47,400 nucleotides of DNA from a virus. The DNA lies in IMG/VR virus record IMGVR_UViG_3300023238_000006, positions 64,001 through 111,400 of that record. One strand, given 5' to 3'. This document shows, one piece after another, positions 1-47,400 of this stretch. The position numbers and the translations under genes were made by a program. The notes under the pieces are model-generated. The model was given only the letters and a program-made list of their open reading frames with translations. It made no database searches and was not told the DNA's origin. Every line of letters starts with the position of its first letter. Within the stretch, counting starts at the first letter, position 1.

Positions 1-2
1 CT

Positions 3-869
3 TCTCTATCAGCCCCTGTGACTAAACTACTGCCTATGAAGGTTAACAACTATCACGATCATACGAAGAAGATAGTATTCCCTTGTATGGTATCACCAAA
101 ACTCAATGGAGTCAACTGTGAATACCGTATAGAAGGTAACACTCTCAAACTCTACTCACGTGGAGGAGAGGAGTACCCTATCCCTGATCATCAGAAGCTA
201 GATGCTATAGCAATCCTAGCAGCCTTAGGTACTGACTCTATAAACGGTGAGATGTACGTCCACGGACATCACCTGCAAGATATAATGGCAGCTACTAAAA
301 AACATAATGACTTAACTCCAGAGTTAATCTTCTATATGTTTGATGTACCTAATATCCCTGGTGACTTTGCCACAAGGTGTGGCTATGCTTACAACATCAT
401 TCAAGGTAGTGGTGTTAACCCTCAATACATCCAGACAATCCGTGTTGACTTTGCTCACTCCTATGAGGAGATTGCATCAGATCATGCTAAGGTTACTGCA
501 TTAGGCTATGAAGGTTTAATCGTTCGTAATACTAAAGGGTTGTATAAATACAACACTCGTAGCTTAGATGTCTTTAAGTATAAGACTACTATGGATGCAG
601 AGTTTGAAATTACAGCTGTAACGGCTGATAAGAACGGGCATCCAGTTATGACTTTTAAATCAGCCGGGGGTGAGTTTAAGGCAAAGCCAAAAGGTACTTC
701 CCAAGAACGTATATCTATGCTGAATGACTCACACCTGCTAATAGGTAAATTTGCTACTGTGGAGTATGAGATGCTCTCTAAAGGTGCAGAAGGATTGCCT
801 GGCAAGCCTTTAAAACCTGTGATGATCACTTTACGGGAATGTGACCATCAAGGCAACCCTAAGGTTTGA
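3..869 (+). CDS. ATP-dependent DNA ligase, 5' end cut by window edge
   Basis: This is an ATP-dependent DNA ligase, which seals nicks during phage replication or repair. The nucleotidyltransferase motifs appear in order: motif I PKLNG (the Lys takes the AMP; KxNG replaces the usual KxDG), FYMFDV as motif III, EGLIVRN as motif IV, and DVFKYK as motif V. An OB-fold-like C-terminal part follows. The frame is open leftwards to the window edge. A GTG at 18 could be a start, but phage ligases usually have residues before the PxxxxKxxG segment, so a start upstream of the window is more likely. A 37-base gap separates it from the decayed endonuclease gene. Identification is by motifs only. Confidence 0.85.
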   Translation, partial: SLSAPVTKLLPMKVNNYHDHTKKIVFPCMVSPKLNGVNCEYRIEGNTLKLYSRGGEEYPIPDHQKLDAIAILAALGTDSINGEMYVHGHHLQDIMAATKKHNDLTPELIFYMFDVPNIPGDFATRCGYAYNIIQGSGVNPQYIQTIRVDFAHSYEEIASDHAKVTALGYEGLIVRNTKGLYKYNTRSLDVFKYKTTMDAEFEITAVTADKNGHPVMTFKSAGGEFKAKPKGTSQERISMLNDSHLLIGKFATVEYEMLSKGAEGLPGKPLKPVMITLRECDHQGNPKV

Positions 870-906
870 TATGGTACAACCTCTCATATGAAATTTAAGG
901 AGTATT

Positions 907-1605
907 ATGGCACATTTCAACTCTAAGTGGGCCAAGGCAGCAATTCAAGATGAGGCCTCAGGCGCTTATAGCTTCTTGCGCAAAGAGGGAGTAGATATTA
1001 GGGAGTTAATATCTCCTGTAGACTCTACTAAGTGGGACGTGGCTACCATCGCTGAAGAAGCTTATAAATACTCCACCAGAAATGAGTTTAAACATTGCTG
1101 CACCTCTGCGTAAAGTGCAGCTCACAGATTGGGATGTATCGAAAGTATATGCTCCCACATGGACTTACCGCAAAGACAGCACACCTATGCAGAGATAGCG
1201 GCAGAGGCACTAAAGTACTTAACCAAGACAGCCTTCAAAAGAGGGCACTACGGAATGTACCAGGCGGCTTGCCGAAAAGGTATTATTAATGATGTAGGGG
1301 CACATATGGAGTTAGACCTCCATAGCTTTAATCCTATGAAGCCTGCAATTCTTTATTACTTCAGAATAAAAGACGTCTGAAAGATTGGTATCACTAACTA
1401 CACCTTGAAAGACAGGTACCACAAACGTGATAGAGATCAGATGACAGACGTTGTAATATGGGAATTCGAGTTAGGTGCTACAGCGCACGCACACGAACAA
1501 ACAATAATAGAGTTGAATACAGAATTCAAGTACACCGGTGACACCACTTTTACAGATGGGACAGGGGTTACTGAATGCTTTACTTGCGACATCTATACTT
1601 TATAA
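907..1605 (+). pseudogene. Homing-endonuclease-like gene inactivated by two in-frame stops
   Basis: A single frame reads through like one protein but is broken by TAA at 1111-1113 and TGA at 1378-1380, with no frameshift needed. Repeats resembling those of phage DNA-binding/homing endonucleases occur on both sides of the first stop: EEAYKYSTRNEFK, then ICSHM, EALKYLTKTAFKR, and GAHME. Around the second stop lies a GIY-YIG/T5orf172-like core (AILYYFRI, stop, KIGITNYTLKDRY). It ends with a TECFTCD segment matching TEIFASD of the intact gene at 3671-4177. The first stop sits where a Tyr is expected (SA-stop-SAA). The ATG at 907 follows an AAGGAG-type ribosome site. Loss of function by nonsense mutation is inferred; readthrough or separately translated pieces are less likely. 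Confidence 0.7.
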
Positions 1606-1615
1606 AAGGACTATA

Positions 1616-2329
1616 ATGGAACTACTTAACGAACAAACAAAACACTCTATATGGGATAACTTTGTCCCAATTATATCTCATGACAGGCACACAGATATAT
1701 ACTTAACAGATGGTATTGAAGCCCCTAGTGAATACAACCAGCTGTGTAATATCCTTAATTCTGCTCACACAGGAGATACTGTAACAATACACATTAACTC
1801 TGGTGGGGGGTATGTAGACTCAGGGTTTATGATTATTGATGCTATTAAGAACAGCAACGCTGTTGTAACAGCTAAACTATCAGGAACTGTTGCTTCAGTA
1901 GCAACAATTATAACACTATCTTGCCATCATGTGGTTATTGCTGACTACGTACAGTTTATGATTCACAACTACTCTGGCGGGGCTCAAGGTAAAGGCCATG
2001 AGATGAAAGCTCAAATGGCATTCACTGACTCAGAACTCAACAAAGCTTTTGCTGAGATATACGGTGGCTTCCTAACAGAGGATGAGATGGCTAGTGTTAT
2101 AGATGGCGCTGATATCTGGATAGGAAAGAAAGAAACACTAGCTAGGCTAGCTGCAAGAAGCACTAATGATGCTGAAGCTCTGGAAGCTATAGCAGAAGCT
2201 CGCCAGGGTAGATTAGACGATCTTGAGGATGTTATAGACTTCTTAAGATCTCTATCTCAGGATGAGATAAAGTTTGTACTGTCTGAGTCAGGGGTGCAAA
2301 ACACAGGGTTAACAGCGGTAACAAAGTAA
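1616..2329 (+). CDS. ClpP-like serine protease (family S14)
   Basis: This 237-residue protein has the ClpP/crotonase fold signature. An INSGGG turn lies near residue 60, a nucleophile Ser in GTVASVA at about 94, a His in FMIHNYSGG at about 117, and an Asp in GADIWI at about 166. The His-to-Asp spacing of 49 equals that of E. coli ClpP, so the full Ser-His-Asp triad appears present. The chosen ATG has AAAGGA five bases upstream; the frame extends further left but lacks such a site. The stop overlaps the PhoH start (TAATG). Phage S14 proteases are usually prohead proteases, but this copy is far from the capsid genes and in the early block, so a role in host or replication protein turnover is possible. 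That role is inference. Confidence 0.8.
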   Translation: MELLNEQTKHSIWDNFVPIISHDRHTDIYLTDGIEAPSEYNQLCNILNSAHTGDTVTIHINSGGGYVDSGFMIIDAIKNSNAVVTAKLSGTVASVATIITLSCHHVVIADYVQFMIHNYSGGAQGKGHEMKAQMAFTDSELNKAFAEIYGGFLTEDEMASVIDGADIWIGKKETLARLAARSTNDAEALEAIAEARQGRLDDLEDVIDFLRSLSQDEIKFVLSESGVQNTGLTAVTK

Positions 2330-3615
2330 TGGTACCTATAAACAAAGTATCTTTAGATACAAACATCTTAATAGATGAACCAGGGGTGGTATTTCAAACT
2401 GACAGAGAGTTTGTTATCTCTTTCACAGTTATACGTGAACTTGATCACTTAAAACGTAATCCGGACCTTAAACGGTCCTCTCAACAGGCTATTAAGAATA
2501 TCTGGTGCCAGTACAAAGCTGGTAAGATTGAAATACTAAATCTACCAACAACGTTAGGAGAGTCTCCCGACGAGCGTATATTACAAGATACTAAAGTAGC
2601 AGGTGCTAGTATACTATCTAATGATATAGCTGTAAGGCTAATTGCTAAAGCCCATGGGGTTGCTATATCAGACTTTGAAGCAGAGTCTGATATTGACTAT
2701 AACTACACAGGCTACGTCACTATAAAGGGCGATGCTACTTACGAGAAGAAGTTTGTGCCTGTTAAAGAGATGCAATTGGAAGAGTTCAACACTCAGTTTA
2801 ATGTGGATCTTAAAGAAAATCAGTACTGTATCATTGATAGGATAAGTACTAAAGATGATATATGGGTTAACCATAATGGAACTGTGTCTAGGATATCACA
2901 ATCTAGGACACCTTACGGTAATGTCGGTATAGTGTTGACACCACTTGACAATGTACAAGCTTGTGCACTACATGCGGTATTTGACCACACAGTCCCGTTA
3001 ACTATAATTGATGGCGCGTTAGGGACAGGCAAAACAATTCTATCCTTAATGGCTGCACTAGCTACTACTAACAGCACTGGTCGTGATAAGCACTACGACA
3101 AAATACTTGTCACTAAACCCCCTGTATCAACTAACAGAGCTCTATACACAGGATTCAAGCCAGGTACATCAGCAGACAAGATGAGTGGGCATTTAAGTGG
3201 CTTTAAGTCTAACCTGAAGTTTCTTCTAGACCCTCGAGAAACAAAACCTAAAAAGTTAAAAGTAGGGGAAGAGCCTCAAGAGAAACCCTCTGATGAGGCT
3301 TGGATGAATCTTTTTGAGATTGTTGAGATTGATGAAATGCAAGGTTTCTCTATTCACCATAAAATATTGTTAGTAGACGAGTGGCAATTACTAGATGAAG
3401 ATGGTGCACTTCTAGTTCTTAGTCGTATCTCTGAAGGTGCTAAAGTTGTTCTTATTGGGGACACTCAAGGCCAAACCTACGGCATGAACAGAGCTAACGA
3501 GGGGTTTAAAGTTATATACAAGCACCTGGGTACAGCCCCTGAGTTTAACTTTATTAAACTTGACAAAATATATCGCTCAAAGTTAGCTGAATTTGTTGCA
3601 ACTATATTCAAGTAA
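2329..3615 (+). CDS. phoH: PIN-domain/PhoH-like ATPase fusion
   Basis: A 428-residue two-domain protein. The N-terminal PIN-type nuclease domain has acidic residues in LDTNILID at about 9-16, RELDHL at about 36-41, and DERILQD and SNDIAVRL further on. The C-terminal PhoH ATPase domain has Walker A GALGTGKT at about 229-236 and Walker B-like KILLVDEWQLL near 345-355, followed by a GDTQGQ segment. This is the PhoH2/YlaK architecture, linked in bacteria to RNA cleavage and unwinding; PhoH proteins are very common in phages though their phage role is unsettled. It overlaps the ClpP-like gene by one base, so the two are probably translationally coupled. Confidence 0.85.
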   Translation: MVPINKVSLDTNILIDEPGVVFQTDREFVISFTVIRELDHLKRNPDLKRSSQQAIKNIWCQYKAGKIEILNLPTTLGESPDERILQDTKVAGASILSNDIAVRLIAKAHGVAISDFEAESDIDYNYTGYVTIKGDATYEKKFVPVKEMQLEEFNTQFNVDLKENQYCIIDRISTKDDIWVNHNGTVSRISQSRTPYGNVGIVLTPLDNVQACALHAVFDHTVPLTIIDGALGTGKTILSLMAALATTNSTGRDKHYDKILVTKPPVSTNRALYTGFKPGTSADKMSGHLSGFKSNLKFLLDPRETKPKKLKVGEEPQEKPSDEAWMNLFEIVEIDEMQGFSIHHKILLVDEWQLLDEDGALLVLSRISEGAKVVLIGDTQGQTYGMNRANEGFKVIYKHLGTAPEFNFIKLDKIYRSKLAEFVATIFK

Positions 3616-3670
3616 TAAAGAAAACCTTAAGGTTACATATACTTCCTCACTTGAAGTTAAAGGATATCAT

Positions 3671-4177
3671 ATGCTAGGTAAAAGAGCGCAAGCCCGCGCT
3701 GACACTTTCAATAATAAGGCAAACCTTATACACTATAATAAATATAATTACTCCTTAGTAAATTATAGCAAGGCAAGTAATAAAGTTATTATTATATGCC
3801 CCACTCATGGCGACTTTACACAGATACCTTCAAACCATTTAGCCGGTAAAGGTTGTAAAAGGTGTTCACCAGGTGGAGGGTTTGATTGGAGTAAAGCAGG
3901 CATTTTGTACTACTTATCTATAGATGATGGTGCTTACTTCAAGATAGGTATCACCAATAGGACTGTGTTGGAACGTTATTCAAAAGATGAACATCCTAGA
4001 ATAAAAATACTACATGAATGGCACTACCCTGTAGGAAGGGACGCTGCTATACATGAGAAGAGTATAAAAGCTCTTCACAAAGACAATTTAATCCCTAGAG
4101 ACACTTTAGTGTTACGGAATGGTAACACTGAGATTTTTGCCTCCGATGTCCTAGGGCTACACAAGGAAGAAAAGTAA
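3671..4177 (+). CDS. Homing endonuclease-like protein (zinc-finger plus GIY-YIG/T5orf172-like)
   Basis: An intact protein of 168 residues from the ATG at 3671, which is preceded by AAAGG; the open frame begins inside phoH, but that extension lacks a ribosome site. The N-terminal half (FNNKANLIHYNKYNYS, IICPTHGDF, NHLAGKGCKRC) matches the DUF723-type zinc-binding module of phage endonucleases, with Cys residues in ICPTHG and GCKRC. The C-terminal half has a GIY-YIG-like core: GILYYLSI, then KIGITNRTVLERY, and a terminal TEIF motif. It is related to the broken gene at 907-1605. It is probably a selfish free-standing endonuclease inserted after phoH. Its target site cannot be seen from the sequence. 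Confidence 0.7.
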   Translation: MLGKRAQARADTFNNKANLIHYNKYNYSLVNYSKASNKVIIICPTHGDFTQIPSNHLAGKGCKRCSPGGGFDWSKAGILYYLSIDDGAYFKIGITNRTVLERYSKDEHPRIKILHEWHYPVGRDAAIHEKSIKALHKDNLIPRDTLVLRNGNTEIFASDVLGLHKEEK

Positions 4178-4464
4178 TGGAATATGATTCACCAAATATT
4201 ACCGAAGTGGCAATCTTAGGCAGCCTTATTAAATGTATGTCATTTAGTGTAGGCTACAATCAGCATTTAGATGGGTATGCAGCACCAGAGGACTACTACT
4301 CTGCAGAAGATATTGAGGGTTTAGATCCATCACTACCTATATGGGTACTGAGAGTTTACTACCTAACACCTGTAGGCTTCATGGAGTGGCATACTAACAG
4401 CATAGAGGAGCTAGCTGCACAGCTGGCTTCAGCAGCTGATGAAATTAATAATATCCATAGCTAA
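4177..4464 (+). CDS. Hypothetical protein, 95 aa
   Basis: No family recognised. The protein is acidic and tyrosine-rich in the middle (GYAAPEDYYSAEDIEG), with a WVLRVYYLTPVGFMEWH segment that looks like a small beta structure and an amphipathic C-terminal helix (EELAAQLASAADEI). Its start overlaps the upstream endonuclease stop by one base (TAATG), and its stop overlaps the next start in the same way, which places it in a tightly coupled early operon. Confidence 0.7.
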   Translation: MEYDSPNITEVAILGSLIKCMSFSVGYNQHLDGYAAPEDYYSAEDIEGLDPSLPIWVLRVYYLTPVGFMEWHTNSIEELAAQLASAADEINNIHS

Positions 4465-4778
4465 TGGGTGCTATGGTTATAGTCCTAGGACTAGCAGTAT
4501 TATTTAACTTCATAATCCTCCGCATAAAATGGAACAAGGGTAATTATATCGACGTTGCTGTAGATGTACTTATGTTAGTTATCCTAAATGCAGTATTCGG
4601 AGGCTCCATCCTAGGCGTAGTTAGTGCTACCGCAGGTAGTACTTTAATAAGTCTATACTTGATATGGAAGCCGATGAAACCATTTGAAGACTCATCATTA
4701 AACATTGATAAGTTCTTCAACGACGTAACTAGCAACCCATCTAAGATGGCTGCTAAGTTCGATAAGTTATTCGATTAA
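4464..4778 (+). CDS. Small membrane protein, 104 aa
   Basis: Hydrophobic segments at about residues 3-20 (MVIVLGLAVLFNFIIL), 31-47 (VAVDVLMLVILNAVFGG) and 50-68 (GVVSATAGSTLISLYLIW) suggest two or three inner-membrane helices, followed by a charged tail (KMAAKFDKLFD). No family is recognised. Its position in the early block argues against a lysis role; a host-takeover membrane protein is possible but unproven. It overlaps the upstream gene by one base. Confidence 0.65.
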   Translation: MGAMVIVLGLAVLFNFIILRIKWNKGNYIDVAVDVLMLVILNAVFGGSILGVVSATAGSTLISLYLIWKPMKPFEDSSLNIDKFFNDVTSNPSKMAAKFDKLFD

Positions 4779-4798
4779 ATTAAAACAAAGGAATCACA

Positions 4799-5122
4799 AT
4801 GGGATTTAAAGAAACAAAGAAAGACAGCGGGCACACACAAAGGCTAACACTTCAAGAGATTATTGAAATGGCTATTAACGAACGTGTGTTAACAGATGTA
4901 GAGTACGATGACGTACCTGAAGAGGCTGCTGATACACCCTCAAATGAGGGCTACGACCTGGTAGACCTTAGTGGGCTGAGTGTACTAGATAAGACTGTAC
5001 TACTCGTCCACGATACCTTAAACAGCCTCTTAGTAGGTACTACTGTATTAGAGAATGCTAGTGAGCTACATACAATAATTGCAGCTGTAGATAAGCTGAG
5101 CACTATGGGTAAGACTAAGTAA
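4799..5122 (+). CDS. Hypothetical acidic protein, 107 aa
   Basis: The start has AAAGGAATCACA upstream, giving a good ribosome site. The protein begins with a Lys-rich segment, continues acidic (DVEYDDVPEEAAD), and ends with an apparently helical region (LDKTVLLVHDTLNSLLVG). No domain is recognised. Its stop overlaps the start of the MazG-like gene (TAATG). Confidence 0.65.
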   Translation: MGFKETKKDSGHTQRLTLQEIIEMAINERVLTDVEYDDVPEEAADTPSNEGYDLVDLSGLSVLDKTVLLVHDTLNSLLVGTTVLENASELHTIIAAVDKLSTMGKTK

Positions 5123-5595
5123 TGTCTACTATAGTAGCAGACATCCACCGCTTCAATGAAGAAGCTGGGTTACTAGGAAAGGGTATGGACTCTTTCTTAG
5201 AAACAAGTATGGCACTCGAGGAGTGTATAGAGGGTTTTGAGCCTGTATTCAACATGCCAGAGGATCCAAAGGCACCAGTAGTAACTGCGCGCAGTTGGGC
5301 ATTAGGGCTGCTTAACCAGGTTAAGGAATCTATGGAGGCCAGGGCTATACCTATGCCTATAGAAGTAGATGAGCTTGATAAAGCTATAGACCTCTGTATC
5401 CTTTCATTTGGTAAAATGTTTAAGATGGGGTTAACACCTGCACAGGTTGAGGAATGCTTCTCAATTGTAAACAATGCTAACATGACTAAAGTTGGCTGTG
5501 TTACAGCCTCTGATGGTAAGCTAACTAAACCTGAAGACTTCAAAGCACCCGAAGTTTTTCTACAAAAGATCTTAGATGATCGTAAGGAATCTTAA
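5122..5595 (+). CDS. MazG-like nucleotide pyrophosphohydrolase
   Basis: A 157-residue all-alpha protein. The N-terminal HRFNEEAGLL, with MALEECIEGFE about 20 residues on, provides the acidic cluster typical of MazG/phosphoribosyl-ATP pyrophosphohydrolase-type NTP-PPases. A further ELDKAIDLCILSFG helix follows. The C-terminus (NMTKVG, DGKLTKPEDF, APEVFLQKIL) matches the tail of phage MazG-like enzymes. Such enzymes hydrolyse (d)NTPs to NMP and pyrophosphate, and in phages may clean modified nucleotides or affect ppGpp levels. It is translationally coupled to both neighbours through TAATG overlaps. Confidence 0.65.
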   Translation: MSTIVADIHRFNEEAGLLGKGMDSFLETSMALEECIEGFEPVFNMPEDPKAPVVTARSWALGLLNQVKESMEARAIPMPIEVDELDKAIDLCILSFGKMFKMGLTPAQVEECFSIVNNANMTKVGCVTASDGKLTKPEDFKAPEVFLQKILDDRKES

Positions 5596-5783
5596 TGACT
5601 GATAACACAGAATCTGTAGAACTGGTAGAAACACCAACAACTCCATCACTGGAATCCATACGTAGTATACGTATGTCATACAATCGTCAGTACAGCCGTA
5701 TGGTTCGTGCTAATGAGGTTGCCTTAAAAGGCTTGTACGTTGATTGGGCTTTCGATAAGCTCAATTTATCACAATATAGATAA
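5595..5783 (+). CDS. Hypothetical protein, 62 aa
   Basis: The start overlaps the MazG-like stop (TAATG). The N-terminal third is Thr/Glu-rich and probably disordered, followed by a basic helical segment (SIRSIRMSYNRQYSRMVRANEVALKGLYVDWAFDKL). No family is recognised. It is the last gene before a roughly 80-base gap that holds a promoter candidate. Confidence 0.55.
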   Translation: MTDNTESVELVETPTTPSLESIRSIRMSYNRQYSRMVRANEVALKGLYVDWAFDKLNLSQYR

Positions 5784-5820
5784 CACCTATTCTTAGTTAA
5801 ACCTTAATTAATTTAACTAA

Positions 5821-5828
5821 TGTATAAT
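5821..5828 (+). promoter_or_regulatory. Candidate promoter (AATGTATAAT core)
   Basis: The roughly 80-base gap between the 62-residue and 71-residue genes is very AT-rich and contains AATGTATAAT, a perfect TATAAT preceded by TG, about 35 bases before the ATG at 5863. No good -35 is visible at 16-18 bp. It resembles the motif found before several - strand genes. Phage phiEco32 has been reported to use a phage sigma factor with an AATGTATA-like core; whether that applies here is inference. Confidence 0.4.
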
Positions 5829-5862
5829 CGTAAGTTATAATTAACATAAGGAAAACTAATAT

Positions 5863-6078
5863 ATGGGTATAAGTAAAGAAGAGGCAGCCTTGCTACTACG
5901 TAGTAGCTGCGGCCCTACAAGAATGGAAATAGACATGTTAGAACGTAGTATCTCTAGAAAGAAAAAAGATATAACAGACCTGACTAGAGCTGTAATCTTA
6001 GAAGAAGGTTGTCTATTTGAGTTAAAGGCTGCCCATGGTGCAGCTATAGTACTAAGAGACAGGCTGAAGAATGTCTAG
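5863..6078 (+). CDS. Hypothetical coiled-coil-like protein, 71 aa
   Basis: The start has AAGGAAAACTAAT upstream. The protein is largely helical with heptad-like charged repeats (EIDMLERSISRKKKDITDL), suggesting a short coiled coil. No family is recognised. Its stop overlaps the helicase start by eight bases, so it probably belongs to the same transcript. Confidence 0.55.
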   Translation: MGISKEEAALLLRSSCGPTRMEIDMLERSISRKKKDITDLTRAVILEEGCLFELKAAHGAAIVLRDRLKNV

Positions 6079-7501
6079 AACTGTACAACAACAAGCAGTT
6101 ATTGATGCAGCTAAAGATCCCACCATACCAATGATATCCTGCAAAGCTGTAGCAGGTGCAGGTAAGACATTTACATTACTGGAACTAGCTAAAGAACTAA
6201 ACCCTGCCACAGGATTGTACCTTGCGTACAACCGTGGAATAGCTGATGAGGCTGAAGAGAAGTTTAAAGACACAAACATAAAATGTGTTACCTTACACTC
6301 CCTAGCTTGGAATGCAACTGTACGGCAGTATGGGCTAAAGGTAGGATTCTTCGGAGTACGTGATGTCTCTCCTAGCAGCCTTACTTACCCAATGCGCCAA
6401 AGAGTTGTAGATGCAGTGGAGGGATTTTGCCTCTCAGCCCATACAGATCCACTATCATGGATGGAGGAGAATGGGGTATACCCCACAGAGATACCTATAG
6501 TGATGGAGCACCTGAACAAGATGACTACGGGGGCAATATCATGTACACATAGCTTCTATATGAAGCTATATCACGTATACCTACTATCAGGTGAGATACC
6601 AATACCAGAGGTAGATATGCTATTAATGGATGAGGCGGGTGACTTAACTAAATTAACTATAGACATTTTTAGGCTTATAAAAGCTCCTAAGAAGATTGCG
6701 GTAGGGGATCCGATGCAAAACATATACAGCTTCAACCAGACAGTTAATGCTTTTAATGTATTAACCGAATGTATACCAGTAAACCTTACAGCTTCATTTA
6801 GAGTATCAAACCATATAGCTGCTAAGATACAAAGCTTTGTACAGAAGCATATGGATGCTTCTTTTGAGTTCACCGGTAGAGACTACGAACCTAATACGGC
6901 AATAACAACATCTGCATATATAGCCCGTAACAATAGCGGGCTGCTTGAGGAAATGTTTGTGTTGATGGCTGCAGGTACTAAGTTTCATACCACCCGTAAA
7001 GTAGAGCTAATCCTAGAGCTGCCATTAATACTGGCTAATTTAAGTAATGGTAAAGCTATTACTGAATATAAGTATAAGCATATCGAGAAGCTACGTAAGG
7101 AGTATATGAACAGCTCATACCTGGCCTCTAGAGGTACGATAGGTAGTTATGTAAGGCAAGGCTGTGCTAAAGATCCTGAGGTCTCTAGGGCCATTACAAC
7201 GGTGATGAAGTACACCCCAGTACTCCTTAATGAATTGGTTAAGTACGCAAAAGAGTGTGCTAAGACTTCATGTGGTCTTACACTTACTACTGCACACTCA
7301 TCTAAAGGGTTAGAATTCTCGGAAGTAACCATAGCACCAGACTTAAATGCGTCTGCTACTGAGGCTCTTGTAGATATTATGAGAGCTAAATTGGATAAGG
7401 ATTGGAAGAAAGCAGAGATGCTCTCTGAAGAACTCAGATTGTACTATGTTGCAACTAGTCGCAGTATGATTAAACTAAATAACGCTAGGCTACTTAAGTA
7501 A
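6071..7501 (+). CDS. UvrD/Rep-like superfamily 1 DNA helicase
   Basis: A 476-residue SF1 helicase that would use ATP to unwind DNA during replication or recombination. Motifs in order: Q-like QQQAVIDA at the N-terminus; Walker A AVAGAGKT at about 26-33; motif Ia/Ib-like TLHSLAW; motif II LLMDEAGDL; motif III GDPMQNIYSF; motif IV-like TASFRVSN; motif V TTAHSSKGLEF; motif VI EELRLYYVATSR. Motif II is DEAG rather than the usual DEAQ/DEXQ. It is shorter than cellular UvrD and lacks much of the accessory subdomains, as in many phage versions. It is the last + strand gene and converges on the - strand block with a nine-base gap. Confidence 0.9.
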   Translation: MSRTVQQQAVIDAAKDPTIPMISCKAVAGAGKTFTLLELAKELNPATGLYLAYNRGIADEAEEKFKDTNIKCVTLHSLAWNATVRQYGLKVGFFGVRDVSPSSLTYPMRQRVVDAVEGFCLSAHTDPLSWMEENGVYPTEIPIVMEHLNKMTTGAISCTHSFYMKLYHVYLLSGEIPIPEVDMLLMDEAGDLTKLTIDIFRLIKAPKKIAVGDPMQNIYSFNQTVNAFNVLTECIPVNLTASFRVSNHIAAKIQSFVQKHMDASFEFTGRDYEPNTAITTSAYIARNNSGLLEEMFVLMAAGTKFHTTRKVELILELPLILANLSNGKAITEYKYKHIEKLRKEYMNSSYLASRGTIGSYVRQGCAKDPEVSRAITTVMKYTPVLLNELVKYAKECAKTSCGLTLTTAHSSKGLEFSEVTIAPDLNASATEALVDIMRAKLDKDWKKAEMLSEELRLYYVATSRSMIKLNNARLLK

Positions 7502-7509
7502 AGCCTTTG

Positions 7510-10500
7510 TTAACCAAAAGCCTTATTAATATTAGTAATCATCTGTGGCTCTATGATATCACCAATAATCTTACTAAACCCTGGGGAATATACCCACTTA
7601 TCAATAGGCCTAGCAAACACTGATACTTCACCAATGTCATCAGGGTTATACCCTGAGACCATTTCAAACATCTCCTGCCCCAGTATAGCTAGCCCAAATC
7701 TTAAAGGCTTACCTTTAATTAGATCTTGGATACCTAGTTGGATTCTAATAGCGTATTTACTAAAGGCTACTAAGCCCATATCATTCATATACTGTAGAAT
7801 CTTACTATCAGGCTTAGAGTAGTTAACATAGGCATCTCTAACTCGTATTATCATATCAGCAGCTAGCTGTGCCTCTTGGTTAGCAGTCATAGGTCTGTCA
7901 TTAACTGTTTGGTAAATCTGCTTCTCTTTCTCTATACCCAGTGTGTACTGTGCATATCTAGCCACAAAGTCACTATAAGCTGTCATAGTTGTAACCAACT
8001 TAAACAGACTTGTTTTTTCAGACACAAATGTCCAGTTACCTATATCTTTTAATAACTGCGGGGCACCTTCTGTTTTATCACTAATGTACCTAGATATCTT
8101 GCTATTACTCTTAACATCAGACATATTTACATCTTCTATTATGTGTTGGTATAATCCTTCATCTATAAGAGGCTTAATAGCACTCTTATTAATGTTACCC
8201 TCCAGCTCCAACTTCTTCCTCTGTAGCACCTTGTCATTGGGATTGATTGCTAGCTTAGGTATAAGCTTAGCTAGTGCATCAGTATCTGCTAAGTAGTCTC
8301 TTAATAATGCTACACCTTCTAATTGTCGCTTAGCAACAGCTAGTGGGCTTAACCCGTATTGAAATGAGTACATAATATTACTAATCATATTACCCATAAT
8401 AACAGGTAGTGTTCTAATAATAACATCCACTTTAAATATCTTAACAATCTCCTTCCAGGCATCTTCCAGCATTCTAATAGCCTTCTTTAGATGCTTAGTC
8501 ATTTGGTGGCCAGGTAGTATGTTAGCTAACGATGCGTCCCTAACCCCAAAGATATCTAACAGCATATCTCTTCGCACCTTAAATATGTTCTTACCAAATA
8601 TACGCTTTAACTTAGACCTCTTAGTCTCAGACAATCCTGCGTACTTATCATCCCCTATTATCTTCATCATCAAATCAGTACCTAACTCGAACTTATCAGT
8701 ACCCTCGTTGTACATAACATTCTTCAAGTCAAACTTACTCAACTCTCCTTTAAGCTTTGCACCATCTGCACCGCCAGCGAGATCATTATTCAAACCCTTT
8801 ATCATTACATTAGCTTTACGCACTGTGTTCATAAGTTCTCTTATATTCTCAGGTAGTATACTAACCGCATCCTTAACTTCATTAACATCACTAAGTCTAC
8901 TAATATCAACATATCTATGCTGGTTCTTACCTACATTCCCAGAACTATGGGCATTCTCTATCATATCGTCCATTAATGTATCCCAGACAATACCATTCAA
9001 CTCTTTAGACTCTTCAACATCTGCCTCATGTGCCCAGCTTCTTGCTACAGCTTGTGGTGCATCCATCTCTAAGCCCATATATTCTATCTTACGTCTATAC
9101 GGCACCTGGGTCTTGTAGTCAGTTATTTCATTCTTAGCGTTAACCACAGGTACTACATTAGTACCCACCTTAGGCTCTTTGCCAGCTCTAACAGCTTCTT
9201 CATATTCTAAACCTAAGTCTGCGGCTCTTTTAATCTGTGCTTGCACAACATCGTACGTAGCACTATCCATCCCACGCTTTAAGGCATCCTGCCATAAGCT
9301 CATACCAGGCTCTCTATCCCCTGTGTAGCGTAGAGAAGCTCTATTCATAGGCTGCTGTGATAACTGATGGTTTACATACAGTCCTAGCTTCATATCAGCA
9401 CTATCTCCATAGCCTAGCCCTAATGAACTTACTTTATCCTTAGTAAGCTTATACCCCTTTAACTGCATACGTCGCTTAGTTCCGGCATCAGTCTTTGCTA
9501 TCTCGAGGCCTTTACCACTATCATAAGTTTCTCTATGGTAGTTCTTCATAAGGTTGTTGGATTCCTCAGGATTGACTCCTAGTATATAGGCTCTAAATCC
9601 TGATTGTGCTTCTGCTATAAACTTCATACCATCATAGTTTGTACCTACAAGTCTTGCTATAGTGTGCTGTGTTGCCACAGGTATTGTTTTAGTTGCATAT
9701 AGGGATGTTAGTAGGTCTACGTCTGTTATTAAGTCTGCGCTAGGTTTAGTAGTCTTCATTACATGTGATACTATTGCTGTAGCATTTTTACGTTGTACCA
9801 CAGTACTATTACCAGTCATCATCAGATCTGCTAGTCCTTTTGCTTGTGCCAGCATGTATCTGCTATCACTATCTGATAACTTTTCTGATAACCTTACCTC
9901 AACACCTGCTATAGCTTTGTCCAATATTGCCATATTATTGTAGATACTCTTTAACTCATCCTTGCTAAAAGCTTTAAGCATTGTAGAATTGTCAGCGAGC
10001 ATTGCTGAGCCGTATAGGGCCTTCTTCTCTTCTTTACGCAACTTCCTGCCAAAAGCTTCATTCATAACACCTGCTATATTAGCTGCTTCACTTTCTCTCT
10101 TAGTGTCTATCTGCTGTGCTGCTAGTATTAACTTCTGTATCTTGTTACCATACTTGTCTGCATGTTTGACATGGCGTAGTATTGACTGTATAAATCCTTC
10201 CTCTCTCATCCCTAACATTGCCAAAGTACCCTGCATCATAGGTGTACCCTTTTCACTAGCTAGTACGAAGTGTATAGCTCTAACTTTGTCTATAACCGTT
10301 AATTTCTTCTTCCCTGCTAACTTATTTAGTATGTACTCCTGGTTCTTACCCTCTAGCCCGTCTATCCAACCTTTCCATCTCTCTTCAGCTCTATCTATTT
10401 GTCTACCAGCCTTGGCTCTTAATGTCTGATCATTAATCCTAGCTGCCTTATGATTAAGAGAGCCTATATCACTAACTAGTTTCATCAGTAGTTTATCACC

Positions 10501-11649
10501 ACTAATCGTCTTAACATCTTTTCTAAAGGTGCCCATAACTGCATCTACAAGCATCATTACAGATGCCAGTAGACTGTCACCTAGTGTTACTATCTTCTTC
10601 TTCTCTTTTAGCTTTATAGTCTTTAACTTATTAAATACCTTCTCATTAGACAACGCCATAGCTAAGAATTCTTCAAGGCCATTCTCACTAGTCATATAAG
10701 CTAGTCTGCCCTCAGCTACCATCCTCTCTGCATCCTCATTCATAATAGAGTCACCCATCAAGTCATCCACTGTAAGTATGTCTAAAGCCTTACTACGTAG
10801 TTGTGTGAGAAGTCTTATTTCTTTAGTTAAGGCTATCTTGTTAGCATTTAGCCCATAGTGTGTTGCACCATGGATTAACTCATGCACAAAAATCTCTAAC
10901 ATACTCATATCAGTGCCTAAAGACCTTACGTCCCTACCGCTTTTTAAATATATACCTTTATCATCTTTGAACTCAATGAAACCACCATTAGAGTCTGCCT
11001 TATCATTCAAGTATATATTCATCTCTTGCATAGGCTTCTTAAGTCTACCAACAACATGGTTAAATACCATTAATAGATGCTTTGTATGAGACTCACTAGT
11101 CCCAATATTATCAATACTCTGGAGGGTATCTACCAACTTTTCAAGGGCAGCTACATTGCTAATCTCACTAGCCTTTATAACTACTTTACCTCTATCAGCC
11201 TTAGAGTTAACACCTGGTTGGTTACCTTCATTATCAGGCCTAGCACCTAATCTATCTGTCACACTATATTGTGCATCCATATTATCCATTACAATAGCAT
11301 GGGCGCCCATTAGGTAAGTCTTAACACCATTAGGGTACTTAACATTATAAGCTGCTCTACCATTAGCATCGATATAGCCATCCACTATAGTTAGCTTCAC
11401 ACCGGCAGCAGTAGTTGGATTGTTAGCCGCTGTATTCATCTTAGCAATAGTGCTAGCTGGTATTGTTGTAAACTGCTTCTCATATTTCTTAGTTATGTTT
11501 TTAAGGCGTACTTCATTAGTTAAATTAGCCTCTAAGTCATTTATATATTTAGAGGCTGCTTCAATATTACCGCCATTAGCTTCTAGTTCTAATAGGCTCT
11601 TCTTCTCATTAGCTATTGCTTCTTTACGTTGTTCTAAGGTACATACCAT
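7510..11649 (-). CDS. Giant virion protein with HExxH metallopeptidase motif, 1379 aa
   Basis: Probably an internal/ejection protein. Near residue 256 lies VHELIHGATH, a zinc metallopeptidase HExxH site, followed about 65 residues later by GLEEFLAMALSN, which supplies a likely third glutamate ligand as in gluzincin-type domains of large polyvalent phage proteins. The remainder is long, mostly helical and charged. A conserved-looking C-terminal part (YSDFVARYAQYTLG, DAYVNYSKP, QYMNDMGLVAFSKY) recalls segments in other giant podovirus virion proteins. It is the last gene of the late block. The peptidase could process virion or periplasmic proteins during entry; that is inference. Confidence 0.7.
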   Translation of the reverse strand: MVCTLEQRKEAIANEKKSLLELEANGGNIEAASKYINDLEANLTNEVRLKNITKKYEKQFTTIPASTIAKMNTAANNPTTAAGVKLTIVDGYIDANGRAAYNVKYPNGVKTYLMGAHAIVMDNMDAQYSVTDRLGARPDNEGNQPGVNSKADRGKVVIKASEISNVAALEKLVDTLQSIDNIGTSESHTKHLLMVFNHVVGRLKKPMQEMNIYLNDKADSNGGFIEFKDDKGIYLKSGRDVRSLGTDMSMLEIFVHELIHGATHYGLNANKIALTKEIRLLTQLRSKALDILTVDDLMGDSIMNEDAERMVAEGRLAYMTSENGLEEFLAMALSNEKVFNKLKTIKLKEKKKIVTLGDSLLASVMMLVDAVMGTFRKDVKTISGDKLLMKLVSDIGSLNHKAARINDQTLRAKAGRQIDRAEERWKGWIDGLEGKNQEYILNKLAGKKKLTVIDKVRAIHFVLASEKGTPMMQGTLAMLGMREEGFIQSILRHVKHADKYGNKIQKLILAAQQIDTKRESEAANIAGVMNEAFGRKLRKEEKKALYGSAMLADNSTMLKAFSKDELKSIYNNMAILDKAIAGVEVRLSEKLSDSDSRYMLAQAKGLADLMMTGNSTVVQRKNATAIVSHVMKTTKPSADLITDVDLLTSLYATKTIPVATQHTIARLVGTNYDGMKFIAEAQSGFRAYILGVNPEESNNLMKNYHRETYDSGKGLEIAKTDAGTKRRMQLKGYKLTKDKVSSLGLGYGDSADMKLGLYVNHQLSQQPMNRASLRYTGDREPGMSLWQDALKRGMDSATYDVVQAQIKRAADLGLEYEEAVRAGKEPKVGTNVVPVVNAKNEITDYKTQVPYRRKIEYMGLEMDAPQAVARSWAHEADVEESKELNGIVWDTLMDDMIENAHSSGNVGKNQHRYVDISRLSDVNEVKDAVSILPENIRELMNTVRKANVMIKGLNNDLAGGADGAKLKGELSKFDLKNVMYNEGTDKFELGTDLMMKIIGDDKYAGLSETKRSKLKRIFGKNIFKVRRDMLLDIFGVRDASLANILPGHQMTKHLKKAIRMLEDAWKEIVKIFKVDVIIRTLPVIMGNMISNIMYSFQYGLSPLAVAKRQLEGVALLRDYLADTDALAKLIPKLAINPNDKVLQRKKLELEGNINKSAIKPLIDEGLYQHIIEDVNMSDVKSNSKISRYISDKTEGAPQLLKDIGNWTFVSEKTSLFKLVTTMTAYSDFVARYAQYTLGIEKEKQIYQTVNDRPMTANQEAQLAADMIIRVRDAYVNYSKPDSKILQYMNDMGLVAFSKYAIRIQLGIQDLIKGKPLRFGLAILGQEMFEMVSGYNPDDIGEVSVFARPIDKWVYSPGFSKIIGDIIEPQMITNINKAFG

Positions 11650-11662
11650 GTATTTCCTTTTT

Positions 11663-14600
11663 TTATTTACAGATGTCGGACTTTACTATAGTATCATCCA
11701 TAGCGCCTCTCTGGTTAGTATCTGTAATTATATCAGAATCATCATTATAAAGCGAATCTATATCAAAACCACTCATATCTATATCATCAAACGATGTTAC
11801 ATCTTTACCTAGTAGATCATTAGGGGTTTTAGCAGTAATGGGTTTAACTGTGTCATCACTTTTAGGAGTAGTAACTGGCTCTGCAGCAACATTAGCCCCG
11901 CCTGTAAGTAATAATTCTTTACCACGATACTTCGCTCCATGCTTTTTGTCAATAACAAATTGTTCAGCATTAAACATGTATGTTGCAAATTCAGCTCGAT
12001 CCTTTTGATTAACTTCATTCAACTCTGTTATAGACTGTAATGTAACTTGTGGAGATGCATAATCTTTCTCAACATCTTCTCTACTCTTATTAAACCTCTC
12101 CATCTCATTAACAACCTGGACCTCTTGCACATCATCCAGGATACCTGGGTACTGCGCCATAGCGGCTGTTAGTACACGCTCTAACCCGTTTCTAGCTGAT
12201 GAGATCTGAGACCATTCAGTATCCATATTAGTAGCTATAAAGTCTTGGTTAGCAGATGTTACAACATCACTCTGATTAACCCCTAACACGTATGCATCAA
12301 ATATCTGCAGTGCATTATGTTTAAGTGTAGTCATAGCTGTCCCTAGTCCATCAGTGAATTGTGTATACAACACCACCCCCTTAGCACTTGGACCAATTAA
12401 CTCTCTACGCTTACCCCTAACATACCTACCTTCTTTTCCTTTACGATAAATATGTGCATCACCATAAATGTTCTCTGCTGCCATTGCAGACTTAGTATCA
12501 TACAATGCAATACCATCTTCATACCCAACACTGCCAGGGCCTACAACTACAGGTGTAATCCCTTCAGCCTCTAACTCCGCTAATATCTCTAAATGTACCT
12601 CATTTGAAGGTGCACCACCTATACCACGTGTTGCAAGCTTTCTATCATACACAGCTTTGAATATATCAAACATACTACCAGTAGCCTCAATGATTGCAGT
12701 GTTCATAGCTTTTAAGCCTTCGAACTCTTTAGTCATCTCTTCCTGGATGGTATCACCATACACACCGCGAACTAATCCTCTAAAGCTCTCTAGTAGGTTT
12801 GTCTTACCACCACCATTATTAACGGTTATAGCTTTGTACGGTTTGCTCTTTAAATCAGTTCTAAACTTAGTTATAGCTGCATCACTCATTTCAATACCAA
12901 GAGCTGCTATAAGTGCATGCGCCTCAAGAGTGTCTTCATTCATAAGCTTGCTCATAATATCATCTATCAACTCAGCTGACAGGCCATTACTCATAGACTT
13001 AAACCCTGCTGCATAACCAAATGTCATAAATGCTGGCTTCATAAGATCTCTAGCAAAATCTACAAGGTCCCCATCTTCATCACGCATTGCAGGCATAAGG
13101 TCTGTAAGTGCCTTAGCCTTAGTTTTCATAACCTCTAAATCTGTAGAACCCCATCTATATACTCTAGCTTGCAGTATATACCCTGGAAGTTCATTCTTAT
13201 ATTTAGCATCTTCTATTGCAATCCTAGTTAATAGCTTGGACTCCATAGTAGCACCTACAGGGAACACACCTTCACCAAGAGTAAGATATGCATCTACTAT
13301 CCCTCCATCAGCTCCATTCTGTATATTAGTCACCATATCATTGGCTTCTTCTTGTGAAGAAAAAGTAAATCCAACTCTGTTCAACCATTCTAAAGTCTTT
13401 GGAGTGATACCTTCTCCTAGCTTATCAGTAGTTAGGAACTGTAGTAACTTATGGGCAAATCCATTAGTTAGTCCATCAATTTCAACAGTCATTACCGTAT
13501 CAAAAGGACTGCCATTAGCTTCTATGTATTTAGCACCCTCAACTAGGGCTGTAACGGTATGGGCCAACTCTTTTATTTTAATAGTAATATCACCTATAGT
13601 TGCAGAAGTCTCTCCAGCAGCTATAGCTTTTTCAAGGATAGCTAACCCCTCAGTGGTTAGGACTTTATCAGCAAACTCAACACTCTCCTTAGTGGTACGC
13701 TTGTCTATCTTAAAGCCTGTTGCTTGTGCCACACCCAACTTAAACATAACCATACTCATAGGGTCTTTAGTTACATCTACGGTACCTCGTTGCCCTTCAG
13801 TAGTAACTAAGTACCTGTGCAGCTTAATAGATTGAGGGTTAAATCCACCTTCAGCGTCTATCATCTGGCGACCAGACTTAGACATAAACCATCTAAAGAA
13901 TACTCCATCAGTCATTTCACCACTTCTATAAGCTTCTTGCATAGCTACTACATTTTCTATGTCCATCTCTATTTGACGATTCTTACCTATTATACTTATA
14001 GACTGCTCTTTAGTAAGTGTATCAGCTGTTTCATCAGCAGTGCCTAGTATCTTTCTAAGGCTCTCAGGTGTGATAGCTAATATTTTATCTATTACTTCAG
14101 TAGTAGGTTGCCATGATATCTGCTCACTCTTTATAATAGCATTGGTCTGAGTCTCTGGAACAGATGTTGTGCTTTCATTACGTTTCTTAATATCCTCAGG
14201 AGACTGAGTACGCCCCTCTAGGTGTACTTTAGTCTTACTACGAGGCTCAGCATTTAGCCTAATATCAATGTCCTTAACATGGTCTCTAAGTGCTGTCTTA
14301 GCCTCTAGTGATTCAAACATACCAGTTACCTTGTATGTATATGTAATCTCTTTAGAAGTCTCAACAGTAGTATCCACAAAGTCTGGATCATTTACCATAC
14401 CTTTAAATGGGCTAACATATGGGACTTCAACTTCTCTAATCATATTAGTATTCTGAGCATGGACTACAGCCGCATATCCTAGTGCTAGTGTTATCTTCTC
14501 GTAGAACTCTGTTGAGTCCTCCACAACATTCCCTTCCACATCCTTAGTTATAAGAGGTTTGATACCTAGCTTTTTCATGATATCTTTACCAACTGTGTCG

Positions 14601-17251
14601 ACTATAAACGTTGCAGGTACACCACCCTCTATAGCAGCTTCACTAAGCTCCATCCAGTTTTCTTCTGTCCTACCATACATCGCTTGTAGATCTTTAGCTG
14701 ATAACCTAGTAAGAGGGTAAAAGTTCTCGGCTATATAACTATTCATAGCTGCCTTCATTGCCATCGCTACATTAACATTTAAAGTACCATCACTATTAGT
14801 TAACACCATCAAATAAGGGTGACTGGCTTTGTCAGCATCAGAGACCTTGCCCATAAGAGGGTTACCTTTTGAATCAGACTTCTCTACACCATTAGCTGTA
14901 AGGTTTGCAGCTAAGAACTGTAACTCCCCTGGATTAAACATAAACTCTGTATCTTTAACGGTGTACTCTACAGCCCCTAAGTCAGAAGAAGGGTTACCAA
15001 CACTAAGTTGTGTGCCTAGTGTGAACCCTGTTCTACGAGTAGTCTTGTACCCTGGTTTACCAAGATTACCCTTATCCTCACTTTTAAAATATGCCTTGTT
15101 AGGGCTATACAGGGGACTAGTAGTACTATGCACAACAGCTAACACCTTCTTAGTCTGGGATGTACCCCTTTTAGCGTCCTGTGCTTTCTTAAGTTTCCTA
15201 GTAGTTAATCCTTTCTCAGCCAACTTGCCCAATACTTCAGACCTCTTACCCCTCCAATCAGGACCATACAGTTCTGCTGCAGCTTTTTCAGCCACATCTA
15301 TGGCATCATTAATAGCCACAACATTAGCCTGTCTAGTTGCTTGTTCATCTGTAAATGCCATCTTAGCTTTAACAGCTTTATTAAACAAGGCTTTAGCTTT
15401 AACTAACGCCTTAGTAAGAGTTACAAGTGCTGCTCCTACAAGCTTACGGTATCTACTAATAAAGCCTGCAGCAACTTCCAAAGCCTCTACGTTCTCTTTG
15501 ACTTTTCTAGCTGCTACTGTGTAGTTGTGCTTTTCACTACTATCAAATTCTATAGCTATAGCATCTTCGTTATAACCTTTTCTAGTATCTGAGCTGTTAT
15601 ACTCTTTAATTATATCTCTAACAGCTTTGTAACTTTTATCCACAGTAGCTATTACTGCGTCCCATCCTTTACTAAACTCTGCATTGTCAGCTCTAACGTT
15701 CTTACGGTCAACCTTTAGGGCTCGTATGGTATCAATAACAGCTTTAGTACCATCAAGGAACTTTGATACCCCATTAACATTCTCATCCATTGCAGCAATC
15801 TCATCAATGATATATGCTCTTCTACCTAGGAGCTTAGTTATTACTCTATCAAGGTTATCTCTTTGAGTCTTAGTTAAATCACTAGCTTTTACTACCTCAT
15901 GTACTTTTAACTGGATAGCCTTAGTTTTAGCAACAACTTGTAACTGTATATTATTAGTCTCTTTAGTAGTACCTATACTCTTACCTAGCTGTACTAGCAA
16001 CTCACTAAATGTAGCCACATCAGGTGAGAAGTTTAGGTACTCTTGAACATACGTAGAAACCGCCATCTCTCTAGGAGCTATTAGTTTCATATCTTCAGCA
16101 AGTGGGGGTGCATAAGGATTATTCTTAGTAGGCACTTCGTACTCAGCCTCCACAGGAGCCTCTACAACCTCTTCCTCAACACCTTCTACCTCTTCAACCA
16201 CTTCGTTCGTTGTAGCCTCTGTGAGGGTGTCTGACGGAGGTGTTTGCTCAGTTGGTTTATATTCAGTTGTTGCATCTTCTACAACTACTTCCTCAGCCTT
16301 CGTAGAAGCCTTAACAACCTCTCTAGCCACTGTAGTATCAGTTGTAGGAGTTTGTGGCTCTACAGCCTTCTCAGATACCTTCTCGCTCTTGTTAACTTCA
16401 TCTAATATCTTCAAGTTGGAGTCTAATAGAATATCGAACAATGTGCCTAATTCTTTGCCTTTAAACCCTAGCATCTGAAGTACAGTATTTAGAAGTATTT
16501 GTGCCATATCGTATAACCTATCCACAGGGTTAGTGGGTTTGACACTCATAAGTGCCAACATTACCTCAGGATTACTTAAAGCTTCTGCAAGGAATTCATG
16601 CACATCACCCTGCCAATATGTATCAGCTATATCAAACTTATCTTTATTTTCTAGCATATACTTGTAGATCATACTAATTCTTCTAGTAGCAGGTTCATTA
16701 GGGTTAATAATCATATACTCAGAGGACCCTGAATGAATTAACTCATGGAGTAGAAAGTGTGAGCCTTTAGTCTTACGTATAATGTCAAACACTCTTTCTA
16801 CTTCCACATCTAGCAAATCAGTGGTATCTGTAGCATTTAGAACTTTCAAGGCCTTGGCTACTGGTAGCATAGTGGTTAACTGGCTATACATATCCTTAGA
16901 TAGCTCTGCCTTTATTTCCACTTTGTTAACGTAGCTGGCTATAGTAATAGCTCCGCCAGGTATAAGTGTTTCACCAGCAGCAAACTTATTTATACCTATT
17001 CTTATCTGGGACAATGCAAATGCTTTATCCTTCGAGATAGAAGGATTAACAATACTAAATATTGCTCTACCAAGCCCTTTACCAAACATCTTTAAAGATG
17101 TGTTACTAGGTGGAGTGTTATAAGTGTTTGTTACAAACTCCCCAAACTCCTCCTCCAGTGTTGCACCATCCTGTATTATTTTATTAATAGCTCTACTAGC
17201 TTGAGGGTACTTACTTAGCTCTTTAATAGCTTCTTTTAGTTGGCATGGCAT
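11663..17251 (-). CDS. Giant virion protein with HExxH metallopeptidase motif, 1862 aa
   Basis: The largest gene of the window. Near residue 169 there is LLHELIHSGSSEYM, an HExxH zinc site, and about 45 residues later DVHEFLAEALSNPE gives a likely third ligand. A long Thr/Glu/Val-rich linker follows at about residues 290-385 (for example VEEVEGVEEEVVEAPVEAEY), then an extended helical region and a mixed domain rich in Met/Lys/Glu. The C-terminus is acidic (SFDDIDMSGFDIDSLYNDD). The architecture fits a polyvalent, genome-ejection type virion protein. The start overlaps the preceding gene's stop (TAATG). The function beyond the peptidase motif is unknown. Confidence 0.7.
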   Translation of the reverse strand: MPCQLKEAIKELSKYPQASRAINKIIQDGATLEEEFGEFVTNTYNTPPSNTSLKMFGKGLGRAIFSIVNPSISKDKAFALSQIRIGINKFAAGETLIPGGAITIASYVNKVEIKAELSKDMYSQLTTMLPVAKALKVLNATDTTDLLDVEVERVFDIIRKTKGSHFLLHELIHSGSSEYMIINPNEPATRRISMIYKYMLENKDKFDIADTYWQGDVHEFLAEALSNPEVMLALMSVKPTNPVDRLYDMAQILLNTVLQMLGFKGKELGTLFDILLDSNLKILDEVNKSEKVSEKAVEPQTPTTDTTVAREVVKASTKAEEVVVEDATTEYKPTEQTPPSDTLTEATTNEVVEEVEGVEEEVVEAPVEAEYEVPTKNNPYAPPLAEDMKLIAPREMAVSTYVQEYLNFSPDVATFSELLVQLGKSIGTTKETNNIQLQVVAKTKAIQLKVHEVVKASDLTKTQRDNLDRVITKLLGRRAYIIDEIAAMDENVNGVSKFLDGTKAVIDTIRALKVDRKNVRADNAEFSKGWDAVIATVDKSYKAVRDIIKEYNSSDTRKGYNEDAIAIEFDSSEKHNYTVAARKVKENVEALEVAAGFISRYRKLVGAALVTLTKALVKAKALFNKAVKAKMAFTDEQATRQANVVAINDAIDVAEKAAAELYGPDWRGKRSEVLGKLAEKGLTTRKLKKAQDAKRGTSQTKKVLAVVHSTTSPLYSPNKAYFKSEDKGNLGKPGYKTTRRTGFTLGTQLSVGNPSSDLGAVEYTVKDTEFMFNPGELQFLAANLTANGVEKSDSKGNPLMGKVSDADKASHPYLMVLTNSDGTLNVNVAMAMKAAMNSYIAENFYPLTRLSAKDLQAMYGRTEENWMELSEAAIEGGVPATFIVDTVGKDIMKKLGIKPLITKDVEGNVVEDSTEFYEKITLALGYAAVVHAQNTNMIREVEVPYVSPFKGMVNDPDFVDTTVETSKEITYTYKVTGMFESLEAKTALRDHVKDIDIRLNAEPRSKTKVHLEGRTQSPEDIKKRNESTTSVPETQTNAIIKSEQISWQPTTEVIDKILAITPESLRKILGTADETADTLTKEQSISIIGKNRQIEMDIENVVAMQEAYRSGEMTDGVFFRWFMSKSGRQMIDAEGGFNPQSIKLHRYLVTTEGQRGTVDVTKDPMSMVMFKLGVAQATGFKIDKRTTKESVEFADKVLTTEGLAILEKAIAAGETSATIGDITIKIKELAHTVTALVEGAKYIEANGSPFDTVMTVEIDGLTNGFAHKLLQFLTTDKLGEGITPKTLEWLNRVGFTFSSQEEANDMVTNIQNGADGGIVDAYLTLGEGVFPVGATMESKLLTRIAIEDAKYKNELPGYILQARVYRWGSTDLEVMKTKAKALTDLMPAMRDEDGDLVDFARDLMKPAFMTFGYAAGFKSMSNGLSAELIDDIMSKLMNEDTLEAHALIAALGIEMSDAAITKFRTDLKSKPYKAITVNNGGGKTNLLESFRGLVRGVYGDTIQEEMTKEFEGLKAMNTAIIEATGSMFDIFKAVYDRKLATRGIGGAPSNEVHLEILAELEAEGITPVVVGPGSVGYEDGIALYDTKSAMAAENIYGDAHIYRKGKEGRYVRGKRRELIGPSAKGVVLYTQFTDGLGTAMTTLKHNALQIFDAYVLGVNQSDVVTSANQDFIATNMDTEWSQISSARNGLERVLTAAMAQYPGILDDVQEVQVVNEMERFNKSREDVEKDYASPQVTLQSITELNEVNQKDRAEFATYMFNAEQFVIDKKHGAKYRGKELLLTGGANVAAEPVTTPKSDDTVKPITAKTPNDLLGKDVTSFDDIDMSGFDIDSLYNDDSDIITDTNQRGAMDDTIVKSDICK

Positions 17252-17865
17252 TATGCAGCTCCTTTAAGGTTACATCGTTCGTTCTCAACTAGTGGTATTA
17301 ACCAAGCTGATACATTTATAGAAGAGGCGGTAAGATGGTTAGCTCCTTTAGAAGTTAGTGCATTAACAACATCTAACCCCCCATCTTTCTTGATTATAGC
17401 TAGCTCTGTCTCAACCATAACAGGATTTAAGGCCTCAAGTTTAGAGTAGTTACGCTTAAAGTTATATCTTATCAAAATGTACTCAGCTTCTATATTTGAA
17501 TATCTATCGGGGATATCTATATCATTACATATATCAAAATGTTTACAGCTGTATGGATGGTATCTCTCCATTATTAAATTACGCATAAACTCTAAGTATG
17601 CCTCTTCACATAATGAATCAGCCTTAGTAGCAGGTATTTGTGTGCTACCTGACAATCCCATATACTCTATATAAGTTTCTGTTAGATGCTGTACATCTTT
17701 AAACAGTATACTGGTATCTAGCCCTGAGTAAATCTTATGGTAGTTAACACCACCTTCAGTAATAAGGCCTACAGGGTTCTCTCTTAACCCTCCTTGACCA
17801 TCTTGCTTACAATAGTACATAAGGTACTTACTAAACTCTTCACCAGTATTTGTGGTATTACACAT
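17251..17865 (-). CDS. Hypothetical virion-region protein, 204 aa
   Basis: No family recognised. The protein is rich in Tyr, Cys and Ile, with a cluster MERYHPYSCKHFDICND near the middle and a helical C-terminal half. It is coupled at both ends to the two giant virion proteins (overlapping stop and start codons). It could be a small ejection or tail component, or a chaperone for one of its neighbours; this is a guess from context. Confidence 0.55.
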   Translation of the reverse strand: MCNTTNTGEEFSKYLMYYCKQDGQGGLRENPVGLITEGGVNYHKIYSGLDTSILFKDVQHLTETYIEYMGLSGSTQIPATKADSLCEEAYLEFMRNLIMERYHPYSCKHFDICNDIDIPDRYSNIEAEYILIRYNFKRNYSKLEALNPVMVETELAIIKKDGGLDVVNALTSKGANHLTASSINVSAWLIPLVENERCNLKGAA

Positions 17866-20800
17866 TAACAGTCCTTTAAATCTATACCTGCCTCTTTAAG
17901 TTTCTTCATAAGTGAAGGTGCAGAGGTTATATATTGAAGCAGTGCTTCTCTAGTTCCGACATTATACTTAGATTCTGGATCTTGTGCAACGCTGCGAATC
18001 TCTAGGGCTCTATCTATAGGCTTGGCAGTATTACCCAGCCCCTTTAGACCAGCACCGTCAGTCTCATCTAATCCTTCTAGTATATCTGCCTTAGGTTTCT
18101 TAGTAGGGCTATTCTTAGGAGACTTCTTAGTAGCCGCTGGTAACGTCTCTACACTACTATCTGTAATACCCTTTACAGCTACCGTAACAGACTTTTGATT
18201 AGCCTCATCAATCATGAACTCACGCTCCGATGGCTCTAGCTCTACACCCGTAACTTGCTTCTGTGCAATTATAGTAACTATAGCTGGTGCACCTTTGGTA
18301 GTATCACCAGTTACTTCCTCAGCTGCTCCTGAAGCCTTTATATTCAACTTAGGAATACTTACCGGCTCAGCCTCTGTCTGTGCCTCCTGGGTACCTTGCT
18401 GTGATTCTCCTGACACTTCTGATCGTATGTTATTCTTATTAATCAACTGACTAGCTTTAATCATAGCTTGTACTTCTCTACCAGTAGCAGCTATCATTAC
18501 GTTAGTCTTAGAACCTTCTTTCCAAGTGGATGTGAGCCCCTCGGATGCCGCCTTATTCCAAGGCAAATCCTGAGCGTAATCAATCAATGACCCTTCTGAA
18601 TTTACATCAAAATTACCAGCATCTCTTACAAACTCAGAGTTAACTCTCATATACTCTTTAGAAGCATACTGGATACTATGTGATCCACCCGCTATAGATA
18701 ACTGAGCAACAGTCTTACCAGTTGCTGCCATAACTTGTGCAAGCTCATTGTCAAAGCTATTAGTTTTAGCTAAGTTAAACTTACCAGTACTACTAGCCTT
18801 CACTAGTGCCTTCCATACTACCTCTTCTGATAATCCTGTAGTGGATACTAATGTATTAATCTTATTAGCAATGGGCTCTATTGCAGCAGTTCTACCAGCA
18901 ATTAGCTTCTGGTGCTTCTCTTCCTGTAAGGATGTGAAAGCTATTAACTTATCTGACGAAGCCTTACGCTCTATAGATCCTTTAGAACTGCCCAGTGCAT
19001 CCCTGAAATAACTCATAAAGCCTTTCTTATCAGCACTCATACCAGATGTTACAATCTGCTCTCTAGTTATATCCATACCACCCATAGTCTTTATATGTGC
19101 TCTAATCTCTTTAAGACTTTTAACTATTCTAGGAATGTCTTTATCAATCACCTCACCACTTTCATCTAAGTTATTGGCAATAAGGTTATCTGTAAAAGTA
19201 TCAGCTTGTGTATCATTATCTAAAGCTATTCTAGAGAAAGCTACACGCATAGCTTCTTCAGCTTCAGGTGTGGCACCCAGCCTAGAACTATCCCCAGTCT
19301 CTATAGCCTTATTAGCTAAGTTAGTTTGGTGTATCCTAGTAGCGTTCATAAAGTCATCTTGCCACTCTTGCGTCTTAGTTGCTAATACCTCTCTAGGAGA
19401 TACTACAGCACCACCTCTAGCCTTAGATACTTCTGCAACTTCCTGTAGTAGTTCGTTCTTCTGTGCTTCGAATATAGCAGCAGCATCTTCGTCAGATGTT
19501 GCGTTGTTTATGGTATCTGTGAAAGTTGTTTGTTTAATTGGTGTGGTTGTGTTAGCCGCTATATCTTCTTGTTCTGCTTTGAGGGCTGATAGCTTAGCTG
19601 ATAATTGGTCTGTAGCGGATACAACAGACCCGTTGTTAATAATAGCTGAAGCAGCGTCTTTAGCAATACTAGTACCTGAACCAGCCCCTGCCCCCATAAG
19701 CCCGGCAATGGCTAAGTCTTGTATAGCATCTTCTGACGTTATCTCATCTTGTTTACTGGTACCAAGTTTAGCACCAACAAGTTGTGATCCATCCTGGATT
19801 ATCTCTTCTAGCCCTTCCTCAAAACCTTTAGTTACAGCATTAGCCCCTACTACTAAGAAAGACTTAGTAACCGTGTTCCATGCAGCTCTGTCCATAAGTT
19901 GTGCAGCCTGTAAAACTAACTCTTTAGTTGGTTTTAAACCAGCCATACCACCAGTGAACTTATTAACTAGCGCATACACAGTACCCGCTGCCAACCCTAT
20001 ACCATAATCAGAAGCCTCTAGCTCAGTAGTGCCTTTTATAGCAGCTCTCTCTGCAAGAACCTCATTCATAGCTTTACCAGCTAATGCTGCAACACCTAGA
20101 GGGTTTGATGCAGCTAGTATCTCTCCAGAACTGCCTGCTAGTACCTCAGGTGCTTGTACAATAGCTTCCAATGCTACAAGGACCTTATCCTGCCAAGATG
20201 CATTGTCATCAAACAATATCTTCTTAGCTTTCTTAGTATAAGCCTCAACACGTTTAGGATCGTAGCCATAATACTTAGCAGTCTTAAATTTATCAAACCC
20301 TACGAAGTCTCCATCTTTAGTCACTAGATCCTCAAACATTGTACCTTTAAGTTTACGTTGCAGCTTCTTATTGTAGTAGTCTTCATCCTTACCTTCGATA
20401 CCTTTAGCAGCTTCTTTACCCAGCCTAATACCAGCATCTACTATCCAGTCACCAGTACCTGCAGCGAAGGCTCCAACACCTTTCTGTGCAGCATCTACTA
20501 AGTTACCTAAGTAGCTATCAGTGTCTTCACCACCGCCAGACAATAGCATATCCAGCTTTGCATTCCGTACAGGTGAGTAACCTCCATTATACCTAGCATT
20601 ATCTGTAACAGCTTGTTGCCTATTACTAAACATAACCTCTTCTCTACCATCCCCAGTAGTACCATCTTCTTTTGTGTACAAACCACCCATAGTCTCTAAT
20701 AGACCAAGATCTCTACCGTAGTTAGATATGTGTGTCTTACCATCTTTAGTTTTAAAAGTACGGCTATCGTTGTTAGTTAGGAGTGTTTCCTGTAGAAGGG

Positions 20801-21287
20801 ATGGTAAGGGGTCTTGTGTGTAGGCCTTAGCTTCTGCTTTCTGTGCATCACCTGCTGCAAATACATCACTATAGTCTACTTGTCTGCCCATCTCTGCTGA
20901 TAGTTTAACAACTTGCTCATCCATCTTCTTAACCATATTAGGGTTCTTAATCCATTCAGAGTAGTTAGGCTTAGAGGACTCATAAGTATCAACGCCAAGG
21001 GTACGTGTACTGTCTTCACGCCCTTCAACACCATATGTATCACCATCTATGGAGTATATTGAGTTACTTGAAATAGCACTAGTAACAGGTGCATCAAACC
21101 CTGGCTGCGATAATCCCGCATTAAGACCTAGCCTGCCTTCTTTAGAGGTAATACGCTCTTGAAGTCTTGACGCTTTATTATCTGAAAGTGTAGGGGATTG
21201 AGGTGTGGTAGGTAATATGGCAGCACCATATATAATTTTGTTTAACTCATCTAGTCGGGTATCAAAGTTGTTGTATTGTCCTAGCAT
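17865..21287 (-). CDS. Large internal virion-like protein, 1140 aa
   Basis: A probable ejection protein. The N-terminal about 250 residues are polar and disorder-prone. The middle (about 270-570) is rich in Ala/Gly with amphipathic or membrane-active segments (VGAFAAGTGDWIVDAGI, SGEILAASNPLGVAALAG, DLAIAGLMGAGAGSG), as expected for a protein that inserts into or crosses the cell envelope. The C-terminal third is Lys/Thr/Pro-rich and low-complexity. No catalytic motif was recognised. It follows the transglycosylase-bearing virion protein in the late operon and has its own promoter-like motif upstream. Confidence 0.6.
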   Translation of the reverse strand: MLGQYNNFDTRLDELNKIIYGAAILPTTPQSPTLSDNKASRLQERITSKEGRLGLNAGLSQPGFDAPVTSAISSNSIYSIDGDTYGVEGREDSTRTLGVDTYESSKPNYSEWIKNPNMVKKMDEQVVKLSAEMGRQVDYSDVFAAGDAQKAEAKAYTQDPLPSLLQETLLTNNDSRTFKTKDGKTHISNYGRDLGLLETMGGLYTKEDGTTGDGREEVMFSNRQQAVTDNARYNGGYSPVRNAKLDMLLSGGGEDTDSYLGNLVDAAQKGVGAFAAGTGDWIVDAGIRLGKEAAKGIEGKDEDYYNKKLQRKLKGTMFEDLVTKDGDFVGFDKFKTAKYYGYDPKRVEAYTKKAKKILFDDNASWQDKVLVALEAIVQAPEVLAGSSGEILAASNPLGVAALAGKAMNEVLAERAAIKGTTELEASDYGIGLAAGTVYALVNKFTGGMAGLKPTKELVLQAAQLMDRAAWNTVTKSFLVVGANAVTKGFEEGLEEIIQDGSQLVGAKLGTSKQDEITSEDAIQDLAIAGLMGAGAGSGTSIAKDAASAIINNGSVVSATDQLSAKLSALKAEQEDIAANTTTPIKQTTFTDTINNATSDEDAAAIFEAQKNELLQEVAEVSKARGGAVVSPREVLATKTQEWQDDFMNATRIHQTNLANKAIETGDSSRLGATPEAEEAMRVAFSRIALDNDTQADTFTDNLIANNLDESGEVIDKDIPRIVKSLKEIRAHIKTMGGMDITREQIVTSGMSADKKGFMSYFRDALGSSKGSIERKASSDKLIAFTSLQEEKHQKLIAGRTAAIEPIANKINTLVSTTGLSEEVVWKALVKASSTGKFNLAKTNSFDNELAQVMAATGKTVAQLSIAGGSHSIQYASKEYMRVNSEFVRDAGNFDVNSEGSLIDYAQDLPWNKAASEGLTSTWKEGSKTNVMIAATGREVQAMIKASQLINKNNIRSEVSGESQQGTQEAQTEAEPVSIPKLNIKASGAAEEVTGDTTKGAPAIVTIIAQKQVTGVELEPSEREFMIDEANQKSVTVAVKGITDSSVETLPAATKKSPKNSPTKKPKADILEGLDETDGAGLKGLGNTAKPIDRALEIRSVAQDPESKYNVGTREALLQYITSAPSLMKKLKEAGIDLKDC

Positions 21288-21312
21288 GGAGTTCCTTTAA
21301 TTAATTAAGGGA

Positions 21313-21323
21313 ATTATACCATA
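21313..21323 (-). promoter_or_regulatory. Candidate promoter, TATGGTATAAT on - strand
   Basis: In the about 50-base gap before the 1140-residue gene the - strand reads TATGGTATAAT, a perfect TATAAT with an extended -10 TGn, starting about 26 bases ahead of the ATG. No convincing -35 is seen. The flanking sequence (CCTTTAATTAATTAAGGG, near-palindromic) lies between it and the start codon. The same motif occurs before other late genes. Confidence 0.45.
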
Positions 21324-21337
21324 CTATTAAGTTATTA

Positions 21338-23854
21338 CTATTTCAAGTATTCTCTAATAGCTTCACGCATAGCAGGGAATCTAGTTGATATCTGCTCAAG
21401 GCGTAGCAAGTCCTGAGGACTCTTAGTACCTTTGGTTAAAATTACAGCAACCTCGTCTGACGCTTTCTTTATAAAGTCGGCCTTCATATTACCACTAGAC
21501 TTAGATAAAGTATTAGCAGAGCCTTTAACAAATACGCCAGAATTACTACCGGCAGTTCTTACTCTGTCAAATAGCTTGTCAGCTAATTTACTACTAACTT
21601 TACTACCAACCGTGCTTGCCCCTGGAATTATTGGACCTAACAACCTATTCTCAATAGCTTGAGAATCAGTTGATGGTACTCCTCGTTCACTAGGAAGTGA
21701 TGAGGGTTTGAAGTTATTACGGAAGCCCAGTAACCCCATAAGATTTTGCCCAGATTTATTACCTTGGTTTAAAGTATTAATAGCAGTACTACTAAATGCT
21801 GCAACCTCATTACCAGGGGTACCTGCAGCATTATACATCTTAGTATCTGAAAACTTAGGGCCAAACTTACTCATCCATGCAGTTGCTAAGTCAGCATCAG
21901 AAGTAGAGCTACCGGCCTTACCAAGGTTGTTACGAATGTTTCTACTAATATTAGCGTCTGTAATAGGAGTACCGTCATTGATAGAATCAATAATAGCAAC
22001 CATACCAATAGCACCTTGTTGGTGTGCCCCATACATATTAATCTCTGTAAGAGGTATACCAGAGTTAGTAAGTGACCTAGCCTTCTCTGCAGTCAGCTCA
22101 GCGTATATAGCATCCTGGTTAGCAGGGGTTTTCCAACTACCCTTTAACCCAAGGCGTTTGGAGTACTCTTCGCCATACTTAGGCATTATCTGGTATCGTC
22201 CGTAAGCATTAGAACTCTTGCCTTGTGTAGTGTACGAAAGTGCCGTATCATTAACAGACTCAGTTATTGCTAACTTAGCTTCATAACTACCTGCTTTTGC
22301 AGGTACTTTACTTGCTAGATACTTAGTATCCTCTGGAGTTACTGTGTACTTGTCAGCAGCTTGTTCTCGCCACTTACCACTCTCTGCATCCTTACGTAAC
22401 GAGTCAACGGTTATAGTTGAGCCATCAGAATATTTAGGGGCAACATCGTTAGTTGTTCCTACATTACCTCTAGGAGCAAGGTTGTTACCTTTCTCTCCAT
22501 ACTTGGCTAAGAACCCTTGCAACCCTGTAGCGTTAGGGTCACTCTTCTTAAACTTCTCTTCTAGGGCTAGATTTGCAGCGGTAGCTTGGGCGTTAGCTGT
22601 GTTAACAGCTGCTGCATACTTACCATCATACTTAGCAACAGTGTAGCCACCAGTAGACTGCTCTCTGCTGAGGGCCTTATCAAACTCCCCAGCAGCATAT
22701 TGTTTCTTTAACCAAACGTTAGTTGCATCGATATCAACAATTCTAGTATCGAACATTTTACCATCACTGCCTTTAGAGAACTTACTCAAAGCATAGTCCA
22801 TAATAGAAGCAGGCACTCCTTCATCCAATCTCTCACTAACCCAGTCTTTTAGATCAGTACCACTTTCTCCTCCAGACCCTGTTGTGCTAATTGTCCACTT
22901 AGGGTACTTAACTCTTGTGTCATCTAATAATATAGTTTTATTCTTCATGCTATTAGAGCCGTAAGTCTTATCATTAGCCTTAGAAGATCCGGCTCTTAAC
23001 TGTTCAGAAGTTTTAGCAGCCACATCTAAAGAGTTCTTTAATGTATCTGCAATCCCTTTCTGCCCTGACTTATATAATGCAGCCTCTGTAGCTGTTAAAG
23101 GCTTAGGGGCATACTGGGCGGCCATCGCAGCAGCTTCTGTGCTAGCCTCTGTAGCCGTGTACTTACCAGAAGCCATAAGAGATTTTGTTAATCTACTCTC
23201 GTAGCCAGAATCTGTAGTTCCGTATTGAAGACCGTTAGTACTAGCGGCTTTAATACGATTGTACTCAGCATCCATAGGCCCTCTCTCAGAAAGTCTTGCT
23301 TGCTCTCTAGCAGCAACTAGTTCTGGAGTATTATTAAGGTTTGAAGCTGCTAAGTCTTCTTTCTCAGAAGCAGCCCAAGTGTTTGCTGCCTGTACTTCTT
23401 GCAACTCTGCAGGGGAATTACCCATATTAGCTACTAGTGTGTTAAACTGCTCATCCTCTATTGAAGTGGTTGTACCATCAAACTTATTGCCATCGTATTT
23501 GTAGTTTATCTTATCAGATATTCGGTTGTAGACATCTTGCCCTTCCTGCCCTGAACCAACATTCTTAGGGACTGCTGCTGCTGACTGTAATGCTGCTAAT
23601 TTATCTTGCTTAAACTGCCAATCTGACTGTTGTCGCTTAGCCTCGGCGTCAGCTCTAGCATTAACAATACCTCGCTGTGCCAGCGTAGCCGCTTGCTCAG
23701 CGGTATACCTAGTATCCAACACCCCTTGTCTAACCAAGGCATCAGCAGCTGCTTGTCTATCTGACATCTGCTTAGTAAACCCACTAAGGGCATCCTGTAG
23801 GCCTCTAGTAGGATCAACAACATTACCTGTACTGAAATTACTTCTTAATGCCAT
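21338..23854 (-). CDS. Virion-associated lytic transglycosylase, 838 aa
   Basis: A probable ejected or tail-associated murein-degrading protein. A soluble-lytic-transglycosylase-like domain spans about residues 525-660. It has a catalytic-type Glu in LAITESVND (about 532), then SSNAYGRYQIMPKYG (the G-x-x-Q-I-M-P signature), and NMYGAHQQGAIGM. This activity would open the peptidoglycan locally for DNA entry. The N-terminal 500 residues are Ala/Gln/Lys-rich and helical. The C-terminus is basic. It lies between a small gp14-like protein and the 1140-residue protein, like the internal-core protein clusters of podoviruses. Confidence 0.75.
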   Translation of the reverse strand: MALRSNFSTGNVVDPTRGLQDALSGFTKQMSDRQAAADALVRQGVLDTRYTAEQAATLAQRGIVNARADAEAKRQQSDWQFKQDKLAALQSAAAVPKNVGSGQEGQDVYNRISDKINYKYDGNKFDGTTTSIEDEQFNTLVANMGNSPAELQEVQAANTWAASEKEDLAASNLNNTPELVAAREQARLSERGPMDAEYNRIKAASTNGLQYGTTDSGYESRLTKSLMASGKYTATEASTEAAAMAAQYAPKPLTATEAALYKSGQKGIADTLKNSLDVAAKTSEQLRAGSSKANDKTYGSNSMKNKTILLDDTRVKYPKWTISTTGSGGESGTDLKDWVSERLDEGVPASIMDYALSKFSKGSDGKMFDTRIVDIDATNVWLKKQYAAGEFDKALSREQSTGGYTVAKYDGKYAAAVNTANAQATAANLALEEKFKKSDPNATGLQGFLAKYGEKGNNLAPRGNVGTTNDVAPKYSDGSTITVDSLRKDAESGKWREQAADKYTVTPEDTKYLASKVPAKAGSYEAKLAITESVNDTALSYTTQGKSSNAYGRYQIMPKYGEEYSKRLGLKGSWKTPANQDAIYAELTAEKARSLTNSGIPLTEINMYGAHQQGAIGMVAIIDSINDGTPITDANISRNIRNNLGKAGSSTSDADLATAWMSKFGPKFSDTKMYNAAGTPGNEVAAFSSTAINTLNQGNKSGQNLMGLLGFRNNFKPSSLPSERGVPSTDSQAIENRLLGPIIPGASTVGSKVSSKLADKLFDRVRTAGSNSGVFVKGSANTLSKSSGNMKADFIKKASDEVAVILTKGTKSPQDLLRLEQISTRFPAMREAIREYLK

Positions 23855-23863
23855 AATATATCC

Positions 23864-24322
23864 TTACTTCCCACCAAATGTAGCGCCTATGTCTTTCTGG
23901 CGACCTTTAGCTTGGTCTAGCACAAACTTGTTCTGCTCTAGCTGTTGTCCCATAAGCTCACGTTGCTTATTAGCAGTCTTCTGATTCTCTAGGTAGCTCA
24001 TTACACCAAGTCCTAGTTGCCCAACACCAAGGGCTGTACCGCCTAGTCCTGTCATGCCCCAGTCGGTCTTAGCTCCTTCCTGTTGTTTAGCAAATGCAGC
24101 GTCAGCAACAGCTACATCAGAAGTAGATGAATCTGGTGTAATATTATATCCAGCCATAAAATCAGACTTAGCTTGCGTGTTATTATATAAATCCATGTAG
24201 TCGGACCGGTTTCCAGCGCCAAACATATCCCCCCATGACTTCTGAGGGGCATTAAGGGCAGGCGCATTTAACCCTTCCAAGCTGCGGAACTTATCTATAG
24301 GTGATAGATTTATTTCTGACAT
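23864..24322 (-). CDS. Small internal virion-like protein, 152 aa
   Basis: A polar N-terminal half is followed by a glycine-rich hydrophobic stretch (TGLGGTALGVGQLGLGVMSYL, about residues 93-113) and a Gln/Lys-rich helical tail. Size, composition and position before larger ejection proteins resemble T7 gp14-type internal proteins, but no sequence family is claimed. The start is preceded by AAGGATAATAAT. A promoter-like motif lies 28 bases upstream. Confidence 0.55.
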   Translation of the reverse strand: MSEINLSPIDKFRSLEGLNAPALNAPQKSWGDMFGAGNRSDYMDLYNNTQAKSDFMAGYNITPDSSTSDVAVADAAFAKQQEGAKTDWGMTGLGGTALGVGQLGLGVMSYLENQKTANKQRELMGQQLEQNKFVLDQAKGRQKDIGATFGGK

Positions 24323-24349
24323 ATTATTATCCTTATAATTTTATTTCGT

Positions 24350-24360
24350 AGTATACCATA
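24350..24360 (-). promoter_or_regulatory. Candidate promoter, TATGGTATACT on - strand
   Basis: The - strand reads TTATGGTATACTACG, an extended -10 (TGn-TATACT) about 28 bases before the start codon of the 152-residue gene. The 13-base core TTATGGTATACTAC is the same as the one at 32815. No clear -35 is seen at 16-18 bp. Confidence 0.45.
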
Positions 24361-24367
24361 AATCTAG

Positions 24368-26629
24368 CTAGTAGCCAGACTCATAGTGTTTATTCATTAG
24401 CAATCTATTACGGCCGCTAGTTAGGATAGTATATGATTTCTCATATATGTCTCCAACCTCAAAGATACTTCCGTAAGGATCAGTATAACTTGTCCATATA
24501 GCTTCATCTTGGTCAGGACTTAGTGTTTCTATCTCTTTCTCTTGTGCTTCTAATTGTGCTTGTAGATCTTCTATACCCTCGTTAGGAGGAGCCACCAATA
24601 GCACGTAGGCATTAAACATTACATTAGTAAAGTTTAACGTCTGATTCATTATAGTAGTTGTAGGCATAGCCGCAAACTTCGTAACACCATTAGCTAAGAC
24701 ATCACTAAAATCTCCTATACTATTTATAGGCACGACCCCTACACCAAATGCTGCTCCCATAGTAAGAGCTCCTCCTAATAGGCTAGCGTACATTGCAGTC
24801 TCTTCATCTATGATACCGATTTTAGAGCCTACCTGTGAACCGTACATAAGAGCTTGCCCTGCAAATGCTAACGTACTTGTTATACCTGCCTGAGCAGCTA
24901 CAACCGCAGCATTTAATGCAGCCTGCTGTGCAGCTGTGGTAGCAGCGTTCTTTGTACCCTCAAGAGCCGCAGATTTAGCAGATTCTAGCAGTGCTTGTTT
25001 AGCTCCTTGAGCCGCGAAGTTCTGGACAGCTCCAGCAATACCTGTAGCCATAGCTAAGTACCCTAAATACTCTGCACCACCGGCAGCAAATTTAGCTGCC
25101 ATAGGACTACCATTCTCAGCCCAGTACATAGATAGCCCTGTCATAGCTAAGGACCCTATAAGGAGAGTAATGGAGGCTGCAGCCCACTTAGCACTTGTAC
25201 CAGCAGTTTTTATGAACATTACAATAGCTATAATAATTATGATTATAACAAGTACCACTACAACTACTACCTCCCACCACTTAGCTGGCTTAACATCATA
25301 CCCTGAGGACATGTGCCCAGCAAACTGCTTAGTAAACTCCCTAGGTTTAAGAGAACCTAGATAGTCATATCTCATAACTGTAACAGCATCATCAGAGTTA
25401 TATCCTCCAGCTCCTTGGGACATTAGGTAGTTACTACCATCTACTGCGTAGGGAGCTACATAATTAGCCATCCTTATTAGTTGTTTATTAATACTTAGTT
25501 GGGTATCTAAATTCTTACCTATAACTACATCATAGTTAAGGCCAGGAACATAAGGGTTAAGTATCTGATCATTCAGCTTATCTATCTGTGCACGGACAGC
25601 AGCTATAAGTGGGTCAACTATTACATCATCAACATCCACAACTCTTCTAAATCTAAATGCTACTTTAGCAGAAGTCATATACCTGCCAACACTACTAGAC
25701 TTATTTAATCCTGTAACAAAGTGATGCCTCTCCTCTACAGTTCTCTGCATTACCCTTAGCTCACGTTCAAACAGTACACCATTACTATCCATCATAGCTG
25801 TACCAGTAATACGATTAAAGTGCATGTCATCAAATAGAATCTCTAGTGGATGGTATCCAGAACACTTAGCTAGTATCTCTGCATCAGTTATATCGGGGTT
25901 TATCAAGGAGGCTTTATGAGGCAGATATGTTAAGTATGAGGTTATCCACCCATCTTTATCCCATAATGGTTCTATTACCTCACCATCAGCATTTAGTATG
26001 GTTCTATCTTTATATGGATCTGGATTAAGGTCTGTAAGTGGGTCAGGCTCCAATACGTAGTTAAATGGGTCTTTACCTGTAGGGTATATACGAGGAGTAA
26101 AACTCTCTATGTACCCTCTAATCTCTTCATCAGTAACTACATTAGTTTTAGGCATACCAGATACATCTAGGTACATGGCATTAAGGCCTTTAGTATCTTG
26201 AGCTTCTAGAGCACTAAGTTCTATCCCTATTAGCTTATATATCTTTAAAGCACTTGCAGATCTATTAACACCCCCACCTCTAGTCCATGTCCACAGTCTA
26301 TCAAATACTATAGCTCCAGCAGTTACAGTTACAGAAGGGAGTATCTCAGGAAGTGGATCAGCTGAGGAAAGTATATTATAAGACGACAATGTACCTGTAA
26401 CTACAATACCATACGATATATTATCATCAGTTAGTACTACAGTTTGAGTAGTACCTCCAACAGCCAAGTACGTAAGTACGTCATCAGCTAGTGCGTTATC
26501 AAACCTCATAGTAGAAGTTCCATCAGCAACAGCATGGCTAGGCCAGTGCCTTAGTACCGTATTCTTAAACCTCATAGCACCAGTATGTGCTAGTATTGTA
26601 GGAGTTACTGAGTCTCTAACTACATACAT
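24368..26629 (-). CDS. Virion protein with central transmembrane segment, 753 aa
   Basis: The N-terminal about 450 residues are mixed alpha/beta and look like a structural (tail or hub) domain. A sharply hydrophobic run follows (VVVVVVLVIIIIIIAIVMFI, about 455-475), with a second helix (ITLLIGSLAMTGLSMYW), then an Ala/Gly-rich region with further membrane-compatible stretches up to about 680. The C-terminus has an acidic helix (LQAQLEAQEKEIETL). A protein that anchors to or crosses the host membrane during ejection would fit, but this is inference. No family recognised. Confidence 0.6.
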   Translation of the reverse strand: MYVVRDSVTPTILAHTGAMRFKNTVLRHWPSHAVADGTSTMRFDNALADDVLTYLAVGGTTQTVVLTDDNISYGIVVTGTLSSYNILSSADPLPEILPSVTVTAGAIVFDRLWTWTRGGGVNRSASALKIYKLIGIELSALEAQDTKGLNAMYLDVSGMPKTNVVTDEEIRGYIESFTPRIYPTGKDPFNYVLEPDPLTDLNPDPYKDRTILNADGEVIEPLWDKDGWITSYLTYLPHKASLINPDITDAEILAKCSGYHPLEILFDDMHFNRITGTAMMDSNGVLFERELRVMQRTVEERHHFVTGLNKSSSVGRYMTSAKVAFRFRRVVDVDDVIVDPLIAAVRAQIDKLNDQILNPYVPGLNYDVVIGKNLDTQLSINKQLIRMANYVAPYAVDGSNYLMSQGAGGYNSDDAVTVMRYDYLGSLKPREFTKQFAGHMSSGYDVKPAKWWEVVVVVVLVIIIIIIAIVMFIKTAGTSAKWAAASITLLIGSLAMTGLSMYWAENGSPMAAKFAAGGAEYLGYLAMATGIAGAVQNFAAQGAKQALLESAKSAALEGTKNAATTAAQQAALNAAVVAAQAGITSTLAFAGQALMYGSQVGSKIGIIDEETAMYASLLGGALTMGAAFGVGVVPINSIGDFSDVLANGVTKFAAMPTTTIMNQTLNFTNVMFNAYVLLVAPPNEGIEDLQAQLEAQEKEIETLSPDQDEAIWTSYTDPYGSIFEVGDIYEKSYTILTSGRNRLLMNKHYESGY

Positions 26630-26639
26630 AGCTAGCTAC

Positions 26640-27782
26640 TTAAGCTACAACAGTTTGAGTGAATACATCTTTAACAGTCTTACCTGTGTGGTCTACTATA
26701 CTAGCGGTGATGGTATACTTTACACCTACTACCAAGTCAGCTGATTTATTAACTGGCAGTGTAGATACCCATGAGCCATCTAGTTGGACTAGTCCTGGCT
26801 CACTCTGCACTGTAGCTTGGTTTGTTGCACTGTATACTAGCACTACACTCCTACCAGAACTTATACCTGTAACTGTGCCTGATACATTGTGTACTGCAGT
26901 TATTGATAGTGCGTCAGTTACTACTATATTAACTGATCCACCGATCTGTACTATTGCGGTATGACTTGTGTTCAAGTAACTAGTAGCTTCTGTCCAACTA
27001 GCTAGGTACTGGTCGTAGTTAATCCCACTAGCTTCTGTACTCAGTAGTAATCCTATCATACTTGCTGAACTGTTTGCAACATGCTGACGTTGGTTGTCAT
27101 CGAACCCTTGCTCTTGTCTGATAGCTACGTTAGTCTGAGCAACTGTGAGTCCTTCTGTATCTCCACCAACTGTAGTAAACTGTCCTGTGGTAGCATCAGC
27201 TGTATAACTAACATTACCATTAGTTCTATATGTATTACTATATGTAGCATAAGTATCAACCTTAGCTTTCTTAAGCGTCTCCACCTTCACACCATAGTCC
27301 ATATAAGACAGCTCAGGGACAATAACAGTCGTAGGCGATAGATTGTACGTATTAACCCCGTAGTCTCTGTACAGCTCTCCCTGGAGCTTCCAGCCTTGCA
27401 TGATTAGTACTTCTTTATCCTTCTCAGCCTTGAGGATATCAGCTTCAACCTTAGCTGCCTGAGCTGTTGTAAGCTTAGTATCTTCTCTTAGCTTAGTTAA
27501 CACATACTTAGCATCTCTATTCTCTGTAGCTATCTTGATAGCAGCATCAAGTGCCTTAGAAGACATACCTGTAGCTATAGTGGAAATAGTCTGTGCTATC
27601 ACAGTAGCCTTAGCCTCGTCTGTAAGGCTTCCAGTTGACAGTAGGTCTACTAGCGTCTCTTTAGCTCTTAGGTACACACTACGGCCTCCTGTGGAGGCTT
27701 CCATTAAGTCTTTGTATAGAGGTATGACTTCTAAGTCACCTACTAGTTCTGGTACGTATGTTACTGTTGAATTTGTTGCCAT
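26640..27782 (-). CDS. Tail/fibre-region structural protein, 380 aa
   Basis: Starts MATNSTVTYVPELVG. The N-terminal half is helical with a charged central coil (AKVEADILKAEKDKEVLIMQ). The C-terminal about 100 residues are Thr/Val-rich beta, Ig-like or adhesin-like (SVNIVVTDALSITAVHNVSG, KYTITASIVDHTGKTV). It is probably a tail or adhesin component. Its first bases and upstream region, including the ribosome site AAGGAAAT, lie inside a 55-bp repeat that is duplicated at 29301-29355. Confidence 0.55.
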   Translation of the reverse strand: MATNSTVTYVPELVGDLEVIPLYKDLMEASTGGRSVYLRAKETLVDLLSTGSLTDEAKATVIAQTISTIATGMSSKALDAAIKIATENRDAKYVLTKLREDTKLTTAQAAKVEADILKAEKDKEVLIMQGWKLQGELYRDYGVNTYNLSPTTVIVPELSYMDYGVKVETLKKAKVDTYATYSNTYRTNGNVSYTADATTGQFTTVGGDTEGLTVAQTNVAIRQEQGFDDNQRQHVANSSASMIGLLLSTEASGINYDQYLASWTEATSYLNTSHTAIVQIGGSVNIVVTDALSITAVHNVSGTVTGISSGRSVVLVYSATNQATVQSEPGLVQLDGSWVSTLPVNKSADLVVGVKYTITASIVDHTGKTVKDVFTQTVVA

Positions 27783-27820
27783 TTTATTTCCTTATTGGTT
27801 TGTAATTATAGCGTAGTTAT
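27766..27820. repeat. 55-bp direct repeat, copy 1
   Basis: Identical to 29301-29355. On the - strand the copy spans the TAA stop of the 392-residue gene, a TATAAT-like element, the ribosome site AAGGAAAT, and the first codons (MATNST) of the 380-residue gene. The match ends sharply on both sides. Confidence 0.9.
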
Positions 27821-28995
27821 GATAGAACCCTGATATACGCACGTATATCACGACTAAAGGTTAACCCGTCCCACCCCTGAGCACTCTGCACTACATAAAA
27901 CTTTATAGTACCTGCAGTATCTATAACATAATACATAAAAAATTCCCACGCAGCACGAAACATTATCTTTGCCCCGTTTACAACTGGCACATTCCCAAAT
28001 GCTTTAAATGTATAAGTTAGTGAAGGTATATTTACAGATACATTTAAAGTCTGGCCAACTGCTAAACTAACTGTTAGTGTAGACATAAGAGTGGTACCTA
28101 AATTAATTGCAGTATGAGCAGCTACAACTAAATGGTCTGTAACACTAGATGTTGCAGTGAAGAAATGTGAATTAGTTGAAAATAAATCAAACACTACATT
28201 ATTCTTTCTACACCCTATAGCCTCTACACCTCCAATTGACTTAAATGATACACCTTGTAAAGCAAAGTCATATGAATTTATCAATTGTATAAGTGTATGA
28301 CCACCAGTAGTTCTCTGATTAGTATACGTTAGGTTATCTGTAGATGTAACAAAATTACCACCGGCCGTACTATTAGGATCTATATCATTAGAATGCGGTA
28401 TTGCTAATATGGTATCATAATCGTTGACTCTACCTGCAAGATTATCTATAAATGCCACATACTGATTAGTTAATACATTAGAGCCATTGATATAAATACC
28501 CGTACTATCTATTTTGACTTCACTTGCAGGCGCTTCTACTACGTTGTCAATCACATACACATCTATATACTCAAAGACTAGTTTAGATGGCAATGCATCT
28601 TCTGAAGCAGTATAACCACCATTCTGGGCATCTAGTCCAAAGCATAAGCCTTTAGCTCCAACATTACCAAAAGTAGTAGTATCAGGTAAAACCACCCAGT
28701 CTGGTGAGTCTATCTGTGCTTGAAAAAAGTACCTAGTACCAGCGTCAAATCCTACTACTAAACAGTTTGAGTTCAGAGGGACTGAGGTTGTAGAAGCATA
28801 CCCTTTTGTAGTTAGGCCTGCAGCATTATACGGAACAGTACCATCTGCGGTAAACCTGTGTATTGATGACACTTTCATATAAGGCATAGATGAATGAAAT
28901 GACGTACCTGCAACATTAGTTTTAACTACAGTAGTAGACCCTTCATATAAATGTAGTATCTTTTCAGTACCATTTGCTCCAACATAGACACTCAT
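27817..28995 (-). CDS. Tail fibre/adhesin-like protein, 392 aa
   Basis: Mostly predicted beta structure, rich in Thr, Ser, Val and Asn, with no membrane segment. Segments such as WVVLPDTTTFGNVGAKGLCFGLD and SLTYTFKAFGNVPVVNGAKIMF suggest carbohydrate-binding or shaft-like beta folds, but no family is recognised. It overlaps the 94-residue gene upstream by four bases. Together they lie between two 55-bp direct repeats, suggesting a removable fibre cassette. Its stop codon is inside repeat copy 1. Confidence 0.55.
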   Translation of the reverse strand: MSVYVGANGTEKILHLYEGSTTVVKTNVAGTSFHSSMPYMKVSSIHRFTADGTVPYNAAGLTTKGYASTTSVPLNSNCLVVGFDAGTRYFFQAQIDSPDWVVLPDTTTFGNVGAKGLCFGLDAQNGGYTASEDALPSKLVFEYIDVYVIDNVVEAPASEVKIDSTGIYINGSNVLTNQYVAFIDNLAGRVNDYDTILAIPHSNDIDPNSTAGGNFVTSTDNLTYTNQRTTGGHTLIQLINSYDFALQGVSFKSIGGVEAIGCRKNNVVFDLFSTNSHFFTATSSVTDHLVVAAHTAINLGTTLMSTLTVSLAVGQTLNVSVNIPSLTYTFKAFGNVPVVNGAKIMFRAAWEFFMYYVIDTAGTIKFYVVQSAQGWDGLTFSRDIRAYIRVLS

Positions 28996-29276
28996 CTTAT
29001 ATGTATCTCCCCTAAACCTAGATTTATCTTCATAATATAATCAGAGTCATCAGCAGGAGTTACTCCATCTGTACGTAAGTTGTATATAACATTACCAGCA
29101 AAGATATTTGAGGACACAGAGCCAGTAGTAATCTTGCCACCATCTATAACAGTAGTACCTGTAGGACTAGCCAAGTCAGCAGCTAAGGCTGTTACACCAT
29201 CATCACTGTACTGCTCAGTAGCTATATTCTTAGCTTTCTCTGATGCTTGTGTTATGTTTGTTATGTTTAGTGGCAT
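28992..29276 (-). CDS. Short fibre protein with J-like motif, 94 aa
   Basis: The C-terminal half contains TVIDGGKITTGSVSSNIFAG and INLGLGEIHIR, closely resembling the TTIDGGRITTGTIDAQSI segment of the neighbouring 785-residue fibre. These are repeats typical of the C-terminal region of phage tail-tip J-like proteins. It looks like a detached module of such a fibre. The start has AAAGGA upstream. It is the first gene of the repeat-flanked cassette. Confidence 0.55.
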   Translation of the reverse strand: MPLNITNITQASEKAKNIATEQYSDDGVTALAADLASPTGTTVIDGGKITTGSVSSNIFAGNVIYNLRTDGVTPADDSDYIMKINLGLGEIHIR

Positions 29277-29300
29277 TGTTTTCCTTTATGGCTTTGCGGC

Positions 29301-29355
29301 GTTGAATTTGTTGCCATTTTATTTCCTTATTGGTTTGTAATTATAGCGTAGTTAT
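29301..29355. repeat. 55-bp direct repeat, copy 2
   Basis: Perfect copy of 27766-27820, 1535 bases away. It contains the TAA stop of the 785-residue fibre gene, the TATAAT-like element, a ribosome site, and a vestigial start (MATNST) that runs into a short dead-end frame rather than a full gene. Confidence 0.9.
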
Positions 29356-31709
29356 CTAAGGTTATTCACGTATACGGACGATGAGGTGGACCCAGTAGAT
29401 GAGTGGCTGCCCCCCCCCACAGTTTCATACGTTGTAGATACCCTAGTACTAAGAAGAGGAGAATTACCACTAATATCAGTGGCTATGTTAGGATAGTCCC
29501 CCGCTAGTAGTCTAACAACACTTACCTTAGATGATGAAGTTGTGTGCTGTATATTAAAATTAAGCCCACAAGAAGTAAAAGATGTCCATTGCCCATATAT
29601 ACTAGATGTATACTGCGCGGTAACATTAGTACCAAAATTATTAAATATTAACCCAGTAAAGTTGTTACTACTACCACCACCACAATCTGCGTTATCTTGT
29701 ATTCTATGAGTAAATATAACAGTATCCCCTAGTAGGAACTCAGTATCTGTGTATGCCACCCTATTACAGTAGGAGGCATATGCATATGCACTAATTACAA
29801 TAATATTTGCTGCTACTGTAATAGGAGGTCTTATTCGAACAGCTTTATTATTGTTACCTGAGTTACTTCTATCATACGATCCTATATATGATGAGATGAG
29901 CGTCCCCGTGGTAGTACGAGTACTACTAGCAGTGATATCACTGACAGAGGAGATACTAGGTAATCTGTATTCATGAGTGGCACTTAAATACACAGCATCA
30001 CTGTACAAAGATGGATTAGCGTTGTATGTAGTAACAGGGATGTGAAAGTTTGTAAGAACCTCTAACTCACCGTCAAGATCTAAATACGACGCCTTGATAA
30101 CTGCACCATTTATAGCAGCACCCGATATTATACTACCTGTTATTTCTTTACCGTGTATAATAGTAGCAGATATGCTCTCAGCAATCAACCCTACAGTGTT
30201 TATACTTTGTGCATCTATAGTACCAGTAGTAATCCTTCCACCATCAATGGTTGTAGTATTAACATAATCAGTAGTAGCAAAACTACCTGTAAGTGTATCT
30301 GCTGTAATCTTAGCTAACTTCATCCTACTTATTGTACTTACGCCAATCCATCCTAGCATCATCTTAGTAGCTGTACTAGCCATTACGTAGTTATTAACTG
30401 TTCCAACCTTAGTCCCATCAGCTAGCCGTATTGCACCGCTAGCATCTATGTTACCGCCTGTTGGGTTTATTATTCCTTCTACTGAGTACCATGTGGTTGC
30501 ATCTAGTACATTACCATCTATCATTGTATATGTTATATTATTATACGTAACTGCATCTAATGAGTCCATTAGCACTACATTGAATCTATCCAGGCTGGTT
30601 ACACCTTTTACAGCAAATCTATAGTAATATGACATATACATCTCATCAACGTATGGGCTGTACACTTCATCAGCAACTACTGGCATATTTATCTGTGGTT
30701 CAGCAAATACGTCTATACCTGCTGCACTACTTTGCACTGGTGCTCCAACCAATTGATACCCAGCATTATTAGTATCAGCTATTAAGCTTGTAGTTGGTAT
30801 TAAGTTATCTGTAATATTAATATTCTTATCACCTACTGCTATAGTTGTTATACTAGCTGCAATTGCTTCGTCAACTGTACCTATTGACCCACCGCCGAAT
30901 GTAACTACTCCATTGAAGTTAGCCTTACCTGTTACTGTGTCAACCGAGAACATAGGCGGTGTAGAAGCTACGCCGTTACTAACTGTGAACTTATCTGCTA
31001 GTATGTTGAATGAGCTAGTAAGTCCTGTAGCCTCTGCTACAAACCCAGCTACATGTCCACCTACATCCACTACTAAACTTGACTTAGCTCTGGCTCCCCC
31101 TACTGTATCCACCACTGCCTCGTCTATCCTAGTAACACTAGCAGATGTTCCATTGAGTGTGGCAACTACTATATCATAATCATTAGCATATGCTGTGTCT
31201 CTATTAGCGAATGCTGTAGTTATACTTGTCTTATATGCTTCTACATCTCCACCGAACTTAGCACCTATCTGTTCTAATGCTATTGCAGTAGCTTCTGCCT
31301 CTGTAACCTTAGTAGCTATTAATGCTATATCTATAGCTCTGTTAGAACCTACTTCGCTTACTACCGTGTTTACTATAGTATTGATGGAGGTATTAGATGT
31401 GTTGATACTATCTATATTCTGCTGTATACCGACTGCCAATTGGTCAGTAAGTGTCGTTATACCACTGATTAATGTAGCAATACTACCACCAGCTTGTATC
31501 TCTTGTACTATAGCAGCTGTTACCCATGTAGGTATAGCACCAGTTAGATTTCCACCTGCAAATATACCACCACTTGATAATGTATACTCAGCAGGCATCA
31601 CTTCCATATAGGCACTATCGTTAGTACTTACAGTAGCCTCTATAAGTCCTTCAGTTACTTCAACAGTATCACCAACTATCTTAGTACTATCAGACTGAAC
31701 TTCAATCAT
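29352..31709 (-). CDS. Tail fibre with J-like (DUF1983-type) module, 785 aa
   Basis: A receptor-region structural protein. The N-terminal half is helical and Thr/Ile-rich. The segment around residues 205-265 (TVGGARAKSSLVVDVGGHVAG, then LADKFTVSNG and FSVDTVTGKANFNG) matches the central module of lambda J-like tail-tip proteins. Beta-helical repeats follow (TTIDGGRITTGTIDAQSI, ITGSIISGAAINGAVI). The C-terminal domain is beta-rich and Ser/Thr-rich. Near the end a run of nine G on the coding strand encodes GlyGlyGly at 29410-29418. The stop lies in a 55-bp repeat. The start overlaps the stop of the upstream 138-residue frame. Confidence 0.65.
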   Translation of the reverse strand: MIEVQSDSTKIVGDTVEVTEGLIEATVSTNDSAYMEVMPAEYTLSSGGIFAGGNLTGAIPTWVTAAIVQEIQAGGSIATLISGITTLTDQLAVGIQQNIDSINTSNTSINTIVNTVVSEVGSNRAIDIALIATKVTEAEATAIALEQIGAKFGGDVEAYKTSITTAFANRDTAYANDYDIVVATLNGTSASVTRIDEAVVDTVGGARAKSSLVVDVGGHVAGFVAEATGLTSSFNILADKFTVSNGVASTPPMFSVDTVTGKANFNGVVTFGGGSIGTVDEAIAASITTIAVGDKNINITDNLIPTTSLIADTNNAGYQLVGAPVQSSAAGIDVFAEPQINMPVVADEVYSPYVDEMYMSYYYRFAVKGVTSLDRFNVVLMDSLDAVTYNNITYTMIDGNVLDATTWYSVEGIINPTGGNIDASGAIRLADGTKVGTVNNYVMASTATKMMLGWIGVSTISRMKLAKITADTLTGSFATTDYVNTTTIDGGRITTGTIDAQSINTVGLIAESISATIIHGKEITGSIISGAAINGAVIKASYLDLDGELEVLTNFHIPVTTYNANPSLYSDAVYLSATHEYRLPSISSVSDITASSTRTTTGTLISSYIGSYDRSNSGNNNKAVRIRPPITVAANIIVISAYAYASYCNRVAYTDTEFLLGDTVIFTHRIQDNADCGGGSSNNFTGLIFNNFGTNVTAQYTSSIYGQWTSFTSCGLNFNIQHTTSSSKVSVVRLLAGDYPNIATDISGNSPLLSTRVSTTYETVGGGSHSSTGSTSSSVYVNNLR

Positions 31710-32095
31710 TAGATAGTACCTGTAGGAACTACATATACTTTATCTATAGTTGTGACCCTATTCTCTATTGCAGATGCAGTAGTAAATGTAAGAGTTACTA
31801 CTCCTTGGTATCCCGGCTTAATATAGTAACCATCAACTTTATCACCTCTAGCTACTTCTAAGCCAGTTGTGTAAGCAACATCCAATGAGTATTTAACTAT
31901 ACCATCTAGAGGATCACCTTGCACAACTCCAATAACAGGAACTGAATAAGGTAGCATAGTATCCCAATCTATCAGCTCAAAGGTTGCACCGTTAACTTCT
32001 AAGTTAGTTAAGTCTTGTGCTAGGAATGAATCTTTAGCTACAACTCTAACAGTAAATTGGTATGGTTTACCTTTTGGTATTCTGAATTCAGCCAT
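31709..32095 (-). CDS. Small virion protein, about 128 aa
   Basis: The start is set at MAEFRIPKG (ATG at 32095), which has AAGGA eight bases upstream; an in-frame ATG ten codons earlier lacks one. The protein is beta-rich (YQFTVRVVAKDSF, GVVTLTFTTASAIENRVTTI). It resembles small baseplate/neck or fibre-attachment proteins that precede phage fibres, but no family is claimed. Its stop overlaps the start of the 785-residue fibre. A terminator-like hairpin lies just upstream. Confidence 0.55.
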   Translation of the reverse strand: MAEFRIPKGKPYQFTVRVVAKDSFLAQDLTNLEVNGATFELIDWDTMLPYSVPVIGVVQGDPLDGIVKYSLDVAYTTGLEVARGDKVDGYYIKPGYQGVVTLTFTTASAIENRVTTIDKVYVVPTGTI

Positions 32096-32125
32096 TGATA
32101 TTATCCTTATTTTAGTAGTTAACAA

Positions 32126-32143
32126 AAGCCTCCTAAGAGGCTT
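32126..32143 (-). terminator. Rho-independent-type terminator
   Basis: A perfect 7-bp stem AAGCCTC/GAGGCTT with a four-base loop. On the - strand it reads into CTTTTGTT, the T-rich tail expected of an intrinsic terminator. It lies 17 bases beyond the stop of the 191-residue gene and before the next gene, so it would end or attenuate capsid/neck transcription ahead of the fibre genes. Confidence 0.7.
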
Positions 32144-32159
32144 CTATAACAACTAGCTG

Positions 32160-32735
32160 TTAGGCAAGTTTGCTATTACGCATCGACTGGACTGCAGCCA
32201 ACGCTTTTAACTCAGCATCAGTTAAAGGCTCAACTGGTACTATAACAAATCTCTTCTTAGAAACCATATTATCACCACCACCAGCTTTAGGGGAATGGAT
32301 GATCATAGGAGCATCTTTGAGATTCTCAATAGCACCTACCCTTACATACTGAGGTTCACCACTAAGGTCTACCCAGTCAGTCTGCATACCAATCAATCTA
32401 TTACCCCATGATACTGAGATCATCTCGTCTTTAGTTTGACTCTCTCGCATATCTCTTACAATAACTCTTTCCTTAGCAAACAGCTCTAACCTTTGTAACT
32501 GAGCCTCGCTCTGTACCTTACGTCCTGGGGTACCCTTAGGTGTAGTAGCAGCTACCTTAGCTTCTTCTTCTCTATCTCTTCCATGAACAGCATCTTGTTT
32601 AGACTTAAAAGCATTGAGTGCCTCTAAATATTCTGTCTTATTTGGTTTCTGGGGGTTCTTAGCTTTAACTTCTAGACCAAAATCTTCACAAGCCTCTTTT
32701 AGTTGTGCGTTAGTCATATCATCAAAATCTGTCAT
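32160..32735 (-). CDS. Neck/connector-region protein with HeH/SAP-like N-terminus, 191 aa
   Basis: The first about 45 residues (DMTNAQLKEACEDFGLEVKAKNPQKPNKTEYLEALNAF, described in pieces) have the Lxxx(C/L)xxxGLxVxxxxxKxxLxxAL pattern of HeH/SAP-type or Rho-N-like helical modules found in small phage head proteins. A basic linker and a beta-rich C-terminal half follow (MISVSWGNRLIGMQTDW, KRFVIVPVEPLT). It follows the capsid gene after about 160 bases, so a head decoration or head-tail connector role is likely. Function is inferred from position only. Confidence 0.5.
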   Translation of the reverse strand: MTDFDDMTNAQLKEACEDFGLEVKAKNPQKPNKTEYLEALNAFKSKQDAVHGRDREEEAKVAATTPKGTPGRKVQSEAQLQRLELFAKERVIVRDMRESQTKDEMISVSWGNRLIGMQTDWVDLSGEPQYVRVGAIENLKDAPMIIHSPKAGGGDNMVSKKRFVIVPVEPLTDAELKALAAVQSMRNSKLA

Positions 32736-32814
32736 TCATTAATTCCTTTAGTTTGGTTGACCTTAGTCATTGCCATAGTTGTTCTAGCCGTTAGCTACAA
32801 GGTTACGATTTGGT

Positions 32815-32826
32815 AGTATACCATAA
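32815..32826 (-). promoter_or_regulatory. Candidate promoter, TTATGGTATACT on - strand
   Basis: In the about 160-base gap between the capsid gene and the 191-residue gene, the - strand reads TTATGGTATACTACC, an extended -10 (TGn-TATACT) sharing a long core with 24350. It lies directly after the hairpin at 32827-32844 in transcription order, a terminator-then-promoter arrangement. It is about 80 bases before the next start codon. Confidence 0.4.
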
Positions 32827-32844
32827 CTCCTCCCTAAGGAGGAG
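32827..32844 (-). terminator. Hairpin after the capsid gene, probable terminator
   Basis: A perfect 7-bp GC-containing stem CTCCTCC/GGAGGAG with loop CTAA, downstream of the major capsid gene. The sequence after it on the - strand (TTATGGTAT) is only partly T-rich, so it may be a weak terminator or an mRNA-stabilising hairpin. The same TTAG loop occurs in the hairpin at 32126-32143. Confidence 0.55.
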
Positions 32845-32894
32845 ATAGCTAGACTACAGTAAGAATACCAACTAGTGGTACCCCTAGGTTAGAA

Positions 32895-34226
32895 CTAAGC
32901 TATTGGAGCTGTACAAGCGATCATTCTGATACGCTCTGCCTTGTAGATAAGAGTACCGAAGTACCAAGCAATACTGATTGAACCTAGTTTACCAAATGGA
33001 TCGTTATGTGCATCAGCCTTAGGCATTGCAGTTTTGATCGCAGATGAATCACCTTCGAAACCAACAGTTGCGAAAGAATCAGAACCAACGAATAACACTG
33101 GGAATACGTCAAACGCATCAACAGTAGTAGACCCAGCTTGGAAAGAAGAGTGGTAACCAGCAGTATCATCAGTAGAGTCAGCTATACCATCAACCGCGCC
33201 AACACCACGGTACTTTTGCATGTTAGCAACTTCGATGAAACGGAAACGACCAATCTTACCGATCTCTCCATCAGCAACAGTACCAGCATCAGCATAAGAC
33301 TCAATTGGAGCCCAAACATTAACACCATTGTGTTGCATGTCTTCTAACATTGGAGTTAACTCTTGACCTACGTAAACATAGTAAGCTTTACCAACAACCT
33401 TAGTATCAATCTTGTTAGAACCTGTGATGATCTTAGTATCCGTAGGAACTAGTAATCTCTTAAGTTCACCTTCCATAAGACGTAAGTCAGCGAAAGTTAA
33501 TTCAGCAGCTCTGTTACAAGTAAGAAGTGAAGTAGCAACAACACCAGCGAAAGTTCTGTTTACAGCAGCTTCAGCAAGAAGTGCAGATTGAACTTGTGCC
33601 TCGTATAACTCACCCTTAGCTTCACCAAGTGCCATAGTCTTACCAGCAAGAACACCAACTCTAGAATCCATATCAATAGATTTCTGAGTAAACTTAAGGT
33701 GAAGACCGAACTCAGCAACACTACCACGTACAGTAACAGATTTAGTGTTAACCGCGTTAACGTTACCACCCTCTTCAGTTAATGTTGGGAAAGAACCAGA
33801 TACTACAGAGTAATCAGCGTCACCACCATAAATCTTACCAGTACCATACTTGTAAGAAGCATAACCAACAACAGCCTCAGCAGCAGTTACAGCAGCAGCT
33901 TGAGAAGCGTACTCACGTACTTCAACAGTAGCGATAAGAGCACTAGAAGCGTTATACACATAAAGAACCTGAGCAACAACAGTTGCAGCAGTAGCATCAA
34001 TACCACCATCAAGGCGGTTAAGTTCGTGAAGGATTGGGAACTGACGCTCTTTAACAATCTCATCACCAAAGTGCTTAGGTTGAGTTAAACGATCACCAAG
34101 TTGTGTAAAAGTTCTTTTCTTAGCTGCTTCACGAATAGCACCCTTTGACCAGAATTTGTCATTATATTGTTCGTCGATACCAGTAGTTGTTAACTTACCA
34201 GTGTTGAATTTAGAAGTTGTAGCCAT
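32895..34226 (-). CDS. Major capsid protein, N4-gp56 family
   Basis: A 443-residue protein forming the icosahedral shell (HK97-type fold). Several stretches fit the N4-gp56 capsid family: FGDEIVKERQFPILHELN near residue 55, GSVAEFGLHLKFTQKSID near 170, KRLLVPTDTKIITGS near 260, KAYYVYVGQELTPML and GRFRFIEVANMQKYRG. The reading frame uses more GCT/AAC/ACT-type codons and fewer rare ATA/CTA codons than its neighbours, consistent with very high expression. It follows the acidic scaffold-like gene by about 50 bases and has a ribosome site AAAGGT upstream. Confidence 0.85.
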   Translation of the reverse strand: MATTSKFNTGKLTTTGIDEQYNDKFWSKGAIREAAKKRTFTQLGDRLTQPKHFGDEIVKERQFPILHELNRLDGGIDATAATVVAQVLYVYNASSALIATVEVREYASQAAAVTAAEAVVGYASYKYGTGKIYGGDADYSVVSGSFPTLTEEGGNVNAVNTKSVTVRGSVAEFGLHLKFTQKSIDMDSRVGVLAGKTMALGEAKGELYEAQVQSALLAEAAVNRTFAGVVATSLLTCNRAAELTFADLRLMEGELKRLLVPTDTKIITGSNKIDTKVVGKAYYVYVGQELTPMLEDMQHNGVNVWAPIESYADAGTVADGEIGKIGRFRFIEVANMQKYRGVGAVDGIADSTDDTAGYHSSFQAGSTTVDAFDVFPVLFVGSDSFATVGFEGDSSAIKTAMPKADAHNDPFGKLGSISIAWYFGTLIYKAERIRMIACTAPIA

Positions 34227-34275
34227 TTTGTAAAACCTTTAAGTTTATTGTTTATTGTTTAAAGAGTAGAAGGGG

Positions 34276-35589
34276 TTACCCTCTACCGCTTGATACTAGG
34301 AAGTTCATTAGTTCATCTAAGTCTTCACCCTCTACTGCCAATGGATCGAACCTAGCTGCAGGCTTTGCCTTAGCTTTCTTCTTACTCATTGATGCAGCCT
34401 TCTTACGCTGCTGACTAACCTTAGCTTCACGCTTAGTCAATTCAGCTTTATAAGCATCTTCTTCCCTAGCCTTAACTATCTTAGCCTTCTCAGACTGGAC
34501 AGTTGGCTTCTTAACTACAGGAGCTTTAACCACCGCAGCTTCTACAGGAGCTTTAGGAGAGGCAACTGGTGCTTCCCTCTGTAACTCTGCCACAGCTGCA
34601 CGATACTTGTTTATAGTCGTCTTAGACCCATAAGTACCATTGTAATCTGATCTACTCATCTCACTCATCTTGTCCTGGACTCTATCATAGACTCCACTCT
34701 CCATGTGCTGTAACAAGTCATTACGAACAGCATCATTAGAGACAAACTCTTGGAAACTTGCAGGGTCCCATTCATTGCCTATAACTTGCCTAACACGATC
34801 TTCAATACCAGCTGCTTTAGCTCGTTCCATTGTATCTTCGATTACCATTGATTCGTCACTGGCAACATTACGTTTACCACTATACTCAATCACATCCATA
34901 TCTAAATCAAGTGGATCAATATTCAAAGACTGGAGATGAGACTTAATAGCCTCCTTATCTCCATCTAGAATATTCATAGCTAAGTCAAACTTAGACTGAT
35001 CGTCTAACATACCTCTCTCTTTAAGAGGGGCCATAAAAGGACGATACTGCTTAAAGCCTGCCATCTTCTCAGAGAAACCACCAGCCATCTGTTGTGACTG
35101 AATAATCTTCTGAGGATCTGCGAAGCCCTTAGTCTTCTTACCATTAACAACGAACTCTGTATTAACTACAGATTCATAGAAAGCCTTATAGTCGATTACA
35201 TCAGTGTCTGGAGCTTCACCGTCGATCGGCTCTTCTGTGTCTGTGTCTTCTTCTGATTCCTCATCAGTGGGTTCGTCCTCACCGTCTTCATCATCTGAAC
35301 TATCGTCCTCTACTAGAGTGTCTTCTTCCTCATCGTCCTCTTCGTCTTCTGAATCCTCGTCAAGATCGCCGTCGCTATCTTCATCAAGGGTATCATCATC
35401 CGCAGACTCTTCTTCTTGGTCTGTGTCCTCTTCTTCTTCTTGTTCTTCGTCATCGTTGTCTTCGTCTGCAGTATCTTCTGCATCTTCATCAACACTTTCA
35501 TCACGAAAAGACCCGTCTAACATAGAAGCAAACAGATCCTCTGTAAACTCTACTTCTTCTTCTGCTTCTCTCTTAATTTCTTCTGACAT
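34276..35589 (-). CDS. Acidic scaffold-like protein, 437 aa
   Basis: Residues about 10-125 are extremely acidic, almost only Asp/Glu/Ser/Thr. A helical middle (GGFSEKMAGFKQYRPFM, MLDDQSKFDLAMNILDG) and a basic, Ala/Lys-rich C-terminal region (VAELQREAPVASPKAPVEAA, AKVSQQRKKAASMSKKKAK) follow. Acidic N-terminus, basic C-terminus and position immediately before the capsid gene fit a capsid scaffold that directs prohead assembly. No sequence family is claimed. Confidence 0.65.
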   Translation of the reverse strand: MSEEIKREAEEEVEFTEDLFASMLDGSFRDESVDEDAEDTADEDNDDEEQEEEEDTDQEEESADDDTLDEDSDGDLDEDSEDEEDDEEEDTLVEDDSSDDEDGEDEPTDEESEEDTDTEEPIDGEAPDTDVIDYKAFYESVVNTEFVVNGKKTKGFADPQKIIQSQQMAGGFSEKMAGFKQYRPFMAPLKERGMLDDQSKFDLAMNILDGDKEAIKSHLQSLNIDPLDLDMDVIEYSGKRNVASDESMVIEDTMERAKAAGIEDRVRQVIGNEWDPASFQEFVSNDAVRNDLLQHMESGVYDRVQDKMSEMSRSDYNGTYGSKTTINKYRAAVAELQREAPVASPKAPVEAAVVKAPVVKKPTVQSEKAKIVKAREEDAYKAELTKREAKVSQQRKKAASMSKKKAKAKPAARFDPLAVEGEDLDELMNFLVSSGRG

Positions 35590-35591
35590 AA

Positions 35592-35975
35592 TTATTCCTC
35601 ATCTTCAGCATATTGCTTAGTAACACTAACACGTTCAAGTTCTTCATTCTCTATATTGAATGGAGCTTGCCCCGCCTCTACCTCTATAGTACCCTTATAC
35701 CCAGGAGTTCCAATATACGCTTTAAAGTGGCTTATACAAGCTAACTCCAAATGTATCTCTTTGTCTGTGTAATCAGATGACCTAATAGGATCTGTTAGTA
35801 TTTTAAACAACTTAGCTTCTAATGACTCTATATAACCAGCCATAATAACTCGTTGAAATTTAGGGTCTTTCCTTAAGGCTTCTAAGTCCTTACCTCGCTC
35901 AATAGCTTGTTGCTGTACAGCAATGTAGCTATCTATAGCTTTCAGTGTTTCATTCAGTATAAGCGTATCGCCCAT
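35592..35975 (-). CDS. Small virion-region protein, 127 aa
   Basis: Helical N-terminal two thirds (ETLKAIDSYIAVQQQAIERG, AGYIESLEAKLFKIL) and an acidic tail. The start has AAAGGA six bases upstream. It ends two bases before the scaffold start, so it is probably co-translated with it. No family recognised; a head-assembly or portal-associated role is suggested by position alone. Confidence 0.55.
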   Translation of the reverse strand: MGDTLILNETLKAIDSYIAVQQQAIERGKDLEALRKDPKFQRVIMAGYIESLEAKLFKILTDPIRSSDYTDKEIHLELACISHFKAYIGTPGYKGTIEVEAGQAPFNIENEELERVSVTKQYAEDEE

Positions 35976-36073
35976 CGTAGTCCTTTAGGTTGCTTTACAG
36001 CATTGCCTGGTATGCAGCTTTTTAGAGCATCAGTTGTTGGCTCGTTGAAGGGAAAGTCTAGGTCAATCCCTAC

Positions 36074-36093
36074 CTACATAAGTTATTATGTAG
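36074..36093. repeat. 8-bp perfect inverted repeat in the gap between virion genes
   Basis: CTACATAA, loop GTTA, TTATGTAG. It lies in the 165-base gap between the 156- and 127-residue genes. It is AT-rich and without a T-tail, so a terminator role is doubtful; it could be an RNA hairpin or an operator-like site. The rest of the gap holds a short open - strand frame without a start codon (36073-35954). Confidence 0.5.
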
Positions 36094-36140
36094 TAACTCT
36101 TAACTGGCGTGAGTATACATTAGTGTAACTTAATCCAAAC

Positions 36141-36611
36141 TTAATTTAGGTCATATCCTCCCAGTCCTTGGGATTGTTCTAGCTGTGCTTGATCTTGCTG
36201 CATAAACTGCTGTGCCATCTGCATAGCTGCTTGAGCTACCTGAGGATCCATCTGCCCATTTTGAACCATAGATTGTAATTGCTCTTGACCAATCTGACCT
36301 TGAATAATACCATCAGCTACTTGCTCAGTCTGGATTCTCATCCCTTCTTGCTGCTCTTGCTGTTGAGCTTGTAACCCTCTCTGAGCTAACCCCTCTGTAG
36401 CTTCAGCCATCCCTTGCTCTCTACCAGCTTGTGCACCAGCCTGTGCTATCTGTGACTCTCTATTAGCAACTGCTGCTTGTGCTTGTGCACCTTGTGCTGC
36501 CTTTCTAGCATCAGCTTCTTGTAATGCTGGGTGTCTCTCTCGTATATATGGGTTGGGTGCAACAGCCGGTGCTGTTGGTTGGCCTAGTCCTTGTTGCTCA
36601 TCTGGGTTCAT
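36141..36611 (-). CDS. Gln/Ala-rich virion-region protein, 156 aa
   Basis: Low-complexity, dominated by Gln, Ala, Gly and Met (for example AAMQMAQQFMQQDQAQLEQ), with a predicted helical core. Such Gln-rich proteins often lie next to the portal in N4- and P22-related phages and may act as head-assembly or internal proteins. This is inference from position. The start is preceded by AAAGGAAAC and follows the portal stop by about 24 bases. Confidence 0.55.
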   Translation of the reverse strand: MNPDEQQGLGQPTAPAVAPNPYIRERHPALQEADARKAAQGAQAQAAVANRESQIAQAGAQAGREQGMAEATEGLAQRGLQAQQQEQQEGMRIQTEQVADGIIQGQIGQEQLQSMVQNGQMDPQVAQAAMQMAQQFMQQDQAQLEQSQGLGGYDLN

Positions 36612-36634
36612 TTAGTTTCCTTTTAGTTTTAGTA

Positions 36635-38842
36635 TTATATCTCTGACACTTGCTTAGAGCCCATTCTGGCTAAAGAAGCATCTAAGTAGGAGAGCTCTTC
36701 TTGTTCTCTGGTCTTTTGTGTAGAAGCTGCTGAGGCTACATCAGCCTTGTATTGTAAATCCTCAACTTGCTCATTACGCTCAGTACCTTGCATAATGCGT
36801 ACTGCAGCAATATCGAGTAGGTCTGTTTCAGATTCAATCTTAAGGGCAGTAGCAAGAGCTTGTTCAGCTTTTGCAGCCTTAAGCTTAGCATCACCATTCT
36901 CATTCTCAGAAGTTCTAGAAAGTCTCTCGAATATCTTAGAGTCGTAATCTTCAAGCTGTTTCTGTGCTAACGCATTCTTAAGCTTCTGCTCTTCAATCTG
37001 AAGTGCCATCAGCTCCTGCTGTGCAGGATCTGGCTGAGGCTCAAAGTTAGATACACTTTCTGCAAGGCTATCTAGTTTCCACAACTCAGCTAGCTGCACA
37101 TAATGCATCTTAGCTATATCTGGAGCCATAGACGCACTGTTAGTTTGCATCAACTTCATAATCTTAGTAGCCTGGTCCTCATCCTTCTCAGGGGTAGATA
37201 CCTCAACAGTTAGGTCAAAGTTACCTTCTAAGTCATCTCTCTTAATAGTCACATACTCTTTATCAGTAATCCTAACTACTTCTTCTTCAGACAGAAACAC
37301 TTGGTTCATAGCTATAGTCATACGAGCCATATCTACAAACAGTAACGCACTAAGGCGTCTAAGTATACTCAGCTCTCTCTTAGCAGTCGCATCCATAGAG
37401 TTCTTAACATCACTACCTCCGCCCATCTTAGCGCCTCCTGGGCCTCCAAATGGACGTGTACCAGTAAGCTCACTAGCATCAGTAGCTTGCCAGTTGATTA
37501 CATCAAATGGTGTACTACCTACTTGCTGAACATCTTGTCTATAGATAGCTCTCTTAGGATCCATCTGTGAACGGTAGTAAACTGTATTACCCTTCTCATA
37601 GCTATTCTTCTGTGAAGGACTTGGGAAGAAGTTCTCATCTATAAACTCTTGCCCTACCGCTTGCTTAGCTGTAATATCATGGATAGCTCTAGTCATCTTA
37701 CCTATAGAATCTTGATTTTCTTTAAGTAACTCTGCATCAGGCTCACCATGGACACTCTTCTTAACAGGCATATATGTAGCAACACTAAAAGGTATTCTAC
37801 CGTGAGGGAATGGGTTCTCTTCAAGTCTAATTAAAGTCTTACCAATCCAAGTAGCTACAATACTAACTAAATTACCATCGCCTTGTATATCCCAGTAACC
37901 CCAGTACTCATAAGCTCTAAGTCTCTTACGAGCCTTGTCCTTGAACTCAAAGCTGTTACTCTCATCAGACCTATGTTCATCAGATGTCTCATCAGATTCA
38001 AAGTTAAGGCTCTCAATATTATGGTAAACACCCCACTCTTCCCCATCCTCGTCTTTACTATACTCTTCGCTCTTTAGGTCAGCATAAGATGTATCATACT
38101 CATGGATTACAAATAATGCATCCTCTATAATACCCTCGCAAGTAGGGTCTATAGTTACGTTAGCGTTAATACAAACTTCATAAGAAGGCTGGTTCTTAGT
38201 AATAACCTCTCTCTCAACCATAACCATCTCAACACCGGTCTGGATTGGCTCACCAGTCTCCAACATAGCCTGTGCTTGCTCTGGAGGCATCTTGCCAGCA
38301 TCTACTAGTCTACGCATCAACGCCACAGAATCTTCTGGGCTAGCAAATACTGGACGCTCTTCTTCTACTTCCTTCATAACTGAAGCAAAGTCCCAACCGG
38401 TCTTAACAATAACTGTACCTTCATCTACAACAGTTCTAACTATCTCACCAACTAGTTTAGCTTTCTTAACCTTAGTATTCCACTGATAGTTAAGTATACG
38501 GCCATTCTGCTTAGCTGCTTCAACATCCATACCTGTTGTACCTACAACCTTGAATAAACTTGTAGTACTTAGTAGGGGATCTTCTAACGCAGGGTACTTC
38601 CACTCGTTGTTCTTACGCACAACCTTAGGTCTAGCAGCAGACTTGCCAAGGCCTGCATTGATAGCAGGGCCTCCATCACGAGTCTCTTCCCATCCTAGTA
38701 GTTTAGCTCTAAACTCTTCTTGAGAACTTTCTGCTGAAGTTAAGTCAGCCTCTAAGTCAGCTCTCGAGGGGGCATTCTTCCACCCACTCTGTAGCTTAGT
38801 TTTCTTCTTAGGAGACTCATCATCATAAATATTCTCAGCCAT
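36635..38842 (-). CDS. Portal protein, 735 aa
   Basis: The dodecameric ring at the capsid vertex through which DNA is packaged and ejected. The length of about 700 residues and several segments are of the P22/N4-like large-portal type: SLFKVVGTTGMDVEAAKQ near residue 95, VDEGTVIVKTGWDF, PHGRIPFSVATYMPVKKS, KENQDSIGKMTRAIHDI near 385, and PFDVINWQATDASELTG. The C-terminal about 130 residues form a Gln/Lys/Glu-rich helical barrel-like region (IEEQKLKNALAQKQLEDYD). The start is preceded by AAAGGAACAAAT, and a consensus promoter lies 26 bases upstream. Confidence 0.85.
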   Translation of the reverse strand: MAENIYDDESPKKKTKLQSGWKNAPSRADLEADLTSAESSQEEFRAKLLGWEETRDGGPAINAGLGKSAARPKVVRKNNEWKYPALEDPLLSTTSLFKVVGTTGMDVEAAKQNGRILNYQWNTKVKKAKLVGEIVRTVVDEGTVIVKTGWDFASVMKEVEEERPVFASPEDSVALMRRLVDAGKMPPEQAQAMLETGEPIQTGVEMVMVEREVITKNQPSYEVCINANVTIDPTCEGIIEDALFVIHEYDTSYADLKSEEYSKDEDGEEWGVYHNIESLNFESDETSDEHRSDESNSFEFKDKARKRLRAYEYWGYWDIQGDGNLVSIVATWIGKTLIRLEENPFPHGRIPFSVATYMPVKKSVHGEPDAELLKENQDSIGKMTRAIHDITAKQAVGQEFIDENFFPSPSQKNSYEKGNTVYYRSQMDPKRAIYRQDVQQVGSTPFDVINWQATDASELTGTRPFGGPGGAKMGGGSDVKNSMDATAKRELSILRRLSALLFVDMARMTIAMNQVFLSEEEVVRITDKEYVTIKRDDLEGNFDLTVEVSTPEKDEDQATKIMKLMQTNSASMAPDIAKMHYVQLAELWKLDSLAESVSNFEPQPDPAQQELMALQIEEQKLKNALAQKQLEDYDSKIFERLSRTSENENGDAKLKAAKAEQALATALKIESETDLLDIAAVRIMQGTERNEQVEDLQYKADVASAASTQKTREQEELSYLDASLARMGSKQVSEI

Positions 38843-38867
38843 ATTTGTTCCTTTATTTTATCTTTGA

Positions 38868-38896
38868 ATTATACATAACTATCTAGTTAATGTCAA
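38868..38896 (-). promoter_or_regulatory. Consensus sigma70-type promoter before the portal gene
   Basis: On the - strand TTGACA (38896-38891) and TATAAT (38873-38868) are separated by exactly 17 bases, a perfect match to the bacterial housekeeping promoter. Transcription would start near 38861 and run into the portal and head genes. It lies in the gap between the endolysin stop and the portal start. The -10 region also reads GTTATGTATAAT, similar to the motif at 5821. Confidence 0.75.
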
Positions 38897-38898
38897 TA

Positions 38899-39318
38899 CT
38901 ACACATTGAATACGTAGATCTTATCAAGGCCTGTAGGCTTGCAGTCTGCGTGCAACCATGATACTTTTCCTTCAACTCTGGTCAGATCAGGAAACTCTCC
39001 CTGATGACTAAGTATATAACTCCTAGCCTCTTCAGCAGTGTACTCACTAAACACACAGTCAAAGGCATCACCACAACTATGCCGAGAACCTTCACTGTAC
39101 CATTTACTATCTCTAGTTCTAAGGCCAGACCAGTTACGATCTCCACCCCACTTCCAAGTGTTAACACTCATTGAGCCTTTAGGGAAGGCATCCTTAATTG
39201 CATCTAATGTCTTGAGTATCCCAGGAGTAAACATCCTCCACAACACATCTTCATGGACATTATCAAACATCTCTTTAGGTACTAACTCTTCTATACAGAA
39301 ATGTTTACTAATATACAT
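38899..39318 (-). CDS. M15-type peptidoglycan peptidase, probable endolysin
   Basis: A 139-residue protein of the peptidase M15/D-Ala-D-Ala carboxypeptidase-like type, which cleaves peptidoglycan cross-links. The zinc ligands appear as SRHSCGDAFD (His and Asp of the HxxxxxxD motif, about residues 80-87) and SWLHADC (final His, about 122). The segment SGLRTRDSKWY before the first His is typical. There is no signal peptide, so a holin-like protein would be needed for export. It lies downstream of the spanin genes and a membrane protein, and before the portal. Confidence 0.75.
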   Translation of the reverse strand: MYISKHFCIEELVPKEMFDNVHEDVLWRMFTPGILKTLDAIKDAFPKGSMSVNTWKWGGDRNWSGLRTRDSKWYSEGSRHSCGDAFDCVFSEYTAEEARSYILSHQGEFPDLTRVEGKVSWLHADCKPTGLDKIYVFNV

Positions 39319-39566
39319 TACTTAATCCCTATCTGAGTTGCCGTAGCAGTTAATATAATAAGCATAAATGCTCCCATTACTTTCCACATAACACCAACCT
39401 TAGTTTTAATACTCTCTGTGATTACAGGTATACTGATCTGAATAGATGTTAGATCATCTCTAACAGTCTTAAGGTCATCTTTGATATCCTTAATCTCCCT
39501 ATCCTGAGTTGTAAGTCTAAATGTGAAGAACTCTTTCAGTTGGTCCAAATTAGTTTCCTGTGGCAT
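39318..39566 (-). CDS. Small coiled-coil membrane protein, holin-like, 82 aa
   Basis: An N-terminal charged coiled coil (QDREIKDIKDDLKTVRDDL) and a C-terminal membrane helix (VGVMWKVMGAFMLIILTATATQIGI, given in part). This layout resembles XhlA-like or class-III-like holin accessory proteins. Its stop overlaps the start of the endolysin-like gene by one base, supporting a lysis role. It could instead be an unrelated tail-anchored protein. Confidence 0.55.
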   Translation of the reverse strand: MPQETNLDQLKEFFTFRLTTQDREIKDIKDDLKTVRDDLTSIQISIPVITESIKTKVGVMWKVMGAFMLIILTATATQIGIK

Positions 39567-40332
39567 AGCTATCCTTATTGTTAATGTAGAAATCTACCAA
39601 ACTCTCAGGCATAGTATCATTCTCGTATAAGTACTTGCGGAAGTAATCCTTCAAAGCACTATCGTCTCCTACTGCATCCATCTCTAACATAGTAAATATA
39701 TTATCTGTGATATCTCTACCCACACCTACAGTACCAACTATCTTACCAGTGATGTCTTCTCTGATAACATTCTTAAACACCTCTAACACTAGAGGCTTAC
39801 CACCACTCATACCATACTCTATAAATCTCTGTCTATGACCGTTGTCAATAACTATATCATCACTGCCGGTACAGTAACTACCAAAGTTATGACTATCTTT
39901 ACCAAACATCCCTACAGCACAAGACCCTATATCATTATCATCTCTACCAATAGGATCGCCACAGAATAACAGTCCATCCTTGATAGCCTTATTAGCATAC
40001 CCATACTTACCATCAGCCCACTTCATCCACACCATATCAGGCATTACATCTCCTAACCCTTCTAATGACATATGGTAGAACTTAGCTAACTTAGCCTGTT
40101 CTTCCGCATAAACCTTATAGTCTTTGACTATATCACCAAAGCCCTCTCTAAAAGACATCTTCTCTAGAGAAACCTCTAACCTATCCACCTTTTCAAGGGC
40201 ATCATTAAGTGACTTAGCCATCTCGCAGAATGTATCTTCAAATAGTAAATTAACTCTTAACCACTTAGCAGCCCTACGTGCTGCACATGTTATAGCAGTT
40301 ATCCCACTACAACCTTTTATAACTTCTATCAC
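39550..40332 (-). CDS. PAS-domain protein, 260 aa
   Basis: The N-terminal 90 residues are helical (LNDALEKVDRLEVSLEKM). A PAS-like domain covers about residues 95-215: MPDMVWMKWADGKYGYANKA, LVLEVFKNVIREDITGKIVG and GTVGVGRDITD are the typical start, central strand pair and end of PAS sensors. Several Cys residues occur in it (LFCGDP, GSCAVG, GSYCTG). There is no kinase, cyclase or DNA-binding domain, so it may bind a partner or small ligand. It overlaps its neighbours at both ends, within the lysis cluster. The function is unknown. Confidence 0.65.
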   Translation of the reverse strand: MIEVIKGCSGITAITCAARRAAKWLRVNLLFEDTFCEMAKSLNDALEKVDRLEVSLEKMSFREGFGDIVKDYKVYAEEQAKLAKFYHMSLEGLGDVMPDMVWMKWADGKYGYANKAIKDGLLFCGDPIGRDDNDIGSCAVGMFGKDSHNFGSYCTGSDDIVIDNGHRQRFIEYGMSGGKPLVLEVFKNVIREDITGKIVGTVGVGRDITDNIFTMLEMDAVGDDSALKDYFRKYLYENDTMPESLVDFYINNKDSYATGN

Positions 40333-40577
40333 CTACATACCTTAGCTGCACGCTTAAGGTTTACAACACAAGTAGCTAACCCTAGCACAACTTGACCATC
40401 ACTACCGCCAGCAATAACATTGCACTTAACATCTTGAACTACACAAGGTACTTCTACCTTTACTTCAAAAGGTCTGTCTACATACACTCTAGTATCTGCT
40501 AGGCTACACCCACTAAATACCATCAAAATCAGTAATCCTAACAGCATCAATAACTTTCTTAGTTGTCTCACAATCAT
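40329..40577 (-). CDS. Outer-membrane spanin lipoprotein (Rz1-like)
   Basis: Hydrophobic N-terminus LLMLLGLLILMVFSGC with a lipobox (VFSGC), so the Cys at about residue 24 should be lipidated. A short periplasmic part follows with further Cys residues. It starts inside the preceding gene (40513-40887) in another frame, the hallmark arrangement of Rz/Rz1 spanin pairs, which fuse inner and outer membranes at lysis. It ends by overlapping the PAS gene. The sequence itself shows little similarity to Rz1, which is usual. Confidence 0.7.
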   Translation of the reverse strand: MIVRQLRKLLMLLGLLILMVFSGCSLADTRVYVDRPFEVKVEVPCVVQDVKCNVIAGGSDGQVVLGLATCVVNLKRAAKVCR

Positions 40578-40887
40578 CCTTTGTCATATTAATATCTGTA
40601 GCTATATGCTTATACACAGTCTCATATCTAACCTCTACGGGGGTATCTTCCCACTTAGCTAGCTCAGCTCGCTTAGTGGTTAACATTGCTCCTAGGGCAA
40701 CTATACGTGTGTTGTTTGACTTAACTATATTCTCATAAGTACTACTAACCATACGAGACTCTGCTACCTCTAGCTGAGACGATAGTAACGTCTTCTCCAG
40801 TCCAGATATCTCTAAACTAGTAAATAGCTGTAATGAGATAATAGCTGCAGCTAGTGTAGCTATTATATAATCCTTTATACTAAACAT
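40513..40887 (-). CDS. Inner-membrane spanin (Rz-like), 124 aa
   Basis: An N-terminal membrane anchor (YIIATLAAAIISLQLFTSL) followed by a periplasmic helical, coiled-coil-like domain (SGLEKTLLSSQLEVAESRM, LTTKRAELAKWED). Length and topology fit an i-spanin. Its 3' end overlaps the lipoprotein gene in a different frame by about 65 bases. A promoter-like motif lies about 26 bases before its start. Confidence 0.7.
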   Translation of the reverse strand: MFSIKDYIIATLAAAIISLQLFTSLEISGLEKTLLSSQLEVAESRMVSSTYENIVKSNNTRIVALGAMLTTKRAELAKWEDTPVEVRYETVYKHIATDINMTKDDCETTKKVIDAVRITDFDGI

Positions 40888-40912
40888 GGTATACCTTTAA
40901 ATAATGTAGCGA

Positions 40913-40923
40913 AGTATATCATA
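40913..40923 (-). promoter_or_regulatory. Candidate promoter, TATGATATACT on - strand
   Basis: The - strand reads CTATGATATACTTCG, an extended -10 (TGn-TATACT) about 26 bases ahead of the i-spanin start. Same pattern and spacing as at 21313, 24350 and 38868. No clear -35. Confidence 0.4.
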
Positions 40924-40931
40924 GTTAGCTA

Positions 40932-41132
40932 CTACTTACCTATCTTGATATTATCAAACAGTCTACCAATCAACTCGGTAGTCATTTCCGATCTCAGCAT
41001 CATTAGAAGTGAACTAAGTAGAGCTATATGCCCGCTAGTCTCTATAACACTGTCTGACGACGGTATTAGTATTGTATACACATACACACCTATAAATATG
41101 AAGAATGCTAAAGTTGATTTCCAGTTCTTCAC
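40932..41132 (-). CDS. Small holin-like membrane protein, 66 aa
   Basis: Starts at a GTG that overlaps the preceding stop (TAGTG). Two hydrophobic segments (STLAFFIFIGVYVYTILI, about 5-22; HIALLSSLLMMLRSEM, about 35-50) and a charged C-terminus fit a small holin. It lies just before the spanin pair. Holin function is inferred from size, topology and context. Confidence 0.6.
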   Translation of the reverse strand: MKNWKSTLAFFIFIGVYVYTILIPSSDSVIETSGHIALLSSLLMMLRSEMTTELIGRLFDNIKIGK

Positions 41133-41275
41133 TACCTGTCCTTACTAAAACTTCTAAAGCTTTTACTCACACATGATTGGCATAGCTTGTACTTTACTAT
41201 AAATAATAAGTTAAGCTCTACACACTCTTTGTTCGTTGTACCACAGTTAAAACACTTACCTTCTACTACTTTCAT
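41132..41275 (-). CDS. Small zinc-ribbon protein, 47 aa
   Basis: A short frame beginning ATG at 41275, with AAGGA upstream and ending TAG at 41132, where it overlaps the GTG start of the holin-like gene. The protein begins MKVVEGKCFNCGTTNKEC and has a second pair LCQSC, so two CxxC knuckles separated by about 27 residues, a zinc-ribbon pattern. Both overlapping ends and the Cys spacing support a real gene. Target unknown. Confidence 0.65.
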   Translation of the reverse strand: MKVVEGKCFNCGTTNKECVELNLLFIVKYKLCQSCVSKSFRSFSKDR

Positions 41276-41284
41276 CTTATATCC

Positions 41285-41494
41285 TTATAGTTTAAAGTAT
41301 CTAACCAAGCATGCCAACATAGCTACACTTGATATTAATACCGTGCCAACTATTTTCTTTTTCCATAAGCACTTAATGAAGTTCATAGTATTACATTCAC
41401 TATCATGTATCTTACAACAATCACCTATGTAAACCTTTTCACCTTTCCAGCTATATGAATACTCAAAGTATCCTGTGCAATAATCCTTAGACAT
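41285..41494 (-). CDS. Phospholipase-A2-like small membrane protein, about 69 aa
   Basis: The start is set at MSKDYCTGYF (ATG at 41494), which has GGAGG upstream, rather than at an earlier in-frame ATG inside the previous gene. IGDCCKIHDSECN resembles the phospholipase A2 active site (CCxxHDxC), with the His-Asp dyad intact though spaced one residue differently before the last Cys. A membrane helix follows (IVGTVLISSVAMLACLVRYF). It is in the lysis region, so membrane-lipid attack or a holin-like role is possible. Activity is inference. Confidence 0.55.
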   Translation of the reverse strand: MSKDYCTGYFEYSYSWKGEKVYIGDCCKIHDSECNTMNFIKCLWKKKIVGTVLISSVAMLACLVRYFKL

Positions 41495-41903
41495 AGGCAG
41501 GGACTCCTCCAAGGTAGTCAGCATCTGTTGGTACTGCCACTAATGTGATTAAATCATAGTTATAAACAATCACTGCCTTGTACCAATCTAATATCTTAGT
41601 AGCTTCTACACCAAATGTAGCATCACCTTCCCATAGCTTAACTGTAGCCATACTATCGTAATCTAGTTCTTTTAGTTTGTCTGCTATTACTTTTAGATAT
41701 AGCTGTTTGAAGTGAGCTATCGTAGCTTCTTGCGTACGCTTATCAAACTCAGCTTTTTGCTCAACTAAAGCCACATCAACAACACTCTGTGTAACTACAG
41801 CCTTATCATCAAGATAAACATAGTCATTCCCTGACATAACAACCTCTCTATTAAGTTGTTTTGTAAGTACATCTACTAATGGTGTTTGTGTTATTTCATT
41901 CAT
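41487..41903 (-). CDS. Tail-fibre-assembly-like protein, 138 aa
   Basis: A helical protein with LVEQKAEFDKRTQEATIAHF and a C-terminal part (SMATVKLWEGDATFGVEATK, ILDWYKAVIVYNYDLI) that resembles the C-terminal module in small phage fibre-associated or fibre-assembly proteins, where a Trp-containing helix precedes a Pro-rich end (VPTDADYLGGVPAYV). Family assignment is tentative. It overlaps the HNH gene start by four bases and the PLA2-like gene by eight. Confidence 0.45.
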   Translation of the reverse strand: MNEITQTPLVDVLTKQLNREVVMSGNDYVYLDDKAVVTQSVVDVALVEQKAEFDKRTQEATIAHFKQLYLKVIADKLKELDYDSMATVKLWEGDATFGVEATKILDWYKAVIVYNYDLITLVAVPTDADYLGGVPAYV

Positions 41904-42361
41904 TTGTTTACCTTATATAAAATTTCTGCATTCATTCTAGCATCTACTGCTTCTGAAAACTTAGTAAATCTACCAAGATTTATTCTCTTGCCATCTATAG
42001 ATATTGAAGCTCTCCATCTATTACTTGTAAAAGATACACCTTTACATCCTGATGTATTACTATCAAATAGTTTTCTATTGTGGTTATTTTCAGATGACGT
42101 TACAGCTCTTAGGTTATCAATAGCATTGTTATTTCTATCTCTATCTCGATGGTCTATCTCAAATAATGGAAACTCTTCATTTTCATATAACCAAGCTAGC
42201 CTGTGCGCTCCGTACTCTTTACCATCTATGCCTATAGATACATAGCCATTATTTGACCTACCAGCTACAGAGCCTATCTCGTATCCTCCAGAGTTAGTTA
42301 GTCTTGTAAACTCTCCTGACGCTTTATTGTATGAATACATTTCTTTTAATTTTGCTAACAT
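41900..42361 (-). CDS. HNH homing endonuclease with AP2-like DNA-binding domain
   Basis: A 153-residue free-standing HNH endonuclease. The NUMOD4/HNH-type region shows GAHRLAWLYENEEF, FEIDHRDRDRNNNAIDNLR and SSENNHNRK, giving the H-(DH)-N-N residues of the nuclease site. The C-terminal AP2-like DNA-binding domain has CKGVSFTSNRWRASISIDGK and LGRFTKFSEAVDAR. It starts where the upstream fibre-tip-like gene stops, so it abuts that gene's variable-looking 3' end. It is probably a mobile selfish gene. Confidence 0.85.
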   Translation of the reverse strand: MLAKLKEMYSYNKASGEFTRLTNSGGYEIGSVAGRSNNGYVSIGIDGKEYGAHRLAWLYENEEFPLFEIDHRDRDRNNNAIDNLRAVTSSENNHNRKLFDSNTSGCKGVSFTSNRWRASISIDGKRINLGRFTKFSEAVDARMNAEILYKVNK

Positions 42362-43860
42362 TATTGCACCTCTAAATGGTCACACGAAAATCTTGAACCA
42401 ATCAGCCAACTCGAATTCCAAACATAGTTGCCCCAATTCGAGGCACGAGAACCCGCATTGACACCATCACTACGATGCGCGCCCAATAGCACCGCTGTAG
42501 GAGAGTTGGGTGTAGAATAAATCCGACCTCTTTGGTCTGCATTATCAGTCCAAGCGAAAGCAGTAGTTCCATAACCATTCATCAAGTCTTTACCCCAAAC
42601 CCATTGAACACCCGAAGCTTGTTCTATACCAAACTTAGAAGTAAGGTTCGAGTAGTGCTCTACTTTTCCAGCAACCGTTTCATAACCATTTGTTGAAGAA
42701 GATTTACCCTCATTCACACCATAAGCAATAGTTGGAAATTCAGCATAATCAATAAGTTCTTTAGAGTGTGACTTTGCAATTTCACAAAGTTGAAACCAAG
42801 TTAATTTCCCATAAGTAAGAGTTCCATTTCCACCATAAGCTAAAGGTATTTTAGGAATAGCACGACCATAAGATGTTGCACCAGCTGCAATAGTTGCACC
42901 TGCCTTAGACGTTCCATTTGTAATGTGTTCAGAGTTAAGTAAGTAAATGTCATACCACTTAGAACCAATAAATACCATTCCCTCAGGCTCACAAACAGGT
43001 CTAAACCACTTAGTCCAAATAGAGTAAGCGTTTATACCTCGTATAAGAACCATATCCGCTTCTGTTTTGTTACCAGTTGGAGCTTCTGCTTCTGCTGTTA
43101 AACCATAATGAAAACCACCAATAGTATTCGCATCTTTAACAGTTTGAATAGCTGTCTTAGAGAAATAATAATCAGTTCCCGCAGTAGGAGTTACTAAGCT
43201 CATTAAAGTACCATCAACTGTAATAGAAGATGGACTTGTTTTTGTTGGTCTTAGGATACTGCTAGATTTGTTAGCCAAAACAAAAGCAGTAGTAGCACCT
43301 TTAGTACTATTATCGCCTAGTGCTGGAGTAGGCATTACTGGGCTTGAAGAGAAAGTCTTTACACCTGCTATTGTTTGAGTTGTTGTTAGGTTAACGAAAG
43401 CACTGTCTGTCTCAGTCTTAGTATAAGTAGTGCTCTGAGGCGCTTTTAGTGCAATATCAGCATCTTGTGCTGTATCTATAGCCAACTGTACTGCTGTAGT
43501 ATTATGATCTGCACTGCTAAATACTCCATTAGCCACTATCTCAACTATATCACCACTTGTAGCACCAACTGTTAATACTACATTAACTCCATCAGTACTT
43601 GCGAAGTTAACACCATTAACTAGCTTATATCCATTATGATGTACTACTAGTAATCCTGGTGAGTAGCTAAGAACCTTACCTAGTCTATCTGCACCTGTAA
43701 ATGTAGTCTGACTTGCTGTAGCTACATATGAGTACTCGTTCTGTATAGTACCTACACTGGACTTGAGTATCTCCCAACCTACTGCTGCTCTATACTGATA
43801 TGTTATCTCGTTTGCTATATGTGTATCACCGTCTGTTGGTGATGCTGGGAATGTAAACAT
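42361..43860 (-). CDS. Fibre-tip protein with DGR-type C-terminal domain, 499 aa
   Basis: The N-terminal part is a beta-rich, trimeric-fibre-like attachment region (MFTFPASPTDGDTHIANEIT, then TTYTKTETDSAFVNL). The C-terminal about 200 residues (FPTIAYGVNEGKSS, FGIEQASGVQWVWGKDL, PTAVLLGAHRSDG, NAGSRASNWGNYVW, IGSRFSCDHLEV) match the C-type-lectin-like fold of known DGR variable proteins. In those proteins the final 40 residues around AGSRxSNW and IGxRFxCDHL form the ligand-binding surface. It shares the TTYTKTExDS attachment segment with the VR1 protein. It lies two genes downstream of the reverse transcriptase. Confidence 0.75.
   Translation of the reverse strand: MFTFPASPTDGDTHIANEITYQYRAAVGWEILKSSVGTIQNEYSYVATASQTTFTGADRLGKVLSYSPGLLVVHHNGYKLVNGVNFASTDGVNVVLTVGATSGDIVEIVANGVFSSADHNTTAVQLAIDTAQDADIALKAPQSTTYTKTETDSAFVNLTTTQTIAGVKTFSSSPVMPTPALGDNSTKGATTAFVLANKSSSILRPTKTSPSSITVDGTLMSLVTPTAGTDYYFSKTAIQTVKDANTIGGFHYGLTAEAEAPTGNKTEADMVLIRGINAYSIWTKWFRPVCEPEGMVFIGSKWYDIYLLNSEHITNGTSKAGATIAAGATSYGRAIPKIPLAYGGNGTLTYGKLTWFQLCEIAKSHSKELIDYAEFPTIAYGVNEGKSSSTNGYETVAGKVEHYSNLTSKFGIEQASGVQWVWGKDLMNGYGTTAFAWTDNADQRGRIYSTPNSPTAVLLGAHRSDGVNAGSRASNWGNYVWNSSWLIGSRFSCDHLEVQ
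42364..42483 (-). other. Putative second variable region (VR2), no template in window
   Basis: The last about 40 codons of the 499-residue protein. Codons here (GGC GCG CAT CGT AGT GAT GGT GTC AAT GCG) are markedly G/C-richer than the AT-rich rest of the gene, the pattern left by adenine-specific mutagenesis. The protein motif AGSRASNW...IGSRF.CDHL is typical of DGR targets. I could not align it to the template at 45427-45527, so its own template would have to lie elsewhere. Confidence 0.45.
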
Positions 43861-44327
43861 TAGTTAGTTCCTATTGATTTAGTTGTTGCATATACTTGCA
43901 GCGAGGTTGCGTGTGCCTGCTTTAGTTCATCTAGCGTTACTACTACTTCACTCTTATCAGCTAATCTCCAAGTAGTGCTTACTACCCCAAGGTACTCACT
44001 CGCTAGTATGCTGTCAGCCATGTTCTGTCTAGACTCTAGGTTTGCATCAAACACTAATGTAGTTAGGTCAGCTCTTGTAACTACTACTGTTAGCTTTGTG
44101 AGTTTATCCACTATAGCAACTTTACTTTCAGCAGCCATTTGCTTAACCATCATGCTTCTAGCTACCTCAACACTAGTGTTGAAGCTACCTTCATTATACG
44201 TGTACAGTAACTCTCCATCTTCCTTAGTACTGCTTACTACGTTATAGCAGATAGTGACTACACCCCCTTTTACCACTTCACTTAGGGGCAACTCATGTGA
44301 TTGCACACCGTACTTGTATTCTACCAT
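43860..44327 (-). CDS. DUF4376-like fibre-associated protein, 155 aa
   Basis: The C-terminal about 90 residues (RADLTTLVFDANLESRQNM, ADSILASEYLGVVSTTWRLA, DKSEVVVTLDELKQAHATSL) fit DUF4376, which is common in phage tail-fibre and fibre-assembly proteins; the pattern RxNMxxxIL...TTWRLAD.S.V.VTLxEL is clear. The N-terminal 60 residues are beta-rich. It overlaps the reverse transcriptase gene by seven bases and the downstream fibre gene by one. It occupies the place where an accessory factor (Avd) may be encoded in other DGRs but does not look like Avd. Confidence 0.65.
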   Translation of the reverse strand: MVEYKYGVQSHELPLSEVVKGGVVTICYNVVSSTKEDGELLYTYNEGSFNTSVEVARSMMVKQMAAESKVAIVDKLTKLTVVVTRADLTTLVFDANLESRQNMADSILASEYLGVVSTTWRLADKSEVVVTLDELKQAHATSLQVYATTKSIGTN

Positions 44328-45319
44328 TGGTAACTCCTTAATTTATTTTTATCACTTATACTTAATGTAGCTCTGGTAATAACATCCAACCATAGCCCTC
44401 TAGCCTCTACTGCCTTCATCCATCCAAAGTAACTAGCTGCTGACTGTATGCCACGTGTAGCAGCTAGTGCCTTGAACATACTAACCTTAATGCTTTTACG
44501 AATTCTAACATATTTCTTTGTAAATACAAACCCTACAAAGTCAATACCTCTCTTAGTTATATCAAACACTTGGTAGTCTTTCTTTACAACTAGTGATATA
44601 CTTCCGAGGTAGCTCCGTACTTCGCTAAGCACTGCATGTAGATGCTGTTTACCCTTATGAATAAACACGATATCATCACAATACCTAAAGTAGTGGTTAA
44701 TCTTATACTTCTCTTTCATTAAATGGTCTAGCTCACTAAGCGCTAAGTTGCCTAGATACTGGCTGATGTAGTTACCTATTGGCAGCCCATCAATACTTTC
44801 TATTATAGTATCTAGCAACCATAAGGTATCTTTGCATTTAATCTTCTTCCTAACTACTACTTTAAGTACATCATTCTTTATAGATGGATAAAACTTCTGT
44901 ACATCTAACTTCAGGCAGTACCTAGACTCTGGATCCATTACTGCGCTATGTACCCTGTCTTTTGCCCTATGTACCCCTCTGCCTTTGATACTTTGAAATG
45001 TATCAGCTATTAAAGTCCTCTTCCAGATTGGCTCCAATACTTGCATTATAGCATGATGGATTATTCTATCAGGGAAATAAGGCAACTTGTAAATAACTCT
45101 TATTTTACCTTTATCATTCTTCTCAAATACATCGTACCCACCATTAACAAATGTCTTCTTCTCAAGCATAGCCTGTATCATGCCACAGTACTTGTCCAGA
45201 TCATCATCAACCATTTTAACTTCTGTGTAGTGTGCTTTGCCCTTTCTAGCATTCTTGTGTGCTAGCTTTATATTATCTATATCGTGTATCTTTTCGAAGA
45301 GGTATCCATACCGTTTCAT
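44321..45319 (-). CDS. Diversity-generating retroelement reverse transcriptase
   Basis: A 332-residue group-II-intron-like reverse transcriptase of the DGR type. It copies the template RNA with adenine misreading. Motifs: KLDVQKFYPSI at about 137-147 (first catalytic Asp), GLPIGNYISQYLGNLALS at about 178-195 (the IGxxxSQ box typical of DGR RTs), YCDDIVFI with the YxDD catalytic pair at about 213-216, and GIDFVGFVF at about 258-266. There is no maturase, integrase or RNase H domain. It is compact, as usual for DGR enzymes. The start follows AAAGGAACAAG. The template repeat lies just upstream, in the usual target-template-RT order. Confidence 0.93.
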   Translation of the reverse strand: MKRYGYLFEKIHDIDNIKLAHKNARKGKAHYTEVKMVDDDLDKYCGMIQAMLEKKTFVNGGYDVFEKNDKGKIRVIYKLPYFPDRIIHHAIMQVLEPIWKRTLIADTFQSIKGRGVHRAKDRVHSAVMDPESRYCLKLDVQKFYPSIKNDVLKVVVRKKIKCKDTLWLLDTIIESIDGLPIGNYISQYLGNLALSELDHLMKEKYKINHYFRYCDDIVFIHKGKQHLHAVLSEVRSYLGSISLVVKKDYQVFDITKRGIDFVGFVFTKKYVRIRKSIKVSMFKALAATRGIQSAASYFGWMKAVEARGLWLDVITRATLSISDKNKLRSYQW

Positions 45320-45426
45320 ATCTTGTTCCTTTGAGCGTTCGAGAATTAACCTACCAGCACAATTTTGTTACATTATTTTTCACAACTGTTGGTGTGGGCA
45401 AGAAACTCGCTATTTGTTTCTTCAAG

Positions 45427-45527
45427 ATTTCTGGAGCTGACATTCACATTAGATAAAGCTGAATCATTATTCACATTCAGATTCAGTGGTCTAGTATTCA
45501 AACCATTATTCGAATTACTACCTACCA
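45427..45527 (-). repeat. DGR template repeat (TR)
   Basis: A 101-base sequence in the 281-base gap between the VR1 gene and the RT, aligned without gaps to 45610-45710 (offset 183). Read in the VR1 frame on the - strand it encodes a run with ten AAT Asn codons (for example NLNVNND, SNVNV), the hallmark of templates designed for adenine mutagenesis. By hand count 26 of its 34 coding-strand adenines differ in VR1, against one of 67 other positions. The exact borders are uncertain by a few bases; a weak continuation with a one-base gap may extend it to about 45418. Confidence 0.93.
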
Positions 45528-45561
45528 GAGTATGCTCTTCTCGCCCAAGTACTTTATTTAG

Positions 45562-45579
45562 CCTCGTGAACCTACGAGG
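45562..45579 (-). other. Hairpin between VR1 and TR
   Basis: A perfect 6-bp stem CCTCGT/ACGAGG with a six-base loop, about 21 bases past the VR1 gene's stop codon. In the Bordetella phage DGR a short inverted repeat just downstream of VR helps target recognition. This hairpin is in the equivalent place. A transcription terminator is the alternative; there is no T-run after it. Confidence 0.5.
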
Positions 45580-45600
45580 TGTAAATTGCTAATTATACCG

Positions 45601-47079
45601 TCAACAAGAAGGTCCGGAGCCGACAGCCACAGTAGATACAGCCGAATCACTACCCACAGCCAGACTCAGCGGCCCAGCACCCAAACCAGTAGCCGAAGTA
45701 CCACCCACCACAGCAATTCTATTACCAACTGCTTGATAGTAATAATCCGTAGTACCTACAGCACTTGTACCTCCTGTTACATCAGTAGGAAAGAATCCCT
45801 TACTACTATTAGATAACTTTCTAGTATACCCATTAGCTGCGCCCATTGTTACACCAGCACTTACGTAATCACCTGTAAACACATCACTAGCAAATGTTGC
45901 CGGATTCTGACTAACAAATGGTACACGCTCCTGTATATTAATTCCATCAATAAACCCCCATATATTCCCAAAGAAGTTTTCACACCCTCTGTAGCTCATA
46001 AATGACAAGTCAGCGGATGCAGTATCAGCACTGCCAGCATATGTATAATTACCAGTCTTGTTTCCTAAGTTATTACTAAGTCCATTGATACCAATTAAAC
46101 TGCCACCTACCCACGCACCTCCAGTCAATGCAGTTCTGCCTTGCCCAAGTGCACTTTGTATATTCATCGTACCATACTCTATTATACATAACAACGTAAG
46201 CGCCTCATACAGCAGCCAATCTATCTGGTGCCATCCAGTGCCATTAGCCGCAGCTTCTGTCCTACCAGTAGCTATGGTAAATGACACACTAGGGTAAGTT
46301 CCACTTACACTCAGGAGCTTACCACCAGACCTAGTACCTTTGTATGCTGGGAAGTACCTAAAGTCTTTCTCTACTCCACCAATTACAAATGCAGGGTCAA
46401 GTATATACCCAGTCTCTGCTGTCAAACTAATACTATGCTCATGCACAACTCCAACAGCAGTATTATAGCTATACTTTCTGTAGAACTTTGGTATCTCTAC
46501 CATTACATTACCATCAGCACCTGTCAGTATAGAGGGTGTACCATCAGCCTTCTTGGTTGAATCAAGTGGGTCTAAGTAGTAGTTTACACTTCTATCAGCG
46601 TTTAGTACACATCTACGTATAAGTGATTGAATTGCAGTATACCCACCAGTGCCAGTTCTCTTATAGGTATCATTAGTTTCATCCCAGTTTAACCCATATG
46701 AGCCAGTATAAAAATCGCTACCTAGTTTTATAGCTGTGTTAACGTAAGTCTCTGATGCCAGCCCAAGTACGGCAGCAGCTACATTACTATCACTCTCTGT
46801 CTTAGTATAAGTAGTACTCTGGGTAGCCTTCAAAGCTAAAGCAGTATCCACTTCACCCTCACTATACATCTTCTTAGTAGTAGTACCAGCAGTTGGTACT
46901 TCTGCGTACACTCCACCAGTTACTACCATCTCTCTAGACGTATCAGTGTTTAACCACTTATCACCATCAAATAGCTTAGTAATGTCTGGCTTGTTAGCCT
47001 CAGTAGTTATTAAGTACTGTCCTTTTGTCTTAGCTATCTTCTCTGCTTTTAACGCTGCACCTAGTGAAATTATATCCAT
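45601..47079 (-). CDS. DGR target: fibre-tip protein with variable C-terminus, 492 aa
   Basis: The DGR-diversified protein, presumably the receptor-binding tip. The N-terminal region has fibre-like TTYTKTESDSNVAAAVLGL, also found in the second target-like gene. The C-terminal about 300 residues have a C-type-lectin/FGE-like fold: GTGWHQIDWLLYEALTLLCI, MSYRGCENFFGNIWGFIDGI, and KGFFPTDVTGGTSA. The final residues, about 457-490, are the variable region. In the present copy they are built from small residues (Gly, Ala, Ser, Thr, Val) where the template has Asn. The TGA stop lies at 45601-45603. The protein ends GSGPSC, three codons past the aligned VR. Confidence 0.85.
   Translation of the reverse strand: MDIISLGAALKAEKIAKTKGQYLITTEANKPDITKLFDGDKWLNTDTSREMVVTGGVYAEVPTAGTTTKKMYSEGEVDTALALKATQSTTYTKTESDSNVAAAVLGLASETYVNTAIKLGSDFYTGSYGLNWDETNDTYKRTGTGGYTAIQSLIRRCVLNADRSVNYYLDPLDSTKKADGTPSILTGADGNVMVEIPKFYRKYSYNTAVGVVHEHSISLTAETGYILDPAFVIGGVEKDFRYFPAYKGTRSGGKLLSVSGTYPSVSFTIATGRTEAAANGTGWHQIDWLLYEALTLLCIIEYGTMNIQSALGQGRTALTGGAWVGGSLIGINGLSNNLGNKTGNYTYAGSADTASADLSFMSYRGCENFFGNIWGFIDGINIQERVPFVSQNPATFASDVFTGDYVSAGVTMGAANGYTRKLSNSSKGFFPTDVTGGTSAVGTTDYYYQAVGNRIAVVGGTSATGLGAGPLSLAVGSDSAVSTVAVGSGPSC
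45610..45710 (-). other. DGR variable region (VR1)
   Basis: The mutagenised copy of the template. Against TR, 27 of 101 positions differ, and 26 of them are template adenines (coding strand) replaced by G (18) or C (8), none by T. The one exception is T to G at 45639 (Leu to Val). All ten TR Asn codons have become Thr, Ala, Gly or Ser. This is direct sequence evidence of past DGR activity. Confidence 0.93.
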
Positions 47080-47105
47080 ATTAGTATTCCTTATTATATA
47101 TCATA

Positions 47106-47400
47106 TTACAGCTCTACGTAGCTAGCTGCTGCTAGATTACCTGCAACGTAAGATAGTGTAGTTGATGCACTCTCTGTCACTGTACTACCTTTGTTGTAGT
47201 AATGCTTAACTAAATCCATTCCATCAACTCCATACGACAGCACATCTCTATAGTATATTGTAGTATTGTCATCACCTGTGTATCTAACAACTGTGAGGTT
47301 AGAATTGACATCATACTCTGTAGCTATTATATCTAAAGAACCAAGTATCTTATCATACCTCTTAATAGCTCCTGCTGTACCAAGTGCTCTATCTATATCG
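47106..47400 (-). CDS. Structural/tail-like protein, 5' part outside window
   Basis: A frame open from the right window edge to a TAA at 47106-47108, with at least 97 residues visible. The visible end reads KRYDKILGSLDIIATEYDVN, NLTVVRYTGDDNTTIYYRD, GVDGMDLVKHYY and ends SYVAGNLAAASYVEL. It is beta-rich, resembling short attachment domains of phage fibres, and precedes the DGR target gene by about 27 bases. The 5' end is cut off. No family is claimed. Confidence 0.6.
   Translation of the reverse strand, partial: DIDRALGTAGAIKRYDKILGSLDIIATEYDVNSNLTVVRYTGDDNTTIYYRDVLSYGVDGMDLVKHYYNKGSTVTESASTTLSYVAGNLAAASYVEL

Follow-up and report, generated by a model that had tools for sequence, protein, structure and literature searches.

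The window analysed here, a stretch of 47,400 nucleotides, comprises positions 64001-111400 of a 111,400-bp virus record (IMG/VR IMGVR_UViG_3300023238_000006) and carries on one strand the parts of a diversity-generating retroelement (DGR) together with a second tail-tip gene, T2 (Table 1). The initial annotation had described a target gene, variable repeat (VR), template repeat (TR) and reverse transcriptase (RT) in the order target-VR-TR-RT, and all four are present in that order and intact in sequence; the structured spacer RNA, the lack of avd and the neighbouring T2, all described below, were not part of that annotation. Its label of the phage as 'podovirus-like' is a fair one, the portal protein belonging to the SU10 portal family (6.7e-98) and fitting an SU10/Kuravirus-type podovirus family, with 35-37% identity to portals from enterobacterial and Pseudomonas phages of 70-77 kb. 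A host search of bacterial genomes using the major head protein (major capsid) returned no match, and a search of the available viral contigs with a degenerate TR/VR pattern returned no near copies of the phage, of which one genome was found.

Table 1. Features of the region, numbered by position within the window.
Feature	Position	Strand	Evidence
Small gene, homologue of the post-RT gene in L129	41487..41903	(-)	BLASTP
HNH endonuclease gene, between T2 and 41487-41903	41900..42361	(-)	HNH_3 1.2e-13, phrog_99 6.5e-57
T2, Mtd homologue, putative orphaned DGR target	42361..43860	(-)	phmmer to Mtd 1yu4
DUF4376-like gene, overlaps RT end	43860..44327	(-)	Pfam 2e-4, below cut-off
DGR reverse transcriptase, 332 aa	44321..45319	(-)	IGNYISQ and YCDD motifs, RVT_1, phrog_1423, 8ub7, tree
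P0 3' strand, CAAGAU	45320..45325	(-)	ends one base before RT start codon
P2/P3: stem, RGUA/GAA internal loop, capped hairpin	45333..45360	(-)	covariation counts; RT-17-like alignment
P1 hairpin, spacer RNA, CACACCAACAGUUGUG	45381..45396	(-)	covariation counts, covariance model
P0 5' strand, AUCUUG, TR 3' end	45423..45428	(-)	complementary to 45320-45325
TR, template repeat	45427..45527	(-)	11 AAT Asn codons in target frame; TR/VR alignment
T1, DGR target, tail protein, 492 aa	45601..47079	(-)	phrog_5302; TaqVP-related C-terminal variable domain
VR, variable repeat, 3' end of T1	45610..45710	(-)	101-base TR alignment

The template and variable repeats

The 101-base alignment of TR and VR needs no gaps and contains 27 mismatches, and re-alignment reproduced the initial annotation, coordinates included, in that the mismatches were concentrated on adenines (26/27, or 96%) instead of being spread over all bases. 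DGRs are recognised by at least 75% of mismatches lying at TR adenines (PMC8144416), a value that this pair exceeds. Adenines account for 34 of the 101 TR bases, giving a binomial chance of 9.3e-12 for at least 26 of 27 differences falling on them. From TR to VR the changes comprised 18 A->G, eight A->C and no A->T, with non-adenine divergence confined to a single T->G. In the target frame the template holds 11 Asn codons, all AAT, and not the ten counted initially, whilst the claim that every one of them is altered held: in VR they become T, A, T, G, S, A, G, S, T, A and P, and across all codons there are 17 amino acid changes and three silent ones. VR forms the final 33 codons of T1 before GPSC-stop, and the match with TR stops abruptly on both sides, the homology ending in GTC-GCTCC-GA with no invariant GC-rich block (IMH/IMH*) beyond. 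No second copy of TR or VR was found in the 111,400-bp record.

It is unusual, if not without parallel, for every one of the 11 substituted residues to be small and for A->T to be missing; locus L075, among the 64 TR/VR pairs compared, likewise shows no A->T. A new misincorporation bias was considered as an explanation for this absence and rejected, its chance of about 0.001 per locus being unremarkable among 64 pairs. In BPP-1 a sequence-context bias at the AAU codon favours misincorporation of C, and hence A->G (PMC12875486), and the lack of A->T in the window VR is in keeping with this bias.

A separate pattern concerns TR adenines that precede G. With about 60 loci pooled, approximately 87% of these positions have G in VR (92% are changed, and 95% of the changes are to G), and such changes at the ends of TR often give Ser to Gly at fixed positions. 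This could reflect bias, selection or unreplaced flanks.

Target, reverse transcriptase and spacer RNA

T1 matched phrog_5302 (E=5.7e-74), and a profile of 41 T1 relatives matched 5vf4 (1.1e-9). A fold search with the AF2 model of T1 (pLDDT about 78-98 for residues 121-492) against the PDB returned the three chains of TaqVP (7.8e-11 to 1.2e-9, TM 0.36-0.48) and nothing else below 0.001; TaqVP, itself the variable protein of a DGR, adopts a C-type lectin fold (PMC6328139). By both fold and profile T1 is like Thermus aquaticus TaqVP (5VF4), although the two are only about 15-16% identical and T1, unlike TaqVP, has an extra N-terminal part, poorly modelled and presumably for attachment to the tail. 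As is typical of DGR targets, VR lies C-terminally inside T1, which has a lectin-type fold through its relation to TaqVP.

The RT has the DGR-type motif IGNxxSQ, not QGxxxSP, and its reading frame is open, with both the catalytic YCDD and the SQ motif present. Profile matches were to RVT_1 (1.3e-17) and phrog_1423 (5.9e-95), whilst the best PDB match was 8ub7 (2e-27), for which the table entry reads 'Reverse transcriptase' and which is part of the set 8ub7-8ubf that we take to be Bordetella BPP-1 RT complexes. In a tree of 48 RTs the window RT falls among phage DGR RTs and so inside the DGR clade, in agreement with the initial annotation; its sister group (97/94) is made up of BPP-1 bRT with two avd-type RTs, and the three group II intron RTs lie outside the DGR RTs (100/100), at a join where long branches meet. 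Neither the window phage's own record, possibly incomplete, nor 11 other records yielded avd/bAvd (PF22296) in a search whose positive control, BPP-1, matched at 2.2e-37.

A structured RNA lies between TR and RT, as is characteristic of DGRs. Across 37 aligned spacers P1 and P2/P3 showed strong covariation: 88.3% of cells were paired versus 67.5 ± 1.2 in shuffled alignments, and the covariation score was 0.662 compared with 0.258 when shuffled and at most 0.153 when slid. The resulting covariance model matched the window at 45326-45395 with 42.2 bits, the window having been in the training alignment. Outside the training set it matched the crAss-like phages cr60_1 and LMMB, Psychrobacillus phage Perkons, S-EIV1, Lactobacillus phage LBR48 and an archaeal virus (vir215, 0.0096), whilst BPP-1 gave no match.

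A first Rfam search using the window alone found no match. Aligned with RT-17 (RF03020), the window spacer RNA scores 18.1 bits over 45323-45399 where the cut-off is 40.4, and two of the pairs in its P2 are non-standard; in contrast, the spacer RNAs of several relatives (L047, L099, L011, L060 and L105) score above this cut-off. Because of these relatives we file the window RNA, whose fold resembles RT-17, as RT-17-like. That the spacer RNA might be a new RNA family was rejected, since strong relatives match Rfam RT-17, RT-14 and RT-18. A search of the window region for the Phage_DGR RNA (RF03022) gave no hits up to an E-value of 10; this RNA is instead carried by the avd-type DGRs, namely those of BPP-1, L129 and L131. 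More widely, this ties RT-17-like Rfam RNAs to DGRs, on evidence from bacterial as well as archaeal phages.

The 3' end of TR is complementary to bases that lie just ahead of the RT start codon (P0). This complementarity scored 6.62 versus 4.78 ± 0.22 for permuted partners in 30 representatives, and across loci matched partners exceeded permuted ones with z=8.3-9.8, whilst the region 5' of P1 gave no signal in the same pairing test. The VR 3' end, used as a control, also pairs above chance, as expected from the sequence that it shares with TR, and so does not discriminate. In most loci 0-18 bases separate the P0 3' strand from the RT start codon that follows it.

In BPP-1 the folded spacer brings in bRT-Avd, and the cDNA is primed from an adenine inside this structure (PMC12875486). 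By analogy, P0 may be the counterpart of this priming structure, and the P0/P1/P2/P3 RNA offers a concrete, testable model of how cDNA could start without Avd. A broader proposal, which we put forward tentatively and hold to be rather doubtful, is that in avd-less DGRs the RT-17-like RNA with P0 would anchor the RT and position the start of the cDNA, taking the role that RNA plus Avd has in BPP-1, and that folding of the template would also keep the same RNA from being translated into RT. Such a switch between template and messenger is suggested because the P0 3' strand abuts the RT start codon.

Relatives, mechanism and activity

The same target-VR-TR-RT cassette with adenine-biased TR/VR pairs occurs in about 60 IMG/VR loci, with TR in the same relative place. 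The closest, L029 (IMG/VR 3300038682_000023; target 62%, RT 55%), has the same cassette as the window but carries two targets with VR and one TR. In L029, L074 and L005 alike, two targets, each with its VR, appear to be served by a single TR. The DGR of crAssphage LMMB also shares the order target-VR-TR-RT, the lack of avd and a tail protein as target (PMC7290462). LMMB (L116) has an RT-17-like spacer RNA matched by the same covariance model, and differs in belonging to the Crassvirales, in an RT about 40% identical and in a different target. BPP-1 and the window phage have in common adenine-directed copying from TR to VR onto a C-terminal lectin-fold tip, and the 8ub7 set contains the best PDB match of the window RT. 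They differ in that BPP-1 has avd and the Phage_DGR RNA, whereas the search for the window phage yielded no avd and its RNA is RT-17-like; moreover, T1 groups with TaqVP and not with BPP-1 Mtd, which is instead homologous to T2. It is sound to regard the element as an ordinary, well-preserved DGR in a new phage, the DGR itself lying in an avd-less clade and adding one more phage to the tens of thousands known. The suggestion in the initial annotation that target and TR may be new is right for the sequences of T1 and TR and for these only, their families being already known.

By what is established for DGRs in general, an RNA transcribed from TR and spacer would fold through P1 and P2/P3 on the RT, the 3' end of TR would pair with the bases just ahead of the RT start codon, and the P0 duplex would start the cDNA. 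Misreading of template adenines by the RT would then yield a cDNA that replaces VR. In this way the tail-tip protein T1 would have its exposed C-terminal face rewritten, which would alter the receptor range of the phage. Overall, we consider it very probable that 44321-47079 is a complete avd-less phage DGR, in an explanation that takes in both this mechanism and the history of T2 given below. Points that weigh against it are the single genome, the Gly where relatives have a conserved Arg near the VR C-terminus, the lack of an invariant GC-rich IMH where the repeats diverge, the uniformly small substituted residues with no A->T, and an RNA that scores under the RT-17 cut-off.

The initial annotation had further concluded that the element has been active. 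Past activity can be inferred from the window pair, whilst it is near-identical relatives that show repeated replacement of VR directly, and on sequence grounds the comparison of VRs in L030-L039 probably provides the best evidence of DGR activity. Six of these loci (L031, L032 and L036-L039) retain TR and RT. Four types of VR occur among them, distinguished at adenine positions of TR, and L036-L038 are identical. In one branch of this phage lineage, the closely related L030, L033, L034 and L035, TR and RT have been deleted, and these contigs have one common VR. VR is fixed where the machinery is gone, a pattern to which shared sampling, ancestry or site could contribute. The cultured Synechococcus phage S-EIV1 (L123, KJ410740.1, 2191-4301), whose record annotates hypothetical proteins only, has kept target, VR, TR and spacer RNA, and its RT ends after about 27 codons.

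These losses bear on whether the window cassette might itself be decaying or silent, its VR last rewritten long ago and now fixed, which we judge unlikely. Besides the deletion of TR and RT in relatives and the truncated RT of S-EIV1, such a reading could draw on the Arg conserved near the VR C-terminus of relatives, which is Gly in the window phage, and on the uniformly small substituted residues with no A->T. However, the RT is open and retains the catalytic YCDD and the SQ motif, TR, VR and spacer RNA are intact, the one non-adenine difference between TR and VR argues for recent copying, and VRs poor in A->T are also found in L075 and L007, both of which have the cassette. That the two repeats are ordinary paralogous repeats and no DGR at all is a general possibility to which we attach next to no credence, being already refuted by the adenine bias of the differences (26 of 27, P ~ 9e-12), and opposed also by the adjacent RT in the DGR clade and by the recurrence of the pattern in about 60 loci. 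A complete avd-less DGR is the reading that we prefer to both.

T2, a second tail-tip gene

The most distinctive feature of the region is the orphaned second target, T2, which lies three genes along from T1 and which phmmer matched to Mtd (1yu4) at 1.1e-38 over residues 225-497, i.e. the lectin-fold part and variable region, with Pfam mtd_2nd just below cut-off. An AF2 model of T2 was poor (pLDDT 38) and was discarded. In the T2 relatives L129, L130 and L131 a VR occupies the same place, with a TR some 500 bases further along and an RT; in L129 and L131 bAvd lies between VR and TR (9.6e-33 and 4.6e-36). No TR for T2 was found in the whole 111-kb record, and the HNH gene occupies the position that avd, TR and RT have in L129. 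The small gene on the far side of the HNH gene is homologous to the L129 post-RT gene (43% over 63 aa, E=7e-15) and so marks the synteny of the lost cassette. We read this arrangement as T2 having once been served by an avd-type DGR whose cassette was apparently lost or replaced, the HNH gene now standing in its place, so that T2 would be fixed unless a DGR elsewhere acts on it.

Diversification of T2 in trans, by a DGR carried on a different replicon or within a prophage of the host, would suit a full Mtd-like target with diversified relatives, and the virus record may be incomplete; it nevertheless seems improbable, given the HNH gene in the avd-TR-RT place and the mild enrichment of T2 differences at adenines of the relatives' TRs (for example 12/38 with the L129 TR and 17/39 with that of L131), which is consistent with old divergence. 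Under the favoured history of a lost cassette, T1 and T2 would represent one phage lineage losing one diversifying cassette whilst keeping another. As for the DUF4376-like gene that overlaps the end of the RT, a DUF4376 gene is also annotated after the RT in Bacteroides phage BX-TP1.
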